Notes under the pieces: model-generated
Seen by the model: the letters and a program-made list of their open reading frames with translations, nothing else
Database searches by the model: none
What the model was told of the DNA's origin: nothing
In this document: positions 1 through 36,889 of the stretch, one piece after another
Position numbering within the stretch: position 1 is the first letter of the stretch
How the letters are laid out: each line of letters opens with the position of its first letter
Origin: a virus
Virus record (IMG/VR): IMGVR_UViG_3300017782_000074
Coordinates: 1-36,889 of that record
Length of the DNA stretch: 36,889 nt
Strand: one strand, 5' to 3'
Program-made: the position numbers and the translations under genes

Positions 1-1
1 A

Positions 2-76
2 AAACCTCGTTTTCCAAGAACAACACCTCGTGGAAGAAGAGTAGGTAGACCAAAAGGAAGGGTGTATAACATCTAA
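2..76 (+). CDS. C-terminal end of a basic protein (5' truncated by window)
   Basis: Only the last 24 codons are visible. They are open from the window edge and stop at TAA 74-76, which shares one base with the next ATG (TAATG coupling). The peptide is very rich in Arg, Lys, Pro and Gly and contains VGRPKGR, resembling the GRP core of an AT-hook. The position directly before the adaptor genes suggests a head or portal-region protein, because basic tails of this kind are common there, but no domain can be seen. Identity unknown. Confidence 0.6.
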   Translation, partial: KPRFPRTTPRGRRVGRPKGRVYNI

Positions 77-726
77 TGGCTACTTCAAATACAACTACTT
101 TTAATTTAAATGTTGATGATGCTATAGAAGAAGCATATGAGCGTTGCGGTATGCGTATGACTGCTGGATATCAATTAAGCTCTGCAAGACGTTCTTTAAA
201 TCTTTTATTTTTAGAATGGGCAAACAGAGGATTAAATTTGTGGACAATTGAACAAGCAAATTTAAGTTTAGTTGCATCTACAAATAACTACAACTTAGAT
301 ACTGATGTGGTTAATGTTTTGACAGCGGTAGTTAATGATACAAACGATATTGCAATTGATCGAATAAGTAGGGCTGAATATTTAAATTTACCAAATAAGT
401 CTACAACTGGTAGACCTGCACAGTATTATGTTGAGAGAACAAATGTTCCTAAGATTTATGTATATCCTACTCCAGACAAAGCATATACATTTAAATACTA
501 TAGAATTAGACGTATACAAGACTCTGGAGATTATACAAACACGTTAGATGTTAATTTTAGGTTTCTCCCTTGCTTATCGGCAGGACTAGCGTATTATTTA
601 TCTTTAAAATTTGCTCCAGATAGAACTCAAGTTTTAAAAAGTTTATATGAAGAGGAGTTTACTCGAGCAGCTGCAGAGGATAGAGATACTGCTAGTGTTA
701 GTTTTGTTCCTCAGGTAGTGTCATAA
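76..726 (+). CDS. Head-tail adaptor-like protein (first copy)
   Basis: A 216-residue protein. The N-terminal half is helical (residues about 10-60, with the helix SARRSLNLLFLEWANRG). A beta-rich region follows with the motif VYPTPDKAYTFKYY near residues 134-147, then a C-terminal helical segment. This layout fits the adaptor proteins of podoviruses (P22 gp4 / phage SU10 adaptor type), which bind under the portal and join the head to the nozzle. The gene at 1057 has the same layout and the same PTPD motif. The start overlaps the upstream stop by one base. Family assignment rests on motif and context, not on a search. Confidence 0.6.
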   Translation: MATSNTTTFNLNVDDAIEEAYERCGMRMTAGYQLSSARRSLNLLFLEWANRGLNLWTIEQANLSLVASTNNYNLDTDVVNVLTAVVNDTNDIAIDRISRAEYLNLPNKSTTGRPAQYYVERTNVPKIYVYPTPDKAYTFKYYRIRRIQDSGDYTNTLDVNFRFLPCLSAGLAYYLSLKFAPDRTQVLKSLYEEEFTRAAAEDRDTASVSFVPQVVS

Positions 727-727
727 G

Positions 728-1060
728 ATGTCTGGATATGCTTCAGGAAAATATGCATACGGACTATGTGATGTTTGTGGGCAGAGATATTTTTATCAAG
801 ATTTAAAAAAGAACTGGAAAGGTTTTAAAGTTTGCCCTGAAGATTATGAACCAAAGGAACCACAACTAGAGCCTTTAAATTTTAGATCAGATGCAATTGC
901 TTTATTTGAGCCAAGACCTGATATAGAAGAAAAATTAGAAGTTTTTGTGGGGGGAACTGGAGACAGTACTTTTGAATCTGATGGTATGGAGCCTTCTCCT
1001 ATATCTAAAGATATAGTGGCTTCCGCAACAGTCGGAACAGTAACGGTGGTGATAACATGA
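728..1060 (+). CDS. Small zinc-ribbon virion/connector protein
   Basis: A 110-residue protein. Residues about 10-45 contain CDVCGQRYFYQDLKK and, after a Trp-rich stretch, VCPEDYEPKEPQ. This gives a CxxC pair plus a later Cys, typical of a short zinc-binding ribbon found beside phage connector genes. The remainder is acidic and ends in a Val/Thr-rich beta segment. The gene sits one base after the first adaptor-like gene, and its TGA overlaps the ATG of the second (ATGA), so the three are probably translated together. The fourth metal ligand is not obvious. A role in head completion or connector assembly is inferred from position only. Confidence 0.55.
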   Translation: MSGYASGKYAYGLCDVCGQRYFYQDLKKNWKGFKVCPEDYEPKEPQLEPLNFRSDAIALFEPRPDIEEKLEVFVGGTGDSTFESDGMEPSPISKDIVASATVGTVTVVIT

Positions 1061-1716
1061 ATTATAGTGAACTATTAACAAACGTAAGAAATTATACAGA
1101 GGTAGATAGTAACGTATTTACAGATGCTGTTATTGATACTTTTATAACATTAGCTGAGAATAAAATTCTTAGAGAAATTGACTTAGATGTATTTAAAAGA
1201 GAAGCAACAGCTAATATGACAACTGGAAATAGATTTCTAGCTACACCTACAGATATTTTAACTCATCGCTACATTATGATAACAGATGGTAACGGTGATC
1301 AAGTTTTTTTAGAGTTTAGAGATCAATCTTTTATGGAAGAGTATTGGCCTAATTTTTCTAATACTTCTACTCCTAAATATTGTTCAGTTTTTGATTCTGA
1401 TACTTTTTATATTGCACCAACTCCAGATCAAGATTATTTAACTCAACTTGGATATATTGCAAGACCTGCACAGTTGTCTTCTACAAATACAACTACATGG
1501 ATAAGCACAAATGCTCCAGAGGCGTTGCTTTATGCGGTGCTAATTCAAGCTCATAGTTATTTAAAAGGACCTATAGATATGTTGCAATTTTTTCAACAAA
1601 GCTATACTCAGGCTTTACAAGGCTTGGGAGTTGAGCAACAAGGTAGAAGAAGGAGAGATGAATACAGAGATGGAACTTTACGAATTCCATTAAAATCTGT
1701 TTCGCCTGGTCCATAA
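1057..1716 (+). CDS. Head-tail adaptor-like protein (second copy)
   Basis: A 219-residue protein. The N-terminal helical part (residues 1-60, e.g. FTDAVIDTFITLAENKILREI) is followed by a beta region with YIAPTPDQDYLTQLGYIARP near residues 130-150, and a C-terminal helix with a basic RRRRDEYRDG tail. It resembles SU10-type phage adaptor proteins. It shares the PTPD motif and domain order with the protein at 76-726, so the two may be paralogues forming successive connector rings. The ATG overlaps the TGA of the zinc-ribbon gene. Function is inferred from family resemblance and context. Confidence 0.65.
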   Translation: MNYSELLTNVRNYTEVDSNVFTDAVIDTFITLAENKILREIDLDVFKREATANMTTGNRFLATPTDILTHRYIMITDGNGDQVFLEFRDQSFMEEYWPNFSNTSTPKYCSVFDSDTFYIAPTPDQDYLTQLGYIARPAQLSSTNTTTWISTNAPEALLYAVLIQAHSYLKGPIDMLQFFQQSYTQALQGLGVEQQGRRRRDEYRDGTLRIPLKSVSPGP

Positions 1717-1748
1717 GTGTTGTAAAATCTAATTTTAAGAGGATTTTT

Positions 1749-2036
1749 ATGTTTGAGATTAAAATGGGTACTCTTTTACAACCTATAGTCAAAACCAGTA
1801 AAGATGGAGGTCTTTCTATGGAGGATTTGACAGAAGCTTGTGTTAGTAAAATATTATCTGTATCTGAAACTGCTCCTCCTGAAATACGAGAACAAGCTAA
1901 ATTTTTTCAAGACAAGTTACAACAAGTTATTTTTAATTATTTAAACCAAGCAGCACAATCGCAAAAAGATACTTGTGTTCAAGTATGCGTTAAGGCAGGA
2001 GAGCAAAAGGCTGCTAACATTTTAAGGAGGCTATAA
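1749..2036 (+). CDS. Conserved hypothetical phage protein
   Basis: A 95-residue, mainly helical protein with no recognised domain. The middle is acidic (MEDLTEACVSKILSVSE), and two Cys lie near the C-terminus (DTCVQVCVKAG). The ATG at 1749 is supported by an AGAGGA ribosome site ending about 5 bases upstream. A second in-frame ATG lies five codons further on (MGTLL). The stop TAA overlaps the next ATG by one base, and the AAGGAGG ribosome site for the next gene lies inside this gene's end. Lying between connector and fibre genes, it may be a structural or assembly factor. Confidence 0.5.
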   Translation: MFEIKMGTLLQPIVKTSKDGGLSMEDLTEACVSKILSVSETAPPEIREQAKFFQDKLQQVIFNYLNQAAQSQKDTCVQVCVKAGEQKAANILRRL

Positions 2037-2464
2037 TGGCTATTACTCAAGCAATGTGCTCTAGTTTCAAACAAGAGTTATTAGTAGGCACACATAATTT
2101 TACAAACAGTTCTGGAAACACTTTTAAACTAGCGTTATTTACAAGTTCTGCTAGTTTAGGTGCTGCTACTACAGCTTATTCATCATCTAATGAAGCTAGT
2201 GGAACTAATTACTCAGCAGGAGGAAATACATTAGTTAATCAGACACCTACTTTGGATAGCACGACAGCTATTACTGATTTTTCAGATAGTTCATGGAGTA
2301 GTTCTACTATAACAGCCAGAGGAGGTTTAATTTATAACTCTTCTGCTAGTAATAAAGCAGTAGCTGTTCTTGATTTTGGATCAGATAAATCTTCTTCAAA
2401 TGGCACATTTAGCGTTATTTTTCCAGCACCAGCGGCTTCTACTGCAATTATTCGCATAGCGTAA
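2036..2464 (+). CDS. Small beta-rich virion structural protein
   Basis: A 142-residue protein dominated by Ser, Thr, Ala and Gly with alternating hydrophobic residues, which predicts an all-beta fold. It starts with a short helix (MCSSFKQELLVG) followed by FKLALFTSSASL, a pattern I recognise from conserved phage structural proteins of unknown exact role. A strong AAGGAGG site precedes the ATG, which overlaps the previous stop (TAATG). Position at the head of the fibre block suggests a decoration or fibre-associated protein. No enzymatic motif is present. Confidence 0.55.
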   Translation: MAITQAMCSSFKQELLVGTHNFTNSSGNTFKLALFTSSASLGAATTAYSSSNEASGTNYSAGGNTLVNQTPTLDSTTAITDFSDSSWSSSTITARGGLIYNSSASNKAVAVLDFGSDKSSSNGTFSVIFPAPAASTAIIRIA

Positions 2465-2476
2465 CGGAGAAAAGTT

Positions 2477-2821
2477 ATGGCTTTAATTCAAGCTGATCGA
2501 GTAAAAGAAACTACTACTACGACTAGTACGGGTTCTTACACTTTAGCAGGGGCTGAAACGGGTTTTCGGTCTTTTAATACTGGTGTAGGGGCAAATAATA
2601 CTTGTTACTATGTTTGTACAGATGGCACAGATTACGAGATTGGTTTAGGAACATTGTCGAACTCCACAACTTTAGCTAGAACAACTATCTTTACCTCATC
2701 TAACTCTAACAATGCAGTTAGTTGGGGTGCTGGTAGTAAAGATATTTTTGTAACGTATCCTGCTAGTAAAGCTGTGCCTAAAGGAAGAAGTGTGGGTCTA
2801 AGTTTAATTTTTGGAGGGTAA
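2477..2821 (+). CDS. Small tail-fibre-associated beta protein
   Basis: A 114-residue protein with the N-terminal pattern MALIQADRVKETTTTTSTGSY, which occurs at the N-terminus of many phage fibre-like proteins, and a conserved ending (FVTYPASKAVPKG). Here the domain stands alone. It is all-beta by residue pattern, with two Cys close together (CYYVC). A GGAG ribosome site lies in the 12-base gap before the ATG. Likely a virion component near the fibre attachment point; no adhesin domain is attached. Confidence 0.5.
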   Translation: MALIQADRVKETTTTTSTGSYTLAGAETGFRSFNTGVGANNTCYYVCTDGTDYEIGLGTLSNSTTLARTTIFTSSNSNNAVSWGAGSKDIFVTYPASKAVPKGRSVGLSLIFGG

Positions 2822-2824
2822 GAA

Positions 2825-3199
2825 ATGACTGCACCGAATATCGTAGATGTAGGCACAATAACTGGTAAAACTAATTATTTTGCTTTATCTAGTACAAATG
2901 CAACAGTTATAGCAACTAATACTGCATCTAGCGGAAAAGTTTTTAAAGTAAATAGTCTAGTAGTAGCTAACGTAGACGGAGCTACTGCTGCTGATATAAC
3001 CATTACAGTTAACTCTGCCGATGATGGGGCAGGTACTGCTTACGCATTAGCAAAAACTATATCTGTTCCAGCAGATGCCTCTTTAATTGTAATAGACAAG
3101 TCTACTGCTGTTTATCTTGAAGAAGACAGATCTATAGTTGCTACTGCTGGTTCTGCTAATGATTTAGAAATTGTAATAAGTTATGAAGAGATCAGTTAA
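2825..3199 (+). CDS. Small beta-sandwich virion protein
   Basis: A 124-residue, all-beta, acidic protein. The core reads VFKVNSLVVANVDGATAADITITVN followed by SLIVIDKSTAVYLEEDRSI, when split over neighbouring strands. Proteins of this kind are common small structural components in marine phages. It is similar in size and general character to the protein at 16295-16660, which also has Thr-rich strands and a hydrophobic end. A GGAGGG ribosome site lies at the end of the previous gene, and the TAA overlaps the next ATG. Exact role unknown. Confidence 0.5.
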   Translation: MTAPNIVDVGTITGKTNYFALSSTNATVIATNTASSGKVFKVNSLVVANVDGATAADITITVNSADDGAGTAYALAKTISVPADASLIVIDKSTAVYLEEDRSIVATAGSANDLEIVISYEEIS

Positions 3200-4758
3200 T
3201 GAGCGACAGATATCCAGGAGGAGTTCTTTCAACAGAAGGAGCAACAGCTAGTTTAACTTCTGCTACAGGAATGTGGACATTAGCCCAGCAACTGGGCTAT
3301 AAGGCATTGAATGTTTGGCCTTTATCCTCTGTATTTGTTACTCAAACCTTTACCGCTACTGGTACATCATCTTTCAAGGCTCCTGTTGGAGTCACCTCGA
3401 TAGAATATCTCGTTGTCGCTGGAGGTGGATCGGGAGGTGATAATGGTGGCGGAGGTGGCGGAGCAGGAGGCTTTAGAACTGGAACTGCGACTGTATCCCC
3501 TGGCACAGAATATCAAATAACTATCGGGGGTGGTGGAGCTAGTGCAACAAATAATGGAAATGATTCTGAAATTGATAACATAGGGAGTGGAACTGTTACC
3601 TCTACTGGTGGAGGAGGTGGAGGCAGTTCTGGTCCTGATTCACCAAATTATGCTGGATATGATGGAGGTTCTGGTGGCGGAGCACAACAAAGTGCAAGTT
3701 CTGGAAGAAATGGGTCTGGCACAGTAGGTCAAGGAAATGATGGTGGTGATGGAGTAGGAGGTGGCTCTGTTTCTGGTGCAGGAGGTGGTGGTGCAGGAGA
3801 GGCTGGCACAAATGCTGGCGGTCCAGGACACGGAGGATCTGGTTCTATTTCATCATTAATAGGAGTAGCAACTACTTATGCTGGAGGAGGAGGAGGAGGT
3901 TTTTCTACAGCAGGAAATGGGGGCTCTGGCGGGGGTGGAGATGGTGGTGACGGAAATAACAATGGAACATCAGGAAATGCTAATACTGGTGGTGGTGCTG
4001 GCGGAGGAGGTGGTTCAAATGGTCGAGGCGGGGCAGGTGGCTCTGGAATCGTGATCATTCGTTATAATCTTCCGATAGCAAATGCTATTGAATTTACAAA
4101 AACACAAAACTGGGTTTGCCCTACTGGTATAACTTCTGTGGATTTTTTAGTTGTTGCAGGAGGTGGAGGGGGTGGATCAAATGCCGCTGGAGGAGGTGGA
4201 GCGGGCGGCTTTAGAACAGGAACTCAACACTCTGTTATAGAAGGCAGTACATATACAATTACAATAGGTGCAGGTGGAGCAAAGGGAGCTAGTTCTTCTG
4301 GTTCAACAGGCTCTAATGGAGAAGACTCTTCTTTTTCTAGCATAGTATCTACTGGAGGTGGAGGTGGTGGGGGAAGCGTTCCAGGTGTAGCTCCAGGTAG
4401 TTCAGGAGGTTCAGGAGGAGGCGGTGGAGCATATGCAGGACAAGGAGGAAGTGGAACTGCCTCACAAGGAAATGATGGTGGTGATGGTGCAGCAAACCCA
4501 AATCTAGGTGCAGGGGGAGGTGGAGGTGCAGGTAGTGTGGGTTCAGATGGTTCTGGAGGAACTGGAGGTGCTGGGGGAACAGGATCAACTTCTTCTCTTT
4601 CAGGAAGTGATGTGACATATGCAATTGGGGGAACAGGATCAACTACAGCTTCTTCAGGTTTATCTAATAGAGGTAACGGAGGAACTGGTGGAACAGGTGG
4701 TAATTTTGGTGCGGCAGGAGGCTCTGGAATCGTGATACTCAAGTTAAGGACAGATTAA
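3199..4758 (+). CDS. Glycine-rich tail fibre/adhesin with two tandem modules
   Basis: A 519-residue adhesin. Residues 1-45 carry an anchor-like segment (SATGMWTLAQQLGYKALNVWP) that resembles the N-terminus of the LamG protein at 5514. Two homologous modules follow. Module 1 (about 48-291) runs from a beta strand ending IEYLVVAGGG, through GGAGGFRTGTATV and YQITIGGGG, to SGIVIIRY. Module 2 (about 297-519) repeats the order: VDFLVVAGGG, GGAGGFRTGTQ, YTITIGAGG, SGIVILK. Between these lie long runs of Gly with Ser, Thr and Asn. This matches glycine-rich phage adhesins that form polyglycine-type sandwiches and bind host surface receptors. The repetitive GGN codons create a GC-rich island in an AT-rich genome. 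Apparent Pro- or His-rich ORFs on the other strand are shadows. Confidence 0.8.
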   Translation: MSDRYPGGVLSTEGATASLTSATGMWTLAQQLGYKALNVWPLSSVFVTQTFTATGTSSFKAPVGVTSIEYLVVAGGGSGGDNGGGGGGAGGFRTGTATVSPGTEYQITIGGGGASATNNGNDSEIDNIGSGTVTSTGGGGGGSSGPDSPNYAGYDGGSGGGAQQSASSGRNGSGTVGQGNDGGDGVGGGSVSGAGGGGAGEAGTNAGGPGHGGSGSISSLIGVATTYAGGGGGGFSTAGNGGSGGGGDGGDGNNNGTSGNANTGGGAGGGGGSNGRGGAGGSGIVIIRYNLPIANAIEFTKTQNWVCPTGITSVDFLVVAGGGGGGSNAAGGGGAGGFRTGTQHSVIEGSTYTITIGAGGAKGASSSGSTGSNGEDSSFSSIVSTGGGGGGGSVPGVAPGSSGGSGGGGGAYAGQGGSGTASQGNDGGDGAANPNLGAGGGGGAGSVGSDGSGGTGGAGGTGSTSSLSGSDVTYAIGGTGSTTASSGLSNRGNGGTGGTGGNFGAAGGSGIVILKLRTD

Positions 4759-5003
4759 TGACAAAAATTTACAGATTTACAGGGGTTGATATTGCGGTTC
4801 ATTTACTTAGGCCAGATGCCAGATGGGAGTTAAGTTCTGAAAATGGTGGTTTACATTTTTCAAGGTGGGAAGATGAAAGACCTTGCCCTACAATAAAAGA
4901 AATACAAAAGGTTCAACAGCTAATGAAAGAAGTAGAAGATAAAATACCTACTGTTTGGAAAAAAGCTCAAGTACAACAAATACACAAAGAACAAGGAGGT
5001 TAA
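4758..5003 (+). CDS. Small conserved fibre-block protein, possible fibre assembly factor
   Basis: An 81-residue protein. The N-terminal half is conserved-looking (IYRFTGVDIAVHLLRPDARW), the middle has the Trp-containing SRWEDERPCPTIKEI, and the C-terminal half is a charged helix (KVQQLMKEVEDKIPTVWKKAQ). The ATG shares one base with the TAA of the glycine-rich fibre gene. Small genes directly after fibre genes are often fibre chaperones, so that role is possible, but the sequence gives no direct proof. Confidence 0.5.
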   Translation: MTKIYRFTGVDIAVHLLRPDARWELSSENGGLHFSRWEDERPCPTIKEIQKVQQLMKEVEDKIPTVWKKAQVQQIHKEQGG

Positions 5004-5004
5004 A

Positions 5005-5514
5005 GTGGCTCATTTTGCAGAATTAGATTCTAACAATATTGTTCTAAGAGTTGTCGTTGTAGGTAACGAAGATACTGCGGATGCAAAAGGCGTTGAAAAA
5101 GAATCTATCGGTCAAGCACATTTAGAAAAAGTTTTAGGTGGCACATGGAAGCAAACAAGTTATAACGCAAAGATTCGTAAACATTATGCAGGAAAAGGAT
5201 TTATTTATGATGCTTCTCGTGATGCTTTTATAGCACCTAAACCATTTAACTCATGGGTTTTGAATAATGATACTTGTGTGTGGGAAGCACCAAAAGCATA
5301 TCCTACAGACGGTGGAATTTATCAATGGAATGAAGAAAAGTTAGATTGGATTCTTCAGGAGGTAGACTTGAATGTTTCTTTAACAGGAGTTCAAGTATCT
5401 GCACAAGTTTCTTCTATGTTTACAATTGAGCCTACGGATATTGAAGTTAGCGTGGAAGGTAGTTCTTTACAAACGCATTTAAGTTTTAGTGCTAGTAATG
5501 TGAGCATTACATAA
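5005..5514 (+). CDS. Virion protein with C-terminal TGV-type beta repeat
   Basis: A 169-residue protein starting with GTG, supported by AGGAGG seven to eight bases upstream. Residues 1-115 form a conserved domain seen in marine phages (MAHFAELDSNNIVLRVVVVG, then YDASRDAFIAPKPFNSW and YQWNEEKLDW). The last 50 residues are beta-rich with LNVSLTGVQVSAQVSS, a degenerate match to the LTGV repeat unit of the protein at 11661. The stop overlaps the next ATG (TAATG), so it is coupled to the giant LamG gene. Probably a fibre-associated structural protein; no enzymatic motif. Confidence 0.55.
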   Translation: MAHFAELDSNNIVLRVVVVGNEDTADAKGVEKESIGQAHLEKVLGGTWKQTSYNAKIRKHYAGKGFIYDASRDAFIAPKPFNSWVLNNDTCVWEAPKAYPTDGGIYQWNEEKLDWILQEVDLNVSLTGVQVSAQVSSMFTIEPTDIEVSVEGSSLQTHLSFSASNVSIT

Positions 5515-8500
5515 TGAGTATGCGAAAAAAATATTCAGGAAGTGTTGTTAGGGCAAATCCTGTTGTTCCAACAGAGGATTCAGCATCAGGTATTTGGACG
5601 TTAGATCAACAAAACCAAAATCAAAAAAGAGGCACATGGCCTTTTGTTGGTGATCCGAACTTCAAAGATACCGTTTTACTTTTACATGGTGATACGAGTC
5701 AAACACCTTCTAGTGAAAGTCAATCCGCAGATAACCAAGAGGTTCGTTTAATTGGAGATGCGAAAGCAACTAATTGGAATCCTTTTAATTTGCCAGAAGG
5801 GTATTGGAGTGTTGCTTTTGATGGGTCTTCTCATATTGATGGTACATTGTCTTCTGCGATTGGCACAGGTGATATGACAGTAGAGTTTTGGTTTAATCCT
5901 ACAAGTTTTTATAATTACATTGCCATGTTTGCCATAAGTGCAGGAAGCAATAGAGGTGCTGGATTTAATATAGGAACAGAAAGTACTAATTCTGGACAAT
6001 TAAAATTTGTTGATACAGGGTTAGGCTCTAATCTTACAGTTAATAGTCAACTTGAATTAGGTGTATGGAAGCATATTGCTTGTACTAGATCAGGAACTAC
6101 GGTTCGACTTTTTGTTAATGGAACTGAAGTGGGTTCTTATACTGATGGTCAAAACTGGACAGGCACAAGTTTTGCTGTGGGGGGTAGATCTGATGATGGA
6201 ACAGAAGAGTGTACAGGTTACATAGCTAATTTAAATCTTGTGATCGGTACTGCAAAGTATACAACCAGCTTTTCTAAACCAACTTTTCCAATCACGGCTC
6301 ATGTAAATACAAAGTTACTTACTTGCCAATCAAACAGCTTTGTAGATAAATCAGTAGATTCAAGAAGTATATCTTTAGATGGCACACCAAGAGTAGAAAC
6401 ATTCTCACCTTTCTCATACACACCAATTGCTGTTGAAAATAATTACGGTAGTTATTATTTTGATGGTAGCACTACACAGGTTGCTTATCCCTCAAATGTG
6501 AACGAGTTTACCTTTGGAACAGGAGATTTTCATTATGAGTTTTGGCTATACCCTACTGGTGGTTCTGGAGCTCAAAGAACTTTAATAGGAAGAGATAGCA
6601 CAGGTGATGCTAACATTAATTATATTTATCTAACCACTGGAAATCATTTTAACTGGTATTTAACTGGTTCTATAAATTTAGGTAGTTCGACACTTATACA
6701 TTTATATTCTTGGTATCACTTAGTGGTTTCTAGAAAAGATGGCACATTACGTTTGTTTGTAAACGGAGAGCAAAAAGCTTCTGCTGCAAATACAACAAGT
6801 ATGATAGATCCTGTTCACACAACTATTGGTTCAGGAGATACTGATGGTACACAACATCCTTTTACTGGTTACATTTATAATGTAATTGTAAAGAGTAAAG
6901 GTGTAGATAGTGTTACCGTTCCAACAAAACCAACAGAACTAACTTTAACCGAAGGTGAGAACTCCGTTTACTTTGATGGTAGTGGGGATTATTTAAAATT
7001 AACTAATACTAATTTCACAGACTTTGATTTTGGAACTGGACCATTCTTAATTGAAGGTTGGATATATTACACTACTTTAGGAACTACAATACTTGGTCAA
7101 ACTGGTTGGGGCAATGTTTTTCAAAGGAACATCACTAGCAATGTGTTTCAATTTTATCAAGCTGCTTCAGCAGGAGATAGTGGAGCTTATTGGATAACAG
7201 GAACGACAACTCTTCAGACATATAAATGGTATCATTTTGCTCTTCAAAGAGATAATTCTGGAAATTTAGATTTATGGGTTAATGGATCAAGAGATGCAAC
7301 AAATACCACTTATGCTTCAACAGAAATGAAGTTTCATTCGGGTAAAGGTGATATAACAGTAGCTTATTGGAATGGTGGTGTTTCTGCTGGTGTAAATTAC
7401 ATTTCAAATTTAAGAATAAAAAATTCTGCTGTTTACACATCTGGAGCAACAATAACTGTTCCAACAGCACCCTCTCCAGCAACAACTGGAGTGTTACTGG
7501 CCTGTGCTTCTAGATACATTGAAGATAGATCTCCAGCGAACCATGATATAGCAGCGTATGGAAATGCTGTTGTTTCAGGATTTAATCCTTTTAATGAGGG
7601 ATATTGGAGCGTTCATTTAGATAGCACTTCTGACAAGATTCAAGTGGCTACCGCATCAGCTTTACCTTCTGGTACAGCAGCTAGAACAATTGAGTTTTGG
7701 GCAAAGGTTTCAGGAGCTCCTGATAGCACACAATACTTTTTTGGTTATGGAAACAATTCTGCGGGCGGTAATTTTAGTTGGGCAAGAAATGGTTCTGGAA
7801 AATTCGCATTCTTTGGTTACAACGGATATGATTGGGATACAACAGTAGATGTTCCATTAACAAAATGGTTTCATGTAAGTTTAACCTATAATGGCTCGCA
7901 AATTAAATTTTATTTAGACGGAAGTTTAAGTCATACGCAGTCGTATAGTGGATCAACTGCTTCTGTTTCTAATTTATATATAAACCAAGAGGCTAGTGGA
8001 TCTGGTTTTGCTTTTGCTAATTTAAAAATTAGCAATTTTATTATGTATTCTTCAGTAGTAAGAACAGGAGACTTTACAGCACCTACTGTTCCTGAAACAG
8101 ATACAACAAACGTGGTTCTTTTAGTTGCTCAATCTAGTAGGCCCATAGATAACTCTTCTAACTCAAATACAGTTACTCTTACAGGGGCTACTATTGATGA
8201 AGACATCCCATTCACACTACCATCGAGACAAACAAAACTTCTTGCTGTACACAATAATCAAGATGTAAATAATAATTCTTTTCAAGATTCTTCTTTGTTA
8301 AAAAACTTTATTACTAGAACAGGGAACGTGGCTCAAGGTACGTTTAGTCCGTTTAGTGCGGAAGAGGGGTATTGGAGTTATTACTCAGATGGCGATGATG
8401 CTTTTACTGTTGCAGCATCGTCAGAGCATACATTAGATGCTGATTTTACCGTGGAATTTTTTGTGTATCCAATAGAAACTTTTGGTCATCACATTTATTT

Positions 8501-10118
8501 GAGTGCAATCAACGGTAGTGCTGATTTGCAAATTGGTTACAAGTCTGGAGATAGGTATTTACACGTTTGGTTAAGTGGTGGAGGTAACAAAATATTGGGA
8601 GCTTCATCAGCAAATTCTTTAATACGAAATCAATGGAATCATGTGGTATTTTGTAGATCAAGTGGAACCATTGCATTGCTGAGTAATGGTAATAGGCTCG
8701 ACACCGCATCAGATACTCAAACTATGAATTTCTCAGGATTAAATATTGGAAGATATTCAAGTGGTGGCTATGATCAAATTCAATATATGTCTAATGTTCG
8801 TATTGTCAAAGGGTCTTGTGAGTATGATATATCTCAAACTACATATACTCAACCATCATCCCCACTAACAGCTATTACAAATACAAAATTACTTACTTTA
8901 CAGAGTAACAGGTTTGTTGACAACTCTACTTCAGGTCATGTTTTGTCGGTTGTTAACACACCAAAAATAACGTCATTTGCACCCTTTGCACCTCGTAGAT
9001 CGTACAGTAAAGAAGTGGTAGGGGGTAGTGCGTATTTTGATGGAACTGATGACAAGCTTACAGTGGCTTATGGGGAGAGTATTGGAGCAGGTGATTTTAC
9101 TATCTCTGCATGGGTTTACAGAACATCTAGTGGAACATATCCTGTGATTTTAGATACAAGATCAAGTGATGCAGATACTAAACCAGTAATTTATACAGAT
9201 GGTTCTAGCTTATATTATTATACTGCTGGAGGTATTCGTATTACTGGTTCTAGTGCAATTAACAATAATGAATGGATTTTTGTTAGATTAGTAAAAGAAT
9301 CAAATGTTACAAAACTTTTTGTAAATGGAACGCAAGTTGGTAGTGATTATTCAGATAGTAATAACTATACGCCAACAAACGATTGGGAAATAGGTAGTAG
9401 GCATACTGATCAGCACTACTGGCCTGGATATATTTCAAACCTTCAAGTTGTTTTAACTGCTTTAGATGGAACTTCTGTGCCAACAGCACCTTTTACATCT
9501 GATGCAAACACAAGATTACTTCTAAACTCTACTGATGGTGCTGTGATAGACAACACAGGAAAAAATAATCTTGAGACAGTTAATGATGCAAAAGTATTTC
9601 CTTATACTAAAAAATTTGGTAACGGATCTATGTACTTTGATGGTACTGGTGATAAAATGATTCTCCCTCATTCTGAATTACAACAACTTAATACTGGGCA
9701 ATTCACAGTAGAATTATTTGTATATTTTACTGCTACTGACGCCAGACAAGGATTTTTTGGGAATGATGGGGGTTGGTATTTTCAAATTTATGACGGTGAA
9801 TTAGAATTTGCTCTAGGTGTTAGTGCGATTATAGAAAGAACATTTTCACATAGTCTTAATCAGTGGTATCACTTAGCTGCTACTAGGGATTCGTCAAATG
9901 ATGTTCGTTTGTTCATTGATGGCACTCAACAAGGAGCAGTTGTAAATAGTACTGCTAACTTGCGTCATAATTCTAATGTATTTCATATTGGAAATATCGG
10001 TCCAAATACTACTAGACCTTTTAAAGGGGGGTATATGGATGAGATTAGAATAACCAAAGGTGTTGCTAGATACATTTCAGACTTTACCGCCCCAACTAGA
10101 GCGTTTAAAAATAGGTGA
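5514..10118 (+). CDS. Giant adhesin with seven LamG/concanavalin A-like domains
   Basis: A 1534-residue protein and the largest gene here. Residues 1-45 form an anchor (SASGIWTLDQQNQNQKRGTWP) shared with the glycine-rich fibre. Seven LamG-like domains follow, with strand pairs of the type (Y/F)DG and TVEFW near residues 96, 310, 483, 696, 953, 1173 and 1373. Each domain ends in a W-hydrophobic-H or W-x-F element, then RLFVNG-like and GYI-N-L strands. Linkers repeat a pattern like TKLLTCQSNSFVDKS ending in FSPF. LamG folds bind carbohydrates or proteins, often with Ca2+, so this is probably a receptor-binding or glycan-binding tail protein. No hydrolase signature is obvious. The start overlaps the previous stop by one base. 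An internal DEDIPF is coincidental. Confidence 0.8.
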   Translation: MSMRKKYSGSVVRANPVVPTEDSASGIWTLDQQNQNQKRGTWPFVGDPNFKDTVLLLHGDTSQTPSSESQSADNQEVRLIGDAKATNWNPFNLPEGYWSVAFDGSSHIDGTLSSAIGTGDMTVEFWFNPTSFYNYIAMFAISAGSNRGAGFNIGTESTNSGQLKFVDTGLGSNLTVNSQLELGVWKHIACTRSGTTVRLFVNGTEVGSYTDGQNWTGTSFAVGGRSDDGTEECTGYIANLNLVIGTAKYTTSFSKPTFPITAHVNTKLLTCQSNSFVDKSVDSRSISLDGTPRVETFSPFSYTPIAVENNYGSYYFDGSTTQVAYPSNVNEFTFGTGDFHYEFWLYPTGGSGAQRTLIGRDSTGDANINYIYLTTGNHFNWYLTGSINLGSSTLIHLYSWYHLVVSRKDGTLRLFVNGEQKASAANTTSMIDPVHTTIGSGDTDGTQHPFTGYIYNVIVKSKGVDSVTVPTKPTELTLTEGENSVYFDGSGDYLKLTNTNFTDFDFGTGPFLIEGWIYYTTLGTTILGQTGWGNVFQRNITSNVFQFYQAASAGDSGAYWITGTTTLQTYKWYHFALQRDNSGNLDLWVNGSRDATNTTYASTEMKFHSGKGDITVAYWNGGVSAGVNYISNLRIKNSAVYTSGATITVPTAPSPATTGVLLACASRYIEDRSPANHDIAAYGNAVVSGFNPFNEGYWSVHLDSTSDKIQVATASALPSGTAARTIEFWAKVSGAPDSTQYFFGYGNNSAGGNFSWARNGSGKFAFFGYNGYDWDTTVDVPLTKWFHVSLTYNGSQIKFYLDGSLSHTQSYSGSTASVSNLYINQEASGSGFAFANLKISNFIMYSSVVRTGDFTAPTVPETDTTNVVLLVAQSSRPIDNSSNSNTVTLTGATIDEDIPFTLPSRQTKLLAVHNNQDVNNNSFQDSSLLKNFITRTGNVAQGTFSPFSAEEGYWSYYSDGDDAFTVAASSEHTLDADFTVEFFVYPIETFGHHIYLSAINGSADLQIGYKSGDRYLHVWLSGGGNKILGASSANSLIRNQWNHVVFCRSSGTIALLSNGNRLDTASDTQTMNFSGLNIGRYSSGGYDQIQYMSNVRIVKGSCEYDISQTTYTQPSSPLTAITNTKLLTLQSNRFVDNSTSGHVLSVVNTPKITSFAPFAPRRSYSKEVVGGSAYFDGTDDKLTVAYGESIGAGDFTISAWVYRTSSGTYPVILDTRSSDADTKPVIYTDGSSLYYYTAGGIRITGSSAINNNEWIFVRLVKESNVTKLFVNGTQVGSDYSDSNNYTPTNDWEIGSRHTDQHYWPGYISNLQVVLTALDGTSVPTAPFTSDANTRLLLNSTDGAVIDNTGKNNLETVNDAKVFPYTKKFGNGSMYFDGTGDKMILPHSELQQLNTGQFTVELFVYFTATDARQGFFGNDGGWYFQIYDGELEFALGVSAIIERTFSHSLNQWYHLAATRDSSNDVRLFIDGTQQGAVVNSTANLRHNSNVFHIGNIGPNTTRPFKGGYMDEIRITKGVARYISDFTAPTRAFKNR

Positions 10119-10128
10119 TGAATGAACA

Positions 10129-10644
10129 ATGGACCCAGTAACGATACTTTCAGCGGCCTCTTTGGCCTTCAATGGTGTCAAAAAAGCCATTCAGGTTGGA
10201 AGAGATATGGAAGATGTTTTCAAACAATTATCTGTTTGGAGTGGTCATGTTTCTGATTTACAAGAATGGATGGGTCAGGAAAGAAAGTTTAAAAAACCTA
10301 CTCTATGGCAAAAACTAACGTGGGACAAAAGCGAAACCGCAGAGGCATTTGATGAACTTATTGCAAAAAAGAAAATTAAAGAGATGGAAGATGCAATCCG
10401 CCATGAATTTACCTGGGGAAAATTGCACCACTTGGGCATGGATGGGCCTTATGGCTACAAAGCCCTTATCAAGATCCGTAGAGAGATTAGAGAAAAACGC
10501 AAAAAAGAAGTATACAATCAGATGCGAAGAAGGAAGGCTTTCATTTATAACACAAAAATGGGAGTGGCAATTGGAACCCTTGTACTAATATTAATATGGA
10601 TAAGTCATTTTTTATGGACAGCTATTATGGAAGCAAGTAAATGA
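10129..10644 (+). CDS. Membrane-anchored protein of the lysis cassette, function unknown
   Basis: A 171-residue protein. An N-terminal mildly hydrophobic helix (VTILSAASLAFNGVKKAI) is followed by a highly charged helical middle (REIREKRKKEVYNQMRRR) and one strong transmembrane segment near residues 144-165 (MGVAIGTLVLILIWISHFLW). Similar proteins with this MDPVT start occur in marine myoviruses and podoviruses. The next gene starts inside its stop (ATGA), and the holin and endolysin follow. The positively charged segment before the membrane helix suggests the bulk is cytoplasmic. A lysis accessory role is inferred from position only. Confidence 0.55.
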   Translation: MDPVTILSAASLAFNGVKKAIQVGRDMEDVFKQLSVWSGHVSDLQEWMGQERKFKKPTLWQKLTWDKSETAEAFDELIAKKKIKEMEDAIRHEFTWGKLHHLGMDGPYGYKALIKIRREIREKRKKEVYNQMRRRKAFIYNTKMGVAIGTLVLILIWISHFLWTAIMEASK

Positions 10645-10847
10645 TTAGCATAGCTTTTTGGGTAGCTACTTTAGTCCCAAATGTAGGCCAGTACTATTGT
10701 AAGTTACAATGGGTAGAAAGAGAGTTGTGTTATTACTGGTGTGCTAATACTAGAAGAGGATTTAACTGGTTTGAATCAAAAACGGTAAACGGTTGTAAAT
10801 TAAATAAATTGTTTTATAAAGTAGAAAAGGAAAAATCTAGTGCTTAA
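10641..10847 (+). CDS. Small Cys-rich, possibly exported lysis-cassette protein
   Basis: A 68-residue protein. Residues 1-16 are hydrophobic (ISIAFWVATLVPNVG), and four Cys follow at positions 20, 30, 34 and 52 in an aromatic context (YYCKLQW, CYYWCANTRRGF). The C-terminus is Lys-rich. The arrangement suggests a short signal or membrane segment and a periplasmic, disulfide-bonded domain. There is no clear lipobox. It is coupled on both sides: its ATG lies in the previous stop (ATGA), and the holin GTG begins 8 bases before its end. Could be a spanin-like accessory factor, but this is a guess. Confidence 0.5.
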   Translation: MISIAFWVATLVPNVGQYYCKLQWVERELCYYWCANTRRGFNWFESKTVNGCKLNKLFYKVEKEKSSA

Positions 10848-11277
10848 TTTAATATCAGGGTTATTACCAATAGGCGAAAAGCTTGTAGACAAGCTGATCC
10901 CCGATCCACAGGCAAAACAGAAAGCTCTTCAACAGCTAAAAAAAATGGAACAAGACGGGAGTCTTAAACGCATGGAAGCTGAGTTTGCTGATAAAGATAG
11001 CGCAAGACAACGTGAGATGGCTATCTCTACCAGCGAACATAGTCCCTGGTTAAATAAAATTATTACCAGTTTACTCGCCCTTGGGATTGTAGGACTTGCT
11101 TTTTCTTTATTTGCTGTCATTTTATTTCTTGAGGTGACTCCTGCAAATAAAGATATTTTAATTTTCTTGTTAGGTAATTTGACCACGTTAGTCGGGTTGG
11201 TCTGTTCTTATTATTTTGGGAGTTCGGTAGGTAGTAAAGATAAAACTGAAGAAATAAAGGGGTTAATGAAAAAATGA
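10840..11277 (+). CDS. Holin, gene-transfer-agent 3TM type
   Basis: A 145-residue protein. The N-terminal half is cytoplasmic and charged (LPIGEKLVDKLIPDPQAKQK, then KKMEQDGSLKRME). Two strong membrane segments follow at about residues 70-95 (IITSLLALGIVGLAFSLFAV) and 102-122 (ILIFLLGNLTTLVGLVCSYY), and then the family ending YYFGSSVGSKDKTEEIKGL. This matches the holin family found in gene transfer agents and phages, which permeabilises the inner membrane so the endolysin can reach the wall. It starts with GTG, preceded by an A/G-rich site, and its stop overlaps the endolysin ATG (ATGA). Confidence 0.75.
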   Translation: MLNLISGLLPIGEKLVDKLIPDPQAKQKALQQLKKMEQDGSLKRMEAEFADKDSARQREMAISTSEHSPWLNKIITSLLALGIVGLAFSLFAVILFLEVTPANKDILIFLLGNLTTLVGLVCSYYFGSSVGSKDKTEEIKGLMKK

Positions 11278-11657
11278 TGGATTGGAATATGAGCACTTAT
11301 TTTACTCAATATGAGTTTAAATGTTCGCATACTGGACAATGTGACATGAACCCAGATTTTATAAGTAAATTAAACGAGCTCCGTACAGCTTATGGTAAGC
11401 CTATGAAGATAACCTCTGGTTACAGAAGTACAAGTCATCCAATAGAGCGGAAAAAACAAACTCCTGGAGCACACACTACAGGTCAAGCTGCTGATATAGC
11501 AGTATCAAGAGAAGATGCTTTTCACTTGTTATCTCTTGCACTATCAAAAGGTTTTACAGGGATAGGAATACAACAAAAGGGCTCAGGCCGCTTTATTCAT
11601 TTAGACACTTTAGAAAATTCGGAGGGTAGACCCAGACCTACGATCTGGTCTTATTAA
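11274..11657 (+). CDS. Endolysin, M15-family zinc peptidase
   Basis: A 127-residue protein. It carries the peptidase M15A signature: KITSGYRSTSHP at about 45-56, GAHTTGQAADIAV with zinc ligands His67 and Asp74, and the third ligand His109 in RFIHLD. The length is typical for a single-domain phage endolysin. The enzyme should cleave peptide cross-links in peptidoglycan (D-Ala-D-Ala carboxypeptidase or L-Ala-D-Glu endopeptidase type). There is no signal peptide, so release should depend on the holin, whose stop overlaps this ATG. A second ATG immediately follows and another lies at codon 6; the first is chosen for coupling. Confidence 0.85.
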   Translation: MMDWNMSTYFTQYEFKCSHTGQCDMNPDFISKLNELRTAYGKPMKITSGYRSTSHPIERKKQTPGAHTTGQAADIAVSREDAFHLLSLALSKGFTGIGIQQKGSGRFIHLDTLENSEGRPRPTIWSY

Positions 11658-11660
11658 TCA

Positions 11661-12872
11661 ATGTCATATTCTAGTTCTCCTTACTCACAAGCTCCTTACT
11701 CCGCAGAGGGTCAACCTGCTGTTGATCCTAATGTATCTGTTGATGTTACAGGAGTAAATGCTACAGGAGCAGTAGGGACACTAACTGTAACAGGAGATGC
11801 TTCTATAACTCTAACTGGTTTAGCAGGAACAGGAGCAGTAGGAACAGTTACAGTTGGAGAAGGTGTTGGTGTAACTCTAACAGGTGTAGAAAATGGTCAG
11901 ATTCGATATACCGTAACTGCGGTCACAGGAGCCTATGTTGTTGACGGTGTAAATAATCCTGCTCTTACTTTAACCAGAGGATTAACTTATTACTTTGATA
12001 TAAACGCATCAGGACATCCTTTCTTTTTACAAACTGTAGCTGCTCCTTATAATTCTGGTTATTTATATAACACAGGGGTTACGAATAACGGTACACAGTC
12101 AGGCACATTGACATTTACTGTTCCATTTAATGCTCCAGATACTTTGTATTACGTTTGCCAGTATCACTCCAACATGGGCAATCAGATTAGCATTGTTGAC
12201 CAAGTTGGTGATGTAACCGTAAACACAAGTTCGCTTCTTAATGTAACTGGAGTAAGTGGTACAGGTGCAGTTGGCGATGAAACAGTAAACTTTGGTTCAT
12301 CTATTAACTTAACTGGAGTAAATGGTACAGGAGCGGTCGGAACTGTATCTATACCAAATGTAGGTATCTCTCTAACAGGGGTCAACGGAACAGGAGCCAT
12401 TGGAGATGTAACAGTTGATGCAGGAGGTAATGTCACCGTTACTGTAACAGGGGTTACTGGAACAGGTGGTGTAGGAAGTGTTACCATTCCTAATGTAGGC
12501 TTTACTTTAACGGGAGTGGCAGGAACGGGTGCTGTAGGTACAGTAACCGCAGGAGAAGAAACAAATGTGGCAAGGCCAAGCGGTGTTCAAGCCACAGGAG
12601 CAATAGGTACAGTCACAGTTGGAGAGGGTATTGGTGTAACTCTAACGGGAGTGGCAGGAACAGGTGGTGTAGGAAGTGTGACAGTAGATATAGTTACACC
12701 TGTTAACGTAACAGGTGTAGTAGGAACAGGAGCGGTTGGAAACGTAACGATACAGTTTCAACAAGATGTTTTTGTTTCTGGAGTAGGTGCTATAGGGGCA
12801 ATTGGTAATTTAACTATTTGGGATCCTGTAAACGATGCACAAAGTGCAACATGGACAAACGTAATTAATTAG
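11661..12872 (+). CDS. Virion beta-repeat protein with inserted cupredoxin-like domain
   Basis: A 403-residue protein. After a short N-terminal anchor (MSYSSSPYSQAPYSAEG), it consists of about eleven complete copies of a unit close to LTGVNGTGAVGTVTV, spaced roughly 20-25 residues apart. The third unit begins as LTGVENG and is interrupted by a domain at about residues 78-182, after which the unit resumes as QVGDVTV. The insert has a cupredoxin look: a strand with SGHPFFLQ (His119), then TFTVPFNAPDTLYYVC and QYHSNMG, giving Cys166, His169 and Met172. These are the four ligand types of a type 1 copper site. The repeats predict a beta-solenoid or fibre shaft; the insert could bind copper or act as a surface-binding domain. 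Confidence 0.7.
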   Translation: MSYSSSPYSQAPYSAEGQPAVDPNVSVDVTGVNATGAVGTLTVTGDASITLTGLAGTGAVGTVTVGEGVGVTLTGVENGQIRYTVTAVTGAYVVDGVNNPALTLTRGLTYYFDINASGHPFFLQTVAAPYNSGYLYNTGVTNNGTQSGTLTFTVPFNAPDTLYYVCQYHSNMGNQISIVDQVGDVTVNTSSLLNVTGVSGTGAVGDETVNFGSSINLTGVNGTGAVGTVSIPNVGISLTGVNGTGAIGDVTVDAGGNVTVTVTGVTGTGGVGSVTIPNVGFTLTGVAGTGAVGTVTAGEETNVARPSGVQATGAIGTVTVGEGIGVTLTGVAGTGGVGSVTVDIVTPVNVTGVVGTGAVGNVTIQFQQDVFVSGVGAIGAIGNLTIWDPVNDAQSATWTNVIN

Positions 12873-12882
12873 AGGTTGAAAA

Positions 12883-14247
12883 ATGGCTCAGACATATGAA
12901 GATGGTTTAAAACTTAGCCTCATCACTCCAGGAACAGAATCTGGAACGTGGGGAGGTATTACAAACAATAATATAAAACAAATCGTAAAAGGTATGGGAG
13001 GATACAAATCAGTTACTGTATCTGGTACTTCTGCTACGATTAGCACTAGCGATGATGTTTCTCAAGATTTAGATTTTAGACAGTTATATCTAAACATAAC
13101 AGGATCGTCTTCTGGTGCGTTTACTTTAAATCTTCCTGCAATTCAAAAAGTATATATCGTTAAAAACGGTATAAACCATGCCATGACTGTAAAACTTACA
13201 GGAGAATCTGGTTCGGGAGTAACAATTGCACAAGGAAAAGTTGGTATTGTGTATCTTACAGGAACTAACGCTGTAGCTGCTTTTGATAGTTTTCCAGCTG
13301 CAAATCTTACAGGAACTATTCCTGTAGCTAGTGGCGGAACTGGTTTAACGTCTGTTACAAGCGGTGCTGTGTTAATTGGTAATGGAACAGGAGCTTTAAC
13401 TGTAAGAGCAGGTGGATCCACAAATGATGTTCTCACATGGAATGGTAGTACTTGGGTTTCACAGGCTCCAGCGGCAGGAAGCGGAACAGTAACTTCTGTT
13501 AGTGGTTCTGGAACAGTAGATGGAATTACTTTAAGTGGAAGTTTTACAACCTCTGGAACTCTTACTTTAGGTGGTGGAATAAGTGGAGTTGTAAAAACTA
13601 CTGGGTCTAGTACGCAGACTATAGAAAGTCCTTTACTATCTACCGCGGGATCTGGACAATATTACATGGGAAGCACTAGTTATGCGATAGGTCAGTCAGG
13701 TGGATCTGTTAGTATTTCTGCTAGTGGAATAGGGTATCAATTATCTAGTTCGTACAATTTATTTACTAGAACTTTAGTCAGTCAATCTTCTCCTGTTGAT
13801 TTAGGATTGAATAATTCAAACAATGCTTTCGGAAGTTTGTATTACACAGGAAGTTTAACGGCAGTTTCTGATCAACGAGAAAAAAATAATATTGCAGATT
13901 CAGATTTAGGTTTAAGTTTTATAAATGCATTAACACCTAGAAAATATACAAAAAAATTTGGAGCTTCTGTTTTTCAAAAATTAGATGAAAACAATATTCC
14001 TGAGTATTCTATTAAAACAGGATCAAGACCTCACTATGGTCTAGTTGCTCAAGAAGTAAAACAAGTTATGACCGATCAATCTATTTCTGATTTTGGCGGT
14101 TGGAAAATACAAGATACTACGGATGCAAATTCTACACAGTTCTTAGCTTATGAAGAATTCATATCTCCAATGATAAAAGCAATACAAGAGCTTTCTGCGA
14201 AAGTCACTACACTTGAAGCGAAAGTAAAGGAGCTAGAGTCTAAGTAA
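12883..14247 (+). CDS. Tail fibre with C-terminal S74 self-cleaving chaperone
   Basis: A 454-residue fibre. The N-terminus (TYEDGLKLSLITPGTESGTW, then GGITNNN) is a common phage fibre N-terminal domain. The middle is Gly/Ser/Thr-rich beta sequence with IPVASGGTGLTSV, a repeat typical of fibre shafts. From residue 329 the peptidase S74 intramolecular chaperone begins: SDQREKNNI supplies the Ser329/Lys334 catalytic dyad, followed by RPHYGLVAQEVKQVM, LAYEEFISPMIKAIQEL and a terminal coiled coil (LSAKVTTLEAKVKELESK). These domains trimerise, guide fibre folding and cut themselves off just before the Ser. The stop overlaps the next ATG. Confidence 0.85.
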   Translation: MAQTYEDGLKLSLITPGTESGTWGGITNNNIKQIVKGMGGYKSVTVSGTSATISTSDDVSQDLDFRQLYLNITGSSSGAFTLNLPAIQKVYIVKNGINHAMTVKLTGESGSGVTIAQGKVGIVYLTGTNAVAAFDSFPAANLTGTIPVASGGTGLTSVTSGAVLIGNGTGALTVRAGGSTNDVLTWNGSTWVSQAPAAGSGTVTSVSGSGTVDGITLSGSFTTSGTLTLGGGISGVVKTTGSSTQTIESPLLSTAGSGQYYMGSTSYAIGQSGGSVSISASGIGYQLSSSYNLFTRTLVSQSSPVDLGLNNSNNAFGSLYYTGSLTAVSDQREKNNIADSDLGLSFINALTPRKYTKKFGASVFQKLDENNIPEYSIKTGSRPHYGLVAQEVKQVMTDQSISDFGGWKIQDTTDANSTQFLAYEEFISPMIKAIQELSAKVTTLEAKVKELESK

Positions 14248-16121
14248 TGGGTTACTTTAAACTTTCTCTTAAACCAGGTATTGATAAACAGAACACCGAA
14301 TATGGTGCTGAGGGAGGATGGATTGATTGTGATAATGTTCGCTTTCGATATGCCTTACCAGAAAAGATAGGAGGTTGGACAGAGTTTCAATCAACTAGTG
14401 GCACAGCTACCTACTTAATTGGAATGGCTAGTAATTCTCATACATGGAATGGTTTAGATGGTTCACCTTATTTAGCAATAGGTACAGATAGAAAATTATA
14501 TGTAAATTATCAAAACGCATACTACGATATTACCCCATTACGATCAGAGAATAATTCTTTAAGTAATGCTTTTACAACAACATCTGGAAGCACAACTGTA
14601 ACTGTAAACGATACTGGTCATGGTGCTGTTCAAGGAGATTTTGTAACTTTATCTAGCACATCAGGTACTCCTGGTGGTATAGCAAACGCTAGTCTTCAAG
14701 GTGAATTTGAAATTCAACAAATTACAAATGTAAACGCATATATAATTCTTGCTGCAGCAACAGCTAGTTCTACAGCGACAACAGGAACAACTACTGCGGA
14801 TTATCAAATTAATGTTGGTTCTTCTGTAAATTACTCTGATTACGGTTTTGGAGTAGGAACCTGGAATGAAGACGCATGGGGAACTGCTCGTTCTGGGGGT
14901 TCTGGCGGTATTCAATTAAGTTCTAGAATATGGCAGTTTGACACTTTTGGAGAAGATTTACTTTGTCAACTACAAGACGGAAAAATATTTAAATGGGATA
15001 CATCGGTAGGAACAGGGACAAGAGCAACTTTAGTTACAAACGCTCCAACTAAAAGTGCTTTTTCAATTGTATCTACCCCTGACAGACATTTGGTTATGTT
15101 AGGAACAGAAGCAACTATTGGTTCATCAGGAACTCAGGATCCAATGTTTGTTAGATTTTCTAATCAAGAAGATATAAATACATTTGTAGAGACTGCTGAA
15201 AATACCGCAGGAGGTCAAAGACTAACTGATGGAAATAAAATTGTTACAGCGGTTCGATCTAGAAATCAAATTTTAATTTTAACGGATACATCTTTACATG
15301 GTATGCAGTTTGTAGGAACTCCATTTACTTTTGGATTCACTCAGTTAGGAGCTAACTGTGGTTGTGTTGGAGCTCATGCGGCAGCGGATGTAAACGGGTT
15401 AACTTTTTGGATGGGTACGGAAGCTTTCTTTGCATTTGATGGCACGGTGAAAAAACTACCATGTACTGTTCAAGATTATGTTTTTGATGACATTAATTTA
15501 TTTCAAAAGAATAAATTCTTTGTAGGAATAAACTCTCAGTTTAATGAGTTAACTTGGTGGTATTGTTCTGCAAACGCAGAGCAAATTGATAGAGCAGTTA
15601 CATTTAATTATTTAGAAAATGTTTGGCATATAAATTCATCTATACATAGAACGACATGGGCAGATGTTGGTACTTTTAATAAACCAATAGCTTGTGAGTT
15701 TTTCCCAGAAAATAATTCTGCATATACAGTATCAACTATAAATGGTTTGACTGCTGGAAGAACTTTGGTGTATGAACACGAAAGTGGTGTAGATGCAAAC
15801 GGTTCTGCTATGAGTTGTTTTTTACAATCAGGATATTTTGATATTGGTGATGGTGATGAAATGATGTTTATGAGAAAATTTATTCCTGACTTTAAAGATC
15901 AAGTTGGAGATATAAACGTAAATTTATTTCTACGATCTTACCCAGAAGCAGATGCAACAAACAGTAGTCTTGACCCATACGTTGTTACAACGACAACAAA
16001 TAAAATAGATACTCGAGCAAGAGGAAGACAAATATCTTTAAAGATTGAAAGTAGTTCTGCATCTTCAACATGGAGATATGGAACATTAAGAGTTGATGTA
16101 CAACCAGATGGAAAACGATGA
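14247..16121 (+). CDS. Tail nozzle / DNA-stabilisation-like protein
   Basis: A 624-residue protein. It opens with LKPGIDKQNTEYGAEGGWID and CDNVRFRYALPEKIGGW, the start typical of podovirus tail proteins of the P22 gp10 / SU10 nozzle type. The rest looks like a beta-propeller: repeated strand-Trp patterns (IWQFDTFGEDLLCQLQDGKIF, LTFWMGTEAFFAFDGTVKKL, ELTWWYCS). A beta-rich insert lies near 105-195, and a C-terminal domain contains RQISLKIESS near residues 590-610. It would form the tube below the adaptor and retain the packaged DNA. The ATG shares a base with the fibre TAA, and the small gene at 16118 overlaps its end. Confidence 0.7.
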   Translation: MGYFKLSLKPGIDKQNTEYGAEGGWIDCDNVRFRYALPEKIGGWTEFQSTSGTATYLIGMASNSHTWNGLDGSPYLAIGTDRKLYVNYQNAYYDITPLRSENNSLSNAFTTTSGSTTVTVNDTGHGAVQGDFVTLSSTSGTPGGIANASLQGEFEIQQITNVNAYIILAAATASSTATTGTTTADYQINVGSSVNYSDYGFGVGTWNEDAWGTARSGGSGGIQLSSRIWQFDTFGEDLLCQLQDGKIFKWDTSVGTGTRATLVTNAPTKSAFSIVSTPDRHLVMLGTEATIGSSGTQDPMFVRFSNQEDINTFVETAENTAGGQRLTDGNKIVTAVRSRNQILILTDTSLHGMQFVGTPFTFGFTQLGANCGCVGAHAAADVNGLTFWMGTEAFFAFDGTVKKLPCTVQDYVFDDINLFQKNKFFVGINSQFNELTWWYCSANAEQIDRAVTFNYLENVWHINSSIHRTTWADVGTFNKPIACEFFPENNSAYTVSTINGLTAGRTLVYEHESGVDANGSAMSCFLQSGYFDIGDGDEMMFMRKFIPDFKDQVGDINVNLFLRSYPEADATNSSLDPYVVTTTTNKIDTRARGRQISLKIESSSASSTWRYGTLRVDVQPDGKR

Positions 16122-16294
16122 GTAAAATTGTAAATGTTAGATTACCAAATGCTGTTGGAGGAGATTATAGCCCTCAACAATTTGATCAGCTTGTTCGTTC
16201 TTTAGAACAAATTGTTTTACAACTTAACTCTTCTTACACTCCTACTGTCACAGAAAACAGAGATCAAGCACAAACTTGGTTTTTAGGGGGATAA
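16118..16294 (+). CDS. Short conserved phage protein of 58 residues
   Basis: Translation from ATG 16118, which overlaps the previous TGA (ATGA), gives 58 residues ending at TAA 16292-16294, directly followed by the next ATG. The sequence begins MSKIVNVRLPNAVGGDYSPQ and continues with a helix FDQLVRSLEQIVLQLN and a C-terminal QAQTWFLGG. Small proteins with this GGDYSP...FDQLVRSLEQ pattern recur beside nozzle genes in podoviruses, which together with the perfect packing supports a real gene. It is probably a small structural or assembly factor; function unknown. Confidence 0.7.
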   Translation: MSKIVNVRLPNAVGGDYSPQQFDQLVRSLEQIVLQLNSSYTPTVTENRDQAQTWFLGG

Positions 16295-16660
16295 ATGGCT
16301 AACTCATACAGAAGATTTTTTCACAAAAATGTGGCTACAGGGTCAACAACTACGGTTATGACTGTTCCTGCTGCAACAACTGCAATTGTTAAATCTGCGA
16401 TTGTAGAGAACAAAAACTCAAGTAACAACGAATTTAAAATGATTGCAGGATTAGATAGTAATGCTTCTGATATTACTTTATCTACTACAACTGTTTCTAC
16501 TTTGACGGCTGTTGACCTGTTGGTAGGTGGTGCAAGTGCCTTTGGAGGAAGCGGTGCAAAAGGTCCCGTGATCCTTGAGGCAAATGACACGTTGAAGTTT
16601 CAAGCTAGTCAGGCTAGTGGAAATGTAATAATAAGTGTTTTACTAGTAGACAGAAACTAA
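16295..16660 (+). CDS. Small beta-rich virion protein
   Basis: A 121-residue, all-beta protein: RRFFHKNVATGSTTTVMTVP, then TAIVKSAIVENKNSSNNEF, a Thr/Leu-rich middle, and a C-terminal pair of strands (ILEANDTLKFQASQASGNVI, then ISVLLVDRN). This is similar in size and style to the protein at 2825-3199 and to small fibre- or capsid-associated proteins of marine phages. The ATG follows directly on the TAA of the 58-residue gene, and a GGGGG ribosome-like stretch lies just upstream. It closes the second fibre block; the next 82 bases are non-coding. Exact function unknown. Confidence 0.5.
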   Translation: MANSYRRFFHKNVATGSTTTVMTVPAATTAIVKSAIVENKNSSNNEFKMIAGLDSNASDITLSTTTVSTLTAVDLLVGGASAFGGSGAKGPVILEANDTLKFQASQASGNVIISVLLVDRN

Positions 16661-16742
16661 TGTTTTATAGGATAATCTATAGGTATGTAATCACGTTCTT
16701 TCATAACGTGCAGCCTATTGGACAACAAAAGAGAGGAATGTA
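16661..16742 (+). promoter_or_regulatory. Non-coding gap with two small inverted repeats before the ejection genes
   Basis: This is the longest non-coding gap in the window. It contains TATAG (16666-16670) and CTATA (16677-16681) around GATAAT, and a second perfect stem CACGTT (16692-16697) with AACGTG (16705-16710) around a 7-base loop. No T-run follows either stem, so a simple intrinsic terminator is unlikely. GATAAT could act as a -10 element but has no clear -35. GAGAGG at 16731-16736 is the ribosome site of the next gene. The site may be a promoter, operator or RNA structure separating the fibre and ejection modules. Confidence 0.35.
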
Positions 16743-18557
16743 ATGGAAGAGGGGATTATGGGGCTTAACCCTCAAATGGGAATGCCTCAAACACAGAACA
16801 TGAACCAAGAACCAAGGCCAGAGGATATTCAAGCCTTTGAGCAAATGAGACAGCAAGTCTCTCCTAAAGAGTTTTCGGATACAACACTTGATGGTGCTAT
16901 GGCAGAAGATCCAGAGCTAGTTGGTGCTTTCAAAGAAATCTTGCAAGGTGCTGAGATGCCTCAGGAATTAGTTATGGCTTTGAAGCAATTAATTCAAGCT
17001 GTATTAAGTGATCCTTCTATGTATCCTCAGTTGGTTCAAGCTTTAATAGAGTTAGGGGCAGATGCGGAGGACATACCACCTCAGTTTGATCCATCTTTCG
17101 TATCTACTCTAGCTCTCGCCCTTGAAGAAGTAAATGTTTCTCAGCCTATGCCAGAAGAAGTTCAAGGTTTTTCTAAAGGTGGGGTGGTTTCTATGAAACC
17201 AATTGCTAATTATATGGCATCCTTAGGTAGAGGTGGAGATACCATGTTGGCTCACATTAATCCTGACGAGGCTCGTTTATTAAAAGCTCTTGGAGGAGCA
17301 GGAACAATTAATCCGCACACAGGTTTGCCTGAGTTTTTAATAAAGAAATTATTTAAGGGTGTTAAAAATGCGGTAAAGGGTGTGGTTAAGGGAGTGAAAA
17401 AATTTGCTAAATCAAAAGTGGGTAGATTAGTTATTGGTGCGGCTTTAGCTTATTTTGGTGGACCTATGGCTGTTAAAGCTCTAGGAGTTAAAAGTGCGGC
17501 TCTTCAAGCTGCAACCGTAGCTTTTGTTGGAAGCGCAGGTTCTGGATTTGTTGCAGGAGATGGAGTTAAAAATTCCGTAACTAATGGTTTAAAATCAGCC
17601 GCTGTAGCTGCTGTGGTAGCTCCTGGAATTAATGCAGCAATGGGAGATCCCTCGCAAGGTACTTTCTTAGAAAGGTATCAAGCAGGATTTAAACCAGAAA
17701 GTGGTTTCTTAGGAGGTAAAGAAAGTCTTTTGAAGCAACAAGAGGCAGCTCCAATAGAAACAAGAACAATTGGACAAGCTGGGCAAGTTGCTCCAACGAC
17801 ACCAGAAGGTGAACTTTTTTCAGGCATGGGAGAGTTTAGAGAGAATGTTGCTCAAGTAGGTGATCTAGGTACTAGAAATCTTGCTCAAGACACCAGCACT
17901 ATGACTGATTTTTCGTATGATATAACTGGTGATGGAATAACTGGAACTCCTCCTACTGATTTTACTTCTGGATCTAAACAGTTGTCACTTGCACGGCCAA
18001 GTCTTGCAGACAAATATCCAAGTTTTGCAGAAAAAGCGATGCCTGGTTCACAACCTAGCACTAGTTTTGGTGATTATTTAAGAGAAATTGGTAGCGGTAT
18101 TAGAAAATTAGGACCAGGAGGTCAAGATTTTGGAGAAGGTCTTAGTCAAATAGGAAGTGCTGTAGCTACTAAACCATATACAACGGCTGCACTAGGCTTA
18201 GGTGCTCTTCAAGCTGGAGGATACTTTACTCCTGAAGCACCATCTCCGTATGATTTATATGGTATAGATATGAGAAGAGGTTATGACTTATATAATAAAG
18301 ATCCAAGCAAATATATGATTCCACTCCCAAGACCTGGAATACGATATGCAGATGGAGGTATAGCTCAAAATTTTCCTAGAAAAAACGGAGCTATAAATGG
18401 ACCAGGAACTGGAACATCCGATGACATTCCTGCAATGTTATCTGACGGAGAGTTTGTATTTACTGCTAAAGCAGTTAGAAATGCTGGAGGCGGTGACCGT
18501 AAAGAAGGTGCAAATAAAATGTATTCGATGATGAAATCTTTAGAGAGGATGGGCTAA
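16743..18557 (+). CDS. Internal virion (ejection) protein with membrane-active segment
   Basis: A 604-residue protein. Residues 1-140 are acidic and Met/Gln-rich helices. Residues about 168-198 carry TMLAHINPDEARLLKALGG and INPHTGLPEF, a motif found in podovirus internal virion proteins. A cationic amphipathic stretch follows (about 200-228; LFKGVKNAVKGVVKGVKKFA), then hydrophobic segments to about residue 300 (LVIGAALAYFGGPMAVKALG). The C-terminus (about 560-604) has GPGTGTSDDIPAMLSDGEFV and FTAKAVRNAGGG, another motif frequent in phage virion proteins. It probably travels with the DNA and helps to breach the host envelope. ATG 16743 has GAGAGG six bases upstream; ATG 16758 is an alternative. 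Confidence 0.65.
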   Translation: MEEGIMGLNPQMGMPQTQNMNQEPRPEDIQAFEQMRQQVSPKEFSDTTLDGAMAEDPELVGAFKEILQGAEMPQELVMALKQLIQAVLSDPSMYPQLVQALIELGADAEDIPPQFDPSFVSTLALALEEVNVSQPMPEEVQGFSKGGVVSMKPIANYMASLGRGGDTMLAHINPDEARLLKALGGAGTINPHTGLPEFLIKKLFKGVKNAVKGVVKGVKKFAKSKVGRLVIGAALAYFGGPMAVKALGVKSAALQAATVAFVGSAGSGFVAGDGVKNSVTNGLKSAAVAAVVAPGINAAMGDPSQGTFLERYQAGFKPESGFLGGKESLLKQQEAAPIETRTIGQAGQVAPTTPEGELFSGMGEFRENVAQVGDLGTRNLAQDTSTMTDFSYDITGDGITGTPPTDFTSGSKQLSLARPSLADKYPSFAEKAMPGSQPSTSFGDYLREIGSGIRKLGPGGQDFGEGLSQIGSAVATKPYTTAALGLGALQAGGYFTPEAPSPYDLYGIDMRRGYDLYNKDPSKYMIPLPRPGIRYADGGIAQNFPRKNGAINGPGTGTSDDIPAMLSDGEFVFTAKAVRNAGGGDRKEGANKMYSMMKSLERMG

Positions 18558-19621
18558 TGGCAGATATGATGTTTGGAGGTCAGTCTACTCAACCTGATCC
18601 AGAACTACAAGCTAGGAATATTGGTCTATTAGAAAGTTTTATAGATCAATATTACGGAAGATTCAAAGATGTACCAGACGGAAAGGGAGGAACTACAAGA
18701 GAGTTTGTTCCGCCAACGGAGGGCATTCAAGATCTCCCTGCAATACAAGCCGCACCCGCGGATTATTTTACAAATGAAGCTTCTTTAGGTTTAGGGAGAG
18801 AATTAAGAGAAGGTAGAGGTATTGGTGGTTATAAGAACTACCTAGATATGGGTATTGATGATGTAGCACAAGCCAGACCTTTATTTAGAGAGGGTATTCA
18901 AGCTTTACGAGATTCTAACAAAGCTTATGATCCTTCTGATGTTCAAAGATATATGGATCCGTATCAACAACAAGTTGTAGATGCGACTATGAAAGAAATG
19001 AACCGCCAAGGAAATGTAGCTAGAACTCAAGCCGCGGCAGGTGCTGTTGGGGCAGGTGCTTTTGGTAGCACGAGAGAAGGAGTTCAGAGAGCAGAGTTGG
19101 ACAGGGGTTTAGCGGATGTTAAGTCACGAGCTTTAGCTGATTTATATTCTAAAGGGTACTCTGAAGCTTTAGGTGCATCGAGACAAGACTTTGCAAACCA
19201 ACAAGCAAGACAAGCAAACATGGCATCTGGTTTAGGTCAGTTTGGTCAAGGCTTTCAAGGTCTTGGTCAGTCTTTACAAAATACTGCTCAAAATGTTCAA
19301 GGCCAAGGACTTTCTGATTATCAGGCATTCTTTGATGCAGGAAACTTGAGAAGGAATGTAAAACAACAAGAACTTGAAGCTAATAGACAAAACCAACTTA
19401 ATCAAATGATGATGCCATATCAAAGATTTGGTTTTTTACAAGACGCATTTAATAAAGTTCCTACTGGAATGTCTACAATGACTTCTTCTACAACACCAGG
19501 AACTAATCCATTACTTCAAATGTTAGGAACAGGAGCTAATATTGCATTTTCTGGTGCTGCTTTAAAAAGTACATTTCCTAATTTGAATTTAGGATTTGGT
19601 ACTTCTGGTACGGAAGGTTAA
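18557..19621 (+). CDS. Internal virion (ejection) protein, helical
   Basis: A 354-residue protein, mostly helical and Gln/Ala/Gly-rich. The conserved core near residues 130-190 reads DVQRYMDPYQQQVVDATMKE followed by AAAGAVGAGAFGSTREGVQ, a pattern I recognise from predicted podovirus internal virion proteins. A Gly/Gln-rich region (GLGQFGQGFQGLGQSLQ) and a helical RQNQLNQMMMPYQRFGFLQ follow. No enzymatic site is visible. The ATG overlaps the previous TAA by one base, and the next gene starts three bases after its end, so it belongs to the ejection operon. Confidence 0.6.
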   Translation: MADMMFGGQSTQPDPELQARNIGLLESFIDQYYGRFKDVPDGKGGTTREFVPPTEGIQDLPAIQAAPADYFTNEASLGLGRELREGRGIGGYKNYLDMGIDDVAQARPLFREGIQALRDSNKAYDPSDVQRYMDPYQQQVVDATMKEMNRQGNVARTQAAAGAVGAGAFGSTREGVQRAELDRGLADVKSRALADLYSKGYSEALGASRQDFANQQARQANMASGLGQFGQGFQGLGQSLQNTAQNVQGQGLSDYQAFFDAGNLRRNVKQQELEANRQNQLNQMMMPYQRFGFLQDAFNKVPTGMSTMTSSTTPGTNPLLQMLGTGANIAFSGAALKSTFPNLNLGFGTSGTEG

Positions 19622-19623
19622 AA

Positions 19624-22263
19624 ATGGCTAAAAGTGTTTTAGACAGAAGAATGTTTGTTCAAAATATGCTTGATCCTCAAAGGGATGGAATAGTAATGCC
19701 TGATGGTAAGATATTAATGCCTGAAATATCAATTTATGCAGATGACGAAGAGCTTCCAATAGGAACGGGTCAGGATGGTACATCTAGCTCAGACTATCTA
19801 GGATTTGATTCTAGTCCAAAAATAGTTGAAGGTATACGTCCTCTTTTTAATGAAAAAAGCTCTGACTATGATGCAAAAAGTTCTGACTATAACAGAAGTG
19901 CTTTTCAAGAAAAGGATAATACTTATCAAGGCATGAAACCTAGATCTAGTAGAGATAGTTCTGATTACAGTAAAAAGAGTTCTGACTACAATAGAAAAGT
20001 TGATGATCCAGAAATTATAAAAAGAAATATTGAAAAAACTATGGTTCCACAAAACGTAGCTCCACCGCCTCCTGTTCCACAGAACGTAGCTCCACCACCT
20101 CCTGTTCCACAGAACGTAGTTACACCTTCTACGCAATTTTTTCCTCCTGAAATGCTTCCTGGTTCACAGAACGTAGTTACACCTCCTATTCCACAATATG
20201 TTGCTCCAGAAAGAAATGTAGTTTCACAAAATGTTGCTCCAGAAAGAAATGTAGTTCCAGGGGTTACATTTCCTGTTTCTAATCCACAGGGAGAAATTAC
20301 ATCCAGCCGTATACAAGGCGGAGGACAATTTTCTGGAGGAGGACAAGGCGGAGGACAAGGCGGAGGACAAGACGGAGGACAACGCGGAGGACAAGACGGA
20401 GGACAAGGCGGAGGACAAGACGGAGGATCTCCACTTCCTCCTCAATCTAGACCTTCTTTTATTGGACAAATAGCTCCAGCAGGAATACTCACGGCACTTG
20501 GTGCTAGTTTAGCGAGAAATGTTGGAGGGTCCGATCAGGATTCTGTTAAAGAATTACGAGAGATAGCTGAGTCATTACGAGAATCGACAATGCCTTTGAA
20601 TATGCCTGTATTTAGAAGTGGGGGTTCACCTCGCTTTGGAGAGGGTTTAATCCCTGGTTATTATCCTGGTTTAAATGCTCTTAAAAATATGTTCAAGGAT
20701 AAAGGACCTTTTAAACAAAATCCTCTTATATACAAAATACCAGATTCAGGAGATTTTGATGACCCACAAACTGATGACCCAGAAGCTGTAAGTGTAGAAA
20801 AATTTCAAAACACAGAAACCAATGTTAATAATACTTTAGATGGCTCTGATTCAGAGGAAGAACTTAATAACCAGGTACAAGATGGTATAGAGGTACAAGA
20901 TGGTATAGAGGTACAAGATGGTAAAGAGCAACCAAATAGTATGGCGGAAATTTTAGCTTTATTAAAAGGAGACACAACTGAAAAAACACCGAAAGATTTT
21001 AGGGGTCGAGTAGAAGATAGAGTCTCTCTTTATAAAAGTATATTAGGTATGGATGACAACGAAAGAAAAACCAATGCTTATTTAGTCTTGGCTCAGGCTG
21101 CTGCAAACGTCGCAAAATCGGCAGGAAAGAATCGTAAAGTCCTTGATATTTTATCAGAGGGATTACAAACCTTACCTCTTGGTTTAGCAAAGGCACAAGC
21201 CGCAGATAGAAAACAAGATTTAGCTATTGGAACTGCTGCAATAAGTGCAGAAGAAGGAATTGATTCTGCTTTCGCAAAGTCACAAGCTGATTTTGCTAAA
21301 TTAGTAAGAGGTGAATTTGTTAAGGCTAAATTTAGAAACCCTTCAGACAAAGCAAAAGCTGGTGCTCTTGTTGCTAAGGCAGAAAACGATCCGAAAAGTT
21401 TAACTATAGAAGATTTATCAAATCTTCAAGCGCATGGGGTGCTTGATACTTACCCTAAAACTGGTGAGCTTTTGTTACCTGTATCAAAACGATTTGTAAA
21501 AATGAGTTCTCAGGCGCAACCAACTGAAGAATTTTTAAAAACTCTTCCTGATTTTAATTCACCTGTGTATGACGCAAATGGAACTGCGGCTTTTGTTCCT
21601 GGTGGACAACCTGTATTAGGTGAGGATACTAGAGATGATCTTTTAGCTTCTTTAACACAAGAAAAACGTATACTAGATAAGTTAAATCAAGTTGTTGGTA
21701 AAGGAGTTGGTGGTTTAAGTGATGCATATGGACCAGGAGCAGCTTTTTCAAGAATGTCTTCTACCTTACTTGTTCCTTTCCTTGGGAATGTGGATATTCC
21801 AGGTGTAAGATCCGCCAGATTACTCGATGTTGCAGATGTTCAAGAAGTAAAAAATTTATTAAAAGAAAGTAAATATGCAGAGCGTCCTGGTGGACGATTG
21901 TTGAAAGCAGAATACGAAGACATAGAAAAAGAGTTGAGTAATTTTAATACAGGAATATTAACGGATCCTACCGTTATGTTAAATAATTTAAATCAGTTTA
22001 GAAGAAAACTGGTTAATAATATTTTAATAAATCACAGTAAACTTACAGGAGTAACTCTTCCATTACTAAAACAAATTCCTAAAGGAACAAAAAGTGATCC
22101 TTTATTTGTTTCAGACGTAGCAAATAATAATTTTGTTAGAGATGTTTTACAAAACGCTCCAAGTAAAGTTTTCATACAGTCGCAATTACCTAACGGTAAT
22201 TTCCTACTTAGGTCTTACAGTTCTTCTGAAGCATTATCATTAATACCATATGAGGGACAGTAA
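19624..22263 (+). CDS. Internal virion protein with long low-complexity N-terminal region
   Basis: An 879-residue protein. The N-terminal 270 residues are low complexity: SSDY-containing repeats near 55-120, a VPQNVAPPPP repeat near 140-170, and a GGQ(G/D)-rich stretch near 240-268. A short VQDGIE repeat lies near 417-434. The C-terminal half (about 445-879) is a helical domain (LYKSILGMDDNERKTNAYLV, then LAQAAANVAKSAGKNRKVLD) of a type seen in podovirus ejection proteins. There is no catalytic motif. Disordered linkers may let the protein thread through the portal. The gene lies between two other ejection genes, with its TAA directly before the next ATG. Confidence 0.6.
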   Translation: MAKSVLDRRMFVQNMLDPQRDGIVMPDGKILMPEISIYADDEELPIGTGQDGTSSSDYLGFDSSPKIVEGIRPLFNEKSSDYDAKSSDYNRSAFQEKDNTYQGMKPRSSRDSSDYSKKSSDYNRKVDDPEIIKRNIEKTMVPQNVAPPPPVPQNVAPPPPVPQNVVTPSTQFFPPEMLPGSQNVVTPPIPQYVAPERNVVSQNVAPERNVVPGVTFPVSNPQGEITSSRIQGGGQFSGGGQGGGQGGGQDGGQRGGQDGGQGGGQDGGSPLPPQSRPSFIGQIAPAGILTALGASLARNVGGSDQDSVKELREIAESLRESTMPLNMPVFRSGGSPRFGEGLIPGYYPGLNALKNMFKDKGPFKQNPLIYKIPDSGDFDDPQTDDPEAVSVEKFQNTETNVNNTLDGSDSEEELNNQVQDGIEVQDGIEVQDGKEQPNSMAEILALLKGDTTEKTPKDFRGRVEDRVSLYKSILGMDDNERKTNAYLVLAQAAANVAKSAGKNRKVLDILSEGLQTLPLGLAKAQAADRKQDLAIGTAAISAEEGIDSAFAKSQADFAKLVRGEFVKAKFRNPSDKAKAGALVAKAENDPKSLTIEDLSNLQAHGVLDTYPKTGELLLPVSKRFVKMSSQAQPTEEFLKTLPDFNSPVYDANGTAAFVPGGQPVLGEDTRDDLLASLTQEKRILDKLNQVVGKGVGGLSDAYGPGAAFSRMSSTLLVPFLGNVDIPGVRSARLLDVADVQEVKNLLKESKYAERPGGRLLKAEYEDIEKELSNFNTGILTDPTVMLNNLNQFRRKLVNNILINHSKLTGVTLPLLKQIPKGTKSDPLFVSDVANNNFVRDVLQNAPSKVFIQSQLPNGNFLLRSYSSSEALSLIPYEGQ
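20044..20127 (+). repeat. 30-base tandem repeat encoding VPQNVAPPPP
   Basis: Two full units (20044-20073 and 20074-20103) differ at only a few bases; a third, partial unit runs to about 20127 before diverging. The unit encodes a Pro-rich decapeptide. A looser NVVTP/ERNVV-type variation continues downstream. The in-frame length preserves the reading frame, consistent with repeat expansion inside a disordered linker. Confidence 0.75.
20341..20424 (+). repeat. 12-base tandem repeat encoding GGQ(G/D/R)
   Basis: Seven consecutive 12-base units of the type GGACAAGGCGGA run from 20341 to 20424, with single-base variation (G, A or C at two positions). They encode Gly-Gln-Gly/Asp/Arg-Gly. A diverged unit lies just upstream and the array ends at GGATCT. 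Unit number is likely to vary between related phages. The apparent Ser/Leu-rich ORF on the opposite strand is an artefact of the repeat. Confidence 0.85.
20874..20927 (+). repeat. 18-base tandem repeat encoding VQDGIE
   Basis: Three adjacent 18-base units (GGTACAAGATGGTATAGA) start at 20874, 20892 and 20910. The first two are identical and the third differs by one base, turning Ile into Lys. The near identity suggests a recent slippage or duplication. Confidence 0.85.
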
Positions 22264-25200
22264 ATGGCTGTTATAACTCTTCCTACTGGTGAACAAGTAG
22301 ACACAAAAACAAACAAAGTAGTAGGTTTTGCGGATCCAATACAAGTAAATCCAAGTGATGCTCCAAAAAGAGCAGAACCTGTAGATGCTATGGGAATAGT
22401 TAATCAACTATCCTGGTCTTTTAACTCCGCTATTTTTGATTTACCTGATGCAATTACAGAGGGTATTGGAAAAGTGTTGGGTATTGATGACCCAGTAGTG
22501 CTTGGCGATTTTATGGAATATTTTAATACTGCTACTGGAGAAACCGCTCCTAAAAATATGCCTGAAAGATACGCTAGAAAGATTGGAGAGTTTGGAGGAA
22601 CAACATTACCTATATCAGGGCTTCTGCTTCATTTTGCTAGAAAGGGAGCTTTTGGAAGGTTTCAAAAAGCGTCAGATTACTACACAGGAAAGCAGGGAAC
22701 TGCTGGAAATTTAAAAGATTCTTTAAAAGGTGTTGCAAAAGAAACTTTTGATTACATTAGAAAAAATCCTAGAGAAGCTTTACTTATAGATTTAGCTTTT
22801 ACGGGTGCGTTAGCTGGAGTGGATCAATCTATAGAAGAATTTGTGGACGAAGGCCAAGGAAAAGAACTTGCAAAAGCCTCAGTTCCTCTTTTAGCACTTC
22901 CAGCAGGAGTTGGAGTTGTGTCTTTAGCTGAAGCTTTATTTAAACTGTCTCCTACTCGAGCGGTAGCAAAACTTTTTTCAGGAGCAAAAAATACAGAAGG
23001 ATTAGCTACAAAAAACACAGCAGATATTTTAAAAGAAGATCCAAGGCTTAAAGAATTAGTAGATCAAAAAGTAATAAGCATACCTTTTGCAAAACAAGTT
23101 GTTGAGGTGGCAAACAAAAGATCTTTAGGAACAGCTGCTAAAGAGTTAGATAATATTTTTAAAATATTAAAAGATGAAACATTTGATGAGGGCAAAGCTT
23201 TTACCTTTGCAAAGAAATTAGAACAATTTGAAAAAGATAATCCAGAGTTATTTGAAGGATTAAATTTTAAATTAGACATTGCTCAGTTAGCAGATAGTCC
23301 TATGTTAAATAAAATGATTAGTGAATACAGAGCAAAGGCTCCACCAGGAGTTGCTAAGTCTGCAATTGAAAGACAAAATGAATTACTAGATAACTTTGCA
23401 ACTATATTTACCAGAGCAACTCCTCAAGAAAAAGGAGAAGCTGTAGGATTTTTGAGAGCAGTTCAAAGTATGAACGAAAAAAATATTAAGGAGTTAAGTG
23501 AAAGAGCTGGAAACATAGGTAAAGCTGAAAAAGATAAGTTAGAAAAAAAATATCGTTACATAACTCTAGATGATATAGGTATGTTTTTTGAAAAAAGTAT
23601 TATTCAAAAGTTAGATCAAGTAGATAAAAACTTTCAATTAAAAGCAGAACAAGGACAATTTACAAGAACAAAAGATGGTGTAGATGCACCCACTCGAGAT
23701 CCTTCTAAGTTTTCAGAAGAAGAATTGCGAGGAGAGATATTATCTGACATTCCTTCAATAGATTTCACAAAGTTTTTGTTAAAATTTAAAGAAGAATTTA
23801 AACCAACTCTAAAAGATGAAAGAGATTTTCAAGATGTTTCTCTTACAAGAATCTATAATTTAATAGATAACTTTTTTGCAACAAGACAAAAAGAATTTTA
23901 TCGTAGGATAGAGGAAGGTTTTAAAACCGACACAAATAAAAATGGTGATTCTTTAGGTATTCCTGGTTTTAGGGAGTTTTTAACCTCTAAAAAAACTTAT
24001 GGTACAAAAGATGGTTTTCCTCAAGATGTAGAGATACCTATTTTTACTGCTATATCTAGAAGAGCAAAAGGTAAAAAAGGTAAGGTAATTCTTTTACCTG
24101 GAGAAAGTATAGCACCAGAGTTACAAGCACAAATAAAAGGTATTGAAACATTAGAACAAAATTACAATTCTATTTTTAATTATGCTTTTAACAAGTTTTA
24201 CAGAGAACAAAATTTTAAAGCAATAAAAAATCCAAAGGATGCTGAAACTAGAAAAACGGTTCAAGAAAAAGATAGAAATATACTTTACTATCCAACTCAA
24301 GAACAAATAGATGGTTTAGTAAAAAACTTTCTTAAAAAGAATCAATATTCAGAAAAAGATTTATTTCCAACAGTAAAATTAGCTTTACCAGATGCATTTA
24401 CTTTGTTAGGTAAAATACGAAACAGTCTCGCAAATACACAAGCTGATGTAAACAAAGATTTTAAAGATTTTAATACGGGAAGACGTTTTTTACTTTCTCA
24501 AGAAAAAATGTTTAACGCAGTAAATAAAGAAATACTGAGAGGGTTTAATAAAGAAGGAAAAGACGTTGGTAAATTTGTAAAAGAATATCAAGATACATTT
24601 TCTTTTTTTAAAAACATATTAGCTAAAAAAGCTTTGGATCCTTCTACGTCAGAAGAAAGTTTAGCTAAATTTTTATTAAATGATTCTGCAAACCTAAAAG
24701 CTTTAAATAGTTTATTTTTAAAAGATAACGGTAAACACGTTTCCAGTTACATAAGTAATTTAGAAAAAGCAGTTATAAGTAAAATAACAAATAATAATCC
24801 TCAAAAAACTTTTATAAAAGATGGAGAGTTTGACTTACAAGCGTTTAGCAATGCTTTAAAAAATATATCTCCTACTATTCGTAAAAATTTTCCTGAAGAA
24901 CTTAAAACTAGATTAGACAATGCAGATGGAATGGCAACTAGAATAATAGCTAGGAAAAAAGAATTAGAAGATAAAGCAAACGCTATAACAGAAGGATCTT
25001 TTATGAAGTCTATAAAAGGTTTAGTGGAGGACGGACAAGATTATGGGGATGCTATTTTAAAAGCTTTAAAAGAACCTCAGTTTATGAATGTCTTAAAAAA
25101 AGAAGCAGATCGAATAGAAGCAGAAGCAATCTCTAAAGCTAAACAAGGTATAACTCCTGACGGTATATCAAAAAAGTTTGCAGCTAGTCAAGAAGCTAAG

Positions 25201-26022
25201 AATAAACTTATAAACCCTTTAAGATCTTTAGTTTGGAAGTTTTATAAAGAACAGTTTGGATATGGAAAAAATGGTTTTGATGCTCCATCAAAAATGTTAA
25301 TGTTTGTTACAAACCCAAAAATACGATCTTCCTTAGAGCAAATTTATTCTAAGAAAGAGTTGGAAAACATAGATAAATTAGCGGAGTTAGAACGTAGAAT
25401 TTTATCTACTGGAAGAGTTCAAGCTGATTTAGATTCAGGCTTAACATCTTTGGATCAAACATTTAAGAATTTGTTTGGTTTTGGCTTACAAACATTAGAA
25501 TCTTCTACAAGAGCAGCTTTTGTTACAAATAAAATGTCTCCTATCAATATGTTTGTTGGATTAGGTGCTAGGTTATTGGGAAGACAACAAATGAATGTGT
25601 ATGATGCCGCGATGTATACTGCAGCTACTAACCCAAAATTAGCAGAAAAAATAATTAATTCATTAGATGATGTTAAGACACCTGGTGGCATGACTCAGGC
25701 AAAAGAAGTTTTAAAAGATGTAGGAGTATATTATAAAAATGTTTTCGATGACATGACAGGTTTCAGACCTAGAACAATCATGGCTACAAAAGTTGCCGCA
25801 CCAATAGAGGCTACTGAGTTTGCTGAAGCATTGGTAGGTAAGGAAGAAAGAGAAGTTCCACTTAGTAAAAAACTACCTGAGATTAGTCAAACTTTACCTT
25901 CAATGGCGGCAGTTACAAAACCATCTCCACAAAATCCTCAAATGAGGCCAAACTTTGCTAGAACTTATGAAGCTTTGTTTCCCGATGATTACATCACGAC
26001 TCTTTTGAAACAACGTCAGTAA
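22264..26022 (+). CDS. Large internal virion (ejection) protein
   Basis: A 1252-residue, Lys/Glu-rich, mainly helical protein and the last and largest of the ejection block. It starts MAVITLPTGEQVDTKTNKVV. Moderately hydrophobic segments lie near 95-110 (GEFGGTTLPISGLLLHFARK), 170-190 (ALLIDLAFTGALAG) and 205-225 (VPLLALPAGVGVVSLAEALF). It ends YEALFPDDYITTLLKQRQ, an ending typical of podovirus ejection proteins. No lytic transglycosylase motif is seen. It would enter the host with the DNA. The ATG follows the previous TAA without a gap. The last 29 bases overlap, tail to tail, with the exonuclease gene on the other strand. Confidence 0.65.
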   Translation: MAVITLPTGEQVDTKTNKVVGFADPIQVNPSDAPKRAEPVDAMGIVNQLSWSFNSAIFDLPDAITEGIGKVLGIDDPVVLGDFMEYFNTATGETAPKNMPERYARKIGEFGGTTLPISGLLLHFARKGAFGRFQKASDYYTGKQGTAGNLKDSLKGVAKETFDYIRKNPREALLIDLAFTGALAGVDQSIEEFVDEGQGKELAKASVPLLALPAGVGVVSLAEALFKLSPTRAVAKLFSGAKNTEGLATKNTADILKEDPRLKELVDQKVISIPFAKQVVEVANKRSLGTAAKELDNIFKILKDETFDEGKAFTFAKKLEQFEKDNPELFEGLNFKLDIAQLADSPMLNKMISEYRAKAPPGVAKSAIERQNELLDNFATIFTRATPQEKGEAVGFLRAVQSMNEKNIKELSERAGNIGKAEKDKLEKKYRYITLDDIGMFFEKSIIQKLDQVDKNFQLKAEQGQFTRTKDGVDAPTRDPSKFSEEELRGEILSDIPSIDFTKFLLKFKEEFKPTLKDERDFQDVSLTRIYNLIDNFFATRQKEFYRRIEEGFKTDTNKNGDSLGIPGFREFLTSKKTYGTKDGFPQDVEIPIFTAISRRAKGKKGKVILLPGESIAPELQAQIKGIETLEQNYNSIFNYAFNKFYREQNFKAIKNPKDAETRKTVQEKDRNILYYPTQEQIDGLVKNFLKKNQYSEKDLFPTVKLALPDAFTLLGKIRNSLANTQADVNKDFKDFNTGRRFLLSQEKMFNAVNKEILRGFNKEGKDVGKFVKEYQDTFSFFKNILAKKALDPSTSEESLAKFLLNDSANLKALNSLFLKDNGKHVSSYISNLEKAVISKITNNNPQKTFIKDGEFDLQAFSNALKNISPTIRKNFPEELKTRLDNADGMATRIIARKKELEDKANAITEGSFMKSIKGLVEDGQDYGDAILKALKEPQFMNVLKKEADRIEAEAISKAKQGITPDGISKKFAASQEAKNKLINPLRSLVWKFYKEQFGYGKNGFDAPSKMLMFVTNPKIRSSLEQIYSKKELENIDKLAELERRILSTGRVQADLDSGLTSLDQTFKNLFGFGLQTLESSTRAAFVTNKMSPINMFVGLGARLLGRQQMNVYDAAMYTAATNPKLAEKIINSLDDVKTPGGMTQAKEVLKDVGVYYKNVFDDMTGFRPRTIMATKVAAPIEATEFAEALVGKEEREVPLSKKLPEISQTLPSMAAVTKPSPQNPQMRPNFARTYEALFPDDYITTLLKQRQ

Positions 26023-26695
26023 TATAAATTCTTAGTTTTTGTCTCCATTTATCTAAGTAAGAATCAAACTCTCTACCACATACCACAAAATCTTTAAAAA
26101 ACCCGTCCTGAGAAGCCATTAATACGACTCCTTGACGTATATTCGTGTCAAATTGATGATTATGTGCGTCAGCATATGCGGCTAACTGTATAAAATAATC
26201 GTCAATCCACTCTCTTTTCTTCATTTTATTTGACTGTTTAAAGTCAATTATTGATGGTTCACCCCTAAACACTCCTGAGAGGTCAATAGTCCCTGCGTAG
26301 GAGCCGTGTTTGTAAACCATAACCTCACTACCCCAAACTTCTTCCAAGTCCTCAAAGAATGTCTCAATGAGTCCTGAACCCATTCTGTATCCTTTTATCT
26401 GGTAAAATTTCTTAGCATATGGCACAGGTCTTAATTTCACATGGGATTCAATAAACGAATGCATAGCGGTTCCAACCTTGGCGGCACTATCTCTAATACG
26501 TTCTGCCTCTTCCTTTCCTACACGATTGGTCCACTCAACCAGGCCAGACTTATCTTTGCTATGGCTAAGTATGGTTGTCACGCTTGGCAACTTGTCCCCT
26601 ACTTCATTTACATATCTCCGACCTTCAGGGAGATCCTGTCGTTTTAAAGTGCTGTAATTATATCTGTATCTAGGCTTAATAATTATATCAACCAT
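25994..26695 (-). CDS. PD-(D/E)XK exonuclease, MGME1-like
   Basis: A 233-residue protein. PSVTTILSHSKDKSGLVEW (37-55) and KVGTAMHSFIE (73-83) are the N-terminal motifs of the MGME1/RecB-like phage exonuclease family. The nuclease core follows: Glu124, Asp138 in GTIDLSGV, and the Asp151-x-Lys153 pair in SIIDFKQSNK, then a helix with YFIQLAAYADAH. It should degrade DNA ends with a metal ion and act in recombination, end processing or host DNA recycling. It lies downstream of the SNF2-like helicase and overlaps its end by 13 bases, so the two probably form one minus-strand operon. The start is ATG. Confidence 0.8.
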   Translation of the reverse strand: MVDIIIKPRYRYNYSTLKRQDLPEGRRYVNEVGDKLPSVTTILSHSKDKSGLVEWTNRVGKEEAERIRDSAAKVGTAMHSFIESHVKLRPVPYAKKFYQIKGYRMGSGLIETFFEDLEEVWGSEVMVYKHGSYAGTIDLSGVFRGEPSIIDFKQSNKMKKREWIDDYFIQLAAYADAHNHQFDTNIRQGVVLMASQDGFFKDFVVCGREFDSYLDKWRQKLRIYITDVVSKES

Positions 26696-28158
26696 TTTTT
26701 TAACTCCTCTCCTAACACTTTACTAGCTATATCTATTTTATTTTTTAAAGCTTCAACTATCTTTTGATCAATTGTATCCATTACTTTTTCTCCATTCATA
26801 ATAGAAGGGAATTGTGAAATCAAATCTATATAATTCACACTTTTCGTCTGTCCGATTCTATGTGCTCGGTCTTCTGACTGTAACCTAACCTCTAGGTCAT
26901 AGCTGTTTGAGTAGTAAATTACATTAGAAGCTTGAGTTAATGTTAGACCGTATCCACCTGTTCTAGGTTGCCCAACAAAGAATAAAAGGTCAGACTTAGG
27001 ATCTTGAAACTCTTCAACAATTCTTACTCGATCTTCATTAGAAGTTGCTCCATAAAACCCTGCAGCACATCCGCCACCAAATTTTTCAGAAAGTTTTTTT
27101 ACAATCGCTTCTATATCATAAGTATAGTTTGCCCATATAATAACTTTTCCAGAACTTTCCTCAATACAATCCATTAGAACATTCATTCGATTAGATTTTA
27201 TTTCAATCAACTTACCATCGTCTGTTTTTATGTGTCCACAACATATTTGATGTAATCTTAGTAACTGAGTTAAAGCACTTGCAGTTGTAGTAATTGAACC
27301 ATCGTCTAACATAGCTAAAGCCATTTTTTTCATAGACTTGTATGCTTCTTCTTGTTCATCTGTTAAATCTACATATCTTAATGAGTATACTTTTTCAGGT
27401 AAGTCTAAACATTCTTCTTTCTTTATCCGAAAAGCAAAAGGTTTTAATTTTTCTGATAACTCATCCAATCGCCTATAGCCAACCACCTGATTAAAAGCTT
27501 GTGGTCCTACAGATTGTGTTTGTAAAATTGCATACCTAGAACGAAAAGCATAGTAGCTAGAAAAACCTAGTAAATCTACGTCTAAAAAAGCACATTGTGT
27601 ATATAAATCCAATGGACTTTTTGTTACAGGAGAACCTGTACAAATTCTTTTATACTTTGCGAAACGCCCTAGTTTATAAATATTTTTTGTTCGTTTTGCT
27701 TTAGGTGATTTTATAGTTGTGCTTTCATCAATTACCATAAAAGAATCGTGAGCTACTAAAAATTTTTCTGCAAAAGTAATTCCTTTTTGAGTACTAAAGG
27801 CTTCTACATTCATAATTAATATGTGTAGTTTATCGTCTAATTCAAAAACACTTTCTAAGTCTTGTTTTACTTTCTTTTTTGGATTTGGACTCCACAACGC
27901 AGTTTTATAATTAACGTGTTCTGGAATATGTTTTGGTATTTCATTAGATACCCAATTTTGATACACCCCCTTTGGCGCAATAACCAAGGCTCCAGAAACA
28001 TAGCCATTATCATATAACATAGCTATGTTGTTAATAATCATAAAAGTTTTTCCAGTTCCCATGTCAGCAAACACCGCTACAACAGGGTCTTTCCAAAATC
28101 TACTAAGGTATGCCGCTTGATGAGCATAAGGTTTATTTTTAAATTTGTACTTTATCAC
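26683..28158 (-). CDS. SNF2-like DEAD/DEAH-box helicase
   Basis: A 491-residue superfamily 2 helicase. Walker A is DMGTGKT with Lys37. Motif II is an unusual DEST (Asp144-Glu145-Ser-Thr) in FMVIDESTTIKSPKAKRTK. Motif III is ICTGSPV. The C-terminal helicase lobe has VGQPRTGGYGLTLTQASNVI, and motif VI lies in LQSEDRAHRIGQT, characteristic of SNF2 proteins. It is an ATP-driven DNA translocase, likely used in recombination, replication restart or protein displacement. The start is GTG at 28156-28158, with an AGAAAGAGA stretch upstream on the minus strand. It is divergent from the replication operon across a 59-base gap. Confidence 0.85.
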   Translation of the reverse strand: MIKYKFKNKPYAHQAAYLSRFWKDPVVAVFADMGTGKTFMIINNIAMLYDNGYVSGALVIAPKGVYQNWVSNEIPKHIPEHVNYKTALWSPNPKKKVKQDLESVFELDDKLHILIMNVEAFSTQKGITFAEKFLVAHDSFMVIDESTTIKSPKAKRTKNIYKLGRFAKYKRICTGSPVTKSPLDLYTQCAFLDVDLLGFSSYYAFRSRYAILQTQSVGPQAFNQVVGYRRLDELSEKLKPFAFRIKKEECLDLPEKVYSLRYVDLTDEQEEAYKSMKKMALAMLDDGSITTTASALTQLLRLHQICCGHIKTDDGKLIEIKSNRMNVLMDCIEESSGKVIIWANYTYDIEAIVKKLSEKFGGGCAAGFYGATSNEDRVRIVEEFQDPKSDLLFFVGQPRTGGYGLTLTQASNVIYYSNSYDLEVRLQSEDRAHRIGQTKSVNYIDLISQFPSIMNGEKVMDTIDQKIVEALKNKIDIASKVLGEELKKWLI

Positions 28159-28217
28159 TTGTATCTCTTTCTAAATTAGATTACAGTATACACATAAATC
28201 GATACAGGAGAAAGAGA
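28159..28217. promoter_or_regulatory. Divergent promoter region between helicase and replication operons
   Basis: This 59-base gap separates two outward-facing operons, so promoters for both must lie here or just inside the genes. The minus strand has TATACT (28185-28190), a fair -10 about 27 bases from the helicase start; no good -35 is seen. On the plus strand TATACA (28187-28192) overlaps it. AGGAG at 28205-28209 is the ribosome site of the plus-strand gene. The overlap of the two -10-like boxes would make expression mutually exclusive, but this is tentative. Confidence 0.3.
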
Positions 28218-28556
28218 TTGAGAAACGTATATGTAGTACAAGAGACTAGTGTCAATATTTTATCTGCTTCTAAATTTTTAGAAGGCGGAGGTGAATTTAA
28301 ATTTTTGCTTCCTCCTACAAATCAGATAATGTTTTCGCCAGGTCCTTCTATAAAGAAAATTAAAAGAGGTTTAGAAAAGTTTAATAGTAATGATTTTTTA
28401 TTGTTAATTGGAGATCCTTCTGCGATGGCAATTACCGCGGCTTGTGCTTCAGAAAAGAATAATGGTAAATTTACATTATTAAAATGGGATAGGAGAGAAG
28501 CAACTTATTATCCTATTAAAGTTGATTTAAACCAGAAAGGAGAAAGTTATGAGTAA
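28218..28556 (+). CDS. Conserved hypothetical protein, first gene of replication operon
   Basis: A 112-residue protein without a recognised domain. It starts RNVYVVQETSVNILSASKFL after the initiator, followed by PPTNQIMFSPGPSIKKIKRG and a hydrophobic core FLLLIGDPSAMAITAACASE. The alternating helix/strand pattern suggests a small alpha/beta fold. The TTG start at 28218 is supported by AGGAG about 8 bases upstream and by the absence of an early in-frame ATG. It overlaps the next gene by 8 bases, so it is coupled to it. Function unknown; its leading position suggests a role in regulating or supporting replication. Confidence 0.55.
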   Translation: MRNVYVVQETSVNILSASKFLEGGGEFKFLLPPTNQIMFSPGPSIKKIKRGLEKFNSNDFLLLIGDPSAMAITAACASEKNNGKFTLLKWDRREATYYPIKVDLNQKGESYE

Positions 28557-29115
28557 GACTCTAGCTGATTTTATTGAAGAAGAAACACAAGCTTTAAAAA
28601 TAGATGCAGGAGGTTTAAAAGACCTTAGCGCATTGGCAAAAGAAGCTTTACAGTCAGAAGAAGAGATCACTAATCTTGAAAAAGTTTTAAGTGATAAGAA
28701 AAAGGAACACAGGAATCTTGTTGAAAATAGAATACCTTCTGCAATGCAAGAGATAGGTATGTCTAACTTTACAATGGCTGATGGTTCAATGATTGAAGTA
28801 AAACCATTTTATTCAGCCTCTATTCCTAAAGATCGTAAAGGAGAAGCCTTTGAGTGGCTTCGACAACATGGTTACGATGACATCATTAAGAATCTAGTAA
28901 GCGTTCAGTTTGGTAGAGGAGAAGACGATGATGCATCAAAGTTGATTGGGATGATTCGAGAAAATGGAATGATCTCTAGTCAAACCGAAAAGATCGAATC
29001 TCAAACTTTAAGAGCTTGGGTTCGTGAAATGGTAGAACAAGGTGTGAACTTTCCTACTGAACTTTTCGGTGCATTTTGTGGTACGAAAGCTAATATTAAA
29101 TCAAGTAAAAAGTAA
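28549..29115 (+). CDS. Conserved coiled-coil protein of the replication operon
   Basis: A 188-residue protein. Residues about 35-62 form a predicted coiled coil (SEEEITNLEKVLSDKKKEHR). A conserved core follows: IPSAMQEIGMSNFTMADGS, then AFEWLRQHGYDDIIKNLVS and VQFGRGEDDDA. The C-terminal part (TLRAWVREMVEQGVNFP, then LFGAFCGTKA) is helical. The family is common next to primase and polymerase genes in uncultured marine podoviruses, but its biochemical role is not known to me. AAGGAG lies shortly before the ATG. It overlaps the previous gene by 8 bases and is followed by the putative ssDNA-binding gene. Confidence 0.6.
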   Translation: MSKTLADFIEEETQALKIDAGGLKDLSALAKEALQSEEEITNLEKVLSDKKKEHRNLVENRIPSAMQEIGMSNFTMADGSMIEVKPFYSASIPKDRKGEAFEWLRQHGYDDIIKNLVSVQFGRGEDDDASKLIGMIRENGMISSQTEKIESQTLRAWVREMVEQGVNFPTELFGAFCGTKANIKSSKK

Positions 29116-29125
29116 GGAGAAAATT

Positions 29126-29887
29126 TTGAAATTACAAAATAAAAGCAGTAAATCTAATGGTGCAATTTCAACTGTGAGTGTTTCTTTAATGGAAGAGAGT
29201 GCGGGAGATGGTTTACAAAACATCTCTCAGGAAGATACAGCACTTCCGTTTTTAAAAATACTTAGTAAGTTAAGTCCTGAATTAGATACGGTTCAAGGAG
29301 CAGAGCCTGGTATGTTGTATAACTCTGTCTCAGGAGAATTGTATTCTAGTGGTCTTCATGTTGTGCCTTGTCATTATGAAAAGAAGTTTATTGAGTGGGC
29401 TCCAAGAGGTACTGGAAATGGAAGTCCTGTAAATCAATACTCTGCATCCTCTAACATTTTATCTAAAACTCATAAAAAGCCAGGTGATTGGAGAGATTAT
29501 TTAGATAGCGGTAATTACATAGAAACTTGTGCTCAACACTATGTAATGTTAGTAGAGCAGAGACAACCTGCTTTAATTGTAATGAAGTCAACGCAATTAA
29601 AGAAAAGTAGAAAATGGAACTCTATGATTATGACCACGAGTATTCCAAATTCAAAAGGAGTAATGTTTCAACCCGCTTCATACTCTCACGTTTATTCTTT
29701 AGCTTCAGAAAAAGAATCAAACGACAAGGGTCAATGGTACGGTTGGGAAATTGGAAAAGTTGGTTTGATTGAGGATGAATCCCTGTTTATGCAATGCAAG
29801 ACGTTTGCTCAGTCTGTATCAAAAGGCGAGGTAGAAGTCAAGCATACAGAGGATAATGCTGTAAAAACTTCTGATATTCCATTTTAA
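29126..29887 (+). CDS. Putative single-stranded DNA-binding protein with SSB-like C-terminal tip
   Basis: A 253-residue protein. I place the start at TTG 29126, six bases after AAGGAG (29114-29119); the longer ORF upstream would run into the previous gene. The conserved body includes EDTALPFLKILSKLSPEL, GAEPGMLYNSVSGELYSS, STQLKKSRKWNSMIM and WYGWEIGKVG. It looks beta-rich, with scattered aromatic and basic residues that could bind nucleic acid. The acidic, disordered C-terminus ends KTSDIPF, matching the DIPF tip by which bacterial SSB recruits partner enzymes. Family membership among phage ssDNA-binding proteins is inferred from this tip and operon position. It is followed by the primase gene after 17 bases. 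Confidence 0.55.
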   Translation: MKLQNKSSKSNGAISTVSVSLMEESAGDGLQNISQEDTALPFLKILSKLSPELDTVQGAEPGMLYNSVSGELYSSGLHVVPCHYEKKFIEWAPRGTGNGSPVNQYSASSNILSKTHKKPGDWRDYLDSGNYIETCAQHYVMLVEQRQPALIVMKSTQLKKSRKWNSMIMTTSIPNSKGVMFQPASYSHVYSLASEKESNDKGQWYGWEIGKVGLIEDESLFMQCKTFAQSVSKGEVEVKHTEDNAVKTSDIPF

Positions 29888-29904
29888 TAACCCAAAGTAT
29901 CTGA

Positions 29905-31443
29905 ATGTCTGATATCGTTAAATTTAAAACGATTTTTAATGGTTTAGAGTCAGCCTATGGCACTTACACCATCGAGAGTGAACGAGAAGATACGAAACAA
30001 GTCGGTAAGGGCTTTGTAGTAAGAGAAGTCCCTACCGACATTATTTGGAAAAAGCACTTGGATGGTAAAGAGCCTAGTCTTGGCATAATACCCATAAAGA
30101 GTGACCAAACTTGTATCTGGGGAGCTTTTGATGTTGATGAGTATAATTTAGATCACAAAAATCTTGTAGGCAAAATTAAAAAAATGAATTTGCCTTTGAT
30201 CGTATTTCGATCAAAGTCAGGGGGTGCTCACGTTTATATGTTTGTAAAAGAACCCCTGTCAGCTGCAGATATGCAAAAACACATTAAATTGTTCGCGGCA
30301 TATCTGGGCTTTGCTAATTGTGAGGTATTTCCAAAACAAACAAAACTTTTAGTTGATAGAGGTGATGTTGGAAACTTTTTGAATTTACCCTACTTTGGTG
30401 GAGATAACTCTAATAGATATGCATTTAAGGAGAATGGTGATGCTGCAACGCTTGAAGAATTTTTTCAACTCTATGAAGAAAAAGTTGTTAGAAACAATAA
30501 AGAAATTCCAAAACCAGAAGTAGAGAATGAAGATATTCCTGACGGTCCTCCTTGTTTACAGTATTTGTGTAATCAAGGGTTCCCAGAAGGCACTAGAAAC
30601 AATGGCCTATTTAACATAGGTGTGTACTTAAAAAAAGCACATCCAGATTCTTGGGAAGATAAGATGTTGGAAGCAAATCAAAAGTACATGAGTCCTTCTT
30701 TACCTTTGAACGAGATCAACACAGTTGTCAAACAATTAAATAAAAAAGATTACAACTATAAGTGTAAAGATTCTCCTATCAATGCTCATTGCTCACCTTC
30801 CATATGTAAAATGCGTAAGTATGGTATTGGTGCTTCAGAAGCAGATATTGATGGACCAAGTATCACGGCTCTTGTGAAATACAATTCGGATCCTCCGTTA
30901 TGGTTCTTAGATGTTGAGGGACATAGAATTGAATTGACTACAGAAGAACTGCAGCAACAACATAAATTTCAAATTGTTTGTATGAACAAAATAAATGTTG
31001 CCCCACCTACACGAAAAAAATTAGAGTGGGAAACCATGCTTAATAAATTATTAAGACAAATGGTAGAGACTCAGGCTATTCAGGAAGCTCCAGAAGATAC
31101 CTCACATGAAGGTAGATTCGCTGACCTGTTAGAAGAGTTTTGTACACACTTTCAAAGCGGTATAGATCGAGAAGAAATATTAATGGGTAGACCTTGGACT
31201 AGTGAAGAGGACAACTACACTTATTTTAGAATGAAGGATTTAGAATCTTTCTTATCAAGAAATAGATTTATGTCTTTAACAACTCCAAAGATTGCACAGC
31301 GACTCCGTAGTATGAATGGGGAAGCAGTATCACAAAGTATAAAAAGTAGAACTGTGAGATTGTGGAAAATACCTTCATTTAAAAAACAAACTGAACCGTT
31401 TAAAGTGAACTCTTCTATTACTGATGAGGACATACCGTTTTGA
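29905..31443 (+). CDS. Archaeo-eukaryotic-type primase (TOTE-like AEP)
   Basis: A 512-residue protein. The catalytic domain (about 40-200) has the AEP metal motif AFDVDEYN with Asp76 and Asp78, then FRSKSGGAHVYMF with Ser105 and His109, and LNLPYFGGDNSNRYAF. This resembles the primase domain known from TOTE conflict systems and phage primases. A helical region with five Cys follows (217, 222, 287, 296, 301; last group KCKDSPINAHCSPSICKMRK), probably a zinc or iron-sulfur site. The C-terminal part resembles a DNA-binding helical domain and ends TDEDIPF, an SSB-like tip. The product should synthesise primers for the family A polymerase downstream. The stop overlaps the start of the UvrD-like gene. 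Confidence 0.75.
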   Translation: MSDIVKFKTIFNGLESAYGTYTIESEREDTKQVGKGFVVREVPTDIIWKKHLDGKEPSLGIIPIKSDQTCIWGAFDVDEYNLDHKNLVGKIKKMNLPLIVFRSKSGGAHVYMFVKEPLSAADMQKHIKLFAAYLGFANCEVFPKQTKLLVDRGDVGNFLNLPYFGGDNSNRYAFKENGDAATLEEFFQLYEEKVVRNNKEIPKPEVENEDIPDGPPCLQYLCNQGFPEGTRNNGLFNIGVYLKKAHPDSWEDKMLEANQKYMSPSLPLNEINTVVKQLNKKDYNYKCKDSPINAHCSPSICKMRKYGIGASEADIDGPSITALVKYNSDPPLWFLDVEGHRIELTTEELQQQHKFQIVCMNKINVAPPTRKKLEWETMLNKLLRQMVETQAIQEAPEDTSHEGRFADLLEEFCTHFQSGIDREEILMGRPWTSEEDNYTYFRMKDLESFLSRNRFMSLTTPKIAQRLRSMNGEAVSQSIKSRTVRLWKIPSFKKQTEPFKVNSSITDEDIPF

Positions 31444-32939
31444 AAATTACAAAAGTATTTGGTCCTCCAGGCACGGGAAAAACGACTTTTCTTTTAAATA
31501 AAGTAGAGGAGTTTTTACAAGAAGGTATACCGCCAGAAGATATTGGATACTTTGCTTTTACCAGAAAAGCATCTACTGAAGCTAAGACCAGAGCAATTGC
31601 TAGATTTGAAAATTTAAAAGAAAAACAATTTAGTAATTTTAGAACTCTTCATAGCCTCGCATATTCTAGACTAGGTTTATCAAACGGAAGAATGATTTCT
31701 TCTGCACAGATGAAAGAGTTTGCTGAAAAAGTTGGTATGGATAATGTCTATGTAAACTCTGGAGATGAATCATGGGAATTAAAAACTGATAATCCTGTGT
31801 TGAACGTAATCAATTTAGCCAGGTTAAAAATGGTTGATTTAGAAAAAGAATATAATGCATCTTCTTTGAATATTGGTTGGCATTCTTTTTTACATATATA
31901 CAATTCATACAGAAAGTTTTTAGAAAAAAATACTTTGTTAGATTTTACAGATTTGTTAGAACAGTTTTCTGTTTGTGATGAGGACATTTACCCAAAGTTT
32001 CAGGTAGTAATTATTGATGAAGCTCAAGATTTATCTCCGTTACAATGGAAAGTTGTTTCACGTTTGATTAAAAAATCAAACAAGGCATATATAGCAGGAG
32101 ATGATGATCAAGCTATTTTTGGTTGGGCGGGTGCAGACGTTAAATCTCTTTTGACATATGAAGGAGAGCATATAATTTTAAATCAATCGCATCGCATACC
32201 AAGAAAGATTTACACTTACGCAGATAAAATTGCGAACAGAATAAAGTATAGAGTTCCTAAAGAATGGAATCCTAGAGATGATGAGGGTAGTTTAGATATC
32301 ATAACTAATTTTAGAAACCTAGATTTTAATGATAACTGGTTAGTGTTAGCTCCTAGTAATTATGTTTTAAATGAAATACACGCATATTTAAAAAGCATGG
32401 GTATTTTATTTGAAAGAAATCACATACGTTCTATATCAGAAAAGGTGGTGGATGCTGTAGATTCATGGAACAGAATTATGAATTATGAAAGTGTAACAGC
32501 TAGTAACGTAAAGAGTATATACTCTTATCTTAATAAAGATTTAATAAAAAGAGGTTTTAAAAAATTTGAAGGTCAATCTGATGTTCGTTACACGTTTGAT
32601 GATTTAAAAAAAAATCACGGATTGCTTTCAGAAAAAAGTTCATGGATAGATGCGTTGGGAAAAATATCTGACGATCAATCAATTTATATACGTTCTGCTA
32701 TAAGAAAAGGTCAATCATTGTTAGGCAATCCTCAAGTTAAATTATCTACTATTCACGGAAGTAAAGGTGGAGAAGCTGAAAATGTTCTTTTCTTTCCTGA
32801 TCTTTCTGAAAAGTTTTGTTCTTTAAGTTTTAAAGATCCAGATGCGATGCATAGATTACATTATGTAGGAGTTACTCGAGCTAAAAAATCTTTAAACATT
32901 ATGCAACCAGAAAGATATGATCGGAGTTTTTCTATATGA
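31440..32939 (+). CDS. UvrD-like superfamily 1 DNA helicase
   Basis: A 499-residue helicase with all main SF1A motifs: I GPPGTGKTT (Lys14), Ia FAFTRKAST, II VVIIDEAQDLSPLQW (Asp193-Glu194), III AGDDDQAIFGWAG, IV LNQSHRIP, V LSTIHGSKGGEAENV, VI LHYVGVTRAKKSL (Arg480). It is shorter than bacterial UvrD (about 700 residues), so the accessory 2B insert is reduced. It should unwind DNA 3' to 5' and is the only helicase in the plus-strand replication operon, so it may act at the fork. It starts with TTG at 31440-31442, overlapping the TGA of the primase, and its stop overlaps the polymerase ATG. Confidence 0.9.
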   Translation: MKITKVFGPPGTGKTTFLLNKVEEFLQEGIPPEDIGYFAFTRKASTEAKTRAIARFENLKEKQFSNFRTLHSLAYSRLGLSNGRMISSAQMKEFAEKVGMDNVYVNSGDESWELKTDNPVLNVINLARLKMVDLEKEYNASSLNIGWHSFLHIYNSYRKFLEKNTLLDFTDLLEQFSVCDEDIYPKFQVVIIDEAQDLSPLQWKVVSRLIKKSNKAYIAGDDDQAIFGWAGADVKSLLTYEGEHIILNQSHRIPRKIYTYADKIANRIKYRVPKEWNPRDDEGSLDIITNFRNLDFNDNWLVLAPSNYVLNEIHAYLKSMGILFERNHIRSISEKVVDAVDSWNRIMNYESVTASNVKSIYSYLNKDLIKRGFKKFEGQSDVRYTFDDLKKNHGLLSEKSSWIDALGKISDDQSIYIRSAIRKGQSLLGNPQVKLSTIHGSKGGEAENVLFFPDLSEKFCSLSFKDPDAMHRLHYVGVTRAKKSLNIMQPERYDRSFSI

Positions 32940-34819
32940 ATTTTAGTTTGATAAAACCAAAAGGAACTGAGTGGATAGCTCCTAATGTTCTACCCGATTT
33001 ATCTGGTTCATCAGAAATTGCAATTGATTTAGAGACTAGAGATCCGAACATCAAGAAACAAGGACCAGGTTGGCCTAGAAAAGATGGCAACATTGTTGGT
33101 TTCGCTATGGCTGTAGAAGGTAAAAAACTTTATTTACCTGTAGCACATGAAGGTGGTGGAAACTTAGATAAGAAAAAAGTTTATAGATATGTTCAGGATG
33201 TTTTAGATTTAAATTCAAACAAAATATTTTTTAACGCGGCATATGATGTTGGTTGGTTACAGGCAGAAGGTTTTAAGGTTAACGGAAAAATTATCGATGC
33301 CATGATTGCAGCAGCTTTAATAGATGAAAATAGATTTTCATATAGTTTAAATTCTTTAGGTTATGATTATTTACAAGAGATTAAATCTGAAGTTGGTTTA
33401 AGAGAGGCGGCAGCACAGTTTGGTATTGATCCAAAAGCAGAGTTGTATAAACTTCCCGCCATGTTTGTCGGTGAGTATGCAGAACAAGATGCCGCGCTAA
33501 CATTGAAGCTTTGGAATTTTTTAAAGATTGAATTAATAAAACAAGAGTTAACAGAAATATTTGAACTTGAATCTGAGTTATGTCCTATCTTAATAAAAAT
33601 GACGGAGCGTGGTATTCGTTTTGATTCTGATAAAGCAGAAGAAACTAAAAAAGAAATGCAGAACCAGGAGAGAGAATATTTAAAAAAGATGAAGGATATT
33701 TGTGGTTTAAAAATTGATATCTGGGCAGCAGCATCAATTGCACAGGCTTTTGAAAAAATGAATTTAAGTTATAACAAAACTGCTAAAGGTGCTCCTAGTT
33801 TTACAAAAAACTTTTTATCAAGTCATCCGCATGAGTTACCTCAGTTGATAGTGAAAGCCAGAGAGATGAATAAAGCTACTGGCACATTTATAACATCGTT
33901 GATGGACTTTGCATCAAAAGATGGACGTATACATTCTCACATTAATCAGATTCGTTCCGATGATGGTGGAACTGTAACTGGAAGATTTAGTATGGTTAAT
34001 CCAAACTTACAACAAATACCCGCTAGAAATAAAAATATAGGTCCTAAAATTAGAGGATTATTTTTACCTGAGGAGGGGAATAAGTGGGCTAGTTTAGATT
34101 TCTCGCAACAAGAACCAAGACTCGCTGTACACTACGCTGTGCGTTTGAAATTAGATGGTGCGGAAAAAGCCGCAGAAGAATATAGAACAAATTCTAAGAC
34201 AGACTTTCACCAGACTGTAGCAGATATGGCAGACATTTCTAGAAAAGCCGCAAAGACTATCGGTCTTGGATTGATGTATGGAATGGGGAAAAATAAAATG
34301 GCTACAGAACTAGATTTATCTCCAGAAGAAGCTTCTGAGCTTATAAATACTTTTCATCGTAGAGTTCCGTTTTTAAAAGGATTAGTTTACGCAGTACAAA
34401 ATAGAATTGATAGCCCAGAATCAAATGGTTCGATACGAACTCTGATGGGCAGACGTTGTAGGTTTCCACTTTGGGAACCCAGTACATTCGGATTACATAA
34501 AGCGTTGCCTTTAGAAGAGGCCAAGCGTGAGTACGTTGGTCACATTTTAAAACGTGCTTATACTTATAAGGGTTTGAATAGATTGATTCAAGGATCTGCT
34601 GCAGATCAAACAAAAAAATCAATTGTTGATTGTTATAAAAATGGTTATTTACCTTTACTTCAAATCCATGATGAATTATGCTTTTCTATAGAGCATTCTG
34701 AAGAAGCCACGAAACTTGCAAATATTATGGTTAATGCCGTAAAATTGGAAGTGCCTTCTAGAGTTGATCAGGACATGGGTCAATTTTGGGGGGATTCTTC
34801 AGACCTTCGGAGCCCTTAA
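32936..34819 (+). CDS. Family A DNA polymerase with 3'-5' exonuclease domain
   Basis: A 627-residue replicative polymerase. Exonuclease motifs are intact: Exo I Asp31-x-Glu33 (AIDLET), Exo II NAAYD (Asp104), Exo III YAEQD (Tyr181, Asp185). Polymerase motif A is SLDFSQQEPRLA (Asp388), motif B is RKAAKTIGLGLMYG (Arg436, Lys440, Tyr448) and motif C is QIHDEL (Asp579). There is no 5'-3' exonuclease domain, as usual in phages. Residue 444, equivalent to Phe762 of E. coli Pol I, is Leu, a variant linked in viral surveys to slower, more accurate replication. The ATG overlaps the helicase stop (ATGA). A stem-loop terminator candidate overlaps its end. Confidence 0.93.
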   Translation: MNFSLIKPKGTEWIAPNVLPDLSGSSEIAIDLETRDPNIKKQGPGWPRKDGNIVGFAMAVEGKKLYLPVAHEGGGNLDKKKVYRYVQDVLDLNSNKIFFNAAYDVGWLQAEGFKVNGKIIDAMIAAALIDENRFSYSLNSLGYDYLQEIKSEVGLREAAAQFGIDPKAELYKLPAMFVGEYAEQDAALTLKLWNFLKIELIKQELTEIFELESELCPILIKMTERGIRFDSDKAEETKKEMQNQEREYLKKMKDICGLKIDIWAAASIAQAFEKMNLSYNKTAKGAPSFTKNFLSSHPHELPQLIVKAREMNKATGTFITSLMDFASKDGRIHSHINQIRSDDGGTVTGRFSMVNPNLQQIPARNKNIGPKIRGLFLPEEGNKWASLDFSQQEPRLAVHYAVRLKLDGAEKAAEEYRTNSKTDFHQTVADMADISRKAAKTIGLGLMYGMGKNKMATELDLSPEEASELINTFHRRVPFLKGLVYAVQNRIDSPESNGSIRTLMGRRCRFPLWEPSTFGLHKALPLEEAKREYVGHILKRAYTYKGLNRLIQGSAADQTKKSIVDCYKNGYLPLLQIHDELCFSIEHSEEATKLANIMVNAVKLEVPSRVDQDMGQFWGDSSDLRSP

Positions 34820-34858
34820 TGTTTTTTTTACTTTTCATTTTTGGGCTCCACCTTTTTT
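34809..34858 (+). terminator. Candidate intrinsic terminator of the replication operon
   Basis: A perfect 7-base inverted repeat GGAGCCC (34809-34815) and GGGCTCC (about 34843-34849) encloses a T-rich loop of about 27 bases and is followed by ACC and a run of six T. It lies across the end of the polymerase gene and the end of the convergent HNH gene. The long loop makes it weaker than a classic terminator. No T-run follows in the minus direction, so it would act mainly on plus-strand transcripts. Confidence 0.5.
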
Positions 34859-35227
34859 AATAATACTTTTTCTTTTTTTTCTTTTTTTTCTTTTTCTTTT
34901 CTTTACTCTTTCATTGTGATGATGCTTTCTGTGGCAGTTTGCACATAACACCACACATTTTTTTACTTCTTCATAAGCCTCTTTAAAGTTGTAATTAGAA
35001 ACCAATGTATTTACCGCACGATTGTTAGAGGTTTTTTCTACATGATGAAAATCTAAAGCGGAAATATGGTTTTCTCCACACATTTGACACGATAACGAGC
35101 CTTTAAACTCTAACCATTGTTTTTTTAATCTTTTTTTTCTCTCACGATTGCGTTTTAAATACTGTTCTTTATTACGGTAGTAATGATTTCTTTGATATTG
35201 TCTACGTTTTTCAAGATCTTTTATCAC
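34835..35227 (-). CDS. HNH endonuclease
   Basis: A 130-residue protein. The N-terminal 40 residues are basic and helical (RRQYQRNHYYRNKEQYLKRN), probably contacting DNA. The HNH core has zinc pairs Cys47-x2-Cys50 (CQMCG) and Cys95-x2-Cys98 (CANCHRKHHH), the catalytic His pair in DFHHVEK (61-62), and Asn97 with the final His cluster. The C-terminus is an almost pure Lys/Arg tail encoded by a homopurine tract. Such free-standing HNH enzymes are often mobile (homing-type) elements, though some act in packaging or conflict. It starts at GTG 35227, overlapping the stop of the GNAT gene by 4 bases. It is convergent with the polymerase gene. Confidence 0.85.
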   Translation of the reverse strand: MIKDLEKRRQYQRNHYYRNKEQYLKRNRERKKRLKKQWLEFKGSLSCQMCGENHISALDFHHVEKTSNNRAVNTLVSNYNFKEAYEEVKKCVVLCANCHRKHHHNERVKKRKRKKRKKRKSIIKKGGAQK

Positions 35228-35658
35228 AATTTCTTAGCCCAATAAATTGAATTCTCATTTGCCCAAGGTTTTGTTGGATAAATAATTTTGTATCCGCATT
35301 TTATTAAATTATTACTTGAAGCGGGATTATTCGTAGAAGTATCTGTAATCATCCAGGTATACCCTTTAGCTCTTATATGACGCTCTCTAGAGCGTATTAA
35401 TCGTTTCTGGATACCTTTACCCCTATGAGAAGGGTAAACGCAACATCGAGACAGATATGCGGTATCCATCCATTGTTGCGATGGAACCACTAAAGCAAAG
35501 GCAATGAGTCTTTTATCAAGAATCAAGAACCAAGTGCCATCAAGATTCTCATTGACTGTGACAGGATCATCATCTGGTAAGCAAAGGCGTTGAATAATTT
35601 TTAAATCTCTTTCATTCTTTTCTGTAAGGTTGTTTGTTGATTTTTTTATTGACTTCAA
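35224..35658 (-). CDS. GNAT-family N-acetyltransferase
   Basis: A 144-residue protein. Strands TWFLILDKRLIAFALVVP and LSRCCVYPSHRGKGIQKRLI form the GNAT acetyl-CoA core. Motif A reads R79-G-K-G-I-Q84, with Gln where Gly or Ala is usual. The downstream part has DTSTNNPASSNNLIKCGYKI, the typical Asn-xx-Ser-xx-Leu...GF/GY element. It would acetylate an amine on a small molecule, peptide or protein; the substrate is unknown. It starts with TTG (35656-35658), with AGGATAGGT upstream on the minus strand. It is the first gene of a two-gene minus-strand unit with the HNH enzyme, inserted between polymerase and methyltransferase. Confidence 0.8.
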   Translation of the reverse strand: MKSIKKSTNNLTEKNERDLKIIQRLCLPDDDPVTVNENLDGTWFLILDKRLIAFALVVPSQQWMDTAYLSRCCVYPSHRGKGIQKRLIRSRERHIRAKGYTWMITDTSTNNPASSNNLIKCGYKIIYPTKPWANENSIYWAKKL

Positions 35659-35675
35659 CTTACCTATCCTATAAG
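35649..35675 (+). promoter_or_regulatory. Candidate sigma70-type promoter for the RHH-methyltransferase unit
   Basis: TTGACT (35649-35654) and TATAAG (35670-35675) each match the sigma70 consensus at five of six positions, separated by 15 bases, two fewer than ideal. Transcription would begin near 35682, just before ATG 35684, implying a leaderless transcript; no ribosome site is visible before that ATG. The -35 lies inside the start of the GNAT gene, so transcription in the two directions could interfere. Confidence 0.45.
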
Positions 35676-35683
35676 CTAAAAAT

Positions 35684-35881
35684 ATGGTTGATAAAACAAA
35701 ATGGAAATCTGTAATTTGTAAGCCTGAAACTCAGGAGAAAGTGCAAGACTTGGCGAATCTTTATGAGATACCTATGAGTCATGTATTACGCAATATTGTA
35801 AACCAAGTTTGGGCAGAAGAGTTTACGGTAGAAAAAAACCCTTTTGTCAATCAATCTAAGAAGTACAAGAACATCGTTTAG
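35684..35881 (+). CDS. Small ribbon-helix-helix-like DNA-binding protein
   Basis: A 65-residue protein. The layout is a short strand (KSVICKPETQ), a helix (EKVQDLANLYE), a turn, and a second helix (MSHVLRNIVNQVWAEEF), followed by a basic tail. This is the order of a ribbon-helix-helix (CopG/Arc-type) repressor, which binds DNA as a dimer through the strand. The assignment is based on pattern only. No Shine-Dalgarno sequence precedes the ATG. It lies 12 bases upstream of the methyltransferase and is divergent from the GNAT gene, so it may regulate either unit. Confidence 0.5.
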   Translation: MVDKTKWKSVICKPETQEKVQDLANLYEIPMSHVLRNIVNQVWAEEFTVEKNPFVNQSKKYKNIV

Positions 35882-35893
35882 AAAGGAGAAAGA

Positions 35894-36889
35894 ATGTTAG
35901 AGAAAGATAAACTAACTTATTTAGGTTTATGTGAAGGTATTTCTACCGCTACTGTGGCATGGAAAGATCTTTTGCGACCTGTAGGTTTTGCAGAGATTGA
36001 TGAATTCCCATCTGCTGTACTGAAGCATCATTATCCAGACGTACCCAATTTCGGTGATATAACTAAATTTAAGGAGTGGAAGCTTGAAACAGACCCAAAC
36101 ATCATTATTGGAGGAACACCCTGTCAGTCTTTTTCAGTCGCGGGACTTAGAGGCGGCTTGGAAGATCCTCGAGGAAACCTCACACTTACCTTTGTGCAAA
36201 TTCTCAATCATTTTAAGCCAAAATGGTTTATCTGGGAAAACGTGCCAGGTGTATTTTCCTCAAATAACGGAAGAGACTTTCACTCGTTCCTCGAAGGTCT
36301 TCAAGCAATCGGGTATGGCGTTGGATGGAGAGTACTTGATGCTCAATATTTCGGACTCGCCCAAAGACGTAAAAGAGTCTTTGTTGTTGGAAATAATACA
36401 GGGAACCTCTCAAGTATCGCAGAAGTACTTTTTGAGCGAGAGAGCTTGTTTAGGAATCTTGAGAAGAGCAGACAAAAGAGGAAAGGTTCTGCCAAAAAAA
36501 CTGGAAAACGCTCTACTACAGATGACAAATGGCCTGCGAAAATAAGTAATACACTTGAGGCTAGGTATTTTAAGGATGGGGGTATAGATAATCAGCATAT
36601 TAACTCTAATTGTCCTAAGTTTGTTCCTGTTGATTCCGTTGTATATGAAGCCCATGCCCAAGATGCGAGGTACAGGGAACAAGATGTATCTCCAACGATT
36701 CAGGCTCGACATTCTAATATGACCAATACTCCAATTGTTTATCAATCCAATCAAACAGATGCAAGGATCAAGGACATGGGAGACACTTGTCAGACTGTTA
36801 TTGCCAGGTGGGGAACTGGTGGAAATAATACTCCACTCGTAAAAATTGGAGATATAACTGAAGAAGTCAAAGTTCGTAAACATGAAGTT
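35894..36889 (+). CDS. DNA (cytosine-5-)methyltransferase (3' end beyond window)
   Basis: Translation from ATG 35894 stays open for 332 codons to the window edge. AAGGAG (35883-35888) precedes it. All main C5-methyltransferase motifs are present: motif I LGLCEGISTATVAW (10-23), motif II region AEIDEF, motif IV GGTPCQSFSVAG with catalytic Cys77, motif VI WENVPGV (Glu115), motif VIII AQYFGLAQRRKRVFVVG (150-166). A variable target-recognition region follows (from about 200, with DVSPTIQARH). Motif X should lie beyond the window. It transfers methyl groups from SAM to C5 of cytosine, probably protecting phage DNA or mimicking host modification. Base composition in its first half seems less AT-rich than its neighbours, hinting at separate acquisition. 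Shadow ORFs lie on both strands here. Confidence 0.92.
   Translation, partial: MLEKDKLTYLGLCEGISTATVAWKDLLRPVGFAEIDEFPSAVLKHHYPDVPNFGDITKFKEWKLETDPNIIIGGTPCQSFSVAGLRGGLEDPRGNLTLTFVQILNHFKPKWFIWENVPGVFSSNNGRDFHSFLEGLQAIGYGVGWRVLDAQYFGLAQRRKRVFVVGNNTGNLSSIAEVLFERESLFRNLEKSRQKRKGSAKKTGKRSTTDDKWPAKISNTLEARYFKDGGIDNQHINSNCPKFVPVDSVVYEAHAQDARYREQDVSPTIQARHSNMTNTPIVYQSNQTDARIKDMGDTCQTVIARWGTGGNNTPLVKIGDITEEVKVRKHEV

Follow-up and report, generated by a model that had tools for sequence, protein, structure and literature searches.

A two-box N-terminal anchor, in two classes, on successive adhesin genes of uncultured aquatic phages: candidate docking peptides for two virion slots

How can two adhesins with otherwise unrelated sequences begin with the same peptide? 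The question is raised by a viral contig of 36,889 nucleotides (IMG/VR record IMGVR_UViG_3300017782_000074, analysed over its whole length and referred to here as the window), in which the N-terminal ~42 residues, and nothing else, are common to a glycine-rich fibre (adhesin A, 3199-4758) and a LamG giant (adhesin B, 5514-10118). The initial annotation had noticed SATGMWTLAQQ...NVWP in the former and SASGIWTLDQQ...GTWP in the latter, and had read them as a common docking peptide through which one virion site could accept alternative adhesins. Both motifs lie at the positions claimed, at residues 21-41 of the 519-aa and 23-43 of the 1534-aa ORF, and the similarity begins even earlier: since BLASTP pairs residues 1-42 of A with 3-44 of B (14/42 identical, E 8e-4), it starts at the N-terminus itself (MSDRYPGGV / MSMRKKYSGSV). 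The remainder is unrelated, as had been stated; the next-best local match is glycine low complexity (E 1.0).

An anchor profile was made from 100 anchors found on other contigs, the window lineage and phage DSL-LC04 being excluded. Because it picks exactly the two adhesin ORFs out of 267 window ORFs of at least 40 aa (Table 1), the resemblance goes beyond chance; no third anchor-bearing ORF was found among them in this profile search (next best E 0.4). The consensus consists of two boxes, MS.RY.GG.I (box 1) and A.G(V/I)WTL.Q......(G).WP (box 2). A structure model of the anchor alone is weak, with one short helix (pLDDT 74, pTM 0.43), which is what a peptide would give. That the carriers are adhesins is borne out by bodies matching phage adhesin and virion-protein families in Pfam and PHROG: A matches Gly_rich_2 (E 1.1e-46; 160.1 bits, above the Pfam cut-off of 24.3) and phrog_2295 (E 1.7e-79), and B matches Laminin_G_3 in 7 stretches (E 6.5e-106; 351.4 bits, above the cut-off of 27.6).

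Table 1. Anchors, adhesins and neighbouring genes in the window
Feature	Position	Strand	Evidence or remark
phrog_644 protein, upstream cassette	2036..2464	+	38 genes in 30 loci
LEC, a beta-sandwich protein of ~125 aa, directly before first anchor gene	2825..3199	+	Neighbour analysis, AlphaFold2, PDB matches
Adhesin A: anchor and two glycine-rich stretches	3199..4758	+	Pfam Gly_rich_2 PF21722; phrog_2295
Class A anchor, residues 1-41 of glycine-rich adhesin	3199..3321	+	Profile E 2.8e-18; first-gene clade
Class A box 1 MSDRYPGGVLST	3199-3234	+	
Class A box 2 ATGMWTLAQQLGYKALNVWP	3262-3321	+	
81-aa phrog_21526 protein, between A and B	4758..5003	+	Family in 15 loci (neighbour clustering)
Small phrog_7759 protein, between A and B	5005..5514	+	72 family members at this place in 56 loci
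Adhesin B: anchor and seven LamG / concanavalin-like stretches	5514..10118	+	Pfam Laminin_G_3 PF13385
Class B anchor, residues 1-43 of LamG adhesin	5514..5642	+	Profile E 5e-19; second-gene clade
Class B box 2 ASGIWTLDQQNQNQKRGTWP	5583-5642	+	
Member of family found two genes before A in 41 loci	12883..14247	+	Here downstream of B

Two anchor classes with exchangeable bodies

Relatives of the anchor number 356 in viral contigs. Among bacteria and archaea, with one genome searched for each of 84,980 species, the pattern matched 37 times and a single relative emerged. A bacterial origin of the tag was considered and rejected, since this sole genome-contig relative reads as a DUF11-like repeat, not as an N-terminal tag. 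The motif is thus not one found mainly in non-adhesins, and the domains attached to it in related phages match adhesin or virion-protein families (Gly_rich_2, SBBP propeller, DUF7483, LamG_3). In tblastn against named phages, the class A anchor matched DSL-LC04 alone, the class B anchor DSL-LC04 and nine Microcystis-phage or cyanophage records at recA genes (E 0.5), and the type II anchor nothing. No relative of the anchor turned up in a PDB sequence search (best E 0.34), and no description of these anchors came up in the literature searched.

Related aquatic phages bear the anchor on consecutive genes, as two separate classes, A and then B. Among 82 loci, sampled from the best 80 of the 356 relatives with a query that included the window, 56 have two anchors, 1 has three and 25 have one; in 137 of the 140 anchor domains the alignment starts no later than model position 5, and the remaining 3 are box-2-only. 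The 140 anchors comprise 117 distinct sequences, which were reduced to 77 by removal of 22 singles, of rows below 35 aa and of near-duplicates (90% identity); a near-identical row from locus L005 stands for the window's A anchor and an identical one from L003 for its B anchor. In the tree of these 77, based on ~40 residues and labelled by gene order alone, all 34 first-gene rows form one clade against all 43 second-gene rows, with one label change (support 95 UFboot / 89.8 SH-aLRT). FastTree before clustering likewise separated 47/47 first-gene from 48/48 second-gene anchors (support 0.74). The tree replaced a split by regular expressions, which was dropped because the window's first gene fell in B and 6 anchors were unassigned. 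Two separate lineages, both present in one genome, would fit two fixed slots with exchangeable bodies; the separation could also reflect vertical descent after one duplication, which would not require two sites.

Bodies change class far more readily than anchors. Of the 140 proteins, 17 were incomplete and were dropped from the comparison; among the 123 complete ones, the nearest anchor lies in the other class for only 5. A body match in another locus was found for 104 of the 123 (the remaining 19 have none of 50 bits), and for 34 of these 104 the closest such body is from the opposite class. Even where the anchors of two class A proteins are 80-90% identical, only 53 of 239 pairs share a body match. 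The bodies that move between A and B genes are glycine-rich, LamG, beta-propeller, fn3 and DUF7483, and the same menu is seen in the Pfam counts (near-duplicates removed by eye, 9/60 A and 7/60 B): Gly_rich_2 29, SBBP propeller 12, DUF7483 2 and LamG_3 1 for 51 A proteins, compared with 14, 10, 8 and 10, respectively, for 53 B proteins. The anchor tag itself is under strong purifying selection: pS exceeds pN in 1175 of 1176 class A and in all 1081 class B pairs (mean pS 0.73 and pN 0.26 for A, 0.74 and 0.29 for B).

Split boxes and neighbouring genes

In 28 of 161 loci, as typed by descriptive regular expressions that were written with the sequences in view, class A box 2 alone starts a separate adhesin; these 28 box-2-only genes usually lie directly after a gene with only box 1 (the LEC-led locus sample, L088-L166, was drawn from the best 80 of 571 relatives). 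With a box-2 matrix trained on fused anchors only, box-2-only genes reach 46 bits, compared with -9 for the best of 157 minus-strand ORFs. The box-1 matrix is less clear: only 7 first genes of split loci exceed the best control (11.1 bits), 2 of the 7 being near-identical, several score better with the B than with the A box-1 matrix, and first genes of the KGGFIGQDGLNAPD kind are tied to box 1 by position and the GG.I pattern only. In locus L007, both split genes carry adhesin-like domains (fn3; fn3 and Gly_rich_2). Because the A slot can apparently hold a box-1-only together with a box-2-only adhesin, each box may have its own contact, the two being halves of one plug.

The constant neighbour of the anchors is LEC. 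In the neighbour analysis, 61 loci have it immediately before A. It was found upstream by the gene caller in 73 of the 82 anchor loci, in L017 among the matches listed by a pattern scan, and in L010 by reading; the other 7 have at most 1318 bases upstream. Its AlphaFold2 model (pLDDT 90.7) has PDB structural matches that include phage cement, viral turret and Ena pilus subunits (KHP40 cement Z 9.6, HFTV1 turret Z 9.3); nucleoplasmin-like chains score 9.4-9.7 too, and the predicted beta-sandwich seems to be a common arrangement. A PDB sequence search with the LEC family gave no relative (best E 0.11), and the match to phrog_1276 is weak and partial (E 5.3e-5; residues 20-123 on positions 10-111 of a 325-position profile). 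The nearest LEC neighbour shares the anchor type, as defined by descriptive regular expressions written after viewing the sequences, in 74 of 122 cases (43 on average and at most 63 in shuffles; a further 16 upstream genes, of 138, were dropped since the next gene could not be typed), and type IV and split groups are intermixed. LEC is the weaker as a specific receiver because it does not follow anchor type closely. Of the other neighbours, the phrog_7759 protein is possibly a fibre accessory protein, and the protein at 12883-14247 carries a Peptidase_S74 chaperone domain.

Arrangement of the adhesins on the virion

The reading preferred here, which is considered fairly probable, is that A and B are paralogous peptides through which exchangeable adhesins dock into two slots of the virion. 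The ~42-residue N-termini, with two conserved boxes each, would bind the virion, each fixing its own adhesin to its own place; with one peptide per place, a phage would therefore display a pair of adhesins simultaneously. Recombination within or between phages would swap the receptor-binding bodies that follow the anchors, and the A slot could alternatively be filled by two separate adhesins, box-1-only and then box-2-only. LEC, just upstream, is the leading candidate for docking partner and would most likely be the receiving or adaptor protein.

Related plans are known. According to an excerpt of PMC6872550, phage K1-5 has two receptor-binding proteins whose conserved N-terminal peptides sit on the adapter gp37, and the second receptor-binding protein of KP32 viruses has a 29-residue conserved N-terminal peptide. 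The trait of K1-5-, G7C- and KP32-type systems, a short conserved N-terminal peptide with variable bodies, is found here, and, as in the virions of K1-5 and KP32 (same excerpt), there would be two such proteins, with unrelated bodies. Unlike in K1-5 and KP32, the anchors of A and B are paralogous versions of a single two-box peptide, kept apart as distinct lineages; box 2, and with less certainty box 1, can be carried by separate adhesins; and the bodies are lectin and glycine-rich instead of the depolymerases described in the excerpt of PMC6872550. T7 gp17 (pfam03906) also combines a conserved N-terminus with a variable distal part, but its domain is long (residues 1-154 are compared in that excerpt of PMC6872550), and pfam03906 is not among the Pfam matches listed (E 0.1 for the window, 0.001 for A/B relatives). 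Closer in gene order are HTVC033P (gp64/gp62) and S-SKS1 (SWZG_00008/00007), where the same upstream beta-sandwich family is followed by adhesins sharing an N-terminus (NGG.IG); they differ in that this is another peptide, without box 2, and in that the bodies are glycine-rich or LamG only. Together with Bellamy, these two are the closest cultured relatives that have the upstream protein.

As in G7C- or KP32-type systems, A could sit on the virion with the N-terminus of B docked on A or on a small linker. Such a branched chain would suit the published pattern, in which two receptor-binding genes follow one another and their products have short conserved N-termini (PMC6872550, excerpt), and the constant position of A as the first gene, beside the upstream cassette; yet A and B share both boxes, whereas the published pairs combine a long anchor with a different short peptide (same excerpt), and no T4gp10-like domain is among the Pfam matches listed for the scanned window proteins and the 51 A and 53 B proteins (sequence search only). 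With complete turnover of the A bodies, only the anchor region of A would be left for B to dock on. The chain is unlikely, though not negligible. The peptide, being short, might instead be an assembly signal, a trimer start or chaperone recognition site, and the phrog_7759 protein often encoded between the two adhesins might act as a fibre accessory. A trimer signal needs neither two separately conserved classes nor boxes on separate proteins, and conserved N-termini are described as attachment elements in the excerpt of PMC6872550, which leaves this explanation with a small probability.

Competition or mixing of A and B at one site, the model of the initial annotation, draws on the shared motif and the common body menu. 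It is quite improbable: the two genes occur together in the 56 two-anchor loci, their order is fixed, and their anchors are separate lineages whose nearest relatives rarely cross class. What stands of the docking-tag proposal is the conserved N-terminal tag, its unrelated adhesin-family bodies and its purifying selection, but not the single shared site. That the tag is a roleless leftover of recent duplication is hardly credible: nothing was found in its favour, pS far exceeds pN, and near-identical anchors often head unrelated bodies.

The two-slot, two-box anchors preferred here would be a new variation on the known conserved-N-terminus plan. More tentatively, a docking code may be widespread in uncultured aquatic phages: a divisible two-box peptide would address a fixed adhesin mount with two slots, placed behind a beta-sandwich adaptor, and NGG.IG and the type IV tag (three successive genes) would be alternative codes for the same mount. 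If so, a short tag would find receptor-binding genes in many marine and freshwater phages that have not been cultured, whether or not the encoded bodies are recognisable, and would assign the genes to a slot; it would show a virion changing its binding target without changing the mount. The split boxes would offer a direct route to asking how a phage gains an adhesin: if the docking code holds, splitting one address tag takes a phage from two to three displayed adhesins.

Two anchor lineages in a fixed order

The initial annotation had proposed an N-terminal anchor common to two otherwise unrelated adhesins, a glycine-rich fibre (A) and a LamG giant (B), and re-reading of the ORFs bore out both genes and their motifs. 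In pairwise alignment, residues 1-42 of one adhesin match residues 3-44 of the other (14/42 identical, E 8e-4); beyond this stretch there is no similarity above chance, as had been claimed. An anchor profile built from 100 anchors of other contigs, excluding the window lineage and DSL-LC04, retrieved both proteins among the 267 window ORFs (E <1e-17) and no third anchor, the third-ranked ORF having an E-value of 0.4.

A scan with four N-termini gave 533 pattern matches, leading to 356 relatives in viral contigs. The best 80 of these, together with the window and Phage DSL-LC04 (OR003939.1), the only named record found with anchors, form a set of 82 loci. DSL-LC04, which was assembled from a metagenome and whose host is a prediction (PMC10611076), encodes a fibre and then a lectin, in the same order as in the window, both opening with the same peptide. 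The 82 loci hold 140 anchors (two in 56 loci, one in 25 and three in 1), and for 137 of them the alignment starts no later than model position 5. The same scan of 84,980 prokaryote species, one genome each, yielded a single relative, which reads as a chance repeat and was rejected.

Gene order and anchor lineage coincide: in a FastTree phylogeny of 117 distinct anchors, 47/47 first genes separate from 48/48 second genes (support 0.74), the window fibre falling into class A and the LamG protein into class B. With anchors clustered at 90% identity, IQ-TREE places 34 first-gene anchors in one clade against 43 second-gene anchors, with one label change (support 95/89.8). The consensus sequences are MSmRYkGgviSAt.PTts.s.A.GvWTL.QQmQa.aag.WP (A) and MS.rYPGG.ItK.P..Ptts.A.GiWTL.Qa.qy.kaG.WP (B). 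The anchors are under selection: pN is 0.26 (A) and 0.29 (B) against a mean pS of 0.73 and 0.74, at which synonymous sites are almost saturated.

Coordinates of the features discussed (window positions, or positions in a numbered locus, L)
Feature	Position	Content or match
Upstream-family gene	2825-3199	
Glycine-rich fibre (A)	3199-4758	glycine-rich body, PF21722
LamG giant (B)	5514-10118	seven LamG stretches, PF13385
Repeat-rich virion-like protein	11661-12872	residues ~80-180 read like a copper-protein fold; weak match to PF25489 (E 7e-4, below cut-off)
Second phrog_1276-like gene	16295-16660	phrog_1276 match at E 2.4e-4; similar to the upstream family of 2825-3199
2OG-Fe(II) oxygenase-annotated gene	L001:5324-5944	family found two to four genes past A in 12 loci
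Sulfotransferase gene	L160:7354-9231	PF13469, E 1.1e-20; amid adhesin genes
Sulfotransferase gene	L162:8675-10444	PF13469, E 2.3e-16; between box-2-only gene and B

Exchange of bodies behind the anchors

The bodies, that is, the adhesin parts behind the anchors, are exchanged. Any body match was found in 53/239 class A pairs with anchors 80-90% identical and in 38/249 class B pairs with anchors 70-80% identical. The nearest body from another locus sits behind the opposite anchor class in 34 of the 104 proteins with a body match; the nearest anchor from another locus is of the opposite class in 5 of 123 proteins. Similar bodies occur on A and B of one genome in 19 of the 51 loci with both proteins complete. 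Among 51 A and 53 B proteins, Pfam detected Gly_rich_2 (29 A, 14 B), SBBP propellers (12 A, 10 B), Laminin_G_3 (1 A, 10 B), DUF7483 (2 A, 8 B) and fn3 (2 A, 6 B). Among the PHROG families matched are those of virion structural, baseplate wedge and tail fibre proteins.

The upstream family and split boxes

The most constant neighbour is a family of ~125-residue proteins, which immediately precedes A in 61 loci. The gene caller placed it 5' of the anchors in 73/82 loci, ending at most 60 bases from the first anchor gene in 64 of them; L017 and L010 also carry it, and the remaining 7 loci comprise just 7 to 1318 bases of upstream sequence. The protein is predicted to be all-beta (a good model, pLDDT 90.7) and matches the KHP40 cement protein, the HFTV1 and STIV turrets and Ena pili in the PDB; since nucleoplasmin-like chains match equally well, the fold tells little of its function. 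The family also occurs in S-SKS1, HTVC033P and Bellamy; in the first two it is followed by an adhesin pair with a common N-terminus different from the window's anchor. The gene is duplicated within L027, L031 and L049, and a two-box N-terminus opens the gene after each copy in L027 and L031.

Scanning with this family added 79 loci (best 80 of 571 relatives), 68 of which have a gene close downstream. By descriptive typing, these are genes with A/B anchors, pairs of genes with NGGIIG...GVW..(Q)....WP, runs of up to three successive genes with a type IV tag, and genes with split boxes. The type IV tag (ASG.LPNGKPVVVNADGTVSV or SITAGKPVIVEADGDV), a different N-terminal tag common to several successive genes, occurs in L091, L100, L105, L106, L117, L122, L128, L131, L136, L139, L140 and L149. 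Similarity within the upstream family tracks the downstream kinds only loosely (74/122 concordant; shuffles mean 43, maximum 63).

Where the boxes are split, two genes occupy the apparent A gap, followed by B where the sequence extends that far. The first starts with MSMRYQAAILTASYFPL or KGKGGFIGQDGLNAPD, the second with MPNFSGLWTSRQQMQALGDGIWP or similar; in L007, one carries fn3 and the other fn3 and Gly_rich_2. Box-2-only genes number 28, in 28/161 loci. With a matrix trained on fused anchors of other loci only, their starts score far above all 157 minus-strand control ORFs and, among the listed rows (60 of 123), fall to class A. The box 1 signal is weaker: seven first genes exceed the best control, some being closer to B. 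L094 and L099 have the fused form KGGFIG...SGVWSL..TQMQ...WP.

A proposed mount with two addresses

The sequences themselves establish the two anchor lineages and their order, the swapping of bodies, the selection on the anchors and the existence of genes with box 2 only. From these patterns, we infer a contact of the anchors with the virion, the number of virion sites and a candidate partner of the anchors. Vertical descent from a single duplication would also yield two lineages, so that distinct virion sites for A and B are likely rather than proven. The data would be explained most simply by two fixed addresses (A and B) on a single mount, with adhesins exchanged behind them as in known anchor-peptide systems (PMC6872550).
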